This document shows positions 1-64,000 of a DNA stretch of 64,000 nucleotides, one piece after another (position 1 is the stretch's first letter; each line of letters starts with the position of its first letter). A program made the position numbers and the translations under genes. The stretch is from Polytrichum commune (taxonomy: Eukaryota > Streptophyta > Polytrichopsida > Polytrichales > Polytrichaceae), in contig OX485803.1 in the NCBI GenBank assembly GCA_950295325.1, positions 52,281,554-52,345,553 of the forward strand, written 5' to 3'. Below the pieces are notes generated by a model. That model was not told where the DNA came from. It did no database searches and was given only the letters and a program-made list of their open reading frames with translations.

Positions 1-2146
1 GTGAGCTGACAATCTCAGTACAGTACTGTTGCCACTTTTCTACATATCATTGAAAAACAAAACACATAAAAACATTAATTTTTAATAAAACATAACATAA
101 TATGAAATTACATAACATCGGCCAAACCAACCCAACCCACTCTTGCCTGCCATGGCATTGAATATCAGCATGTGCGCCGTTTGCTCATGTGTAGACGTGA
201 TTAAGAAATTGGAGAAACTGGTTTAAGTATGCGGCGCGTTTCATAGTACTGTATTATTCTGGAGCTTTTAACTTACCTCGGGTGCAACCTGCCTTGGAGT
301 CAGAAGAGTGGTAACTTAAGCTATCGTGTACATGTTGCAGACTCGTGTGTAAGTATGAAGGCACACAATCTTGATGTGTTTGCCATGGCCATGGCCATCA
401 TGTGGGTGTGTGGAGAGGAATTAGGTAACCCACTAGTCGCTGTAGGTTTTGCAGGTTGGGTGAGGGGGGTTCCTGGACTGGTTCAAACCGATCGATCTGT
501 GGCGAAGAGTATAACTTCGGAGAGCTGAATTGGTTCGTTTCTAACTTACACCACACCTACATAATCCTCCCGTGTGTCTGCACGAATTTGAGCCCAGGAA
601 GCTCCGAAGAATTGCTGCATCAGCCATTTTTGCAAGAAAATGTTAGTACAAATCTGCACTACAGCCTTGGAATGAAGCTCAAACCGTGTGGGCCCTTTGC
701 CCTGTTCATGTGAACGAATTCTCCTGTCCCTCATAATGGTCACCTTCAAAATCTCTGTAGGTGTTGATGATGTGGTTTGGGGTGTAATTCTTGCTGTAGA
801 ATAGGAGAATTAGCTTCACTCTCTGGCTCTCCATGCATCTCTTGTCCAATTATGATGATGATGGTGGTGGGACTGACTGTCCCCATGTGAGACATTATAC
901 CGGTGAATTTGATAGGTCCGTTGTACTACTTGTATGAGTGGCGGGAGTCAGAGAGGGTTTGGCAAATGTCTTTGTGTGCTCAACTGGCCGGAAACGTGTG
1001 TACAGGAAAGATGAAAAATCATTTTTACTCATTTTTCTCTTTGGATGACCTATTTTGGTGATGTGGTCAAGAGCATTAGTGCCCAGTTGTGTGGGGCATT
1101 GTCTGGGGAGGTCGGTGAGTGATTCTAAATCTATGTTCTTGAAGAGATGAACTCAGACCACCCTAAGAATTTCCTCAAGAAAAGCCCCCGAAGTTGTGCT
1201 TGGGCGGTAATTGCTTTGGGCGCACCGAAATATAGTTCAGAGACAAAAAGACGGATCTTTGAATCGTTTTAACGTGGAAGCATGACCTTCACTGGAAACG
1301 TGTACCAGGTTGAACTTGGGCTTATCCCTGTGGCCGGTCTTCACAAATTCCTATGTCATTATGCGAGTCTGCCGAATTGGGGTTTTGTGACTGCTGCCGA
1401 ATCCACTATAGGTAAGACTATATACATACAAGATTCTTGTCCACTAGATAAATAGCCACCTATTTTACAGGCGGCGGCGATTCAATTGATGTTTGACTGA
1501 TCGTCGATATTTCTTGTTTGCAGCCATGGCGACATCATATGCCTTGTTTCAAACGAGTAGCCCACGAACTGTCCATAAGTGTGTATGTCGCACATGTGAG
1601 TGAAGAATGCTGCGTAGTGAGTGACCAACCTTGTTCTGCATGGAACAGTCACAACCTACAGCATCTTCATAAAGTGTGAGTGGATGAGCCAAAAAATCAC
1701 TCAGGAAACAATTCTGCAAAGTTGTCCCTTCACCGAATGAGTAAGCTGAATTTGAGGGAGTATTCCTGATGTCTGTTGGCTGCTGCTGAGAAAAAAACAT
1801 CTTCTTTGCAATTCATCAACCCGCCATGTATTGATCAAAACAGTATGACTTGGGATTGTGTGCAGATGAAGCCCTGAGAATTTGACTTTCGCCAAGGGCA
1901 GCTTAATTTGGAGTGGCTTACATTTCATGGGGTCTCTTGGTATGGAAACCTACATCCTGGAACAGCGAAGGTGGTGTCCGGCTGAACAGAGGAGATTTTC
2001 CATAGCACATCAGTTGGACTCAATTCTTTGTTCTCAAGTTAAATTGGGTTTTGTTAGAACCTCCAACTGCAGTCGAGAAGTTCTGGTAGTTGGAGTATGA
2101 ATGGTTGGTGGGTTCAACATTTGTTTATTGTGACTGTGGGGACAAT
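1..2146. other. Upstream region of the fucosyltransferase gene, no supported coding sequence
   Basis: I see no open frame here with family resemblance. A plausible leader intron runs from about 1411 (a GTAAG donor) to about 1523 (pyrimidine-rich tract ending in GCAG), and a TATA-like stretch (CTATATACAT) lies near 1418. These could belong to the promoter or 5' untranslated region of the downstream gene. The ATGGCC trinucleotide-like run near 384-400 is a short local repeat. No transposon ends were recognised. Confidence 0.3.
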
Positions 2147-3811
2147 ATGGATCAAGAGGGGCAACCAGTTTGCAAGATGATGAGCCCAGAGCATCACAGC
2201 AGGAGCAGCAAAACACTCTTCAGAAGCCCAAGTATAACTCGTGCGGCATTTGGGATGACTTTGAGCTCACTGCTTGCAATAGGAGTACTTATGCGCATGG
2301 AATTGCCACACATGACCTGGCCAGCTAATAACATCCATCATCATGAGTCGACAGTTCACATCGTGTCCGCACCACGTTTTGGCCCAAGGCCACTCCAAGC
2401 ACTGGAACTTGAGGAGATTAAGTACTCAGATCATGATTCCACTTGCTTGAGCAGGGTGCAACAAAACTGGTTCAGAAGAAATGAGCAGCAACATCCCATG
2501 TCACAAAGTTTGGAGCAGGCACTTGCAAACTACACACATACTGTGCATTCTCGATGTTCGACTGCTGCATTTTTTGAGAATTATGATGATGTCATGAAGA
2601 GTAGTAGTAGTAATGGATGTCAGTTTCTGCTTTACTATGAAGGCTATGAAGGTGTTGGCAACAGGCTGTTATCACTGGTATCTGCTTTTGCTTATGCACT
2701 GGTGACGCGGCGAGCATTGGTTGTTGATCCAAGAAAGGGTCATCTCTCCCAGCTTTTATGTGAGCCATTTCAAAACTCATCATGGCTCATCCCACCTCAT
2801 GTTGGGGACAGAGTGGTTCAGAAGGCAGTGACTCTGGAGGAGGCTGGGAATCAAAGGTTTGTGAACATAAGTTCTGTACGAATCAACATGAGACACGAAC
2901 AAACGGAGGGGGACGAGAAGTTTTTCTGCACAGAGTCCCAGCAAGACTTGCAGAATGTGACATGGCTAGTGTGGGAGAGCAACCAGTACTACGTGCCACG
3001 CCTATTTATGTTACCCGATTTCTGGCTTGTGTTGCGTCCTCTGTTTCCTGATGTGTCTCTCGTGTTTACACAGCTTAGCAGGTTCTTATGTCTTCCACAG
3101 AACGCAGTGTGGGACAAAATTAGACATGTTGAATCACATCTTGCTTCTTCAAGTGTTCAAGTGGGAGTGCAAGTGCGGCGACACAGCGTCCCCGACAATG
3201 CCAGCTTCTCTGCCCCTGTGCACAAGCTGATCATGAGCTGCTTACTTGACCATCAAATTCTTCCTAAACTCCCTGCCTTGCCTCGAAGCATTTTGATGAG
3301 CTTCGGATCACAATTGAAACCAAAACCAAAACCAAAGGTTGCGGTTTTGGTCACTTCTTTACGAAGCTATTACTTTGAGAAGATGAAGGAGATTTACACT
3401 GGGAAGAGTACTGAGGATGGAAGTGAAGTGACTTTCCACATGGTGAGCAAGGAGGGCATGGAGCAATATTCTTATGATCAAGCTGAGAAAGCTTTTGTGG
3501 AGATGTGGCTTCTCAGTTTCAGTGATAAGCTGGCAACTAGCAGTTGGTCAACATTTGGATATGTCGCGCAAGCCCTCGGAGGGTTACATCCATACATTCT
3601 GAATATTCGCGGCATGTCTCCTGAACCAAATCGTCCACCATGTACCATAGCCCAATCTAGAGAACCATGTCTGCAATATCCACATGTGAATCCTTCCGTG
3701 TGCACGAGTTGTCGATTGACGCCTGATCACAAAGATTGGGTTACACGACACATCAGACCATGTCAGGATGAAACCAGGGGCCTGCAGTTGTGCTCCTCCA
3801 GTTTAGTTTGA
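2147..3811 (+). CDS. FUT: Xyloglucan/arabinogalactan-type fucosyltransferase, GT37 family
   Basis: Encodes 554 residues, the usual length of plant GT37 fucosyltransferases, which transfer L-fucose from GDP-fucose to wall polysaccharides or arabinogalactan proteins in the Golgi. Seen: a short basic cytosolic tail and one membrane anchor at about residues 33-49 (type II topology); the YEGxEGVGNRLLSLVSAFAYAL block at 165-184; the GVQVRR nucleotide-sugar motif at 340-345; VLVTSLRSYYFEKMKEIY at 400-417; EMWLLSFSDKLATSSWSTFG at 452-471 followed by YVAQALGGL; and a C-terminal cysteine cluster at 499-522. All blocks are in the family order. The frame is open further upstream to 2090, but 2147 is the first ATG and leaves a proper anchor. 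No intron interrupts the frame, whereas many angiosperm relatives have one. A lysine-proline run (KPKPKPK, 391-397) is unusual. The acceptor specificity cannot be read from sequence. Confidence 0.93.
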   Translation: MDQEGQPVCKMMSPEHHSRSSKTLFRSPSITRAAFGMTLSSLLAIGVLMRMELPHMTWPANNIHHHESTVHIVSAPRFGPRPLQALELEEIKYSDHDSTCLSRVQQNWFRRNEQQHPMSQSLEQALANYTHTVHSRCSTAAFFENYDDVMKSSSSNGCQFLLYYEGYEGVGNRLLSLVSAFAYALVTRRALVVDPRKGHLSQLLCEPFQNSSWLIPPHVGDRVVQKAVTLEEAGNQRFVNISSVRINMRHEQTEGDEKFFCTESQQDLQNVTWLVWESNQYYVPRLFMLPDFWLVLRPLFPDVSLVFTQLSRFLCLPQNAVWDKIRHVESHLASSSVQVGVQVRRHSVPDNASFSAPVHKLIMSCLLDHQILPKLPALPRSILMSFGSQLKPKPKPKVAVLVTSLRSYYFEKMKEIYTGKSTEDGSEVTFHMVSKEGMEQYSYDQAEKAFVEMWLLSFSDKLATSSWSTFGYVAQALGGLHPYILNIRGMSPEPNRPPCTIAQSREPCLQYPHVNPSVCTSCRLTPDHKDWVTRHIRPCQDETRGLQLCSSSLV

Positions 3812-5539
3812 ATGACATAGCTCTGTTTTTTAATCATCATCACTGCACATGGGTTGAAGTGATTTTCTGTGTCAGGCTATTTGATCAGCCACAGGTTTGC
3901 ACATTAGCAGTGGCTGCATTTTTCCTCTCGAGAATTGTGAGAAAATTGGAGCTTCAGGCTTTGTAATTAAATTGCTGAGTAAGAAAATCTGCTCAGTCTT
4001 CCCAGCTTTTGTTGCAGCTCATGCTGTTGTAAATGTATGTCATAATACGATGATCATTCACTAAAATTTGATTTAAGTCCGTGATTGTAAGCATACCGAA
4101 CCACCTTCTGTACTGATATTTGTAGGTCTGACGACATGGATCTAATTGTATGTCAGGGATATATAGGAACGCATGGAACTGGCATGTTAATTCTTGGCTG
4201 CAATCTTGAAGCACATTCTGTCGTGTTATTGCTGAAATTCAGTGACCCTACACACGCAAACTTGTTGACGTTGAATCACGGTAGTTAAGATCTGTATTGT
4301 TGCTGCTTGCATTTGCATCTGCTCCTGTGAATTCCTTGCAAGCATCTTCAATTCTCAACTTTGTTCAATTCCTCCTCATGAACCTGTCTATTGCCCGAAA
4401 CAGAGCAGCAGTAACTTACAGCGGTTTAATATAATCTGAAGTGCAGATCCTGTGTAAAAATTGTGATAAGGTACTGTCAACAACAGTAAGAGCTTGCTGT
4501 GGAGGTGTTGTTGCACTGGTGATCACAAAAGATCAAGCAGCGGACCTACTGAATCATAACTTATAGAAGGTTTGTGAAGTCGGCGAGATCATCATGGTTT
4601 GATTGCACTTGAGTCTGTTATGCGTGCAGATAACTTAAACTTCAAACAGATAAAATTCCCCATTTCAGGCCTCTTTACCAGCATCATGGTGCCTATATAT
4701 TATTGTATGTACCTACCTAAGTATTTCAAAACTTTCTGCTCCAATAATATTGTCTCATGCACTTGATGTCGTCGAGTGACATCTGTCCATCTCAAGTGTC
4801 CACTTCGCTTTATGGAGTGAATTTCGCCTATGACAAGAAAAAGAGAAATGCTGTGCGTCATTCCTGGTCGAACGACATATCGATTTCTTATCTTCGGTTT
4901 TTCGCCCCACGCGCACACTAACATTGGGATAGGAAAGGATATCTAAGCGATTAATTGATTGATAGATTGAGCTGGTGGTGGTACTTAGTCGACATGGCCG
5001 CCTCCTCCATGCTATCGTCGTCCATCCTGCACTGCCCCACAATTCACTCCGCATGTAATTTCCATGTTGCTGGCCATGTGTTTCTGAATGCAATCGTAAC
5101 CCCTGAATGCTTTCGGAGCCCAATTTAGGTCTCTCATACATATGGTACTTTGAAATTGTACAATGTGAATATACTTGTGATGTGATTTTGTGGCAGATAG
5201 TGATAGCTTGTTGACTTGGAAAGTTGCATCTTGACATCCACACAATATAACTTGGTAAGAATTTGATGAAGGTTTCATATCATATCATTTATTATAAAGA
5301 GAGAATACACAATACGTATGAAAATGCTAAAAGCATTCAGAGGTTAAGACACTACGAATAACTTACTTATAGCCCGCTGGAGCAGGCTTCCGATGCGTAG
5401 CTTGGAATTCCAGCTATGGCAAGGAAGTGGTGAGGGATAGGATGGGTGGCATTCATTGATTGGGTTTTGGGTGTTTGCACGAATTGGGTATAGAGGAAAA
5501 TAGGATTTTTACCTGTTATTCTGAGGAAAGGTATCCGCA
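3812..5539. other. Intergenic region between the fucosyltransferase and DUF3119 genes
   Basis: Contains the probable 3' untranslated region of the upstream gene (first few hundred bases, AT-rich) and the leader of the downstream gene. Open frames here, for example on the minus strand near 4755-5243, lack any recognisable motif and look like chance. I recognise no transposon ends or RNA gene. Confidence 0.4.
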
Positions 5540-8500
5540 ATGAATGGTGCAGGCAGTCATGGTGCGTGCCGGAGGACCGCACCGAAGCCATGGATTTATC
5601 GGCCGTTCCTAGAAGGCTCTTCTTCTTCTTCCGTCCTTTGCAGCAAGAATGTGGATAGGTTTGAGCCTCTCCCGCGCTTCAAGAATGTGTCTGTACAAGC
5701 ATTAGTAAGCTCTCACTTCCCTTCCCTAACATTAACGATAATCTAATCTTTTTCATGTAGACATTATGTGTGCACATTGTTGAGCAGTTAATTTGTTGAG
5801 TTTTAGGGTTGAAGATTGGAGCTACAAATCGTCATGAAATTTTAGCTTTCACCCGAGTGGTGAGAAGTGTGTCTACAGACATTTTGTTGCCACTTCAGAT
5901 GTTGCATTTGAGTCTGCTCTACAGATCATATCCAATGCTTCTGAATCGGTTTCCATAACCAGGCAATAATCGATGGCAATCTTGACATTAAAGAGTGGAC
6001 AATACATGTACTAGACTAGAAAATACTCGGCCCCTGCTAAGTTTGACCACCATAACCTGCCCATTTCATGGAAATGTTGTGGGTGCACATTGGTGAGCAG
6101 TTATTTGGTTGAGTTTTAGGGTTTAGAGCTACAAATCCTCATGAAATTTTAGCTCTTACCTGAATGGGGAGAAGTTTGTCTGAAGACATTTTGTTGACAC
6201 TTTAGATATTGCATTTTGAGTCTGCTCTAATGATCATCTCCACTGCTCCTGAATCAATTTCCATAATCAGGCATAAGCGATGCCAATCTTGACATTGATG
6301 GGTTGACAATGCATGTACTAGAGAATGCATGTGTGCTTGTATGCTGCTGACTTATCTGGTTGAGCTATCCTTTGAAAACATGACCACAACATAGTGGCAT
6401 GAAAAGGATAAATGTTTTGAGGAAGGGAAGAGGTAGGGTTTAAATAGAAATTTGTCTTACATTGGAGACCTGCTATAACATTGGAAGGTGTTGAATTCTT
6501 TGGTAGTTTGGGAGGAAGAAAGCAGCGCCCAAAGTTGTGAGGGAGACGGTCATCCCAGAGCCAGATTACAGGATACCGATTGTCTTGCTAGGTAATCCCA
6601 CTTGCTCAATTCTAGAATGATAAGAGTACTGTCAGAACGTTCGTCCTTCAAGCCTTGTCCATTAGACTCAGATCTGTGAAGAGTTTCAGGGTCAATTGGT
6701 CGTTTCTGTGCAGGTCAAATGTCTCGCTGCCTACAATGGTTCATTATGTATGTTGTTGGCAAGCATGGTCTCTCCTACCTCCATTACTGAGAGAAACCTC
6801 TTGATTATAAGATGAAAACATGGCAACGAGTGAGAGCTTGTAGTTTTTTGAATTAATCCAAGAGATACCATGAACTCTGAAGGATCTTCTTAACCCTGTT
6901 GTGCAAAAATTGGATATGCTTCGTATTATTTTCACCATAATCAGGATTGAAATTGATCGGAGCGTGTTTGTGATTATGAATGAGTAGGGACTGCTGGGGC
7001 ACTAGCCTATGGTGACAACTTGCTCCCTGCAGCCCCTATTGGTCTTCTTGGCTTGCTCCTCCTGTTCCAGGTAGTGACCCTCACTTTTGTTCTCAATTCC
7101 TCATTATTCTACCTTAATCTCTTTTCTCCTCTCTTCTGGTAATTCAAGCTAGAATTCCAGAGTTCATGTGGCAAGAATATCACAGACAACAAGTTGCTCA
7201 GTGAATCTTACAGGCACTGACACACTCATGTGACCCTGCCTGTGTTGATGTTGGCAGACTACACGAGTACGGTTTGTTTTTGATGACGAAGGCTTGGTAA
7301 GATAACAGGCTTCTCTGTGATTATTTTTTCTGCCATTACTCATGCTCGGCATTGACTTGAGAATGCCAGTCAATACTAATTTATGTACCTTAAATGGATG
7401 AGCACAGAAGTTTTGTGACTGCTTAGTGGGGTCAATTCCTCATTTATATTTTTTGAGGATTTGCCTCCTTTGGGAGCCATAGCTTCACCCTGCAAACGCT
7501 CAGATTGAGGAGTTGAACTGTTCTTAATTGTGGTGCAGGAGGTGAAAGTTGGAAATGAACTGAATGAGTCAGGAGAAAATGTCTTTGTTGGGGGCAAGAA
7601 TAGGTGGAGGTCAGTTCAATTACCTTTCCATCTTTTTCCTACATACAAAGAGGCTGCTCTTTTAAAGGTCTCTGCATTTTTCATGTGCTGCCAGGCTATT
7701 GATTTCCAGTTCCTATGAGCTTTGTGTCGAGCATTACATGTTAATATGTTTTTGGTGGAGGGTGATTTACAGCTATTCATCTTTTGTAAATTGGGAGCTT
7801 TGGTGGCCCAACTTCCCTGTACTGGTGTATTTTAAGGAGACTCAGACAAAGCCAGAAGGCCAGATCCACTTCTTCCCTGTCATCTTTGTAAGAATCTCAC
7901 AACAATTTCTGTAACTGCTTATTGATAATGGATTGTTAGAACTTAGTATGCCTGCAAATGACTGCAATTCCCCTTTTTACCTCCATATCCTATTCTCGCA
8001 AGTTGCTCTTTGCAGAGAAAATACTTGAATATACACTTGCAAAGATGAGTTTTTGTCCGTCAGGTTACATAAGAAGCTACACAATAGAGCTATCCCCTAG
8101 TTCAATGGGACGTTTGGTCGGGAGTTGGTTGTTCTGCATACAACACTTTCCATGTTCAGTAGATTTTCTGGTGCATGCTTGAAGTTGATGTCATGGTTTG
8201 AGTGAAGAGCAACCTGTTTCAGTTCATTGAGGGCCAAACTCCTTTTAGCACCTCTTGGCATGCCAAAATGAGTTCGGCCATCAATGCACCAATACAGAAT
8301 GTTCTTCTTTCAAACCCCATACCAACTCCAAGCATGCACTGAAAAACTTACCGAACATGGAATGTGTTGTATGCAAAACTCTCACTGAGTTAAAGGATAA
8401 CCCTACTGTGATGACTACTGTTGTGAAATGTTCCTTTTTCCAAAAATATTTCCTTCAGGCATACAAAAGAGTTGTATGTTATTTGTGGAACAAGTGCTGA

Positions 8501-8596
8501 AGTTGTGGAGAGTTGGGGTGTGCACAGAATGGAAAGCAACTGTATGATGTGATGGTGGAGCGCGCGGGCCCTTCCAAAACAAGTGGTCCTAAATAG
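5540..8596 (+). CDS. DUF3119-family protein, probably plastid membrane; seven exons
   Basis: Exons 5540-5704, 6507-6591, 6988-7070, 7258-7296, 7539-7609, 7773-7887 and 8528-8596 all use GT-AG junctions and keep phase, giving 208 residues with a TAG stop at 8594. The product matches the plant/cyanobacterial DUF3119 pattern: PKVVRETVIPEPDYRIPIVL (about 63-82), a hydrophobic segment AAPIGLLGLLLLFQ (98-111), TTRVRFVFDDEGL (112-124), SGENVFVGG, then SSFVNWELWWPNFPVLVYFK and IHFFPVIF near the end, closing with NGKQLYDVMVERAG. The cyanobacterial relatives have no known role. The first 55 residues are rich in Arg and Ser with few acidic residues, fitting a plastid transit peptide (inference). The start is the first ATG in that frame; exon 1 is the least certain part because transit peptides are not conserved. 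Small exons of 39-165 bases explain why no single long frame is seen. Confidence 0.85.
5760..6335 (+). repeat. Diverged tandem duplication inside intron 1 of the DUF3119 gene
   Basis: Two units, about 5766-6018 and 6078-6330, share long colinear blocks: GTGCACATTG then GAGCAGTTA, GTTGAGTTTTAGGGTT, GAGCTACAAATC, ATGAAATTTTAGCT, AGACATTTTGTTG, GAGTCTGCTCTA, CAATCTTGACATT and GCATGTACTAGA (variant in unit 1). The period is about 312 bp, with many substitutions and small gaps. This accounts for most of the 802-bp intron. Confidence 0.8.
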
Positions 8597-10169
8597 GTTG
8601 CTAGGTGTATCTTTGCATGTTGAGGTGCGTGGGATAAAATGAAAAATGTTTGTACAATACATTCATGTGAGATATAACTTGGTATATAGCAAGTTGTACA
8701 TGGAAAGCTTTCACATCATTTTGGGTCTTTACTCGCACACTGTGAATGTTCAGAACCTTTCACTTTATATCTTTCTGTTTATTATCACTGGACTTTGTCA
8801 GGAACTTGCAGCAATACATTGGCTATATCTTCTGTGGCCTACGAGTCTTCATGAAATGACTGCCAGCAGCCTTATATACCTTGTGAATTGAGAACAATTA
8901 AAGATTGTCAAACAGCTTTAGCTGCCCTTTAGGTATGGAACGATGACCTCAAAGTCCTTCACGGAATGACCTTGTGTACAAAGTACGAGTGCAGTTTGAA
9001 ATCTCCCCTCCTTTTGGATTTACCCTTATTATATACTCTTATCTATGATTGAAGTATACTCAGCTTATTGTCAAGCCCATAGCCACAGAAATAGGAGTGC
9101 AGTTTTTGGCTTAGCCTTGGCTCTAGTTTGATATGTGTTGCTTTCTCTTTAACGACCTGTTAATAAAACATACCGGTTCTCCCAGATTTCACTATGTGCA
9201 CATTACGCGCTTAGCCAAATTTCAATCCTGCAGTCAGCATGAAGAGGTACTAAACTGAATTGTTGATGACATAACAATACTGTGATGATGTAAGAGTACT
9301 CCAGTAGCAATGGGGAATTGTGTAATTCAGGGTTCCAGGGCCTCACAAAAAAATAGAGAAGGCCATGAGTACCCTATGCAAGGTCTCTCTGAATTTGATG
9401 CAATGTCTCTGGTAGATGTGAATCGGGCATTTCTCTGATAAATGGAATGCCAGCAATTGGCATACTGAGGTAACCACCACCATAAGAGTCCCAAGCAACA
9501 GGTCTTGTGCCACTGTCAAAGTTGTAAACCTACTATCATGGTAGATATACAGGAAAAAAGAAAAAAGAAAAAAGAAAAGAAAAGAAAAGGTGACAAAGAA
9601 TGTGTCGTGTAGGACTTGTATGGTGGTTACTTAGTGAGTAGCCATGTCAGTAAGGATGGGTTTCTATATTTGTCGTTGACCCACTAGATTCTAGATAATA
9701 ATGGATTGGATGTGTTCTCATGAAGATTGCAAAAACAACCAAACGGCCACATTTTGGTCACCTTTCATGGAGTGCCGTAACCATGGGCCACTAGAGTTTT
9801 ATGCGCTCACTAAACATATAAGATGATAGTGGTTGGTTGGCACATACAAACCCTATCCCACTAGATTTTATCTGCATTTATCCTTATTTCCACCAAAGTC
9901 TGGTGCGTGAGCAACTCTAAGCTTACTAGATTTCGAGTGACAATGATGCCATTTCTATTTTTGAAGTCCTAAAGAGGGATGAAATAGTGGGTTTAATCCT
10001 TCTTTGAGAATTTCTATTAAGAGCTCGTGAACTCATCGTGTGTTGAAGCCTATTTTGAAAGTTAGGGGAATCTCCTTGGACCTCCTCGTGCCAACCCAAA
10101 AAACATTAAAAAACTTTAGGATTTAAAATTGGGTTTCTCCAAGGGGCATGCTACCCTAAATCTCAAATC
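8597..10169. other. Gene-free stretch after the DUF3119 gene
   Basis: The first part is presumably 3' untranslated sequence. The only structured item I see is a purine microsatellite, AAAAG/AAAAAG units, at 9550-9588. No coding family or transposon end was recognised. Confidence 0.4.
9550..9588 (+). repeat. AAAAG-type purine microsatellite
   Basis: A run of A-rich units punctuated by single G residues, first six bases then five bases long. Confidence 0.9.
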
Positions 10170-10395
10170 AACCAAGAGATGGTTTTTGAAAATAGTCCAA
10201 GTGACCATGAAACACGATCCATTCAATTCCATGGATGAATCCATGTAGACTTTACATCCATCTTGCACTCACATACTCCGTTGGTCCCTCAAGCATAGTG
10301 TGAAGCAAACTTGGACCGGCTCTGCCTTTTCCACCAATGAGAGCTGCTTGAAGTGTAATGGTCACGGGCTCTCAGTCTCGTGTGTGAAGTGGCCC
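10170..10395 (+). mobile_element. Tourist-like element family A, truncated right part
   Basis: Matches the right half of the full family A copies: GTCCAAGTGACCATGAAACA, TACATCCATCTTGCA, TACTCCGTTGGTCCCTCAAG, GGACCGGCTC, CACGGGCTCTCAGTCTCG, ending GTGTGTGAAGTGGCCC. The left half is absent; the sequence left of about 10170 does not align. TAA follows the terminus. Confidence 0.85.
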
Positions 10396-11909
10396 TAAGA
10401 AGATGATTGTGTGGATGACTTGTATTCAAACATTATCACAAAGCTCATATTGGGCCTCTTGGTCATTTAAGGATTAAGGTTTAACATTACCAAGACAGCC
10501 GAGAAACGGTAACACCTCTCACGGTGTCTACATAATTGGACACCTCTAATCACTTCAAAAACCCTCACCATGATTAGCACATACTTTGTGCACGACTTGA
10601 GACCAAAACTCATGCTTGCAAGTTGGTGGGGCGGGGCTTTTTGGATGAATATGTGTTTTTTGGAAGCATTTACATGCACCTACGATAGTGGAGCTTTGTC
10701 TCGAGTTTGTTAACCATCTTTTGACAACTTGATTTTCAATATCAAGCTAAGATCGAGGTTGTAAAAAAATAGAAGTCCAAATGTCTAGAAGTTCAAATTG
10801 GGGATTGAACCTTGAAATTGCTCCACAAAAAGGAGAAACCTAAAAAATCCAACATTTTAGGCACATGCAAGGGGTCAAGAATCTTTGTTTCCCTCTTGCA
10901 AGCTCAACCTCAGTTGTTTGACTCCTTCCATAGAAGATTGGCATAAAACATGCATAATGCCCCCTTCCCACTTGACTTTAGCTAAGCCTAAAAGTTGGTT
11001 CGAAAAACATGGCCTTCACACCATCAACACTATCTAGTCCCGAGCCTAGTTGGCAAATGATGTGGCATGGTTTAAAAGTGGAGGTCTTAAGCCTCAAGCA
11101 CCGACCCTTCCATCAGTACCTAGACATGAGGCAAGAATGTAGGACCTTTAAAAGTGTCGCCTCCTGCCCTTGTGATTGGTTGCTTTTAGTCTTAGCTATG
11201 AGGGCACGAGGAGATCCATTAACAAAAACCGATGATAGGATAGATGAGTAGTAAGGCATTTGGGGATGGGACAAAAACTAGCCAACTTTCATTGCTTGGT
11301 AGAAAAAACAATGAACGTGTGTGAAAACTACTTCACTAAAACTTACTCGAAATCCTCCGGATCAAGTTCTTGTGAGTTCATTGGAATAGCTGGATGCCTC
11401 TGCTGTAATCGAGAGAGCTTTACCCGGTTTTTAAGAAAGACTTTGGTTATTTGGTAAAGTCATGTGGGAAGGGGTAATAAGCTTCCCCAACCATTGTAAG
11501 GGTGTGATAAATATAGTAATATAAAGGCGACTTTGATGGGAATTACATTGTTTCAAAAATACGTAAAACGTGTGGAACTTCAAGTCTAGAAAGAGGGGGG
11601 AGGGAAAGGGAGGAAGAAGAAGATTCCAAAAAAGCTTCAAATTTTAATTTGGTTGACATTTTATTTGAGAATAAATTGCAATTTTGAGCATTAGATCCGA
11701 AACCGCTAGTCCTCGGGTGTTGCTTCATGTTCATGATTTTGTCGGCTTTGAATCTTTACCCATTGGATTGCCTCATCTCAACGGCAACTCCTTTTGACAA
11801 TGTTGGGGCTAATCTATTTGCTATATGCATATTCGGTTTCATAGTTATAATTTTCATGCTTGTAGTCATTCGGGTCCGGTCATGAATGAGCCTCACCCAA
11901 TCGCCCCAA
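10396..11909. other. Gene-free stretch between small elements
   Basis: Mixed AT-rich sequence with only short chance open frames. I see nothing with recognisable protein motifs and no paired termini. Confidence 0.4.
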
Positions 11910-12395
11910 GGGTGGACTCTTCATACCACATACGAACTAACATGAGTGTAATTAGGGGTATTAGTTGAGGCATTATTGCACATAATATACATAAGGGAGA
12001 GGTATTGTTTTTCTCTAGTGTGCACGGTTAAAACGACCATTAAGAATTTTAAAAGTAATTTTAGCTTTACCAGAGGGGGGGCCTAAAGGTTAGAATTGTT
12101 TTTGCTAGTTTCATCCAATTTATATCTTTGTCCACTATCATCATATGGTGATAGTTTCCAATGACTTGTATATGTAATAAGGGCCTATTATTTTATGATT
12201 TATATGTTTGTGTATGTAGTGGAGGCATTTATCACGTTAAATTGAAAAGAATACTATAAACACACAAGTCCATTTTTCCAGCCTATTGTTAGTACATATA
12301 TATTTGTTCTTCTCTATAGAATTCTCGTATATAAGGGGTTTTTATTTCACAGTCACCCATGCATGTCGTTTAGGTTTCCAATGAAGAGTCCACCC
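11910..12395. mobile_element. Possible 486-bp TIR element ending GGGTGGACTCTTCAT
   Basis: A perfect 15-bp inverted repeat, GGGTGGACTCTTCAT at 11910-11924 and its complement at 12381-12395, bounds 486 bp of AT-rich noncoding sequence. I could not find a convincing target duplication. A further GACTCTTCATTG motif occurs at about 13240 in the orientation of the left end, so the motif may belong to a larger family or an LTR edge. Confidence 0.4.
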
Positions 12396-12591
12396 CTAGG
12401 TGTCACGTACCTCAATACATAAACAATTACAGCACAAAATACAATTGTGAACTTTCAATACATTATTTATGAAAACTTTCCCTTAACAAATACAATATGC
12501 TTTTATAAGCTCGAACCACCCGACCATAGGAGGGAGACAAAAGAAAAGATCCCCTCTCCTCCCCTTAGCTCTCTCTTATATCCCCAAAGAG

Positions 12592-12725
12592 ACTCCTAGT
12601 CTTATCCTTATTTATCCATAACATCTAAGAGATACTCTTAGAAGTCTTAAGTCTTCACTCCTAGTCTTATCCATCTTTATCCATAGTATCTAATAAATAC
12701 TTTTAGAAGTCTCAAGTCTTATTCA
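12592..12725 (+). repeat. Two-unit tandem repeat, 65-bp period
   Basis: ACTCCTAGTCTTATCC followed by TTTATCCATA, CATCTAAGAGATACT and TTAGAAGTCTTAAGTCTT recurs once with a few substitutions. Confidence 0.8.
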
Positions 12726-12799
12726 ACTTAGACCCAAGTTTCCTTATCTATATACAAATATCACTTCGCCGTATGATCTTTTCTTACCTCTGGCTTGAT

Positions 12800-13125
12800 C
12801 ATAATCTTCCAGTTGGAATTTGTCTAATTCCAACTTTATTGATTCATTCATTCTTCCAGTTGGAAGTGTCTAGTTCCAACTTGATTTATCTATTCATTAT
12901 TGTCTAACTCCAATGAATAACATCCATCCGCTAGGAGTTGTCTAACTCTAACACAAAGATCTTCCAAAGGGAGACATCTAACTCCCAATTGGAGTTGTCC
13001 AACTCCAACGCAAAGATCGTCCATCATGATTTGTCTAACTCCCGTGCACAATATGTTCATGGGTTGTCTAGCCCATTTCTTCCTCTGGAGTTGTCGAACT
13101 TCAGTCCCCATCTGCTCACATGCTA
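12800..13125. repeat. Degenerate array of small palindromes around GTCTAACTCC
   Basis: At least eight occurrences of a TTGTCTAACTCC-like core, several preceded by the complementary GGAGTT or AGTTGGA so that each unit can fold on itself, as in GGAGTTGTCCAACTCC near 12990. Spacing is irregular, about 35-50 bp. It is not a protein-coding repeat in any frame I can read. Confidence 0.6.
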
Positions 13126-13493
13126 AATACATCACAACATAACAAATTATAATTTGTTCTCCAATCCATCGATCAATAAATCTCTACCACTAGGGTATAT
13201 CACACCAGGCCAATCACACACTCGATCCGTGTGAATATGACTCTTCATTGTTGGTAGGTGCCACGGTTGTAATTCTTTTTAATACTATCGACTTATCATT
13301 ACAAAGAAATTAGAACAATCGTCCGATGTTTGGTGATACATCTTGACTTTAATGGTTTTAACCAAAAACTCTATGGTTTCAACCAATACACCATATCTAT
13401 ACATGCTAAGAGGCTCACCGACCTAGTGGTTCCAAATTAATTTTCAAACCTTACATGTTAAAAAAAATGAAAATCAACATTTTATATGGGCTA

Positions 13494-13717
13494 GGGATTC
13501 GTGGTGTCTATGTAAACTCATATGTTAGCAAGGGAAAAAACACAATAAAGACATGGTTATTTTTTGATCAATTGACTCCATAAATGGCAATTAAAGACCC
13601 AAATTTTGTCTAGTGGACTCCATTCGGAATGAATCAATCCTCAACCTTGAAGGGGACTTGTTTCTTTAGAAATCCATCGTCCGCGATGGATGAGTTTACA
13701 TGGACGCCACAAACCCC
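13494..13717. mobile_element. Small TIR element family C, copy 1 (224 bp)
   Basis: The left end GGGATTCGTGGTGTCTATGT and following AAACTCAT are mirrored at the right end by ATGAGTTTACATGGACGCCA then CAAACCCC. Internal blocks (TGAATCAATCCTCAACCTT, GACTTGTTT) recur in the copy at 55203-55445. Non-autonomous; superfamily not assigned because no clear target duplication was found. Confidence 0.75.
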
Positions 13718-13732
13718 AAGCCCTCTATGTGA

Positions 13733-14231
13733 GGGCCACTTCACACAGAAGACAAGAGCCGTGACCTTGAAATTGTGAGAGCCCAAAACAAGTGTCCAAA
13801 GGCCGTCCCAAGGCACTTTTTAAATCATGTAGTGTGGTCACGAACTTTCAAGTGTAGTGTGAAGTCACATGTGACTAGACCCTCAACCAACTGCTATTTC
13901 AATATATTTCTATTCGTGCGGGGTCCTCACACATGACAAAATATAACAAATCAATGTTTTTGAGATTTCAGAGTGGCACAGTCTCTTGGTTTTGTGTTGA
14001 ACCTACCTCCAAGAGGTGGTTTTTGAGAACAGTCCAAGTGACCATGAAACATGATCCATTTGATGCCATGTAGGAATCCACGTACACTTTACATCCATCT
14101 TGCATTCACTTACTCCACTTGTCCCTCAAGCGTAGTGCAAAGCAAACTTGGACCGGCTCCGCCTTTTCAACCAATGAGAGTGCTTGAAGTACACTGGTCA
14201 CGGGCACTCAGTCTTGTTTGTGAAGTGACCT
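13733..14231 (+). mobile_element. Tourist-like element family A, full-length copy (about 499 bp)
   Basis: Starts GGGCCACTTCACACAGA and ends GTGAAGTGACC plus one changed base, with the family interior in between (CCGTGACC, AAGTGTCCAAAGGCCGTCCC, GTGTGAAGTCA, GGTCCTCACACATGA, GTGACCATGAAACATGATCC). The flanks are TGA and TCA, a degraded version of the TTA seen at other copies. It lies 15 bp from the family C element. Confidence 0.85.
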
Positions 14232-14282
14232 TCATATTATACGAATAACTCTATAATGAATTCTACTTGCCATTCTCAACAA

Positions 14283-14310
14283 TGAAGAAGAAGAAGAAGA
14301 AGAAGAAGAA
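14283..14310 (+). repeat. GAA microsatellite
   Basis: About nine consecutive GAA units. Confidence 0.95.
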
Positions 14311-14543
14311 AAATCCAGTTGGAAGTCAGAAGTGACAGCTTCCAAGTTACCTATATAGCTTGTTGTAAAATAGAACAAATCGTGCTATTTCAATAGTGTC
14401 TTGGAATACATGATCACGGTAAAGGTTACGAAATTAGCAGACATGCTAATCGTTAGCAGTCCATTATGTGGAAAATTTGATAATCCAAATTAGTTGTGAC
14501 TCACCTTAATCTTATGGCATTTTTTATGTTGTTGCTTGTTGTT

Positions 14544-14965
14544 CCTAGTAACGACCCATGCTAGATCACATCTTCATTTGGCTGGGTCTCGCCCCTCCCA
14601 CGTCTCCTTCACTGCCCGGTCTTCTTACCCGCACTTGTATGGGAACTCCTCCTCGTTGGGAACCAATGTGATAATACCCGGTCACTTAAGCCATCAAGCA
14701 TCCTGTCACTTAAGCCATCAAGTGCCCCATCACTTAAGCCATTAAGTTCCATTAGCATGTGAAGGAACTTCATCAATTAACTTGGGAATAATGAAACTGA
14801 TGTCAATTTGAATACTTGTAATTTTGACCGGGTATTGTCACATTGGTTCCCAACAAGGAGGAGTTCCCACGCAAGTGCGGGCAAGAAGACCAGGCAACGA
14901 AGGAGGCGTGGGAGGGGTGGGGCCTAGCCGAATGAAGATGTGATCTAGCCCAGGGCCCTAGTAAC
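14544..14965. mobile_element. Mutator-type foldback element with 9-bp target duplication
   Basis: The body, 14553-14956 (404 bp), has 132-bp terminal inverted repeats, beginning GACCCATGCTAGATCACATC on the left and GCCCTGGGCTAGATCACATC when the right end is complemented; arms stay paired to ATACCCGGTCA. It is flanked by a perfect 9-bp direct repeat CCTAGTAAC at 14544-14552 and 14957-14965, the length made by Mutator transposases. No coding capacity. The spacer carries three tandem units of CACTTAAGCCATCAAG-like sequence (14682-14750). Confidence 0.9.
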
Positions 14966-16731
14966 TACACTAAATAGTGTACTTAGTGTGACAAGTTCTA
15001 TTTGTGTTGCTCAGTCCGATTGTAAACCGTCCGTGTAGTGCCACCAACACTAAAATGTAACCTAAGAGCATCCACGCCATTATACATAATTTATAGTATT
15101 ATGTGTTTGGGGAGGTTGCCAATTTGGGTTGGATCACTCATCGTGAATCAAAGTCTACCAATAGTTGGGCATGCCCCGTCATGATGACAACTCAACCAAT
15201 TATATGCATCCACTTAATTTATGACATAGAGTAAAGTAGTGAAAAATAATATCTACTATCAAATAAGTTCCTTGGGGGGCCAAGAGGCACATCATATAGG
15301 CCATATATCTCGGGGAGTTCACTTGACATGTATATATGTATACACGTGCGTGACAAGGGTATTTATTCAAGGGGTATTTAATTATCCATCCTTAATTTTT
15401 TGCATCGTATTATTATATAATTTGCTAATTTATTGTTTTTTAAATGACCTATAATTAATTTTAAATTTGATGAAGCTCTAATTTTAAGCTAGGTATGTTC
15501 ATTATAATTATTTGGTTTTGCTCCAAAGGGTTTAAGAGCATTCAAAGTACCAAGTCACCAAAATCCAAGGCACAACAAGGTTTTACATTAAGAGTGTTCA
15601 TAAACAGTTTCAAACAACAAAATTAGCCCATGTTCCTCAATCAAGTTACACGCACAATTAAACACAATGGTACTGAGTGTAAAAAAAACAATTAAAACAC
15701 CAACAACAAAGCAAGCAAGCATAGGGTTCATGCAATAATGTAGAAGGGTATAGAGTTAATACTACAACATCATGCTTGAAGCAGACAGACACAAGACCAA
15801 CCAAAACTCCTCTAATTTATCTTGAGAAATTGTTTCTAGCATTTAAAAATACTAGCAAAATTGTTCATAGCAAATGAAAGATGTCATGTTCATCTTGCAA
15901 AATAATTCCTAGCTTTTAAGAACACTAGTATATAATCAACAAATAATGCATGCCTTTAATCCTAAACCCAGGAATCCGTCATCCGCCCTCATCAATCTTT
16001 CATCCCATTTTCTCAACTGAATCGACGTAGTTCTTCATCCAAAATCTTCCCGCCTCTGAACACAAAGGACACCCTATTTCAAAAAAAACCTAAGATCCTT
16101 AAATCCTATGGTATATTTTTACAAATATTTTACAAATATGCATTATTTGTATCAAGCCTATATTATTTATAATAAAAAATTTATCATACATACTCACCTA
16201 TATTACTTCTAAGAAAATTATAAGTTTTTCCTTTTGTGAATATAAATTACCCTATATTTTCCCGCACGTTGTTTTCTAATATTATCGCAGTGAACTCCCC
16301 GAGCCATATATGGTGGTGGGGGTTTGCTCCCATTGTACTTGCAACGGTATAGATTTCTAGCAAGCCAACCATTGATAAGTCTTGTTTCTTTAGCGATTTG
16401 TGTACCGGTACCTAAATACTCGGGATAGCGCCACCAAGTCCCTTTGTTGTGGCGATGCTCTAACATTGTTTGTCATTCCTTGTAAACAACTTTGGGCATT
16501 ATAGATTTTACAATCTTGCAACTGTTTTCACCTATTGAGTGATTTTAATCCATGTTTCTATCATCCATAACAATTCTTCATTTCCTAGATGTACGATACA
16601 AAATATACCAAACCAAAAGCGGACGAACTAATTTTTTTGCAACCTTGATCATAAGAAGTGTCATTAGAAAAAGTTACCGTGGTGGCATAAACTATCATAT
16701 CACATGATAGTAGATACACTATTTAGTGTAG
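14965..16731. mobile_element. Long CTACAC-ended inverted-repeat element (1767 bp)
   Basis: The ends CTACACTAAATAGTGTA (14965-14981) and its exact complement (16715-16731) match over 17 bp. The termini are themselves nearly palindromic (ACTAAATAGT) and resemble the ends of the 326-bp and 307-bp elements at 17467 and 36367. An inner inverted pair lies at about 15299-15322 and 16287-16312 (CTCGGGGAGTTCAC). No convincing transposase frame; no target duplication seen. Confidence 0.55.
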
Positions 16732-17466
16732 TTGTCCAGCGTCTTACTCAATAAGGTAGATGTGCCTCGTTCAATGTATGATCTTAAACATACACCTAAT
16801 TTTAGAGAGGTGTATGATTGGGTGTGAATCTAAGAACGAACACAAAAAAGAATGGCGTTTGGAAGAGATTGGATTATACGTGTTCAAAATTTCTTAACCA
16901 TTCTAGACACAATGGTCAACGGAACTGGAGGAACTTATACGATCATTTGGTAACTCGTACAATATTCACTATGATGTTGAATAGGATATTCATACGAGCT
17001 CCAAATTTTATGAGGAAAGTGACAACAAGCACAATTTGGATTTGTCAAACAATTTGCATTAATTGCGTGTATCATATCTTAAAATAAGTAGGGTGCAAAG
17101 TGGGGAAAAATATATCTATTTAAGGCATGCTTACCTTACGTGCTAACTTTAGAGGCAGTATCCCACTTGTGGTTTTACTTGCTAAGGTAGAAGTGCCTAT
17201 TGTATACATTTTGAGCACTACAATCCTTTACCTAACTTTGACAAGTTATCCAATATCAACTTGGGTGAGCAGTCACATCGTGACCACAATGATAGTAAGA
17301 TCACATGAATCATTATCATATCTGGTTTTCATAGAAATATTCAAAGTGACAAACTTCATTTGACCCTTCTTAGTCACATAAACCCCCCAAAGTGGACAAT
17401 ATTGATCGTTGATATTTTATCTCCTTCAACCAATGACGCTCGTGTTCGATCTCTAGAATAATACAA
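16732..17466. other. Gene-free AT-rich spacer
   Basis: Short open frames at 16818-17087 and 17127-17363 show no recognisable domain. Nothing else is evident. Confidence 0.35.
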
Positions 17467-17792
17467 CTACACGAAAAAGGATATTTAGTGTTTGATACAC
17501 TAAATACGAATGCATACACTAAATGTCGATAACCCTATGAAAGTAAGTAACATTAAATGTAAACTCAACCACTAAATATCAACTATGATTACATGTGGAA
17601 GTTACATGTTTGAATTTAGTGTTAGTAAGGATATGAAATCCATGTTTCACATGAAGGGAGGTGGCAGTAGGGAAGGTAGCGGCACATTTATGTCTAACAC
17701 TAATTGTCAAGGAATTGAAAACTAGTGTTGAGCAAGGCAAGGTGGTAACAACATTAGATATAATCAAACACTTAAAATCCTTTTTAGTGTAG
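17467..17792. mobile_element. CTACAC-ended TIR element, copy 1 (326 bp)
   Basis: Left end CTACACGAAAAAGGATATTT, right end complement CTACACTAAAAAGGATTTT, flanked by AA/TT. The interior matches the element at 36367-36673 closely: TTTAGTGTTTGATACACTAA, GAAAGTAAGT, CACTAAATATCAACTATG, GGAAGTTACATGTTTGAAT, GGAGGTGGCAGTAGGGAAGG, CACATTTATGTCTAACACTA. Noncoding; transposed presumably by an unlinked element. Confidence 0.85.
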
Positions 17793-18289
17793 TTTTTTTC
17801 TGTTGGAAAAACATATTGTCCACTTTGCAAGAGAACTAGGGGTTGGAATTGGGGTCACTAATAACGGAGTTGGGCGTTTCTACCTTATTGCCACAAAGTT
17901 GTTTAACCAATGACTCTATCACCCTTGGCAATCGAACAATATGGTCGAACAAGACTTTCATTTTGAACCTCCTATGTAGTAGCCACATTATAGGGGAATT
18001 CAAATTTCAAAGGGCCGGGGGTTTCCGCAACTTGGTAGCTTTTTTGCATCCTAGTGATTGGTGTGTGGTAAAAGACAAATGAAATTTCAAGCTACAGGGT
18101 AGCACTCTCATGGTCAAAGTCCGCTATATATACAAGGAGCTTCTATGTGGGCATTCACATGTTATGAATATAGTATATACTAAGATTCCATGACATGAAA
18201 GCGGGTCCAAACACAATACAAAATTTTAAATATAGTATGTTGACTTTGGAATAGTGACATGAGCAAATTTAGCTAATATTATACTTAAA
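17793..18289. other. Gene-free spacer between small elements
   Basis: No frame with recognisable motifs and no paired termini seen. Confidence 0.35.
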
Positions 18290-18861
18290 GGGCACTTTAT
18301 GCACGGATCCAAAACCATGACCATCAAAAAAATCTGAGGGCCCTTGAAAATCATCCGGAGGTTGTACCATGGGGAAATAGAAATCCAATATGCAATTGAT
18401 AGGCTTGTGAGTTTAGTGTAAAATGAAAGTTAACCACATTAAGGGACCACAACATATTTTTTTATGGGCAATCCATAATAGGACGTAGTTTGGGATCTTG
18501 CCATGGTAAATTATAAGGACCCCAAACTAGTGTGGTTGGGGCCATTTCATATGAATTGGCGACAAACCTATACAAGGTCAAATGTTTATGTTGGATGGAT
18601 GAGAGGTATGCTCATATACAATAACTCACTCTCTCCTCTTTTTTTTTATGAGCTGAAACACATAATTCAATAGACCATGAACCACTATCCACTTGGTGCC
18701 ATGTAGGATGTCATATAGGTTCCTCTTTTATTCAATATTCTTTGGTCCCTCGGGCCCTCAACGTGTACTATAAAGTGAACTTGGTTTGTCTCGTGTTTCT
18801 TGTCCAATCACATAATTTGTATATCATGGGTCAAGGGCCATCCTCTATTGTGAAGTGGCCC
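18290..18861 (+). mobile_element. Diverged long member of Tourist-like family A (about 572 bp)
   Basis: Begins GGGCACTTTATGCACG, continues with AACCATGACCATCA in the position of the family CCGTGACCATGA block, later shows TTGGTCCCTC and AAAGTGAACTTGG, and ends TTGTGAAGTGGCCC followed by TAA. TAA-like bases precede the start. It is older and longer than the five other copies. Confidence 0.6.
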
Positions 18862-18931
18862 TAAGGTGACAAACATAAGTTGTCAAGTGATCTGTGATAA
18901 CTTTGTAGGTGACCTATGTGTGTGCTTTCCA

Positions 18932-18955
18932 AATAAATAAATAAATAAATAAATA
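18932..18955 (+). repeat. AATA microsatellite
   Basis: Six consecutive AAAT units. Confidence 0.9.
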
Positions 18956-19109
18956 TCCAAAGTCAGGCAATCCGCCATGAATTTGAGCATGTTGGCTCTA
19001 CCATACTCAAAAATCTTCTTGGTGCAAAGTGGGGTTTACTGCCTACCTCGTGGTGGGTGCGTTCTTGGCTTCCTACTTAGCTAGATAATTTATTCTGTCA
19101 AGTACATAG

Positions 19110-19201
19110 AAGTTTTCACAACGGGAATTGAACCGCCAACCACTCCATTCGGAAATGGGTACCTCTCCACTATCACCCGATAATTTAGGGTTATCTCAGA
19201 T
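19110..19201 (-). mobile_element. tRNA-derived SINE head, copy 1
   Basis: On the minus strand, TCTGAGATAACCCTAAAT leads into a box A match TAGTGGAGAGG (19162-19172) and a box B match GGTTCAATTCCC (19123-19134), the internal RNA polymerase III promoter spacing of a tRNA. It is an inverted partner of the copy at 19709. Sequence beyond the head does not match the other copy. Confidence 0.6.
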
Positions 19202-19708
19202 GTCGTGCTTTCCACAATACCTAAAATAACTCTTGGAAGGAACCATCCTTGTTGCTAAATGACTCAAGTGAGGATTTAGAGAAACCTAGCTTTGTATGGT
19301 GTATGAGGATGGCTAATAAGTGGTGAGTGGCAAGTGTTTGAGGTTGAAGTTCTCCCATGCATTTGAAACCGAAGGGCACCAAATTAAACGCACTTCATGC
19401 AAAATCAAAATGCAAAAATCACAACCCTTCCTTACAGAAATCAATTTTTAACGACATCTTGTCAACATGCACCATAGAAGTTTTGAGAAGGTTCACTTGT
19501 AAAAATTATCATCATGAGTTTGGATGCAATTAATGTTTTTAGTAGTTATCCCTCATTTTTACATCTCCAAGACAACTATGAAAAGAGTACGATGCATGTG
19601 TGCTAATCAAGAAGGTCTTTCACATAATATTGCACGCATGATGGTTCATCCTACAAGTAACATCTTTCACGTACATTTTGTTTCCCCCCAACAACACAAT
19701 AGTTTGCA

Positions 19709-19872
19709 CAGTCTGAGATGACCCTAAACTATCGGATGATAGTGGAGAGGTACCCAAACTAAAGGGTGTGGTTGGCGGTTCGATTCTCGACCGTGAAATC
19801 GTCTCTCTGCTTAAAGGAAACAATGCAGGTGGTCAAAGGCCTCTTGTGTTCCAAAAAAGAAAAGAAAAAGTA
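19709..19872 (+). mobile_element. tRNA-derived SINE, copy 2 with A-rich tail
   Basis: Head TCTGAGATGACCCTAAACTA, box A TAGTGGAGAGG at 19740-19750, box B GGTTCGATTC at 19777-19786, and an A-rich tail of AAAAG units to about 19872. The tRNA-like part does not fold into a complete cloverleaf, so a SINE head is more likely than a functional tRNA. Confidence 0.6.
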
Positions 19873-21011
19873 AGAATGAGAAAAAAAGAAGACAAGAGTT
19901 TCCACATGATGACACCGATATTCATTCACGTGGAAGTCTATGGATTCAAACTATGGGACACAAAGAGGATATCGAGTCATTGTGTGTGAGGCATTTTCTC
20001 ACCAAACTCATAATGAATTCCACAATTAATTCGTCAATAGACATTAATGTTCAATATTTACCCTCACTTTGATGTGCAAAGGAAGATTTCTCCAGAGAGG
20101 TTCATCTAAAGAAGGGAAAATTCATGTTGTAGTAGTGTTAAAAACGAAATAGAAAAAAGAAAAGAGCGAAAAAGATCATTCAAGGGTTACAAATTTATTA
20201 CATTAAAAGAGTATGAATGCGTCCGTGAAATGACTATGTAGTGGTGAGTCATCCTAATTTTTTGAGTTTTCCGGTAGCTTTGTGAATATGACATTGTATG
20301 TCGAAGTTTAGCAACCCTTGTTGTTGATTGCACTATTCACATTCATTATAAATGTGCAATAGTGCACATCTTCGCTTACATTCAATTCCCCACGTCATCT
20401 TTTGTGATTCCCCAATCAACCACATAATGACATGTCACACACCTCGACGACAAAAAAAAATTGATTCATGGGAGTTTTTGTTTTTAGTGTACATCCTAAT
20501 TTGCTAACCACACACGTTTTTAGTTCCCAATTGCGAGCGTGTCAAGGGCATGCATGCATGCATGACGATACATATCCATGGGGACGAGCATTATTGGCTT
20601 TTGGGATATTTTGGGGAGGCCCACACAAGTATCTCCCTTTGACATTTCATAAGATTAACCCTAAAGTGGGCCAATTTCCGAGCTCCGAAGGCTTTACTAT
20701 TTACAAAGCCCTTGGCTCCTTCACATACCTATAAGTAGGCTTAGGTGAACTTAATTAGCGTCCTCTTATCCAAAGGGTCCATGCTACTCTATTTCCGCCG
20801 CCGTCATTGCCTTGCTTTGTCCCATTTGTCCGACATGTGGCCACCAAGTTCCACATTTGGCAACATTGCGTTTTCGTGATGCCTTCCACACTCCACTTTT
20901 CATCAACCCAAGGCAATGAGTGTCTATAAAAGGCCTCTTTATAACTTGTGCACTAAACACATAAATTAGTGTGGGGAGGCACCACACTAAATATTCCACT
21001 TACATGTATTA
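19873..21011. other. Gene-free spacer
   Basis: AT-rich sequence with purine-rich runs near 20140-20165. The moderately GC-rich part at 20560-20960 has short open frames without motifs. Nothing else recognised. Confidence 0.35.
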
Positions 21012-21512
21012 GGGTCACTTCACACACGAGCCACGAGCCGTGACCATGAGATCGTGAGAGCCCAAAAGAAAGTGTCCCAAGGCCGTCCCAAGACACCTCC
21101 AACATCATGTAGGGTGGTCACGGACCCTCAAGTGTGGTGTGAAGTCATATGTGACAGGGCCCTCAACCAAATGATATTTCAATGAATTTCTATTCATGCG
21201 GGTCCTCACACATGATAATATAGGAATAAATCAATGGTCATGAGCGTTTGGAGTGCAGTGGTCTCCTGGTTTTGTGTTAGGCCTACCTCCATGAGGTGGT
21301 TTTTGGAACTAGTCCGAGTGACCATGAAACATGATCTGTTAGATGTCATGTGGGAATCCATGTAGACTTTACATCCATCTTGCATTCATATACTCCGTTG
21401 GTCCCTCAAGCGTAGTGTGAAGCGAACTTGGACCGACCCCACCTTTTCCACCAATGAGAGTTGCTTGAAGGGTAATGGTCACGGGCTCGCAGTCTCGTGT
21501 GTGAAGTGGCCC
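21012..21512 (+). mobile_element. Tourist-like element family A, full-length copy (501 bp)
   Basis: Ends GGGTCACTTCACACACGAG and CTCGTGTGTGAAGTGGCCC, with exact TTA duplications at 21009-21011 and 21513-21515. The 3-bp TTA target and GG-rich termini point to the PIF/Harbinger superfamily. Noncoding; interior colinear with the copies at 34935 and 35483. Confidence 0.9.
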
Positions 21513-24500
21513 TTAGTGTCTATGGAATGTTTTGTCTTTGTGGTAACTTTTCTAACGACACTTCTTTTGAATAAGTTTACAAGTATTGTTTGAGTGATTT
21601 AAATCTATATGAATTCTATGTCAATTAATGGAACAAGGTTTGGTATATTCTACATCCAAACAATTACGTAATGAGATATTGTCATGGATGATTGAAATTT
21701 GAATGAAAATTCACTTATTGAGTGACAGTAATTGCAATATTGTAATTCTATAATACCCAACAAAATTCTAAAAGGAATGACACATAATGTTTGGTTTCTA
21801 GTAGTGTTGGTGACACTACATGCGTGGTTTACAACTAGTATGAGCAAGACAAATGGAATTGGTGATATGATATACAATATTTAGTGTAATTATCTTGCAA
21901 GCACTAGGTAGCGATAAAAAAGGTGGGCATATGACACTTGTTGCTACATGAAATGTCACCAAAATTTCTCTAATTTAAATGGCACGTCAAATTTCAATGA
22001 CATACCAAATAAGATGTTGAGTGTAAAGCTCAAGAGAGCTCAAACATGTAGTTTGATAGGTTTGATAGGTGACTCGATTTGCCAACCTTCCATTGAAAGC
22101 TTGACCAATCTTCTAGTTCTAAATTGTTCAAGCAAGTTAAAGTAATTGTGTTCAAAGTGATATGTTAAAGGGGGCGGGGGTGGGATGATACTAAACAAAG
22201 AAAAGGTATTTGAAAGCTCGTTGACTTGGGGCCTACGAAATAAGATTTAAAACTTTGTGCTACTATGAAACGACCTCCACGAGGTAGCTTACGATTTTGA
22301 CCGAGAGTTTGTCAAAATGATTGACATATTTTGCAGTCATTTCACATGGTGTCCCTCAACACATCATTGAAACATTGAAACCACGTCCGAAAGTTCAATT
22401 CTCAAGTGTGAAGAACACTTGAGTGAACAAGCGTGAGTAGGAGTTTCCCTACCAACAAGAAAACTCCTTTCTTGAAGCTCTCAAATACTCTAGTGTATAT
22501 ATAGAATGTTAAGTTTGCACATTCCTACATTGTTGTAAACAAAGGCTTCACACATAAGGGGCCTAAGTAAACAAGGTCTCATGCATATTAGTTCAAATTG
22601 TTCTCATACAATTTTGACACAATTGTATATGAATGAGTGGTCAATCATGTTTTACAAAATTTCAATGTGCATTGGTATCTACTTAATATTCACTTATGTA
22701 TTACACCTATCCCTTATCAACTGGTTACAACAAAGCATGTTGTAGCGCAAGCTCTTTGATTGGATAATCAACTTTCGTATATGTTTAAAGAATCCATAAC
22801 CATTTAGTGTGCATGCCCCCCCCCCCTCAATTCCGGCCATTGATCTCCATGATTGGAGGGCTCATATGGAAGGAAACCCAAGTGGGAACACCCACCGTTT
22901 CTGGCAACCCAACTCATGTTGGTGTTAGCTAGGTTGAAATTGCAAAGTCTTGTTAGGGCCAATGCAAGTTATATTCACAAATAAGGTCACAATAGTAATT
23001 AATACCATATGTCACCTAACATTGATTCTCCACCAACCGTACTATTATTGCACAATACGTGAGTCATAACAAATAGAATCCGTGTGATATAGATTTGACA
23101 TGTCATTGGTTAAATTACACTACAACTAATTTATATGATGATGAAGAAAACATGGTGATGATGGTGGACTCATATACAATATAATTACCTCCAAATTACA
23201 ACCCTCAATTAGATGACACCTCAACTATGCGACACAAATAGTCTTGAAGCCCTTGATTTGTCGGGGTAACTTATCTCAATCGAGCTTCAAATTTCAATGG
23301 TAAATTGAATTGAACACAAAGAATTTTCGTTTATATGGAGCATAGACAAATTCCTTTCGGAAACAAATCCCACGTCATTTTGTTGTGCATTTACCCAATC
23401 GAGTCTCATTGAGGTAAGCGGACAAAACACAAACACTTAAACTTTGCACCATTGTTAATTGCATGTATCTAGTTTCAATGTCCGTATCAATAAAGCATGC
23501 ATATAGGTATAAATACTTGACCCACTTGAATCACATTCTTCAATACCAATATTGATACCCACTTGGTATTTGCCCATACATCATGCCATTATTCTATGTA
23601 TCACCTCTATGTCCTTCGACATTTATAGAGTATTTTAATACCCTTGGATATCAAATTAAGAGTCCTTTCAATGTCCTTACTCTATTGGTAGTGGGAAAAA
23701 GAAACAAAAAATATACTCAAATAACATTGCAGTGCACCCACTTCTCCCATAACATTAAATGCACGACTAGTATGATCATACTTAACAAATCCATATCATG
23801 GCCACACAATTTTTTTTTTTGTGTGGAAGATTTGGGTTTGGTATGAACGTCTTCATCATCATTGAAGTGATAATTCTTTGTCCTCCCAAATGATCACACA
23901 ACTCCCCCCTCTTCCCTCCCAATTATGTGGAATACTGAACCTTAATAAATACCAATTTTTGACACATAGTCCAGTCTCTAAGAAACATGTGTTTGTTTTG
24001 CATCCATTATTATATGTAGAATTGACCACACACAACTCAAAGTATAGATGATTAATTAAGATAATAAATTGAAATAGGTCCACTTATCCTAGACTAGTCT
24101 GAGAATTGGGATTTCAAGAAACAAAGACCAATTAATCCACCTTTAACACGTTAAAGGGTTTAGGGTTTAGGGTTTAAGGTTGAGTAATAATCAAGGTTTG
24201 AGAGTATTGTCTTTCTCTTTAATGAATACTTGTACTTGAATAGTATATGGCAAGGCTTGTAGTGTTATGACAAGATTGGACTATGTGCTAAAAATATAAA
24301 TACCAGTCTAAGCTCAATGGCTAACACAATTGGGAGAGCATATGTGATCACTTAGAGAGAAATTAATTTTCATTTTGACCTCTTATGGTTTTTGCACCTC
24401 AACACCGATTATGATACTAGAAATGATTGTCTATGTAATTATTAGTGTGGGTGAGAACAATAGCTTGAAAATAATAACGTGGGCCACACTAATTTGTGAG

Positions 24501-25131
24501 TCAAGGGGGTGCAAGAACAATCAAGTGCACATAAAATGCTATGGTATACTAAAACCATATTTTTTGGGGGTAAAACGGCTAAAAGTAATAGCAAAATGTA
24601 ATTTAAATTGGATATTTATTTATCATGGTGACCTCTATTGTTGTGGTAAATACTCAAATATAGAATATAAAGACAAAATCTTTAATACTTATCATTCAAA
24701 GTGATGCTCAACGAAATGACTAAATATGGTTTTTGACATAATTTCCATGACCTTCAATGTTTTAAAGTTCGGCGTTTCTTTCACATTTCTTGAGTTCATC
24801 ATGAACTTGAGGGCATCATTCCAAAATTTTGTAGTAGACATCAATTTAATGTAATTTTATCATATTTTAAACAAAATTTAGACAATTACTTGTTCAATAT
24901 CACCTACTTGCACAACACTTGCACCGTGTTCTAATATATGTAGATTTTTTCTGGATTTTTCATGTCATTGTAAATTGCTTGACTTTGTAGATCAATGTGT
25001 TTTTTAATTGTTTATGATTTTCTTTCATGGAAATCAAAGTTAGTTTTTATGATTTTGAATCACTTTCACTTAAACCTATGCATGGTTTAGGAGTTGACCA
25101 CTTGACCATGTTTTCACCCAAGGTGGAGTTC
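21513..25131. other. Gene-free 3.6-kb stretch
   Basis: No frame has recognisable domains. Visible items are a C homopolymer near 22819-22827 and a short interstitial telomere-like run at 24154-24177. I could not pair any termini, though old transposon debris is likely. Confidence 0.35.
24154..24177 (+). repeat. Short interstitial telomere-like repeat (TTTAGGG)
   Basis: About three consecutive TTTAGGG units, the Arabidopsis-type plant telomere repeat, with an imperfect fourth (TTTAAGG) following. Confidence 0.85.
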
Positions 25132-25410
25132 GATCTCCGTAATTTAGTGCTACGAGCGTTTCTAAGACGCCTCCCGTGGGCATCGTTAAGGCTTGGGCAA
25201 CCCGTTCCTGTCCTCCCACCCTGACCCGTCCTGCCTACTCGACCTAACCTTCCTGCCCGGGTCCGCCTTCATGCCTGACCCGGCCTTCTGTCCGTCTAGC
25301 CCCACACACCCACACACCCCCACCCCCGAACCCTCTCTCTGTCAATTCTTCCTCCCACACGCCGCAAGACAACTTCGGAGCTCCTCAACACCTGTCCAAG
25401 CTAGACGGGG
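25132..25410 (+). repeat. Left TIR of the Mutator-like element
   Basis: Aligns with the complement of 33395-33644 and then of 32222-32264, through CGCAAGACAACTTCGGAG and CCTCAACACCTGTC. Much more GC-rich than its surroundings, with CCTGCC/GACCCG-like subrepeats. Confidence 0.85.
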
Positions 25411-26689
25411 CAAAGAGGTTGCAGCGGAGGTTGCTGGGGCTGGGTGGGGAGGAGAGGGTGGTGCGGAGGTTGCTAGAGTTGGGAGAAGAGGAGGAGCAGA
25501 GGGTGTTGGAGTTGGAGTTGGAGCTGAAATTTGTCTTTGTCGGTCCATGATCCATGACACTTTAGGGAGCAACACAGGGGGGATACTACATTGTTATTCC
25601 TTTTTTTTGCAGATCAACAAGTCATGACATGTGAACACCTTCTTGCTCATCATTTTTTTGTGGGTTCATTTTCTTGTGCATTGTGTGCTTGTGAGGTTCT
25701 GATTGATGGAGCAGCCATGAATTGGGATGAGAGTATTGCGCATGCCAGTCTCTTGTGGTCCTCACTAAATTTCTCAAGAGTGACAAGAAATTAGGGTTGG
25801 TAATAATGATTCATGATTACTTGAAAAGATTATGTAACCACCTCTAATTTTAGTTCACCATTTTATGAGAATGCAAAGACATTCATTCATTCTAGTTGTT
25901 TGAACTTTGGTCACTCAAACTTTTGAGTCTCAAATCGTCATTAGCAAGGTATTCAACCTTTGTTTTAGAAACTTTGGACATCATTGAAAAGTCTTTTCTC
26001 AAAAGCTAAGGGGAGTGGTAGGGCTTAGGATAGGGCATCCCTTGCGGAAAGATAAACACAACTTTTTTTTGTTGTTTTATAGTCACTGCCACGAACTACA
26101 CCTCAATCACAAGCGTTTGAAATGGGGTAGACCCTAACATGACTCTTTGCTGCACATATCTTGTGTGCACCTGTTGGTAAGTAGACCTCGAGCACTAGGG
26201 AAATCCTGGTTAGTTTATTTTCCTCCCCTTAGTAATGTGATGATTTCTAGGAGCTGGGAGGTTTTTGCATTCCTGGATATGGAAGTTCCTTTAATTTGCA
26301 CTTTGAATTATTTGTAGATTATAAGGGCAGGGAACCTCGCATTGATTTTGTATTTTGCAGCAGGTTTAGATTTTGCAACCTTCAAATTTGTGTGTTGTGG
26401 TGGGAGTTCTTTCCAGCAACTGGAGAAGGACTCCCATTTGCAACAATGACAACATGATTGCGAAGGTAAGATCATATAGGATTTTCATTTTTCCTTCAAG
26501 TTTAGGTTTTTTTTTAAGTTTCTTCATTTCTTTTTCATCGCTTTCATACATGTTGTCATAGCCCAATGCATATCTTCCTTTATGTTATCAATGCATTTAA
26601 TGAGGGTTTTCAATACATATTTAAGGTTATTATGGTTTAAAGGAACATCCTCATCATTTTGCAATGTCTAGGACGTTGATCGTAAGGGT

Positions 26690-29519
26690 TCTAACCAATC
26701 TACCTTATTATATTGGAAATTTGTTGAATTTTTGAGAGAGCAAATTACCATCCTTGACTACACCTCTCTTGACAAATTTGGCAATGACCTGCTCGATGTA
26801 GCTACAGCTGGCATCGTCCCTGGGGTTTGTAACCTCTTCCATGTTTTGTCATTTTCTTATTTGTTCAGGTGTTTTGGGTCATAGTAGGGGTGTCATTTAC
26901 TATGTGTCATACGCTAAACAATGATTTTGTCTGTCATATTTTGTGGGATTCAACTACTCATACCTAAGCAGACCGGTGAGCTGGAGAAGGTTATTTTATA
27001 CATGACTTTCTGGACAGAAAAACCGAGGATGAGGGAAACGTACATCATATCTGAGTTTGAATGGATGGTGGTGAAGGTTAATGCTCTTTGGAGGAGGAAA
27101 CACATGATACTCAACATGAAGTCGAAGAGGATCATTTTTTTTTTGCCGCCTTTGCAATAAGGACATGGTCAATAAATTTGAGTTTGCATGTCATAGGCAA
27201 CAATATTTTTGTCCTATGTATGACGTTGTGAAGGATAGGCCTTTGAAGATGTTCCCAGTTAATGGCAGCAAAGGTAACTCGAAGATAACAACTATTTAAA
27301 AAATATATAATATGAAGTTGCCTTGGTAAAATGGTGGGGAGAGGCCTATAGGGGAACCTTCGGTAAAAAAATGTTGAGAATGAGGATGTGGTTAATTTGA
27401 GCAACGATGCATCTAGTGGTGACAATGTATCAATGTTGGAACCAACTATCAAAAAGAGAAAGGTTAGGAAGTCATTTCATGAGGAGTTGCAAGACATGAG
27501 GATACGCTCGGACATATAGACCTAAGACATGGTGGTAATCGAGAGGAAAGACAAGGATAAGTACAAGGACAAGGGAAAAAATCGTGTTGAGCGTGAATGA
27601 GGACCTTATGAGGGGTCCAGAACTAGTACATCTCAAGGTTCCGGAGCTCCTAGGCCATCTCCTGCTCGGACTTCATGCGGTACACCTCAAGATTTGGTCG
27701 GTCGGAATCCCTCCCTTTCTTGGAATGAAATCAATAAACCAACAAGGCAGAGTGCGCGGCCAGGGGATAAAATGACAACCATCGGTTTTTCTGAACCTGT
27801 AGATGTTATGCCTCCGCTTCCAGTGCACCGTAGGCGTGAATTATCAAACATGTTGTGGATAAAGATACGAAAAAAGTTTCCAGACTCCGACCTATGAAAA
27901 TTGCCAAAGAAACCATCTAAGGTCCATGTTTTACATAGCATAGTTGAGCAAACAAGTGACATTATCGACTTGGACCTTCTCCATTGCAAAGATAAGTCCA
28001 AGGACACAATCTTAACCTTGTATGCAAATGGGCTTTTGGAAAAGAAGGTCTTCAATGCTTGGAGGGCATTCTCCATGGACCCTGCAATCAGGCTATAACT
28101 TACCAATGTCTTCTTACATTTTTTTTTTTTTATTATTTGTTAATTCTTAATATGTCATAGTTAATGATGGACTAGGACAAATGTTGTATAGGGTTGTTTT
28201 CTCTTCTCTAGACTAACTCATGTTTGTTGTGACTTAAAATACGACCTTCCAATGCCGGTATATGAGGCAACAAAACAGTATTTGAAAGCATTCCGTAAGA
28301 AAAACGAGAATCTCATGAAGGATGAGATCGCCGCGTTTATTCGTCATCATTATGTTATGCATGCTTACAACCAACTGTTAGATGTTTGGTAAGTGTTTGT
28401 GGCTACCTTGAAGAAGAACATGACAACATACGTTGCCGAAAAGCTTAAGAGGTATGATCGAGAGATAATCCTAGAGGCCGAGGCTCAAGTGTGGCGTTGG
28501 TCACCATTGCATCTAAAGCTCCTAGAGAAACCGGTTCCTGATTTTTGCAGCTTCCATGCCAATACAATGAAGAAGAGTTTCAAGATATTATAGCGTGGAT
28601 AAGAGTAGAGTGTCACCGCCTAGAAAATAAAGTTGATCCTCCTGTTTTTGTGAGAGCTTTATAATTATTATGTCGTCATTTCAATGGTGTGGAAGCACCA
28701 TTGATCTGCATTCTAATGGGAGTATCATCTAGTATTATATATGATAGGATGACACATGTGAAGTTGGCCATGAAGGACTTCTCAACGTTTGGTCGGCTTG
28801 TTCTTCTTTCTATGGCAACCGATTCTAAGGATTTTGCTGCGTACTTGGAAGTTATAACTATAGGTAATGGGTTCGACTCCATGCAAGCCAAGGCCTACTC
28901 TTGGATGACGATTTATTTCTGGAACGCATGGTTGGACATGTTGGCTCTTGACAAAGAGGATAATCTTCGTGTCATGTGGTTGGAGGCGTTGAAGGACAGG
29001 CGAGATAAGACACTTAAGTTGTTCTGCCGAGTTATGTTACTTAGAGAGTCTTTTGATACTCAGTATGCGCTAGGGTGGTTGGACTGCACAAATGATTGGA
29101 TAACCGTGCCAACAGATATGGTTCAAGTGACAAAGGACATGAGAGGGGCCTCCATGAAGTTTTGCGGTGACAAGCTCATCGCATTGAGTGCAAGAGAGAG
29201 TGGCGCATTTTATTTGGCCGATTTGGAAGGATAGAAGCTAGATAATCTTGGTGCATTGCAAATATTGTCAACTATACCAAACCTTGGAGATTGTGCGCCT
29301 TCACTCAACACCAAAATATGTATCATGAAGGGCGCGGAAGATACGATGATAGTCAGTCCAATGAAAGAAGAGGTTAAAGGAAAAAAACACTATGGCGAGG
29401 ATAAGATACAAATTTCCGATATGGAAGACGAGTGCAATGCAAGCGTTGATAACATTGTGGAGTGCAGTGCTATTTCTTGGAGCAATGGTTTAGGACATCA
29501 CTATAAGACAGGGCAATAA
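26690..29519 (+). pseudogene. Unrecognised gene of the Mutator-like element, broken
   Basis: A chain of coding-like segments in one direction: about 26700-26820 (WKFVEFLREQITILDYTSLD), 26971-27135 (LEKVILYMTFW, EFEWMVVKVNALWRRK), 27411-27897, 27904-28098 (HVLHSIVEQTSDIIDLDLLH), 28252-28590 and 28600-29518. In-frame stops occur at about 28390, 29232 and elsewhere, and the frame shifts between 28590 and 28689. The best part, 28689-29234, reads 181 residues (FNGVEAPLICILMG through SGAFYLADLEG), rich in Leu, Met, Asp and Lys, with WMTIYFWNAWLDMLAL in the middle. I recognise no domain and no DDE triad. Its position, convergent to a transposase, parallels mudrB, but there is no visible similarity to claim that. 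Some gaps may be introns (a GTAAG lies at 28389). Confidence 0.5.
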
Positions 29520-30399
29520 CTAGGATATGGAAGAACCATGACATGTTCACTAAGAATGACACATGAATATTGTTATATTGGCCCCTACCAATTTTCAATA
29601 AAATGTGATATTGTTTGTTGAATTTGGAATGTAAGTTGAACTTCGGCAATTGAGAATGTTACCTTAAAAAATTTAGGAAATCAAAATCAAAATCGTCTTG
29701 AAAAATGAAAGCCAAATAACTAATCAAAAGTGTATAATTATAAATGTTGTAAGTAGAGGACAATGATAATAGATGTTTCTGAAGGACAACAAGCAATTTA
29801 GTAGAATATAATTGGACAAACACAATATTGTTGTCCTAAAAAGATATTATGCCTTCTTCATTGAATTCAGTAATGTTCCAACGTGTCTTATGAGTGTCAT
29901 ATATCAATTTATACAACATCCGTTATTTTCGGTGTCGTCCTAACATATTCCAAACATGTCATATGATCGTAAACCCCAAACATATGTAATTCCTAGTTTG
30001 ATGTAAATATCTTTCATTTCTTGCCAATATTACACACCTTTTGCCTAGAATGCTTCAAAAAACTGGGATGTCGTCTTGTGTTATTGTCGCACTCACCGGG
30101 CTCAAACTATGGTTGTGATAATGGATGTAATAATCTTGCTTGGGATTTAGCTTGTTTGTCAAATATTTAACCTCTGACATTGTTCATATTTGGCAAGGGC
30201 AAATGGTATCAACGCCGTCTCTTGATTGACCAAGGATTCTAATCGCGCAGTCCCTCTAGTAACATTTGGAATTGGTTGTGTACACTACTTCGTTCTACAT
30301 TTGTAGTAGGGTGCATATTTTCGCCATCTCCAGTATTCACCATCTTACCTCTTTGAAACGTGTGAATAGCAGAGTTGTTAGTTCCACTCTCCATGATAC

Positions 30400-32222
30400 C
30401 CTTCAATGTATCGGTATGACTTATAATGAGAGTGTCTTCAACTTTTGGATAAAATTATTTTAAAAACCTTCATCGTATATTTGCAAATGTTGCCTCGCAT
30501 TCCCATAGGACATTCACACTGTGCCCAAGTGGAATTTGAACATGAGTTGTCAACAATCGCTAATTCTAGGTGCCAACCTGGCTAGATAGTATATCAATGA
30601 GCATTGAATTTGTCAAGTCATGGCAAAATGTCTTTCTCCTTTGACTTGCCAACTATGACGAAGGCAATTGGGTTACCATTCTCCCATCTGTCAAACACCA
30701 TGATTGTATACAAAAAATATTGTAACAAAAAAGAATGACAGATAGTAAGGACCACAAGAAGGCGTGGACTTGTTATAGGATAGTGGAAGCATGGTGACAG
30801 GTGCGACAAATGTAATTAGTATAAAATATGACAAAAGGCGTGGCAAACCTTGGGTTCATTCGTTCCGTATGTTGCGTCCATTGCGCTTTGTCTCTTGTGT
30901 CCATATTGCATAATCATCTCCAATTGCCATGGTGTTTGAATGGTCAAGGAAAATGGTGTTTCTTCCTCGTGCTGCTTTGTTCAAATTAATATTCCCAAAC
31001 TCATGGTAATGAAAGATGTTGTCCTTACTTTCTTCTTTTCACATACAAACGCTTAGAGGGTCTCGTGAATGTTTTTGCCACAATTTTGTAGCACACTTCT
31101 TACATATATTATACACATCATCGGGCATGATAAATGTATCCCGAGTACATGGCATTTTTGCAATAGCACATTCCCATACCTCTCTCTTGTGAGAAGCTAT
31201 GATTTGAGCTGGGAAATTTTTTTGCCCTAACATATATCGAATCCATTTTTTTGTTCGCCAAGACAGTCGGCACTTAGCGAATGCCTAAAGCCAGTGAGGG
31301 AACTACCATGACAGGGTTGTCCGACCTTGTTGAAATGGTTAATTTCATGATACTAAATTTTGCATAAAGTATTGTCCATATACAATTGCTTCACCAAAAA
31401 ATCACATTGGCATCCTTGCTTGGATGTTAGACTGGCTTGCAATCTACTTGCCCTCCTTTGCTTTGTGGGTCCTATTGGCAGTGGTAGCCCTGTTAGAGAT
31501 GTAGGACAACTTGTATCATACTCTAAAACTGAAGAAACAACTGGGACAAGTAAAGGTGGAACAAGAGGTGTCTTTCTACTTCTGCGCTCTTCCGTCTTCT
31601 TGGCATCTAAGGCAACTTGCTTCACAGATTCCTTCTCAGCCTTTTTGTTTTACTTCTCAACCCATTTCTTGGTTTTTTTTTGGTTTGTAGATAGTTTTGA
31701 CTTCAAAACACTCACAAATATCTTGTTCACCTCCTTATTCGCCTCACTTGTCCTATCTATTGGTCCGTACTCGCAATGGAATCTATTGCATAAACCATAT
31801 ATTCATGAGAACAATCCACAAAAACAGTCCAATATCGTGGATAACCTTAAAACCCTAAACCCTATTCATCAAAATGCAAACTTCAAGTTATTTAATTGAC
31901 AGGACATGGTGCAACTTACTTAATCTTTTGCAAGAAGCTTATTTTTTCGCATTCTTCGCAATACCTTCCTTGTGCCTTAAATTGTAAACCTCATTGAATG
32001 CGCACGGAAAATCTCGCATACTCTGCTCACCAACAACAAATTTTTGGAGCATGTTCCAAGGAATTATGGCTTTGCATGTATTCCTGCTCCTACCTCGTCC
32101 ATGGTTGATTTTCTCCACCCAATAAATGTCAGTCCTGTCAAAGGGCCTGGGGGTGGGATCTGTAACTTTGTCCGCATATTTTTGAGAGTGACATCCCTAA
32201 CCATAAACTAGCAATATGGCGC
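30400..32222 (-). pseudogene. MULE-type transposase with SWIM zinc finger, broken
   Basis: Read on the minus strand from right to left. Segments in family order: VKQLYMDNTLCKI and NHFNKVGQPCHG followed by GFRHSL (31300-31420); DVYNICKKCATKLWQKHSRD then PLSVCM (31039-31130); DNIFHYHEFGNINLNKAARG (about 30950-31020); MVFDRWENGNPIAFVIVGKS followed by DILPW (about 30610-30710), the strand carrying a DDE-region aspartate; and the SWIM motif CECPMGMRGNICKY (about 30480-30530). In SWIM fingers the last ligand is His; here it is Tyr. Frameshifts and stops separate the segments, so this copy is dead. A leading segment with TDIYWVEKINHGRGRSRNTC (about 32110-32160) is of unknown role. Sequence identity to the family is my recollection of the motif order, not a search. 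Confidence 0.75.
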
Positions 32223-32264
32223 CTTCGATAGGTGTTGAGGAACTCCAGAGTTGTCTTGCGGCGT

Positions 32265-33390
32265 TGTCGTAATGTAAATACGTACACTATATAGATGTGT
32301 ACTTATTTAGTATTGCATTGTGATTCTTTGATTTGGAGGAAAGTAAAAGGAATAGAAATAGATTACCTTCTTGTTTACTCTTAGTTTACCCTTTTAGTCT
32401 TACTTCTAGTTTTATTCTTAGTTTACTTTTGGACCAATGGGTGATTAGAAGCCCATGTGATGAGGATAAGAAGGGGACTTTGTCTCTCTCATATGGGGAG
32501 TAGAGAAAAGGTTGTAGTAGAGAAGATGGTGTGGTAGAAAGGAGGTTGTTGTGGAGAAGAGGGGTTTTTTTTGGAAGCTCATGGTGTGTGAGTTTATGGG
32601 AATTTTGAAATAAAATATGAAGGAGTTGTGTTTCATGGTGTTGTTTCTCTAGAGTAATCTCATTTGCTTGATTTGAAGTTAGCAATTAAAAGCTGTACTA
32701 GTTTGAGTGAAGGGAGGTCTGTTGGCTCTTATAAAGAAAGGCTAAGACTTCGACCGACCATAGAAGATGGACATGTCTTTTGTTTGCAACGAAACTTTGA
32801 GGAAGTATAGTACTTATTGTTAGCTTTCTGTAAAGATATCAGTTGCTCAATTTGACGTTCATATGAAGACTTGAAGACTTGAAGACTTCTCAAGATCCAA
32901 GTGTGTTGTGACTTGTGGTTCGTTGTCCTTTCTATGATTCCCAACCGGATTTGGAGGCTAGTCGCATTTGACATTTTTGCATCGTAAATTTGTTGCGGGT
33001 TCTATGGAAATTTTTCAAAGCCCCATTTCATGTTTGTGACAACAAAGTGGGATTGTTGACCCATAAGGTTGTTTTCTGTTGTTCCCATTGGTGAGGCACG
33101 ATTGCTGGTCATTGTGGGTTTGAAAGTTTAGGAGCCAATCTTTCGGACGTCAACTCGTGATCTGACGTCCCATTTTACCCGTCTGAGGCATGTGGTTTCT
33201 TATCACCCTACCCTTACCCTTAACCCATTTAGAGCCGCAACAGGATAGGCCGACGGGAAAGAGTTTGAAGATTTGAAGAAATTGAAGACCGAGACTCTTG
33301 AAGACCAGAAGATTCGACGGTCCGACAAACAAATCTAGTTGCAGCCAAAAGCCCAGTGTTTTCCCAAGGCGGAGCCCTCTCTACCCGACA
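32265..33390. mobile_element. Solo LTR (1126 bp) inside the right TIR
   Basis: Begins TGTCGTAATG and ends CTACCCGACA, i.e. TG...CA with TGTCG/CGACA inverted ends, and is flanked by GCGT at 32261-32264 and 33391-33394. The left TIR of the host element preserves the empty site with a single GCGT, which proves insertion. A TATA-like CTTATAAAG at about 32728 suggests a plus-strand orientation, and GAAGACTT is repeated three times near 32872-32888. No internal retroelement sequence remains, as expected after LTR-LTR recombination. Confidence 0.85.
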
Positions 33391-33644
33391 GCGTGTGGGA
33401 GGAAGAATGACAGAGAAAGGGTTCGGGTGGAGGGGGGGGGGGCTGGACAGACGACTAATGGACGGACATAAGGCCGGGTTGTGCAGGAATGCAAACACGG
33501 GCATGCAAGCCAGGTCGGGCAAGCATGACGGGTCAGGGAGGAAGGACGGGTTGGGGGAGGGAGGACATGAACGGGCTGCTCGAGCCTAAACGCTGCCCGC
33601 GGGAGGCGTCCTAGAAACGCTCGTAGCACTAAACTACAGAGATC
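33391..33644 (-). repeat. Right TIR (outer part) of the Mutator-like element
   Basis: Complement of the left TIR; contains a G homopolymer run near 33431-33441 and the GC-rich subterminal zone. The inner 43 bp were displaced to 32222-32264 by the LTR. Confidence 0.85.
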
Positions 33645-34392
33645 CCATATGCTTCTAACAATTCACAATTCTTTGACTACAAGCAACCTAATGCTCTATC
33701 TTCAACACGAGCAATCTAATGATCTAAACTCAATACAATTTAATCTTCTACCTTTGACAATTGGATGGTTCGAGCTCATATGCAATCACAATCTTGTGGT
33801 TGAATTGTAAGGCTTTGGAATGAACTTAATTTGGAAGTTCAAAATCCAATGTTTTACATGCATTCTTGAGTATATTGCTGTCGTGGAGAAAATAGGTACA
33901 TGACATGGTCCCTCAATTTGGAGATTCTTTGGTTCTAGGCCCCACTTATGAATACCCACCCTGAAAATAGTATGGGTGTTGTGCCCTTATGAATGAACAT
34001 TTCGACTACAATATATGTGTATCATTTAGATACTTCTATTTGCACCCACTTCTTTTAGGATTTGATATATGCATTCAATGCAAGGTAATTAGCAATGTAA
34101 ATCATGCATGTAGCCATTTGCCATGTAACTTTTGGAGGTCATATGAATATCTTATTCATTATCAAAGTGAAGATTATCGTATTCATTGAGTGATCATATA
34201 AACTTTCCAAATCATGTTGCATATTGAACTTAGAATGAAAATCGTATATTGAGCATGAAATCCCGTATGTTTAAACATATGATTTTTTGTAAGGTTTTAA
34301 TTTTTAATTTTTAATGTATTGGTCATTCTTAGATCCACACCTACCCACATCCCACCCAAATAATAGGTGTCCATATTATTGTTGTGTTGGAA
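33645..34392. other. Gene-free spacer
   Basis: AT-rich, no motifs or termini recognised. Confidence 0.35.
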
Positions 34393-34795
34393 TTAGGACC
34401 AGTTCACATGGGGTCCCCAAGTCCTAAGTCCCAAGTCACTCGAGGTCGATATGTCCAATCTCAACTGTTGATAGCATGGAAGTTGAGACTTCCCCTTCAC
34501 ACATGTCTCAAGTCCTAAGTCCTAAGTATGACATGGATGCCTACATAGCAACACTTTTCGGAGGTGAAGCTTGGGACTTATGTTGAGAGTTGGGTCGACC
34601 AAAATGCTAGACCCAGCTCTTGGCACAAGTCCCATGAATATTTGTGCATAAAACAATCAAGATCCAACTTTGATGATTATTGACAATATTTTAATGGTCT
34701 CTTGAGGCTCAAGAGTCGGGACTTGGCCTCCATGTTGGGAATGACTCAACATGAGTGGGACTTGGGACTTGGGACCCCATGTGAACCAACCCTTA
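34393..34795. mobile_element. Tourist-like element family B, complete copy (397 bp)
   Basis: The body 34396-34792 starts GGACCAGTTCACATGGGGTC and ends with the complement of GGGTTGGTTCACATGGGGTC, with TTA on both sides (34393-34395, 34793-34795). Tandem-like AAGTCCTAAGTCCCAAGTC runs extend the arms. Noncoding, PIF/Harbinger type by target and termini. Confidence 0.85.
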
Positions 34796-35482
34796 GATCC
34801 AACTCTCAACCTAAGTTTGATGAATATTTTTGCATAAAATAATCAAGATCCAACTTTAATGAAAATTAACAACATTTTAATGGTTTCTCGAGGCTCTAAA
34901 GTTGGGACTTGGCCTCCATGTTGGAAATTGCTTAGGGCCACTTCGCGCACAAGCCAAGAGCCGTGACCATGAAATTGTGAGAACCCAAAGAAAGTGTCCA
35001 AAGGCCGTCCCAAGACACCTCCAAAATCATGTAGTGTGATCACGGATCCTCGAGTGTAGTGTGAACTCATATGTGACTGGGCCCTCAACCAAATGTTATT
35101 TCAAGGAATTTCTATTCATGCGGGTCCTCACACATGATAAAATATAATAAATCAACGGTAATGAGCATTTGGAGTGCCATGGTCTCCCGGTTTTGTGTTA
35201 GGCCTACGTCCAAGAGGTGGTTTCTAAAGATAGTCCAAGTGACCATGAAACATGATCCATTTTATGCCATGTAGGAATCCATGTAGACTTTGCATCCATC
35301 TTGCATTCACATACTCCGTTGATCCCTCAAACATAGTGTGAAGTGAACTTGGACCGGCTCCACCTTCTCCACCAATGGGAGTGCTTGAAGTGAACTGGTC
35401 AAGGGATCTCAGTCTCGTGTGTGAAGTGACCCTTAACATGAGTGGGACTTGGGACTTGGGACCCCATATGGACCGGGCCTTA
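34796..35482. mobile_element. Family B element, left-truncated and interrupted
   Basis: Interior from CATAAAATAATCAAGATCCA matches the complete copy, runs to TTGGAAATTGC at 34931, is interrupted by a family A element, and resumes at 35436 with ACATGAGTGGGACTTGGGAC to its end at GGACCGGGCC. A TTA at 35480-35482 follows. Confidence 0.8.
34935..35432 (+). mobile_element. Tourist-like element family A, nested copy (498 bp)
   Basis: Ends GGGCCACTTCGCGCACAAG and CTCGTGTGTGAAGTGACCC, with TTA at 34932-34934 and 35433-35435. It splits a family B element; removing it and one TTA restores family B continuity. Confidence 0.92.
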
Positions 35483-35982
35483 GGGCCACTTCACACATGA
35501 GACTGAGAGCCCATGACCATTACACTTCAAGCACTCTCATTGGTGGAAAAGGCGGAACCGGTTCAAGTTCGCTTCACACTGCGCTTGAGGGACCAACGAA
35601 GTATGTGAATGCAAGATGGATGTAAAGTCTACATGGATTCTTGCGTGGCATCGAATGGATCATGTTTCATGGTCAGTTGGACTATTTTCAAAAACCACCT
35701 CTTGGAGGTAGGCCGTAGACAAAACCAGGAGACCAATACATTCCGAACGCTCACAACCGTTGGTTTATTCTAATTTATCATGTGTGAGAACCCTGCATGA
35801 AAAGAAATTCATTGAAATAGCATGTGATTGAGGGCCCGGTCACATATGACTTCACACTACACTTGAGGATCCGTGACCACACGACATGATTTTGGAGGTG
35901 TCTTGGGACGGCCTTTGGACACTTTCTTTTGGGCCCTCACAATTTCATGGTCACGGCTCTTGGCTCGTGTGTGAAGTGGCCC
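35483..35982 (-). mobile_element. Tourist-like element family A, inverted copy (500 bp)
   Basis: Opposite orientation to the other copies. Ends GGGCCACTTCACACATGAG and CTCGTGTGTGAAGTGGCCC, TTA at 35480-35482 and 35983-35985. It abuts the end of the family B element, using its TTA. Confidence 0.92.
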
Positions 35983-35985
35983 TTA

Positions 35986-36366
35986 GGCACGTCGACCTTC
36001 AACAGATGGCCCTTATTTTAGACATGGTCTGCTTTACCATTGAAGACAATCGCCCCTGCTGACATGGAATGCCACATGGACACCTAGGTGTCCACACTTA
36101 TAGTGACACTGGACTTGATCTGGTGAGGCTCCCCAAAATGATCACCCTCCTCCATGCTGCCACCCGTACATAATGAGTGGTCCACCTCTGCCACTGGACC
36201 ATTACAAAGTGCACTCGAAAGCTGTGAACAATTCTAACTTAAGGCATGTGGATGTTATTTGGTTCATTCCTCATGTTCTCCAATTCTACCGAATAGAATT
36301 AATCACACAACCGAATTCGTGTGGAGCATTTGCAAAAACTGGATTGGAAATCGGGCTTCCCCTCAA
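35986..36366. other. Gene-free spacer
   Basis: Nothing recognised apart from short chance frames. Confidence 0.35.
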
Positions 36367-36673
36367 CTACACAAAATATGATATTTAGTGTTTGATACAC
36401 TAAATATCAATAGCCCTGTGAAAGTAAGTGACATTAAATGTAAATTCAAACACTAAATATCAACTATGGTAATATGTGGAAGTTACATGTTTGAATCTAG
36501 TGTTAGTAAGGATATGAAAAAAGGAGGATATAATAAGGGAGGTGGCAGTAGGGAAGGTAGCGTCACATTTATGTCTAACACTAATTGTCAAAGAATTGAA
36601 AATTAGTGTTGAGCATGGTAGGGTGGTAACAACACTAAATATAAACAATTTCTAAATATCATATTTTGTGTAG
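36367..36673. mobile_element. CTACAC-ended TIR element, copy 2 (307 bp)
   Basis: A perfect inverted repeat of at least 22 bp, beginning CTACACAAAATATGATATTT. The interior is colinear with the copy at 17467-17792. Flanked by AA/TT; no clear target duplication. Confidence 0.9.
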
Positions 36674-37960
36674 TTATGGTTGTAGGAAATGCATGTTTGT
36701 TAGGTTTTTAGTTGGATACGTGGGTTGTCCCAATTAGTGCTGAGTGTAGAGTAGTTATCAATAATTTGAAGACACGATCCAACATCTTCTTAAACTTGTG
36801 TGTTTCTATGATGTTTGGTCTTTGATCCTCACCGAACCACATAGCAATCAAATGCAGGGGTCTGATTGAGAAAACGAGCCACTTTAACCTATCTACCTTG
36901 TTCTTAATTCTTTTTTGCAGTTTGCAATCCCTTATTTCCATCCAAATTGGGGTAGGGAGCAAAAAGATGGTACTTGTGTTGACCGTAGTAGGTGCTCACA
37001 CTTTTTAATTAGACATCTACTACATTGATTATCTCATTTAGTAAGGGTGGGCTAATAGTGTATGTGGGGAGTTGGTGAGGGTGATACAAAATTCCTTTAT
37101 GCTTTGAAATTAGTGCCATCAGAAGTTTCGAGAGTCCAAAGTGTCAAACTATAGGAAATTCTCAATACCAGCTCTCTTCAATTTCTTAGTGTTGCGGGAT
37201 GCCTCATGAGTGAGTGGTGACGATTAAAAAGGAGAAGAAGAAGCTTTTTTTCAAGTTCACCAAAACATATTGTGCACTCTACAAACACATCAGAGCACGC
37301 ATTGTTTTTATTTGAATGTATGGTAAGTGAGCATGTATTCTTAAATTTGGCATCACTCAGTGTAATTTCCAACCCTCCATTTTGAGATTTGGCAAAATAG
37401 TGCGTGGTTCAGGACTTAGTACCACACACACTAAATGGGGCAACCAATGTGGTTTGAGCCCTTTCCGTCTTTGCCCGTAGCACCCGTGTGTATGAATTAA
37501 TGTTTGCAGTATGTTGTCATCGATGATTGGCCATTCTGGAACTTTGGAATAGCGAATGTTAGCATCATGCAACCTCGCCGTTCAAAGTTTCAAAATGTAC
37601 AATACGTAGTTTGGTTCCAGGTCGCCTTGGTGCATTGCACCCGTGCATATGAAACAATGTTTTGGGCTAATGTTGCACCACACATTCAACATGCCATCAT
37701 TTATTGTTGATTGTTGAGGAACTATGGGGATGACGTCTGCGTTGATTTCCATGCACCCTCATCATTCCAGAGTCTCAAAATGCGCACACGTATTTAAATG
37801 ATGTACGGAAAGCTTTGTAATCAAGAACTTACACTAAAAACATACATGTCACAACAAGATTGGATTGTATATTGACCGTTTTAAAGGCAACAATGAACAT
37901 AGTTGGGAGGCACTATTTATTTAAAAAAAAACAATGGCATTGCCTCTTGCACCTTCTGCA
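36674..37960. other. Repeat relics without a supported gene
   Basis: The minus strand at 36708-36962 is open for 84 codons (KNKVDRLKWLVFSIRPLHLI) and could be a transposase relic, but I cannot place it. 37020-37125 is repeated at 61915-61981 plus 62946-62995. Two related GCACCCGTG...ATGAA segments lie near 37478 and 37638. Confidence 0.4.
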
Positions 37961-38600
37961 TGTCGACTTTGATTTTGCGTAACTTAAAATGACAATCTTT
38001 GTGATTTGCAAACGCTAATGATTTGAGGCTTTTCCTAGTCCAAGCCAACAATCAAAATTATCTTGGCGGATTTGGAAACACTCATAATCGTAGGGCTCAC
38101 ACACTCTAAGTCCCACATTCACGATGCACTTCCCTCCTTTGCATGCCATGATTGGCAAAATACAAGCAATTGGATTGAGAAAGGTTGTTGGAGGAGAGTG
38201 AAGGGTGGATGATAAATTGGCGGGTTTGAACATGATAAGAAAAGATGCAATGACAGTTGATAGTTAAAAAACAATTGAGAAGGCTATGTGAAGAAAGATC
38301 TTATTATACAACTTTGGCATCTCCACTATGATTTTTTGAACTTCAAATGATAAACTTTGTGGGTTCAATGGCTAGTCCGGTCCAACGGCCAAAGTTGTTT
38401 GTGGAGTTGGAAATGGCCACAACCATAAAAGCCACATACCCTAAAGTCCATGGCCACAATGCATTTCCTCCATGGCATTGTAAGATTCTCACAACTTACG
38501 AGCAAGTGGATTGAAAAGGGTTTGATGTGATTGGAAGCCGAACGGGGTTTGAGAGGTTTCGGTGGGTGATGAGAGGCTAGAGCGCATGATAGAAGAGGTG
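37961..38600. repeat. Diverged local duplication (about 340-bp period)
   Basis: Segment about 37975-38250 and segment about 38325-38590 share order and short blocks: AATGATAAACTTTGTG against AATGACAATCTTTGTG, GATTTGGAAACACTCATAA against GTTGGAAATGGCCACAACCA, CCTCCTTTGCATGCCATGAT against CCTCCATGGCATTG, CAATTGGATTGAGAAAGGTT against CAAGTGGATTGAAAAGGGTT. No supported coding frame spans both. Confidence 0.6.
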
Positions 38601-39392
38601 CGGTGGAGCAAAGTGGAAGTGAAGAGGGCCAGAGGCGGATTGGAAGTGAAGACTTAGGTTTCTTGGCATCTGGATGATAATGATGGTGCTGGACGGAAAA
38701 AAACGAACTCGTGCTGACAGAAAACTCTCAAGTTTCCGTATTGTTTAAGGGTGGATGGAGTGGAAAGGACATCCATTATAGGGAGGGGGGGGGGCTACGG
38801 AGCTGATTGTAGGCCCTAGCCATGTGTCAGCTGGGCGAAGGAGGAACTACACGCATGCCCTCATTGGATGAACGCTGGATGAATACAAGATGGATGATGA
38901 TGATGATGACAGGGGGATCTTGTATGAGAGGCACGCTACGCCGCGCCAAGCCCTGAACCCTATACTATGCCCCTATACCCTACCCGCCATCGTGACCTAC
39001 CAAGCTGGAGGCCTGTACCGGGTATGTGTCCGCTCTCTGGATCATCATTCCTCTCTGTTCAAGCACAGAGAGCTCTCTGTCTGCGCGGCAGGATGGCGCC
39101 TCCTCGGCCTCCTTTGCGAGCTTCAAACACATCATTTAGACTTCTACATCATTGATCCGGGTCACAAAGCGCGTCCTCATCGGAATGTGCTGCTGCATCA
39201 TGCCGTTATTGCGGTGATCTGCGCTACTCGTTGAGCTTGATATGTTTTGTTTTCGAGTTTCGTGGTATGATACCCCTCTTGCTGGTCCCGTTGGCCGTCT
39301 GTGTTGGTCCGAGTTTTCTTGTTGTTTTGTTTTGGTGCCGCCGGTGGTTTTTTTTGATTTGTGGTTCTGTGCGAGATTTCTCTTTTTTCTCT

Positions 39393-39453
<61 letters not shown>

Positions 39454-41610
39454 GTGAGGATTCCGAGTGTTGTGGATTTCCTGTTTTGGATCTTGTTTTT
39501 TTTTCGGAGTTTATTTATTCTTCTGTTTCGAGGGGAGTTGATAATGGCAAGCTGATGATTGGAATTTTACGGTGTGACAGGTGACTGCCACGGTCTACAG
39601 CGGACAACCTTTTGATTTTTCGTTGATGGATTGATAGAGCTCATAAGGAATGGTAAGTTTCCAGAAAATGTGTCATAAACACGGGGGGAGATGAGATTGA
39701 TTGAAATGCGGCCTTCCGAGTTGTAGAATCATCGTCGTTATTGCACACGTTAGCCGTCACAAGAGGAATTGCCATCCGGATTCATCTTCCAGATCTTTTT
39801 TGGAGAAGCATCTATCTGTCTTGGACTTGCGGTTTGCCATGCCATCTTGAGACAGCAAAATGTTTACGCATGAAACGAAACGAGTCCACTCAAATCGTTG
39901 AGCTCATTTTTAAAGAAAATCAAATCCAGTCCGAGGGGCGATACAAGGCAGCTCTTGATTTTGCAAGATGAGATTGAGAAATGAGTTTGATCCTTGGTGA
40001 AGGAAGGAGGGAGCGAAACAGGAGGGATCTGAATTTGAGGACTGAAAGAAGTCACGAAGGAAGAATCCAACAATTCGATCCTTGTATAATCGTAGGAAGG
40101 GAAATGATATAGGACGAGAAGCAGGACCGTTCATTCCTTGAACGGTAGTGTATGTCTACACTCTTAAATGATGCGCACATCATGAGAGGGGCATCATAAT
40201 ATCGTTGTGATCCGTCGCTTATTGCATATTTTACTTTGCTGCAAAGTCCGTTGATAAAGAGATAGAGACAAGAGAATATCAAATTTCTCTTTCCTCATTA
40301 GACATTTCTTATGCTGGAGTGGTCATAGTTGCGTTAGAAAGAGTGCAGGGGGAAGAGGTTCCTTTTTTTCAAGTCGCCTGTAACAGTGTACCTCTACACT
40401 AAGGACAAGATTCGATTGCTCATTCAACTCTAAGTAGAACTTTGCGCAACAGCGTTTCTAAGAACTTTTCTCAATTCACAGAGTTGCTTAGAACGTTGCT
40501 TTGAAGCCTGTAACATTCTACAGCATGGTACTGTAGTGCATTATGCTCAGGTTCTCATTCTTCAGATGGCGAAGTATTTCAATACTGAGAAGTAATACTC
40601 GAAATTGCCTGCTTCTGATAAGCGGTTGAGAATTTGAGATTCACAAAGATGTCTTGAAGTCCAGTTTCCTCAATCAAGTGCTGATTGTCGGGTAATAGTG
40701 ATATGAGCCAGACTTTGCTGCTTGCAACAAAACATTTATCTAGCAGATTAAAGAAGAGTGCCGATTCAAGAATTTGCCAGGTTTAAGCGAGAGCTGCCTG
40801 GTTTGTTCTTTGTAAGGTACGTACCCAGGCACCAGACTGGTTTGGCTCTTCAGATTGTCCTATATATTATTCTACAAGTGGCGTCTTCTTGTCTATATGT
40901 TCTTGACTTTGAAAGGCAGCTTTCTATTGTCCTCCTTATTTTATCAACCAATCTTTTGGAAGTTCAACGATGACTGACGACGACTACCTGGTGGAGCTAC
41001 TATTCTATTGCTTGCGAAATGAACGCTACAGACCTGGTTCAAGAATGCAATGTCAGCAGTATCACATGTTCTATTTTAGACACGTCTTCCTGCATTCTAC
41101 AGCCGGTGGAGAGTCATAGGAGTATCTATCAGTGCTGTTGGTTTCATGTGTGTAGGGCTATGCCATGTTTTAAATAGAATTTGAAGAGATACATAATGTT
41201 CAAGGACAGAACTATGTTGAGTAGCTCAGATGGTGTTCTCGTTGTATCGTCTGCTTTTGACCAAAGGCTACGGGTATTTAGGTTCTAAAATTCACGTATA
41301 TGTGATGCTTACAAGAAGCGGAGCCTGAGCTAGTTTTAAAGAGCTTCTCGAATGTGTGACGTGTCAACGACTAATGTTCAGTCATCATTGTGTTTTGTGT
41401 TTCAGCAAGTGCATGGAATGGTTCCTGCCAACGCATGCAAACAATCTTTCATACGCTGCCTTGAGCATTGAGACCTGGTCACAGAGTACTTCAAAGAAAC
41501 GATCCTATCGAGGTCCCACCTTATTGTGCCACATTTTGTCACATCTAGGCAAGCTTCAGTTGCTGCCCTGGCCGAAGATCTGCGGTGTATTGGATGTCGT
41601 CGGAATTGAG
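38601..41610. promoter_or_regulatory. Region upstream of the POLAR-family gene; possible promoter and leader
   Basis: Holds a G homopolymer near 38786-38794, a CT-rich GC-richer block at 38890-39220 and a 20-unit GTT microsatellite. Open frames across the microsatellite give only homopolymeric Leu, Val or Cys. No transposon was recognised from 39460 to 41610, so this may be regulatory or untranslated sequence, but no core promoter is certain. Confidence 0.3.
39393..39452 (+). repeat. TTG microsatellite, 20 units
   Basis: Sixty bases of uninterrupted TTG units. Confidence 0.97.
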
Positions 41611-44600
41611 ATGTGGCTAGTTTTGGCAGCTGCGGGATCAGGGTACCTTGCCAGATGTTGGCAAAATGCGGAGAAAGCTAAACATGCATATGCGAAGCAT
41701 TCCAATTGTACAGAAGACGATGAATCAATAAAGAGTTCGGAAGCTCCTCTTGGTGGCAATAAGTCTCCTAATTCTCCAGCTGCAAGGGCATCTCAGGGAT
41801 TGTCTGTGGATACCGGCGCTTTAGTAGAAGAGCTTTGTAATGACGATTCTTTGGAGGGGTTGGAGACTAGCCATGGTGGTAAACACCATGCAGCAGGTTA
41901 TGGTGAAGTTGTTTGGAAGGACAGGGACAATACGTCACTAGAAGGTGTAAATGAGGCTAGTACTCTCTTTTCTCAATCAGGTGACACAAGCGGGGACGAG
42001 AATTCTGATGGAAATGCGCAGAAGGAATCCGCCTCCATAAATGCTTTAAAATCTGATGGATCTTATCTTTTGCACACTGCTCCCGTCGAATCGGATGCAC
42101 TGCGGTCGGCAATCGAGAACAAAGGACCTGAAGAAAGCTTAAAGGGTAGGGAGGCTTCTGTAAATGACCCACTAGGGAGATTTTCTAGCGGTGGAGAGTC
42201 TCCTCATAACGCACAGGTGGAAATCGGAGTTCATTTCCAAGGGCAGAGGCTCTACCTAAACTCAAGATCATTCGATTTACACAGGAGTCTTGGTGCCATG
42301 GATGAACTGCCTGAGAAAACAGGGACAGAACTTGGAAGCAACGTAAGTAGTACAGCGAGAGTGTCACTCGGTTACCTAAAGAAAAAATGCCTTCGAGAGC
42401 TCCGGGACGATGCAGGAGTGGATGCTCACGAGGGGATAGGGAGTGTTCATTCCAAAACGAAATCCAAATGTGGAGATGAAAGGATCACAAACATCTTGGG
42501 AAGACATTCTAGCAGTTTCAAGGCTTTGTTGGTTTCAGGCTCCGGTTGTCAGGATTTTAGTCAACCACCTAGAGGATGTACTCAAAAAGGAAGTTACACC
42601 AGGAGGCTTCGAACTCCAAATAGGTCGTTCAAATGTAGACCTCTTGGAAGGAAAGGAAGGGTCATGCGGGCCTCTCCCAAGCCCCTTTCCTCCTTAGAAT
42701 GCTGTCTTATGGCACAACTTGACGCCCTTGATGCGGATCTGGGACGTCATGTCAGCCGGCCGCTTGATTTTTCTTCTGTGGTGAACCCTGGGAAAGTATT
42801 GGGCAATACTGAAGATCACAACATGACAAGTTTTGAAGGGGCCTGCCAGGATTCAGATGCTCATTTAGATGAACATGGAAGAGGTGAGGAGTTCTCAGCT
42901 GGTCATTTATCAGGTCTCAGAGGTGTTGTATCTCCAGTGCAGGTTTTATTGTTCTTTATAGCAGTGGGTGTTGGAGCAATGCATGCAAACAAATGCCACA
43001 GGAGCGAGGTTGAGGGTTTGCAGCTGTCTTTGAAAGAGGCAGAATCTGAAGTGCAAGTTCTGCGAAGGGTATTGCAGCAGCATGGATTATCTGTACCTGA
43101 ATTGAATTTCTTCTCTAAGGTGAGATAACTGTTGTATGTGTTTCGACGAATAGCAATGTCATATATTTTATACAACCTGAACTTCCTGAATTGCTGTGAA
43201 CCGCCCTAGCTTGTTAAAAATAAAGTGAACATATCTGGAAAGTTTTCAAAAATCAAACGTTTCCAGAAAGCAATGGGAAATTTCTCGAGCGGATTCCTTT
43301 GATGAGCATGGAATACTGTGCTGGGCTCACTTTCCAAGCATCTTGGAATGATATTTACCACTGGTATGGGCTTGGAACTAGCAGGTTGGCAGAGTGGACA
43401 CAGATGGAGGGCCAATGGCTGGAGTTCTGGAAGGTGTAGATGAAAGTGATGATTTTGCATCTCTAAGGGTCTTGGTGACTGAAGGTACCTCATCTATGCA
43501 AGATGATCAGATGGCTGATCTTGAGGCAGAGCTGGAGGCTGAGCTGGATTACCTAACAGGACAATTTGCAGATGATAATGAGGTAGAAATTCGAGTCTGA
43601 AGTCTTGTCTGTGAATCTGGATCCTATTTGTCAAGCATCAGATTTGTCTTGCCTTAAGCAACCTCCTTGTGTTTGAGTGGACAGGATGGGTGTATTTCAA
43701 GAGAGATACCAAGATAAGAGACTTCCTTATCAAGATTGTGGTGTTGCAGCTGGAGTTGGATGGTGTGGCACATGTGGTGCATGGGGATCTCAATGTGAAG
43801 GGTCTTCCAGCAAATGAGGATTCCGATGGGGATGATAATTCAGCTCCGGAGGTGGCTTGCATCAATAACTATGCTGTCTCACCAAGAGAGCTCACTCGGC
43901 TGCTACGTAAACTTCAGGTGGTTGCTTGAACTCTTTGAGGTGAATCTGATGGGAACAATATCTATCTTCCTCTTTGGAAGATGTAAATTATAAAGCGCTG
44001 TGTGGAACCTGTTCCCGAACAGGGTGCACCTTCACCTGCTCAATAGACATGCCTTTAGTAGACTTGGTCACGGGATGCACAAGCAACACTACTGGAAGCA
44101 TTGTTTGAATGGGCCCATAGACGATGTACCGGCTTAGGTGTATTCAGCACTCACAAGCTCACAATTGACCTTGTAGGACTTCTCACCTGCATGTGATAAA
44201 TGACTGAATATATTGGAAGTGACAGACCAGAGTTGTGCTTGCTGGAGAAACAGTTGACAGAAAGTACGTACTCAATTGAATATCCATGGATTGCAGGCAA
44301 CCCGGCAGGAAGAACATATTTCTGAGTTAGAGGCAGATTTGGAAAGGCTTCAATCACAGTTAGAGAGCAGAGAGAAGGAGCTGCAGCTATGGAAGGGCCG
44401 TGTGCGAAGACTCACAGAATTCTCACTAGCATCATCTGTTCAGGGTACTAATTCGAGACATTTTTTATCTGTCTACAATGACCACCTTTGCTTGCCTGCC
44501 GTGTCTTTTAGGAAAGGATAAGCATACTGATGTATATATGTTCTTTGACCTGGCAGGTGATGAAAACGTTCTTTTGTCCACACCCAGTAGTGGAGTAATT

Positions 44601-46743
44601 ACACCTTTTGAGCGGCCCTCCCCAACCACTGATAGTGAAGCTGGCCTGAAAACTGATATGCGCGATGGTACACTCTTAGAAGGTCAGGGATCGGTTCACC
44701 CTCCAGTTCAGTTGGTGGCTTCTGCTGGGATCCTTAAGACAAGCCTTTCTTATTCTCATCATCCTGCTGAGAAGGACACTGTTGGTTCCGGAAAACAGAG
44801 CATGTCGGGAAAGGGGGAGCTAAGGTTGACAAGAGAAGTGAGCTTCAAAGAATCCAGTAGAGAAATTAATTTTCCTCAGGTAATGCACTTCAAGTTTTTT
44901 TATTTTCACTTTCATTCGAGGTAGATGACTCCAGTGCAAAGAGGATGAAAATGTTGGTAGTTTTTCTCATGAGTTTTAAAACCACTTTCTCCTTGTTCAC
45001 TTGTATGTGATTCCAAAAGCTCAATCTGAGCCTGATGACATCTGCTGCTCACTTCAAATGGAATCGTCCTGTGGTTATTTCTCAATTGTTATTCCAACAT
45101 GCGTCTGTGATTCCTGCAGACACAAAAGCCTGCCGTGGACAGGAGACTTAGTTTCGGCGATAGGCAGAACAGTTCATGGATTACTGATGAATTCTGTGAT
45201 GAATTTCTTCGATCTATGGAAGACAGTTCTGCTGAGGTAGGACCTCAATATGACCAATTTAAGCAATTAACAGATTCCAAGTCCTTATTTGAGGACTCTC
45301 AGATTGAGCAGCTCCTCCTTGATTCTGTTGAAGATTTGGGCTCCTTGGGCAGCAACACTTCAAGTGTGTATGACTACTCTACTGCAGTTACAATGGCAGA
45401 AAACTGGGATAATGTCCTCAAATCATCAACAGGAACCCAAAATTGGTCAGGTTCCCTGCATCAGAAAGACAGTGGAAACACCAGTAGAGGTTATCCTTTA
45501 TCAGAGGGCAGAGCAACTGGATCACCAAAGTCAGTTTCTGAGCATTCTGATGGAGAGTACTCTAGGGCTGATACGTTGGCTCCACTGAAGTATATAGAAT
45601 CAAACTCCAGACCTCAGCACCCTGGTGACGAAAACCTCACCCCTTTCTATTGGAATAGAGATGTAGGAGGACTTGGCCGTGCAGGAGCTAACACTCCTGT
45701 TGATAGCCGTTATGCCTCAAACCAGTCAACAAAAAATGCTTCCATTGATCAGAAGGAACCGGCAATTTCAAACTTGCAAGTGGACCTGGATTCCAGAGTG
45801 TTTGACAAAGTAGCTGGGTGGGATGGTTTGATGAGAATAGATCATTCTCCAGCTGTACGATCTGACTGGGAATGTCCTTCTCAATCTTCTGAGGCAGACC
45901 AACATGGTGGAACAGGGACACATCCTCTGATAGGTGGAACATCATGCGAAGAGAGTCTTGTTTCAGAAGCAGAGGAGTACCTGGGAAAGATTCTCGTTGG
46001 TCAGATGATTGAGAGAAGTAGGCGAAGCTCGCATCCTGGGGAAGAGGCGCACAAGAGCATTGCAACTCAAATGACAATTCAAGCAGAACTTCGAAAACAT
46101 CTAAGCCTTCCACACGAAGTGGCCTTGCGCAAAGTGAGGATCAAGGATGGTAAAGCCTCTGAGGAGGAAGAATATGAGCTACTCTGCAAGAGTTTGCCCA
46201 ATAATTTTGAAGCTGTGAGGGTCTCTGATGACAGGGACTGCAAGAGAGCACTTTTCTCAGAACAAATGCAGTCGGAAGGGACTACAGTCAAAGGTGACCA
46301 GGATTCGATTTTAGAGGGTAAAAGACATTCTGCTGTTAGTCTTGGAAATTTATGAAGTTATAATTTGTATATATCAATTTGTTTTGAGTGTCTCACATCC
46401 TTTGGATGAATCATAAAGTATTGCAAGGATTTTGTAGAGATGTAGATTTTAGAGAATGTTGCAATTTTGTTTTAGGACCCTTGGTTGACTTGTGCAAGCG
46501 ATCCAATATTCTGGTCACGATTGTTGCTAAACGGCATTGTGTTGTGTACTCATTCATCTGTTCTTTATTTGTGTGTTTGCTGTGGGCACAGAAGTTGGTG
46601 TTTCAAAGGTATATAGTTGGGAGGAATGTGGTAAATCCCCAACAAGAGTAGCAAGACAATCTCTTCGTGGAAATCCTCAGCAAGATTCTCGGTTTAGGCA
46701 CCAAAATCGGGTGAAGGAAGCCTGGAGCAAGCAACGACTATGA
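41611..46743 (+). CDS. POLAR-like: POLAR-family (cell polarity) protein, seven exons
   Basis: Exons 41611-43119, 43385-43582, 43750-43917, 44297-44444, 44557-44879, 45120-46293 and 46592-46743; all GT-AG, phases 0,0,0,1,0,1, total 3672 bases, 1223 residues. The family hallmarks are present in order: MWLVLAAAGSGYLARCWQN at the start; LECCLMAQLDALDADL near 361-376; a hydrophobic segment (VLLFFIAVGVGAM, 445-457) followed by a coiled coil to about 492; ADLEAELEAELDYL near 547-560; NNYAVSPRELTRLLRKLQ at 608-625; then EEHISELEADLERLQSQLES and RLTEFSL. In Arabidopsis POLAR marks and scaffolds the polar cortex of asymmetrically dividing stomatal-lineage cells; the role here is inferred. The frame is open upstream with an ATG at 41374, but the conserved start is 41611. 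If the last intron is retained, the protein ends at 46355 instead. Confidence 0.85.
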
Positions 46744-48915
46744 CGGTCTGTTTTGCAACCAAATCCTTGGCCTTTGAATACAATTGCTTCTTCAGAAAAT
46801 GTCAGGATTCTGATTGAACTTATTCTGCATTGTTGTAGCAACAGCTTTTACAAACACTCTAAATAGCCATGGAACCTTTTGCAAAAGAGTTTTTTTGTGA
46901 GACATTTATGACACATCCAGGATTGTCATCAGTGTGGAGTCACACAAGGCGTTCCTGCATATTGAGTTGGAATAATTGACTGTGAAGTGCTACCATTGCA
47001 GGTGACCGGATTATCATTCTGGAAATTCTGGAGAGGCCATAACTCACTCCTCAACACCCAGCAATGATTTATATTGTGCATCTTCATGCAAGACAACAGG
47101 GTGCACTGTAACATGTATTGTTTACACAACCTCTTTCACAGTTTTTAGTGGTTATAGAGCAGCACACGCCTTCTATGTCAAGGAAACAGTTCCAAAACCT
47201 ACGATATGGATTAGGATTGTTGTGTTTTAGTGCCAACAAGGCTTCATCTCTGAAACACTGGCATCTTGGCCTGTGCTTTGGCTAGTCAGAGCTGGAGTTA
47301 CCGACAAACATTGCCAGGTGTAATGCACCATGACATTGGCATGTGTTGTCTTGTATCCTGTGATCCTGTGATCCTTGTCATGCCATTTGCAGACAAAATT
47401 TGACGACTTTACAAGGGCTTCACTCCCTATTTAGTAATTTGTTACGATGTGCTGAGTGGATTGCCTTTGTTAGCTATTCTTAGAATTTCATCCTCAAGGT
47501 TTGCCAACTTTCACCACGTTTCATTTATGGGGGTCGTGGCTGATGATGTTTGGTCTTCCCGTCAGAGTATTTAATGTCTTGTTTCATGCAGCTCATCTTG
47601 ACTCCACATTGGACTCTGGGGAGATTTTGGGCACAATCAGTCGAGATCCAAGTGTCAAAGTCTAACCAGTTACATGTTGATATCTTTTGGTTTTTCTTTA
47701 GTAATTTAAGGTTTACTCGATATATTCTTCTATGATTGGCGATTTCCTTAAGTCTTGAACTTGGACCAGTCAATTCTCAGACTCAACCGGACTGTCTCCA
47801 ACTAGCAGATGGATCTCCCCATTCGTAGCGCTACATACTATAAAAGATAGTCCTCTTTAACACTGATGCAACAGGACTTATTTTTACATGGGTAGAAAGT
47901 GCATGACTAATTAACATGAGCCCAAATAGTTGTGCAGACATGTTTTGATATTCCGGTTTTCCTCGTGTATTTACATCGTCATGTCACTTAGCTAATGACA
48001 ATAGAGCTTATGTATGTCACCAGCGGCTAATTGTCGACAGGATCTTCTTTGTAGAATAGATAAGTAACAGAAGCAGCATTTGATTCAATATGCTTACCCA
48101 CTTGGAGTTTCCCAATAGACTATTCCAGCATTCAATTGACTGTGACATGCAAAATCGTGAAAGTGTTGCTAATAGAAATGCTTGTTCTCCATCCAATGGT
48201 GCTCATAGGTGCCCAAGATCCAACTAGAGCTGGTGTGGGTCAGATCTATTAACATTACATTGGGGACAATCTGTAGACAGCTTTTGGGGAAGCAGATGGC
48301 AGAGTGTTTATTGCTAGTCCAATGTTGGCTTGAATATGTTCAAAATGCTCAAAATAATTGATTAATTCTGGTTTGTGGAATTGGTTGGTTTGTGTCATGA
48401 CACACATTGTTTCATTCTATTCTTGTGTAACTGAAACACATTTTGCCATTTCATTCTATTCTTGTGCAACTGATTTCGAAATTGCCAGCATCCTGGGGCC
48501 ACAGCAGAGTTCGGGAAGTTTTTGAAGCCTTAGTGGCTAATTGCTGGTAGTTGCTACGAAGGGTCGGATTTTTTCCAATTTACATCGGCAAGAGCCGGTC
48601 TTTTGTAAAATCAATCGGCCAATTGCCTATATTTTCATATTTTCATTGGCCAATATCCGATTAAATGGAATTCATATCGGCACTAATTGTTTAAAAAATG
48701 TATGAAAAGTTATTAGAAATCATTTCTTAGTACAAAATCTTGAATAAGTGAAAAGAAACGCATGTTCAAAACTTTAAATTTGAAGAGTTAATATCCTTGG
48801 CAGGAATTGAACATAGCAATGCCTTCACCACTTGAAGGCCAAGGGTCCCCCAATTCTTCATAGAAGCAATTGGATTTGGTCATGGAAAGGTTGCATAATT
48901 CAAAAAGTTGAAGGT
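46744..48915. other. Gene-free region after the POLAR-family gene
   Basis: Presumed 3' untranslated sequence first, then sequence without recognisable motifs. Near 48570-48680 a cluster of CGGC/GCCGA-type motifs (ATCGGC, GCCGGT, TCGGCC) resembles one at 53310-53545. Confidence 0.35.
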
Positions 48916-50945
48916 TTAGGGTACTTCCTCAAGTGCATCATCAAATGCCCCAGACAAATAGCGCTTTGGATTGCTATACAAATAGCAAAACTTAGCAGCA
49001 TCCTTCCAAAGATCTAGAGCACTTGTTAGAATGTCATCAAAATCATTGTCTGGGCCTTCTATAGCAACACGCATCATACTTTTTAAGTTAGATGTAGACA
49101 TTCGATTACAAAGTTTTTGTTTAATAGTATTTTGAACAGAAAGCGGCCTTTCACATGTTGCAGTACTCACACATTGGCACTTAGCAATCTCAGCAAGAAT
49201 CAGAAGGTTTAAATACTTCATTTTCAAAGATGGAGACCAAGAAATTGATGTCCATACATCTGCAAAAGTAAGATCCATCCACTCTGTACTTCCTTGTATC
49301 TTGAAAGCAAAAAACTCTTGCTTACACAGTGTTGCATTCACCAACGGAGGAAGGACTTAAACTCCTTGCATTTTTTGTACACCGTATTGCTACAACAACC
49401 TATCCAACTCCACAACACCCCAAGAAGCCAAACCTACTTGTCTACGAGGCATGTGTAAAGGATTAAAATTTTTAAAACAATCTATAATGTCATTATCAAC
49501 AAAACTTGCCTCTAAAGCACTACAAACCACTTTAGAATAAGTTTTTTGAAAGTCCAAAGGACTCTCTAAGTCACGACCCAAAAGATCCCGAATCAAGTCT
49601 ATAGAATGAAACTTAGAACCTCTAATTTCACTTGATAAGCGTTGTAGATATCCAGATGGAGGCCCAAATTGGGGTAGAATAGAAAATCCACTAGAATAAT
49701 TAAAGGTGTCTTGATTTAAATCACATAAATCCATAACAAAACACATTCTAATGGTTGTAATTTCCGATTTTACAATAGATCCTATAGAAGAAATATCAAC
49801 TAGTTTTTGTTGGAATATCTTAGACAATTTTGCTAACATAGATAGGATATCTGCTAAAAAATACAAAACATATATGTACTTAAAATCCCTTAGTTTTTCA
49901 AACATACAGGCATTGGAGGCATCACCTCTCCCATCACGAAAAAACAGACAAACTGATTCTAAAGAATCACATACAATTGTAATTGATTCCCACCAAGATA
50001 ACCATATAATTTTATGGTATCTTTTAAGAGTTTTTTTAGCATCATTAAATTCTTTTTGTAATGATTGCAAAACACATTTCTTTTTATATGATTTTTTAAA
50101 ATGAGAAGCCAAATTATTGTTCAAAGTGTCAATTTCAATGGACAATTCCTTACATGATGGATTTTTTGAAGCTTCTAAAGCGGCTAAATTGGTCCTATGA
50201 GCTATACAATGGGTTGAGGTTATGAAGGGACTTACCTTTTTCAACAAGGTTGCAACATCATTATTATTTCCAACCATGGTAGATGCCCCATCGGAACCAA
50301 AACCAAAACACCTTGTTATGTCTAATCCCCATGTCTTCACCGCAATCATGAGGGTCTAAAAAATCTTCATAGAATCCTTTTAACCTTCTTCAATGCACAA
50401 TAAACCACGGAAACAAGTAATAGGCAAATAACCCTTTAAAAAAGTAGCAAATACAACAAGATGCTATATTACCAAAACATCGGTTGATTCGTTAATCATT
50501 AAACCAAAAAAAAAAAAAAATCTCTCACCCCATCTAAAATATTTCTTGTGATAACACAAGAGATAGCAAAACCATCTCAGAATATGTTTTCTCATCATGA
50601 TAAAGCCTCTCAGGCAGAAGGGTTTTACAAGACAACAACAAAGCGCACAAAGATGAAAACTTGTGAAATAACACACCTTCCTTACCTATGAAATATGCCG
50701 CTCTAAATAAACATATCATGGTTACATCACAAAGCCAATTAACCGAGGTCACTTGTTTTTTTGAAGTTTGTTTTCCTCCAAACTTTGCACATATTAGTTT
50801 TTTATATTCTATTGATTCTGCATGATCTTATAACTCTAAGATTTTAATATTTGATGATCCATCTGTGACATACACATATTTGCCTCCTTTTTTTTTACAA
50901 ATTTTACAGAAAACTCTTCCCAATTGTCTATAAAAGCGAACCCAA
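48916..50945 (-). pseudogene. hAT-superfamily transposase with TTF-type zinc finger, inactivated
   Basis: Minus strand. From the N-terminal side: a TTF-like zinc finger remnant (FCKICKKKGGKYVYVTDGSS, about 50850-50910), AAYFIGKEGVLFHKFSSL (50660-50710), the RNase H-like core FGSDGASTMVGNNNDVATLL (about 50240-50300) followed by THCIAHRTNLAALEASK, and the C-terminal dimerisation region CVSTATCERPLSVQNTIKQ then NRMSTSNLKSMMRVAIEGP (49050-49180). Two in-frame stops interrupt it at about 49390 and 49355, and others break the N-terminal half near 50350 and 50830. The domain order matches ZNF862/TTF-type hAT transposases. I could not identify its terminal repeats or 8-bp duplication, so element limits are unknown. 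Confidence 0.88.
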
Positions 50946-53900
50946 TCATAAAGGTCAAATCAAGCATCCTTCTATTCCAATTTTTTTTTTGGATATCATT
51001 CAATTAGCCGCTTAAGGGTTCTAGAAGCCCTTACCCCAAAGGTATCATATTGGCCGAAGGGGGCAAGGTGGAAGAATATTTAAGGCGTGTTAGAAGGGTG
51101 TTGAGGAGGGAAGTTAGCATTTGGAGTTGGTACTTATGTAGACTTGAAGGAGCATTGAGCATTTTGAGATAGAAAAAATATTTAGGAAGCTCTACTATAC
51201 TTGAGGATGTAGGAGTGAGAGTTTTAGAGTGAATAGGTTACACTAAGTGCACAATTTGTATTGTTTCATTGGTTATTAAGTGAGCATAACTTTGGACAGA
51301 AGGATTTTGTGAATTGTGGATGATTGGCATGTTCGATTGATACGAAAATTTGAGAGAATGTTCCTTGTGAGATATAAGTGTCGAGGTAAAAATTTGGAAG
51401 CTTCAGTCTTTTGGAATTTTTTTTTATAAGGAGTTGATATGAAGGGTGTCTAGAAGCAAAGGCAATTAAGAAAATAATGTTAGAAAAAATAATTTTTTTA
51501 GAATATTATAACTATGGCTACAAAATTTTGATATTACCTTCTGTTCTTACTTATCTATTGTGTGTCAAAATTTGAGGTTGATTGGATTTGAAGGTTAGAA
51601 GTTATGAGAGTTTTAGTTACCGGATGTTATAACACAACATTCATGCTAGGAAGGTAGAGTTAATAAATCATGCATAACTTTTTGGTTTAAGATCTGTTTG
51701 TGCTAAATTTTGGTGTGCAAACTTTTAGTAAGGTACTCAATAAGTGTACCAAGTTTCACTTGAAGAGAGTGAGTTACTTGAGAGTTATACTATTCTGAAG
51801 TATGGTAGGATAATATTGAGAGGAATTTATAACAAGGGTGTAGGAAAATGGGAAGGTACTAAAATTTTTTTAAACACTACCATAAAAAGAAGCCCTGGGC
51901 TTACCGGGTAGTGTACAATCTTCTTGACAGCGATCTCGTTTCAACTCCATGCATATAGTATATTTTCAAAATATTTTCAAACTTAGAGTTGCATAAAAAA
52001 TAATAAGTTGAAAATATTCAGCATTAAATTTCTAATTGTAATTGCTTGACCAAGGTGCAGAAAATATTTCATGACAGGGCCCACTGCTATAGGAGTTAAA
52101 CAAGATGTGTGATTTGAAGGGCACCACGGTCTTCAAATACTTACATTGCTAGGGTAATACATGTGGCGAGGCCCTTCTACGAAATGATGTAAAAGGCTGT
52201 GAGATTGATTCAATTATTTAATTGGTTATTAGACTGATTAAGTTAAAACAACATTCACTTGCAACAACTCTATATTATAATGATGAATTTTTCCAGTTAC
52301 ATGGAAGGAGTGTTCTTTTGCACCATTTGAATCTTGTATCAGACTCCTATCAGTTCACTATCGTTGACATTTGTGACTTGCTTGAAGTGTCTCTTATGAA
52401 TCGACTTGCTATAGTTCTCCCTGCTGTTAGGTGAGCTTAATGTCTTGAAGTTTTGAATGTATGCTCATTCTGCTTTTCTTATATGAAACGCAAGTGTAAA
52501 AGACCCAGATATCAGGAGGGTAGTAACCACCCAACCAAGACAGTGGTACCATGCGTATCAGGTAGCTTACTCACATATTAATATCAATGAATTGCTTTAT
52601 CTTAACTTTTCATACCGTTCATGTGTTGAATCATGATTTTGTGCCACTGGTTTCGACAATGAGAATAGGTTCGCATTTTACAGTATCAAGAGCAGGTCAT
52701 TGCTCGCGGTATAACCTACCTCAGTGGTCTGCTCATTTTCAATATCGTGGCTTTTAGCCTACTGTATTAGGTGTCTGTGAGAGTGTGATCGCAACAAGAG
52801 TGTGATTGCAATAAGAGATCAAGCTGAAAAGCGGAAAACAATTGAGGCAATCAGGCAGACAGAGGAATTACCATATGTGGTGCACAATCAGAATGCAAAT
52901 TTCTGAGCAAGAGTGATAAGAAGGTTCTTCAGGAGGACTCTGCTTTGCAGAAGGTGGGCAGCACGACGAGGAGCAAGTGACAAGATCCAACGCAATGCGA
53001 GCAGGTGAACGAATGAACAGATCTTATACTCCGATGCAGTTTTGTGAGCAAAAGGTTGTGCAGGGAGTCCACTCTTCGCGCTAAACAGGACGAGCAAAAT
53101 GTGAAGGTCAGAAGCCGGGGAGCAGTTGGAGCACTATGGCGAAGGACGGAGGCGGAGGCGAAGCGCGCATTGGGCGGAGGACGGAGGTGGAGCACTCTGC
53201 GGAGGAGCGGAGGATGGAGGCGCTGCCGTGGAGCAAGTTGCCATTCATCTTCGAAGCCCTAACCTGCATCCCTCGATACTTGCCTGCACTCAGATACCCA
53301 TGCTCATGACCCGGAGGGTATCGGTTACCATTTCCCGGGTATCGGCCAGTATTTGAATACTTCTTCCGGTTGAATTCCAGTAACTCACAAGAAGAATCGG
53401 CTACATTTCCGAGACATTTTTTGGTCCATCGGCTAATTGCCGGAGGATTGAAATTACAGTCGGATTGCCATCCGATGGTTGGAAATTTGGACCGGCCATG
53501 AGGGGAAATCCATCGGCTGATAATGAACTAGCCGTCGGTTTTCCCCAACCATTGGGCCACAGGTCCTGCTCCTTTACATTACTGAATCATCTGTATATCT
53601 GTATTAGAATTTCAACTCACCCAACCATTTTCGGAAGTAATCTAAGTTACGGGGAATCAATTTGGGTTTCAAAATTGAAAATGTAACAAAGTAAGGAATG
53701 AACAAGGCGATTACTCCTACTATCATGAACCTTGACCTATAATACACAAGTCTTACATTTCCAAGTCTGAAGTGTACATATCTGAAAGGATACCATTCTA
53801 GATCATCTATGACTTTCACTTCAAGAATACATAAAATATTCATCTTTGACTCCAAAATATAGCAGGATCAACTTTCATGTTCCACATTTGGATTCGCTAA

Positions 53901-53971
53901 TGTACTCATGTATCCTTTATTTTGTTATCAAACATCTCCAGAAGTATGCTGGAATCCAAAAAGATACCATA
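50946..53971. other. Region of relics: retroelement-like spacer, exon-like fragments and CGGC cluster
   Basis: 51.0-51.9 kb is AT-rich with variants of GAGAGTTATAC and GTTATGAGAGTTTTAG, typical of retroelement spacer but unassignable. 52.22-52.87 kb has short coding-like segments with splice-like edges: SYQFTIVDICDLLEVSLMNR ending at a GTGAGC, KDPDIRRVVTTQPRQWYHAY ending at a GTAGC, and RDQAEKRKTIEAIRQTEELP. I do not recognise the protein and the phases are uncertain. 53.10-53.24 kb is GC-rich with GGCGGAGGA units. Confidence 0.35.
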
Positions 53972-54393
53972 ATAACCACGGGTAGATCACTCCATTGTCA
54001 AGTTGAACACCACGTGCGACCAAAAAAAATCTTCTTTTGGTAAGTTGCACCACCAAAATGGGTCAAAATTTTATCAAATTTTTTTCATGAGTAGATATAC
54101 ACAGTACCTATGGCATAGTCAAAAGTGGTAACTAAATTTGATGATTTGTTTTTTTCATAAAACATACCATTTCTAACTAGAATGACACAGAATTGAACTA
54201 AAACAATTACTAAAAAAAATAAAGATGACTAAAAATTTCAAAAAAGTATACAAAAGATACTATCAATGGTCATGTATATGTAGAAAAAATATCATAAATT
54301 TTAAAATTATATATGGCATGTAATATAGGGGTAGCAAACTTTGTCCGCACGTGGTGTCAACTTGACAATGAAGTGACCTCCCCGTGATAATAA
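53972..54393. mobile_element. TIR element of about 422 bp with 50-60 bp arms
   Basis: Left arm ATAACCACGGGTAGATCACT then CCATTGTCAAGTTG and CACCACGTGCG; the right arm (about 54338-54393) is its complement with about ten differences. The middle is AT-rich and noncoding. No convincing target duplication. Confidence 0.75.
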
Positions 54394-54470
54394 CTTAGGA
54401 AAGATAAATCTAATGTGTCCATACTGAAACACTCCATATTTATGTAAGATTTCAGTCCTAAACATGTGAA

Positions 54471-54551
54471 GTCAATTTGGCTGAGTGGTTGAGGGGTTAG
54501 ACTCGAAATCTGCTGGGGTTTCCCGTGCAGGTTGAAATCCTGCAGTTGACG
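54471..54551 (+). tRNA. tRNA-Ser(CGA)-like gene, T loop altered
   Basis: Eighty-one bases with acceptor arms GTCAATT and AGTTGAC, the serine-type GGCTGAGTGGTTGAGG D region, anticodon loop CTCGAAA (anticodon CGA), a serine-type long variable arm GGGGTTTCCC and the T stem GCAGG/CCTGC. The T loop reads TTGAAAT in place of the near-universal TTCGAAT, so box B is damaged, and the anticodon stem has only about four pairs. It may be a decaying copy. No CCA is encoded, as usual for nuclear tRNAs. Confidence 0.75.
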
Positions 54552-55202
54552 CCGAATTTGGACTTGAATGTAATCCTACTTTGAAGGTTTTTCCATACGT
54601 CTTCGAGCTGATTTTGATGCCTCACTTCATTAGAATAAGTTTGTGAGAGGTTGGTATCGATTACACATGCTATGAATATGATGCATTCAATTGCTTCTTT
54701 TGCCAGAGTCGTAGAGAATGACATCATCAACATCATTGGGGTTCTCAACCTCCTGTCAAATGGATCTTTAAACGATTGCCACACTTCTCAGTTAGAATCT
54801 CTTGATGAATGATAGTTCATTCAAGTGGAGCAGAATCATGAACTCTTTGAGAACTAAATGAGTGCCCATAAAGCAATAAATTGGTACCCTTCAAGCAACG
54901 CAGAATACGAAGTTTGTGAGTTGATGGTGCTCACCCTGGACAAAGCTCCTTTGGGGTCCCTGTTTGGATTGAATGCGTCTTTGAGTCTTGAAAGACTTAG
55001 TTCAGCTTATGTTTACACTTCCCTGAGCTCCGTGAACATTATTGCACAGATACACATATTTGATGTATTGAACAGGTTCCCAGATAGCATAATCCAATGT
55101 CCAGGCACTTATATTGGAAACTCTCCACTTGTTGACGTAAACATTATCTTTTTGGGACCAGTGCCAATGATCCACAGTGTACAAGTAGGAGTATTTAGGC
55201 TA
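54552..55202. other. Spacer without a recognised gene
   Basis: An open frame of 137 codons runs 54858-55271 but has no known motif and ends inside the next inverted-repeat element. A 25-bp segment here (CCAATGATCCACAGTG, 55169) recurs at 55552 on the other side of that element. Confidence 0.35.
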
Positions 55203-55445
55203 GGGGTTTACGGTGACCATGTAAACTCATCCAGGAAACGCAAGGGGAAAACAAAGCGAATTATTTCATAGTCTGAAAAGAACTATGTAAAGGTCATTTG
55301 ACTTGGGAAATGGCATCAGGAACCCCGAATTCGTGTAGTGGGCTCCGATTAGAATGAATCAGCCCTCAACTTTGTAGGAGACTTGTTTTTACTAGAGCCC
55401 CTTCATCCATTGATGGACGAGTTTACATAGATGCCATGAACCCCC
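55203..55445. mobile_element. Small TIR element family C, copy 2 (243 bp)
   Basis: Ends GGGGTTTACGGTGACCATGT then AAACTCATCC, mirrored on the right by GGACGAGTTTACATAGATGC then CATGAACCCC. Interior blocks (AGAATGAATCAGCCCTCAAC, GACTTGTTTTTACTAGA) match copy 1 at 13494-13717. Confidence 0.75.
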
Positions 55446-56263
55446 GAGCTGAGTATTAATGCACAAGTATAATCGCATTGCACTGTATTATTATTGTGTG
55501 TACTTGTGCGTTTATATCCGTACAATTTTATCACCTTGTTGGAACCCGGGCCAATGATCCACAGTGCAAGCTGCTTTTTGCCAATGTCGCAAGGGTGCTT
55601 CAGAGGAACATGACCTCAAACTTCTGGAATGGAAACTTGTTGATTATTCTCACTATTTCTCGGGAATTCAACACAAGAGTCTGGAAGCCTATTCTTAACA
55701 CAAGCTGATAAGTTTTGCGAGAACAATTGAGAGTACCGGGAATCGAAGAGATAAACTTACCAGCAAATGTTCAGGCTGTAGAAATACTATCCAAGTGGTG
55801 GATTTAATTGGTGATACTTGCATGGGTGCTGCTCGTTGACTAAACATCATATGCATTGATTGACAGGCTTTTGCAGATTAGCTATAAATAAAACTGCTCC
55901 ATCACGCTAACTGTGGCAGCTGCTTTAGTCAGGGCATAAGAAATATCCTCTGGATTCCATGGCAAGTATGATAGTAATTGATAATAAAAGTGTTAATATT
56001 CTTCACCACTTAATGCCACATGGCACATTGGGCAGCACAGATGTCATCCAGGAAGAGTTTAGCCTTAATGGTACACTGATATGCACATTAGGTTGCCTTT
56101 GCAAATTACCTTGGGTCAAAACCAGAGCTCAAAAACTCGTACCTTTGTTTATTGATCCATATAGCAGCCACAGTACAAGAATAGTTACTGTACATTTTAA
56201 CCATGGTGTTAGATATTCAAAACCCTGTGGAAATGTCGATGGATTAGCATGCAGTACTCTCAA
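55446..56263. other. Spacer without a recognised gene
   Basis: Short open frames only, the longest 55959-56270 with no known motif. Confidence 0.35.
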
Positions 56264-56386
56264 GGGTTAGTTTCCATGTAGGCCACTTGTCCACCATATT
56301 CTAGTAGAAATGTAGATTTTTATATGATGGAATCTACATGTCAAGTTATAATCTGGTGGGCAAGCGGCCTACATGGAAACTAACCC
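56264..56386. mobile_element. 123-bp foldback element
   Basis: GGGTTAGTTTCCATGTAGGC plus one more C is mirrored exactly at the right end, and pairing continues through CTTGTCCACCA with two mismatches, so the sequence can form a stem of about 33 bp with a 57-bp loop. Either a tiny non-autonomous element or an inverted duplication. Confidence 0.85.
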
Positions 56387-56608
56387 TAATTGCACATATC
56401 AGTGTAGCTCAAGATTTCTTAATCTCATTGCTATTCAAGCCAATGGTGGCATGGATGGTGTTGATTGGCAGGTTTCACAAAGAAGGTGTATACGGTAATC
56501 ACCATTCCGGGTTCTCGAATTTTGCGGGACCCAATTCATCGTTGGCTTCCCCCACCACATTCTCCGTGAAAACAGATGACGCTTGCAACAAACACCATAT
56601 TTAACCTC

Positions 56609-57217
56609 CAAATTAGTAGGGTCGGAGCCAAGGGGGGGCTAGCGAGGGGGAGAGGGGCTTAAACCCCTGACATAAGTAGTAGAAAACTATGCTAAAACGA
56701 CTATATACATATATATATATATTAGCTGCAATATTAAATTTTTTGGATGTGTAACACACCTTTGGAAAGGTGTTTTCAAGACCTTTCCAACAATATATTA
56801 TAAGCCCCTGAATTCCTAAAATTTTAGTTGGTAAAATCAAAAACAATATGCAGTCGTTTAGCAACTGTAGAGCAAGCTGGCCAAAAGAACCGCAATGGGA
56901 AATCGACATCAGTTCTTTTCCACAATGTCTTCTACGAGTGCATTGAAGGAAAGTCGGGCATTTGCTTATTATTGGCGATGATTTGATGGTTGATATGATG
57001 ATCATCTATATCGAGAAGACCACTGCCAAAGCTTTGGATATTAACGACATTATCAAAAAACTTATGGGGATGTCAGCTTGATGAATCCAAATCTCTCAAT
57101 AAATAATCAAATTTGACCACCTGTTGAAATTTGAAAATAGAATATACATTGGATGTTTTCATATTCTGAGGTCAACCCCCCTTGGGTCAAAATCTTGGCT
57201 CCGCCCTTGCAAATTAG
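56609..57217 (+). mobile_element. Non-autonomous hAT element (593 bp) with 8-bp duplication
   Basis: The body 56617-57209 has ends TAGGGTCGGAGCCAAG and, complemented, CAAGGGCGGAGCCAAG, the common hAT terminus. It is flanked by exact 8-bp repeats CAAATTAG at 56609-56616 and 57210-57217. Near 56990-57080 the plus strand still reads LMVDMMIIYIEKTTAKALDI followed by IIKKLMGM, resembling the end of the hAT dimerisation domain, so it is a deletion derivative of a coding element rather than a purely noncoding one. The G-rich run GGGGGGGCTAG near the left end has a C-rich partner near the right. Confidence 0.9.
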
Positions 57218-57723
57218 GATGATTACATGTGATTACTACGAGACGATTTCGTGTTTGGTTAAAATAAATAACTAAACCAGGGTGGAATACCTGACAACAT
57301 GCACTCCAAGTCTTAATTCAGTCATGGTTGATGGCATTTAATTTCATCGTTAATAATGCCGGTATGTAGTTTTCACACAAGATTGAGGTGTATCTCAATC
57401 AATGTTGGAATGACATGTGGCAATGATGACGGTTCCTCTAATTCTCCTCAACAAAGCCAAAGAGAATGTATCCACAAAAGATTGTTCACAACATGTACAA
57501 ATTGTAGTCCAACAAGGGAATTTGTTAGGGTGGTAGAAGTAATTTTGACATCATTTGGGTGTAATAGATGATGTAACCCTCAACAATTGCTTTGGAAGCA
57601 TGATGTGAGGAAGACACATCAAGGCTTAGGATATTAATCGGCTGGGCAAGCCTTTCAACTATGTGAAGTCCACCTATAGTCTTGAAGAAATCGTTTCATG
57701 ACCATTTTGACATATTTTGGTTG
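57218..57723. other. Spacer without a recognised gene
   Basis: Nothing recognised. Confidence 0.35.
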
Positions 57724-57728
57724 GTATT

Positions 57729-58064
57729 TATTATGACACTACCGTCGATGATTGGGTGTCCGTAGATCCAACCTCATCATCATGGTATACATAAGATATT
57801 ACGTTGTCGATGATGCCTCGTCGTCATAGGATGACAATTAACTGTCGGTATAATGCCCCATCATCGTAGAGGTGTAAGATATTATCTACATGGCATGTCA
57901 CCATCTTAGGAAGTGGAAATGATCAAAGACCTTAAATGAACACCAAGGCTGTAAGAGAAGACAATAGAACTCTTGGTATTGTTCTCTAGTTCTTAAGAAT
58001 TATGCAATCTTGCTTGCATGATGTGCTTCTCATTTTGCATCCATTTTGTACCCATTTTGTAACA
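57729..58064 (+). repeat. Left LTR of the Ty1-copia element
   Basis: Shares GGTATAATGCCCCATCATCG, TAGAGGTGTAAGATATTATC and TTGCTTGCATGATGTGCTTC with the right LTR. The primer-binding site after it is degraded (TTATGAGCACAAGGC). Confidence 0.92.
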
Positions 58065-59699
58065 CCTTATGAGCACAAGGCTTGAAGCAATGGAGTTGTG
58101 ATTTTGTAGTAGATTTTTGTTGAACAATATTTTTGTTGGATGTTGTGAGGTGAAGGAAAGAAATGTGTAGCCAAATTTGATATTGTGATATGAAGGAAAG
58201 GAAGACATAGTGAAATATAATATAAAAGTATAGAGCGTATATGATATTTCCGTATAGGATTTGTAGCAGTGAATATGGGGTTAATTTGTTGTTTCTTTGT
58301 AACCATTAGAGTTTTAAGGAGAAGAAATTTTATTTAAGATGATAGTACATAATATAGAATAGTGATTTTAAAGATAAAATGACGCATCTAGAAAAAATAA
58401 GTTTTTCTCTCTTTGCACCTAATGGAGAGAAATACTTAAGTTGGGCCCTTGATACTAAACTACATCTACAGTTGCGCAATCTTGCACAAAAAAAAAAATG
58501 AATCATCTCTAAAAATTCTTACGGATTATTATGATATTCAAACAATAGTTTTCATGCGGGATCATTTCGATCTAACATTGCATTTATGATATTAGCTTAT
58601 GTTTTGTAGGTGTCACTTCAAGATTAGTTCAATCATTGACAAACAATATTTTTGTCAAATGCTCGTTACGATTGTATACATCTTCAAGTTCAATATTATC
58701 CAACTATAGCCGAGTACAATACAAAATTGTATAAAATAAAATTCTAACAATCTTTGTGTGGTAAGCCGATTGATGATGCGCAGATGATAAATAAAATGCT
58801 ATTTATGTTTTTATGTTGCCAATGTTATATTAGCTCAACAATATCGAAACATGCGATACACAAAATACACAGATCTCATGTCAGTGTTATGACTGGTTGA
58901 GAAACATAATGAACTATTGTTGAAAAACTATGGAGAACAACTTACTGAAACGCTTCAAATGCATAGTTATGTGACACATGTGATGATGACGCGGTTCATA
59001 TTCCAAGGATCGAAGAGAAAACCGAAGTCAGAGAAAAAAAAGTCGAATACTAATGCAAGTGGAAACTCAACGAATATGTAAGCGATCCACTCCATAATCT
59101 TCACAGAAAGGTCATTAATCGGAGTCACCATTTACATGACCGTTTTTTCGAGATACTCGTACATTTTTTAAGTGACATACATGGGACCAGTGGTCATATT
59201 GCTAATAATTATAAGACTACCCCTCACCTACAGTGAATAACGTAATAGGTGCACGCTACACATGTGGACCACACGGAGACGCTATATAATGAAACAACTA
59301 CCTTTGTCGACACCAAACCTAACATTTTAAATGTTTTTGTAACAAGACAATATTCTTTGTGACGAAAAAATATTTTTCATATCTAAGTCTTGTGGTGTCA
59401 AAATATATCACCATCATCACTGGTAGTCATTTGATATCATATCAAATTGGTAAAGTTAGTCTCGTTATGCTTAGAGGTATACACATACATGTCTCTAGAG
59501 TTGTTACTCACCAATGTCTACGAAGAATATATTAAATTTATAAGACATTCGATACAACGGTTTTCACCTTCGTACATTTGTAAAAGACAATTAAGAGTTG
59601 TTGCAAATTTTGGATTATAATGGATGCCCAATTGAAAATATTCCAATATATTTTTCAAACCTATACATTATTTCTTTAATTTATTCATCTGAAGGGGAG

Positions 59700-60600
59700 A
59701 TTGCCGCATTTTTGTGTGAACACATGATATGAACACATGAGACATCCGAGAATTTCAATAATGAGGCAAATTGTTCCTAATACAAAAAAATACGAACATC
59801 AAGTATCGAATTTGTTGAAATGTATGAAATCTTGTGAATTTTGTGTTTTGAAAAAATATGTTATTCGACCTTATAAATGGAAATTGATACATGAATTCCA
59901 TTTGTACTTCAAAAGGGTTCAAGGAGATATTTGTGGTATGATAAATCCACCATGTGAACCATTAAGATTTTTTTTTCCTTGGTTGACGCATTCACAAAAA
60001 TGTCATATATTTCTCTTGTAGCTAGTAGGAATCTACTTTTTCCTAGATTGTTGGCACAAATTATACAACTTCGGGCTAGGTTCTCATATGATTTGATTTA
60101 GGCCATACACTTAGATGATGCAGGAGGATTTAAATCTAAAGCATTTAGAACATATTGTGAGTAAATTGGAATACAATCAGATTATTCATTACGATATGTC
60201 AATTCGACAATTAGTATACCAGAATATTTCATCAAAATATTAAAGTTAATTACTAGATCATTATTTATGAGATCCAATCTTCCTACTTCAACATAGGGTT
60301 TCGCTATCTTACATGCAGAAATGTTGATTTGTTTAAGACCCTCCTCACAAGAATCCATTACACCTACAGAAGTAATGTTTGTACAAATACCTAGCATAAA
60401 ACATCTAAGAATTTTTTGTTATAAGGTGTCAGTGCCCATTTCTCCCCCACATAGAACTAAGATGGGTCCTCAAAGGAGAGAGGCGATATATGTTGGGTGT
60501 GAATCACCCAACATTATTAGATATTTAGATCCTCCAACTGGAAATTTACTACGAGGAAAATTTGATGATTGTTCCAGAATTTCCAACACTGATCTATGAA
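59700..60600 (+). pseudogene. Copia integrase region, broken
   Basis: Zinc-binding pre-integrase cysteines (CEFCVLKK) precede the integrase core. The DDE-region DDAGGF (about 60112-60132, normally DNAGEF) is altered, and an in-frame TAG precedes it. The later KMGPQRREAIYVGCESPNII block is well kept. Inactive by frame breaks and the altered active-site segment. Confidence 0.85.
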
Positions 60601-60980
60601 GATAATGCAATGTGCATTCCCTAGATAAAGGCGGGATACATCAAATGAGACCGAATCAAGCACAACTTACCAGAGTTCTTTTTCACTCATGAATTATTGG
60701 GATTAGATATAGGTCTTATGATAACCTAGCAGAGTTAATCACTAAGTCATTACCAACAGCTTGGTATAGGCAAATTGTTCAAGGAATAGGGATGCGGGGG
60801 TTTTCATTCCTACTTAACATGTAAATTATAATGTCTGGACCCTTCCATTCATTTTTCCTTCACACGTGAATTTTTACCTCAATTGTGAGGATTTTATTTA
60901 TTTATTTTTAATCACGGTAAGGTTTTTAACGAAAGAAGACAACGTGATATCTAAACTAAACTAGTTGTGTCTAGGGGGAG

Positions 60981-61326
60981 TATTATAACACTACGTTCGA
61001 TGACTAGGTGTATGTAGACCCAACCTCGTCATCACGGTATACATAAAATATTATGTTGTCAATGACGCCTTGTTGTCGTAGAATGGGAACTAGGTGTCGG
61101 TATAATGCCCCATCATCGTAGAGGTGTAAGATATTATCTACATGGCACCTCACCATCTTAGGATGTGGAGATCTTCAAAGCCCTTAAATGAACACCAAAG
61201 TTGTGAGAGAATATAACACAACTCTCGGTCTTGCTTTTAGTTCTTAAGGATTATGCAGTCTTGCTTGCATGATGTGCTTCTCATTTTGTATTCATTTTGC
61301 ACCCATTTTGTACCCATTTTGTAACA
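60981..61326 (+). repeat. Right LTR of the Ty1-copia element
   Basis: Counterpart of 57729-58064, with a duplicated TTTTGTA/CACCCATTTTGTACCCATTT stretch near its end that makes it 10 bp longer. Confidence 0.92.
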
Positions 61327-61331
61327 GTATT

Positions 61332-61976
61332 GACTTACTTTACTTCTGTTCCAACTCTCTTGGAATATCAAGTCGCCTAATATTGGCTAATGTTATCACT
61401 TTTGGGTGTCTTCCCCATCCAACTTCTTGGGGTTGACCGGCTCTACCGTAAGTGCCCAAGATAGCTTTCTTTTTGATGTCTGGGTGTCTGCATAATATGT
61501 TGACAATGGAATAAAACGTTTCACTTGTCTCAAAATCAAAATCTCATTTCACACCTATGGCCACGTCTACCTGCAATTCATTCAAGTAATTCCAATGCAA
61601 GTTCAATCCTGTATTGATGGACAAGGTCATGTGCCGCTAGCTTTGGGAAGAACCTACAAAGCTTGTTATTCATCTACAATATAAGTGGCGTGCCTTGTGC
61701 AATGTGATACCAAGCTTGACTCCGTACACTCTAGGCCGGTCCACGACATCTCGATGGATGAAATAAACAAAACAAAACATACCAACCACCAAACGTCATG
61801 CATAGTTCTAAAAGTATAAAAATGGTGTGAGCCAACAAATGAGATAATCACTTACATTTTGAGATGTTGTATTTTACTGTCTTCCAATTGAATCATTTCA
61901 GCATCATCATCAAACTAATTACATTGATTATCCCATATATTTAGTGAGTATGGGCTAATAGTGAGTGTGGATGATC
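61332..61976. other. Spacer with a repeated segment
   Basis: 61803-61917 is a diverged copy of 63777-63890 (shared TAGTTCTAAAAG-like start, AGATAATCACTTACATT, ATTTCTTCATCATCATC-like end). No gene recognised. Confidence 0.45.
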
Positions 61977-62950
61977 AGTGAATCTCGCGCACCTCTCCAT
62001 GAGGAGTGCCCAAAACACCATGGGCACAAGGGGGACCCCAGAGTGATACCCGGGACTTGTGGCGCCGTTGGTGAGAGGGCCCAAGTGATCCTAGTGTGGG
62101 TGAGGGCCCAAGCATTGGGAACGCCTCCCACCCACGGAGATTAGGAGTCACGAGGGTAAGGCCATGAGCTTTGCGTAGCTTATGGCGTGTCGATTCTAGA
62201 ATGCTCAAGAACACCTTAATCGGAGGTGTGAGCTAAGAGATATGGCAATTTGAGTGGGGCAATTTGAGTACAGCAGTGGCCTGGGAGTGGCTCTCGGGAC
62301 TGCCAAGGTTTGAACAGGCAGAACTTCCTAAATACTTGCCCGAATGGAGCAAGTGAGGAGTCCATCGGCATCTACGCAAAACGTACATGAAAATGGAGTG
62401 GTCAGATGTTAGCATCAGAGATTACACAAGGAGGTTATACTGTTCTGAAGCTGCTGGGGGCTTCTGGCCACAACGACTAAGGGAAAATGTCTACTTGGCC
62501 CCAACTCTTGGTAGAGGGACAAAAAGTTTCTTGATAGTGGGGTAGGGGACCTACCAAAAGTCTTAGAGGCTTATATGGGTGAGGCGGCGTGGCCAACCGA
62601 ACCCACCCGAGGCCGAACGGCACAACCTCCACGGGCATTGGCCCCACATGAGGGCATAGTTGCCTAATATGGTTCGGGTTGTTATAGTGTTGGTCCGGCA
62701 ACACGATGATCAACTAAAGATTGGACTTCCATGGATGGAAGTCCAAATCTTACCATTGGTTACCGATTAAGTGGTGAATCCCGAATGCAAGTGTAAGAGG
62801 GTTGGTCCCCCTCCTATGAACTAAGAGGTCCACGGTATGAGGAGCTAACCATTAGTATGGTGGAATGCAAAGGGTTAGCGCTCGTCACCCTAGCTAGAAA
62901 TGAAAATGACCCAGATTGTTAAGGGGCGCTAGCAAGGGTCGCGATAGTGA
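61977..62950. mobile_element. GC-rich 964-bp insertion with 5-bp duplication, class unknown
   Basis: The body 61982-62945 lies between two AGTGA copies (61977-61981, 62946-62950). The repeat family it interrupts is seen uninterrupted at 37020-37125, giving the empty site. Ends read ATCTCGCGCA and, complemented, ATCGCGACCC, a short imperfect inverted match. It is clearly more GC-rich than its flanks and has no frame with recognisable domains. Confidence 0.6.
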
Positions 62951-63185
62951 AGGTTATATTAGATTTCTTTATGCTATGAAATTAGTGCCACCAAGAGATC
63001 TAGGAAGCATGTTTATCCCAACATTATTCACTAATATAATCATTCATAGCAATATTGTTCATTGAAATTATTGGCACTTGGCATTATTCATTGAAAGTGT
63101 CAACGGGTATTCGTGAATATAGTGTCACTATGTAAAAATTCAACCCACGGTAACTTTGAGACTTGGCTAAATAGTGAGTTCTTTA

Positions 63186-63714
63186 GGAATTACACCATTT
63201 ATGGTATTTAGTGTTATCCGCATTATTTTCGAAGGGCCTTAACTAGATGCCTAGAGGTCTCCAAGTGTCATGCCCACTAATTTCCAATATGATGCCATTC
63301 GTCAACATAAGTATATTCTTTAAGAAAACAATATCTACCTAATGATATTTAGAGTAGCACATTGGGATACTTCACATGATAGTCTTGCATTATAGTATGC
63401 ATCAGGATGATATTCTTGGGCATATATACTAATGGCCAATGTCATTTGTGCACACTTGTAGACTTGTCAACTTATAGACCATTGTGTAACATAGGCATGA
63501 ACCTCATAACACTATTGAACATACTCATGAACCTCATAACACTATTTAACATATTCATGCCAAGATATTAGTAAATACACTTGAACACCAAATGGCAGGA
63601 GATGACACTTATGATAGAGCAGTTGGTCATTAGTGTAACTTAGCATACACCTCAAAATTGGGTAACTGACACTATTACGCACGTGTCACTAAATACCATA
63701 AACGGCGTAGTTCC
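63186..63714. mobile_element. TIR element of 529 bp (GGAAYTACRCC ends)
   Basis: Left end GGAATTACACCATTTATGGT then ATTTAGTG; right end complemented GGAACTACGCCGTTTATGGT then ATTTAGTG: 28 bp with four differences. Interior AT-rich with a near-duplicate CATGAACCTCATAACACTAT at 63495 and 63529. No clear target duplication. Confidence 0.75.
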
Positions 63715-64000
63715 ACCCTCACTAATTGGGATAATCAGTGTAGTTAACAAATAAACAAGCTACCGATTTTCATTTATAGCTCTAAAAGGATGAGGAATGG
63801 CATGCGCCGAAAAATTAGATAAGCACTTGCATTCTGAGATTGCAATTTCCTCTCTTACAATTGACCCATTTCTTCATCATCATCATTACCACCAACAAAA
63901 TTGGTGCATTATTGTTCTGTGGCAATCGTGAGGCGAACATTTCACATGGTCACTCGCACATTTGAGGGATAAGATAGTGCGAAATCTGCTCAGAGTGGCA
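63715..64000. other. Window end, repeated segment only
   Basis: 63777-63890 pairs with 61803-61917 as a direct repeat; no gene recognised before the window ends. Confidence 0.4.

Follow-up and report, generated by a model that had tools for sequence, protein, structure and literature searches.

A decayed two-gene Mutator-like element in Polytrichum commune and the gene that faces its transposase

The element in the window

We identified a decayed, single two-gene Mutator-like element (MULE) in Polytrichum commune, which occupies 8.5 kb (25132-33644) of the 64,000-nucleotide stretch of DNA that was analysed (the window). Self-comparison of the window revealed inverted arms at the ends of this span, with 25132-25221 matching 33555-33644 (88%) and 25207-25296 matching 33461-33550 (77%). 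The first-pass annotation had placed terminal inverted repeats (TIRs) of about 280 bp here, together with a MULE/SWIM transposase relic on the minus strand and a second, multi-segment gene convergent with it, and each of these features was recovered. The arms are real and measure about 269 bp, the right one being split by an insert; the transposase gene consists of four exons with frameshifts and stops; and the second gene, referred to here as the partner, consists of four plus-strand exons identified by homology that face the transposase. Gene models were derived from a near-intact relative (L011), in which the transposase has four exons (minus strand) and the partner at least four (plus strand). 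All eight exons of these models were found in the window, the partner running rightwards (E1, E2, E2b, E3) and the transposase leftwards in the order E4, E3, E2, E1 along the window. The features of the element are:

25132-25400, plus strand: left TIR, about 269 bp, starting with GATCTCCGTAATTTAGTGCTACGAGCG (self-comparison, full-length alignment, TIR family matches)
26454-26465, plus strand: putative first coding exon of the partner, ATG ATT GCG AAG followed by GT, proposed from the corresponding exons of L010 and L011
26672-26824, plus strand: partner E1 (51% to the L011 exon, E 3e-13)
26951-27507, plus strand: partner E2 with the C2HC finger CRLCNKDMVNKFEFACHRQQYFC, frameshifted (E 2e-57)
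27796-28095, plus strand: partner E2b, one stop (56%, E 9e-33)
28246-29288, plus strand: partner E3, conserved C-terminal region, broken (50-53%, E 4e-77)
30008-30545, minus strand: remnant of transposase E4, SWIM finger and C-terminus (matches to the exon of relatives)
30543-30719, minus strand: transposase E3, region of the second catalytic D, three stops (59%, E 1e-19)
30846-31790, minus strand: transposase E2, Cys/His-rich N-terminal region, with the first catalytic D in relatives, six stops (43%, E 5e-67)
31942-32201, minus strand: transposase E1 (59%, E 2e-27)
32223-32264, minus strand: inner part of the right TIR, severed by the insert (88% against 25359-25400)
32265-33390, no strand assigned: insert of 1,126 bp, not MULE-derived, TG...CA, with a 4-bp ACGC duplication
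33391-33644, minus strand: outer part of the right TIR (self-comparison, full-length alignment)

The 1,126 bp that interrupt the right TIR lie between two copies of ACGC and are repeated genome-wide (40 scored out of 320 candidates, the window included), with near-full-length relatives at 78-90%. This repetition, the TG...CA ends and the flanking ACGC pair suggest a solo-LTR-like insertion. Minus the insert the window element measures about 7.4 kb, close to the 7.2 kb of the near-intact copy. The TIR itself is a repeat family, with 40 matches scored of 94 candidates, 37 of which begin at the first base of the query. The two arms in the window are 74% alike (with gaps) compared to 78-79% between them and arms elsewhere, and their mutual kinship is not clearly closer. 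No target-site duplication was found at the window copy, the best agreement between its flanks being 4 of 9 bp compared to 1-7 in mismatched controls.

The relatives found in the genome belong to three lineages, of which lineage I is the window family. The MULE domain (PF10551) was detected in a lineage III locus (L063, a copy on contig C3) at 36.0 bits (cut-off 27.6), and the lineage I transposase exons are 31-47% identical to this locus. In a Pfam scan PF10551 did not match the exons of lineages I and II, in which the domain is split by introns. A SWIM finger following the catalytic core was recognized by pattern (CDCPMGMRGNICKH and similar) in L011, L062 and L063, and the Pfam SWIM family scored 19.0 bits in L011, slightly below its cut-off of 19.6. 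None of the eight window ORFs scanned against Pfam was explained by a family.

The transposase in the window lacks its core as well as carrying frameshifts and stops. With the exons of relatives as queries, residues 1-219 of transposase E4 were unmatched in the window; in the relatives this part contains the motifs CLWHVRKAW and TN(A/T)AIESYH. The E of YFEETW was considered as the catalytic glutamate and dropped, because it varies between the lineages. The E of TN(A/T)AIESYH, whose catalytic role we assume from MULE alignments, is likely the better candidate. Because both genes are broken and E4 residues 1-219 are unmatched, the window copy is not expected to transpose autonomously.

In several relatives the partner is encoded by single open frames of 656-784 residues. 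A C2HC finger of the form C-x2-C-x12-H-x4/5-C is present in 7 of 11 partner segments, with all three lineages represented; L018 and L023 carry a substituted ligand or a stop in the finger, and the segments of L016 and L022 stop short of it. The first-pass annotation had left the partner unassigned, and so it stays in the searches performed here. No VANC domain (DUF1985, DUF287), PMD or other Pfam family scored above cut-off in the members scanned, in searches that requested E values up to 10 and whose filters discard most matches above about 0.1. Weak matches to Baculo_IE-1, PB1, Syntrophin_4th and others were set aside as chance, because they fall below cut-off and each occurs in only one of eight aligned members. 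No convincing chain was found in PDB (best E 0.3 in one scan, none in another). Single-sequence AlphaFold models of two window partner pieces were uninformative (mean pLDDT 39.3 and 44.4). By the Pfam and PDB results, the partner family looks new.

Outside the element, the window contains a tRNA-Ser (CGA) at 54471-54553 on the plus strand (ARAGORN), a long minus-strand ORF at 49390-50355 that presumably represents a piece of a hAT-type transposase, and a long plus-strand ORF at 2090-3811 that we take to resemble a plant fucosyltransferase. Elsewhere in the genome, C5:1751760-1846160 holds 14 equal-scoring matches to the chlorophyll a/b-binding family (PF00504) within 95 kb, a large gene array. 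A chlorophyll-binding protein of this genome matches in PDB first the long chain 9vfj, in two stretches, and then, as the best matches over a single stretch, 8htu and 7xqp, entries of the moss Physcomitrium; the seven large contigs would likewise fit a polytrichaceous moss.

TIRs, duplications and gene order in related copies

The near-intact lineage I copy L011 (C1:42110217-42117408) is 7.2 kb long, has TIRs of 377 bp at 94.7% and is flanked by an exact 9-bp duplication, GTCCACCAT. Among 12 facing TIR pairs, exact 9-bp duplications were found in eight, a duplication matching at 8 of 9 bp in one and none in three, namely the window copy, L016 and one pair with inverted flanks. When ends from different copies were paired as a control (132 pairings), the best agreement was 7 of 9, reached once. 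All four lineage II and III copies carry duplications of 9-11 bp outside their TIRs, and TIR lengths across the three lineages range from 79 to 377 bp. That both genes belong to one mobile unit, and that the TIR pair bounds the transposase elsewhere, was thus borne out by L011 and the four copies of the two other lineages, in which TIRs and duplications of 9-11 bp enclose both genes. The duplications of 8-10 bp suggested by the first-pass annotation are present at these copies and at most TIR pairs, and absent from the window copy.

Many short copies retain pieces of one or both genes and resemble internal-deletion derivatives. One short TIR element (L036/L037, C4:14442049-14444189) has flanks that are inverted rather than direct, GTGGCATCTACG and CGTAGATGCCAC, which would fit outward extension of the inverted repeat or recombination of the element.

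Linkage of the two genes was analyzed across the genome (408 Mb, 64 contigs), in which all matches lie on contigs C1-C7. Merging of the partner and transposase searches yielded 167 partner loci and 185 transposase loci. Within a radius of 10 kb, a transposase match lies convergent to the partner at 87 of the 167 partner loci, on the same strand at seven and divergent at none, and 73 are without a transposase match; random sites lie near a transposase match in 209 of 20,000 cases. Seen from the transposase, 87 of the 104 scored E4 loci (499 candidates) have a convergent partner, 17 have none found and no locus shows another arrangement, a count that includes the best 50 of 120 lineage III partner matches. 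These best 50 of 120 comprise 27 that are convergent, 22 without a transposase match and one divergent. The MuDR-like convergent layout proposed by the first-pass annotation is therefore the usual arrangement in the family, and in the search for relatives with the two genes in separate elements the pair proved to stay together, with a partner undetected at these 17 loci.

The complete convergent exon order is present in 7 of 10 loci (L009-L014 and L018) and also in L021-L023. The other three of those ten are L015 and L017, which are rearranged, and L016, which has the partner only. In L015 (2018-2657), L017 (2415-3685) and five further loci, transposase E1 lies near the partner on the same strand; the two of these seven same-strand cases that were inspected, L015 and L017, are rearranged short copies.

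Three lineages, the Ulp1 link and selection on the partner

Lineage II is represented by C2:1680000-1692168 and a copy on C6, elements of about 12 kb with TIRs of 79 bp at 96% and duplications of 10 bp, the true length of which may be 9. Lineage III is represented by C5:50416926-50426901 and a copy on C1, elements of about 10 kb with TIRs of about 290 bp at 99.3% and duplications of 9 and up to 11 bp. A 324-residue exon of the lineage III facing gene is 100% identical in copies on C1, C3 and C5, and lineage III has therefore moved recently.

A BLAST search with lineage I exons as queries detected no partner in lineage III. A lineage I partner profile, however, aligned colinearly with the lineage III facing gene over 272 columns (E 5.8e-7, score 54.9), compared to scores of 12.2-17.8 (E 0.2-0.8) for four unrelated proteins used as a control. 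The same profile matched the lineage II partner with E 5.3e-22 and a score of 165, a match that is partly internal to the profile because the profile includes one fragment of the L026 type, which is counted under lineage II. The partners of the three lineages are about 20-22% identical and occupy the same place, in the same direction, in each.

In lineage II the partner ORF has 660 residues, and downstream of it, in the same orientation, lies an Ulp1-like protease. The Peptidase_C48 family scored 23.0 bits in lineage II (cut-off 20.7) and 24.6 in L027; in L026 it reached 14.8 bits, below the cut-off. The Ulp1 residues H, D, Q and C are aligned in three members, including L026 and L027. From 152 C48 matches in the genome, 62 were chosen, namely the 51 that scored best plus 11 weaker L026-type matches. 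Among these chosen matches, 58 adjoin a same-strand partner and four are without one near, and in each of the 50 cases with both neighbours the C48 match is placed between partner and transposase. C48 queries did not find Ulp1 at 11 lineage I loci (the window, L009-L014, L018 and L021-L023), nor was it found at the one lineage III locus scanned (L063).

Substitution rates were compared between elements. The partner has a dN/dS of 0.12-0.32 in nine lineage II pairs (dS 0.05-1.5) and the transposase 0.05-0.26 in nine pairs, pairs that are not independent of each other; most lineage I pairs were saturated at synonymous sites, and the sole usable one gave 0.33 for the partner and 0.22 for the transposase. 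Over 11 elements the mean identity is 54% for the partner compared to 73% for the transposase, indicating that the partner evolves faster. Partner and transposase distances among the same 11 elements are correlated (Mantel r 0.89, reached in 0 of 9,999 permutations). Judged from these gene sequences, the conserved position, purifying selection and co-divergence establish the partner as a selected component of this MULE clade that is inherited with the transposase.

Relation to known elements and the role of the partner

The minus-strand gene would encode a DDE transposase of the MULE kind, with two catalytic D residues and a likely E, a Cys/His-rich N-terminal region and a SWIM finger near the C-terminus. 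This enzyme would cut at the long TIRs and insert with a 9-bp stagger, as the duplications and the known behaviour of MULEs suggest. The facing gene would encode an accessory protein containing a single C2HC finger and, towards its C-terminus, a conserved region; in lineage II a predicted Ulp1 (C48) protease lies downstream of it on the same strand.

In MuDR of maize (mudrA/mudrB) the second gene faces the transposase gene. The elements described here share with MuDR this facing second gene, a SWIM-bearing MULE transposase, long TIRs and 9-bp duplications; the partner, however, would be several times longer than MURB and matched no family. A second gene antisense to the transposase is known in other MULEs (PMC6446971, Table 1; PMC2528002). 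MULE groups 47-50 are similar in that the second gene is often antisense to a SWIM transposase, duplications are 9 bp and TIRs span a similar range (PMC6446971, Table 1); they differ in having a PMD, which none of the partners scanned here has, and in being from flowering plants with a Phytophthora sub-group. The transposase domain, the TIRs and the 9-bp duplications all identify these elements as MULEs, and the proposal in the first-pass annotation of an undescribed type of transposon is not supported.

VANC, the accessory protein of Arabidopsis VANDAL elements, triggers loss of methylation at its own elements and shows lower conservation than the accompanying transposase; a subset of VANC genes, termed KIU, bears Ulp1 (PMC5735166, PMC13317346). 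A faster-evolving accessory gene is thus shared between the elements studied here and VANDAL/Hiun elements with VANC (PMC13317346, PMC2528002, PMC5735166). In the Kaonashi (KIU) MULEs of Arabidopsis an Ulp1 domain lies opposite the transposase (PMC13317346, PMC2528002, PMC5735166), and the same is seen here, in lineage II only. KI-MULEs likewise have ULP regions opposite the transposase, and in grapevine, melon and rice such regions occur in either orientation (PMC2528002). By contrast, neither DUF1985 nor DUF287 matched the partners scanned, and most VANDALs are without TIRs or carry short, degenerate ones, although Table 1 of PMC6446971 gives 46-174 bp for the VANDAL group; the TIRs found here are 79-377 bp long. 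The capture of Ulp1 by KIU elements has been dated to the split of monocots and eudicots (PMC13317346), whereas the host here is a moss.

Non-coding tandem repeats were observed in several relatives. In the lineage I copy L010 about 950 bp (L010:3853-4810) of a short unit like GGGGCCCCAAGTGCTACAACT lie between the convergent genes, lineage II has repeats of 221 bp x 3.2 and 102 bp x 3, and lineage III has 97 bp x 3; the window copy and L011 contain short tandem repeats only. VANC targets are tandem repeats (PMC5735166), and the resemblance may serve as a lead.

We are fairly confident that the locus is best explained as a dead two-gene MULE whose partner gene is a selected component of its clade, the role of the partner being a matter of comparison with known systems. 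The possibility that the locus combines two elements, unrelated or nested, and that its TIR pair is coincidental, is negligible: the window copy has no duplication and its arms are only 74% alike with gaps, but its exon order matches that of copies bounded by TIRs and duplications, and coincidence is refuted for the family by L011 and by the copies of lineages II and III, leaving it as a faint chance for the window copy alone. It is also very improbable that the partner was picked up from the host as Pack-MULE cargo and plays no part in the element. Host fragments are common in MULEs (PMC6446971), and the partner is without a Pfam or PDB match; against this stand its presence at the same place and in the same direction in three lineages at about 20-22% identity and the purifying selection between elements. 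No host-gene source was seen among the partner loci inspected, which include at most some of the 73 (out of 167) that have no transposase match within 10 kb.

Two roles were weighed for a partner that belongs to the element. As a co-factor of transposition or integration like MURB or MutB, it would act by binding the transposase or the DNA of the TIRs or subterminal regions, would be required for integration and would not be involved in silencing. The convergent layout shared with MuDR, the co-divergence of partner and transposase, and the C2HC finger, which suggests nucleic-acid binding, fit such a role. mudrB has, moreover, been reported to be apparently needed for integration (PMC6446971). 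The size difference from MURB noted above argues against it, however, as does the Ulp1 linkage of lineage II, which is closer to KIU/VANC genes, and on balance we consider a pure co-factor somewhat unlikely. Tentatively, and with less than even confidence, we propose instead that the partner recognizes the elements of its own family and opposes their silencing by the host in the manner of VANC/KIU, or otherwise licenses transcription, because a finger protein in the neighbourhood of Ulp1 fits the VANC/KIU pattern. A bolder extension, which we regard as doubtful, is that MULEs of three deep lineages in a bryophyte encode, as the partner, an ancient anti-silencing protein of modular build, in which the finger and the conserved region are optionally joined by Ulp1.

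Both the kind of transposon and its layout are known. The features that appear new are the family to which the partner belongs, the occurrence of this family in three lineages and, in a bryophyte, its form linked to Ulp1. Among the titles and abstract openings listed in a literature search, with few subscription papers, no moss MULE with a facing second gene was seen, and Physcomitrella and Selaginella do not occur in the 2019 MULE survey (PMC6446971). The second genes of MULEs are an old puzzle, mudrB being known from maize and VANC from Arabidopsis, each seemingly local. In the elements described here, three deeply diverged lineages have a gene of one unassigned family at the same position; selection acts on it, its divergence follows that of the transposase, and near-identical copies must have moved recently. 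What such a second gene does thus becomes testable in a plant group for which no study of the question was seen in the literature search. If the Ulp1-bearing form is homologous to the KIU genes, the link with Ulp1 would be far older. If the partner is indeed an ancient anti-silencing protein, MULE anti-silencing with an optional SUMO-protease module would be ancestral in land plants and not an invention of flowering plants.
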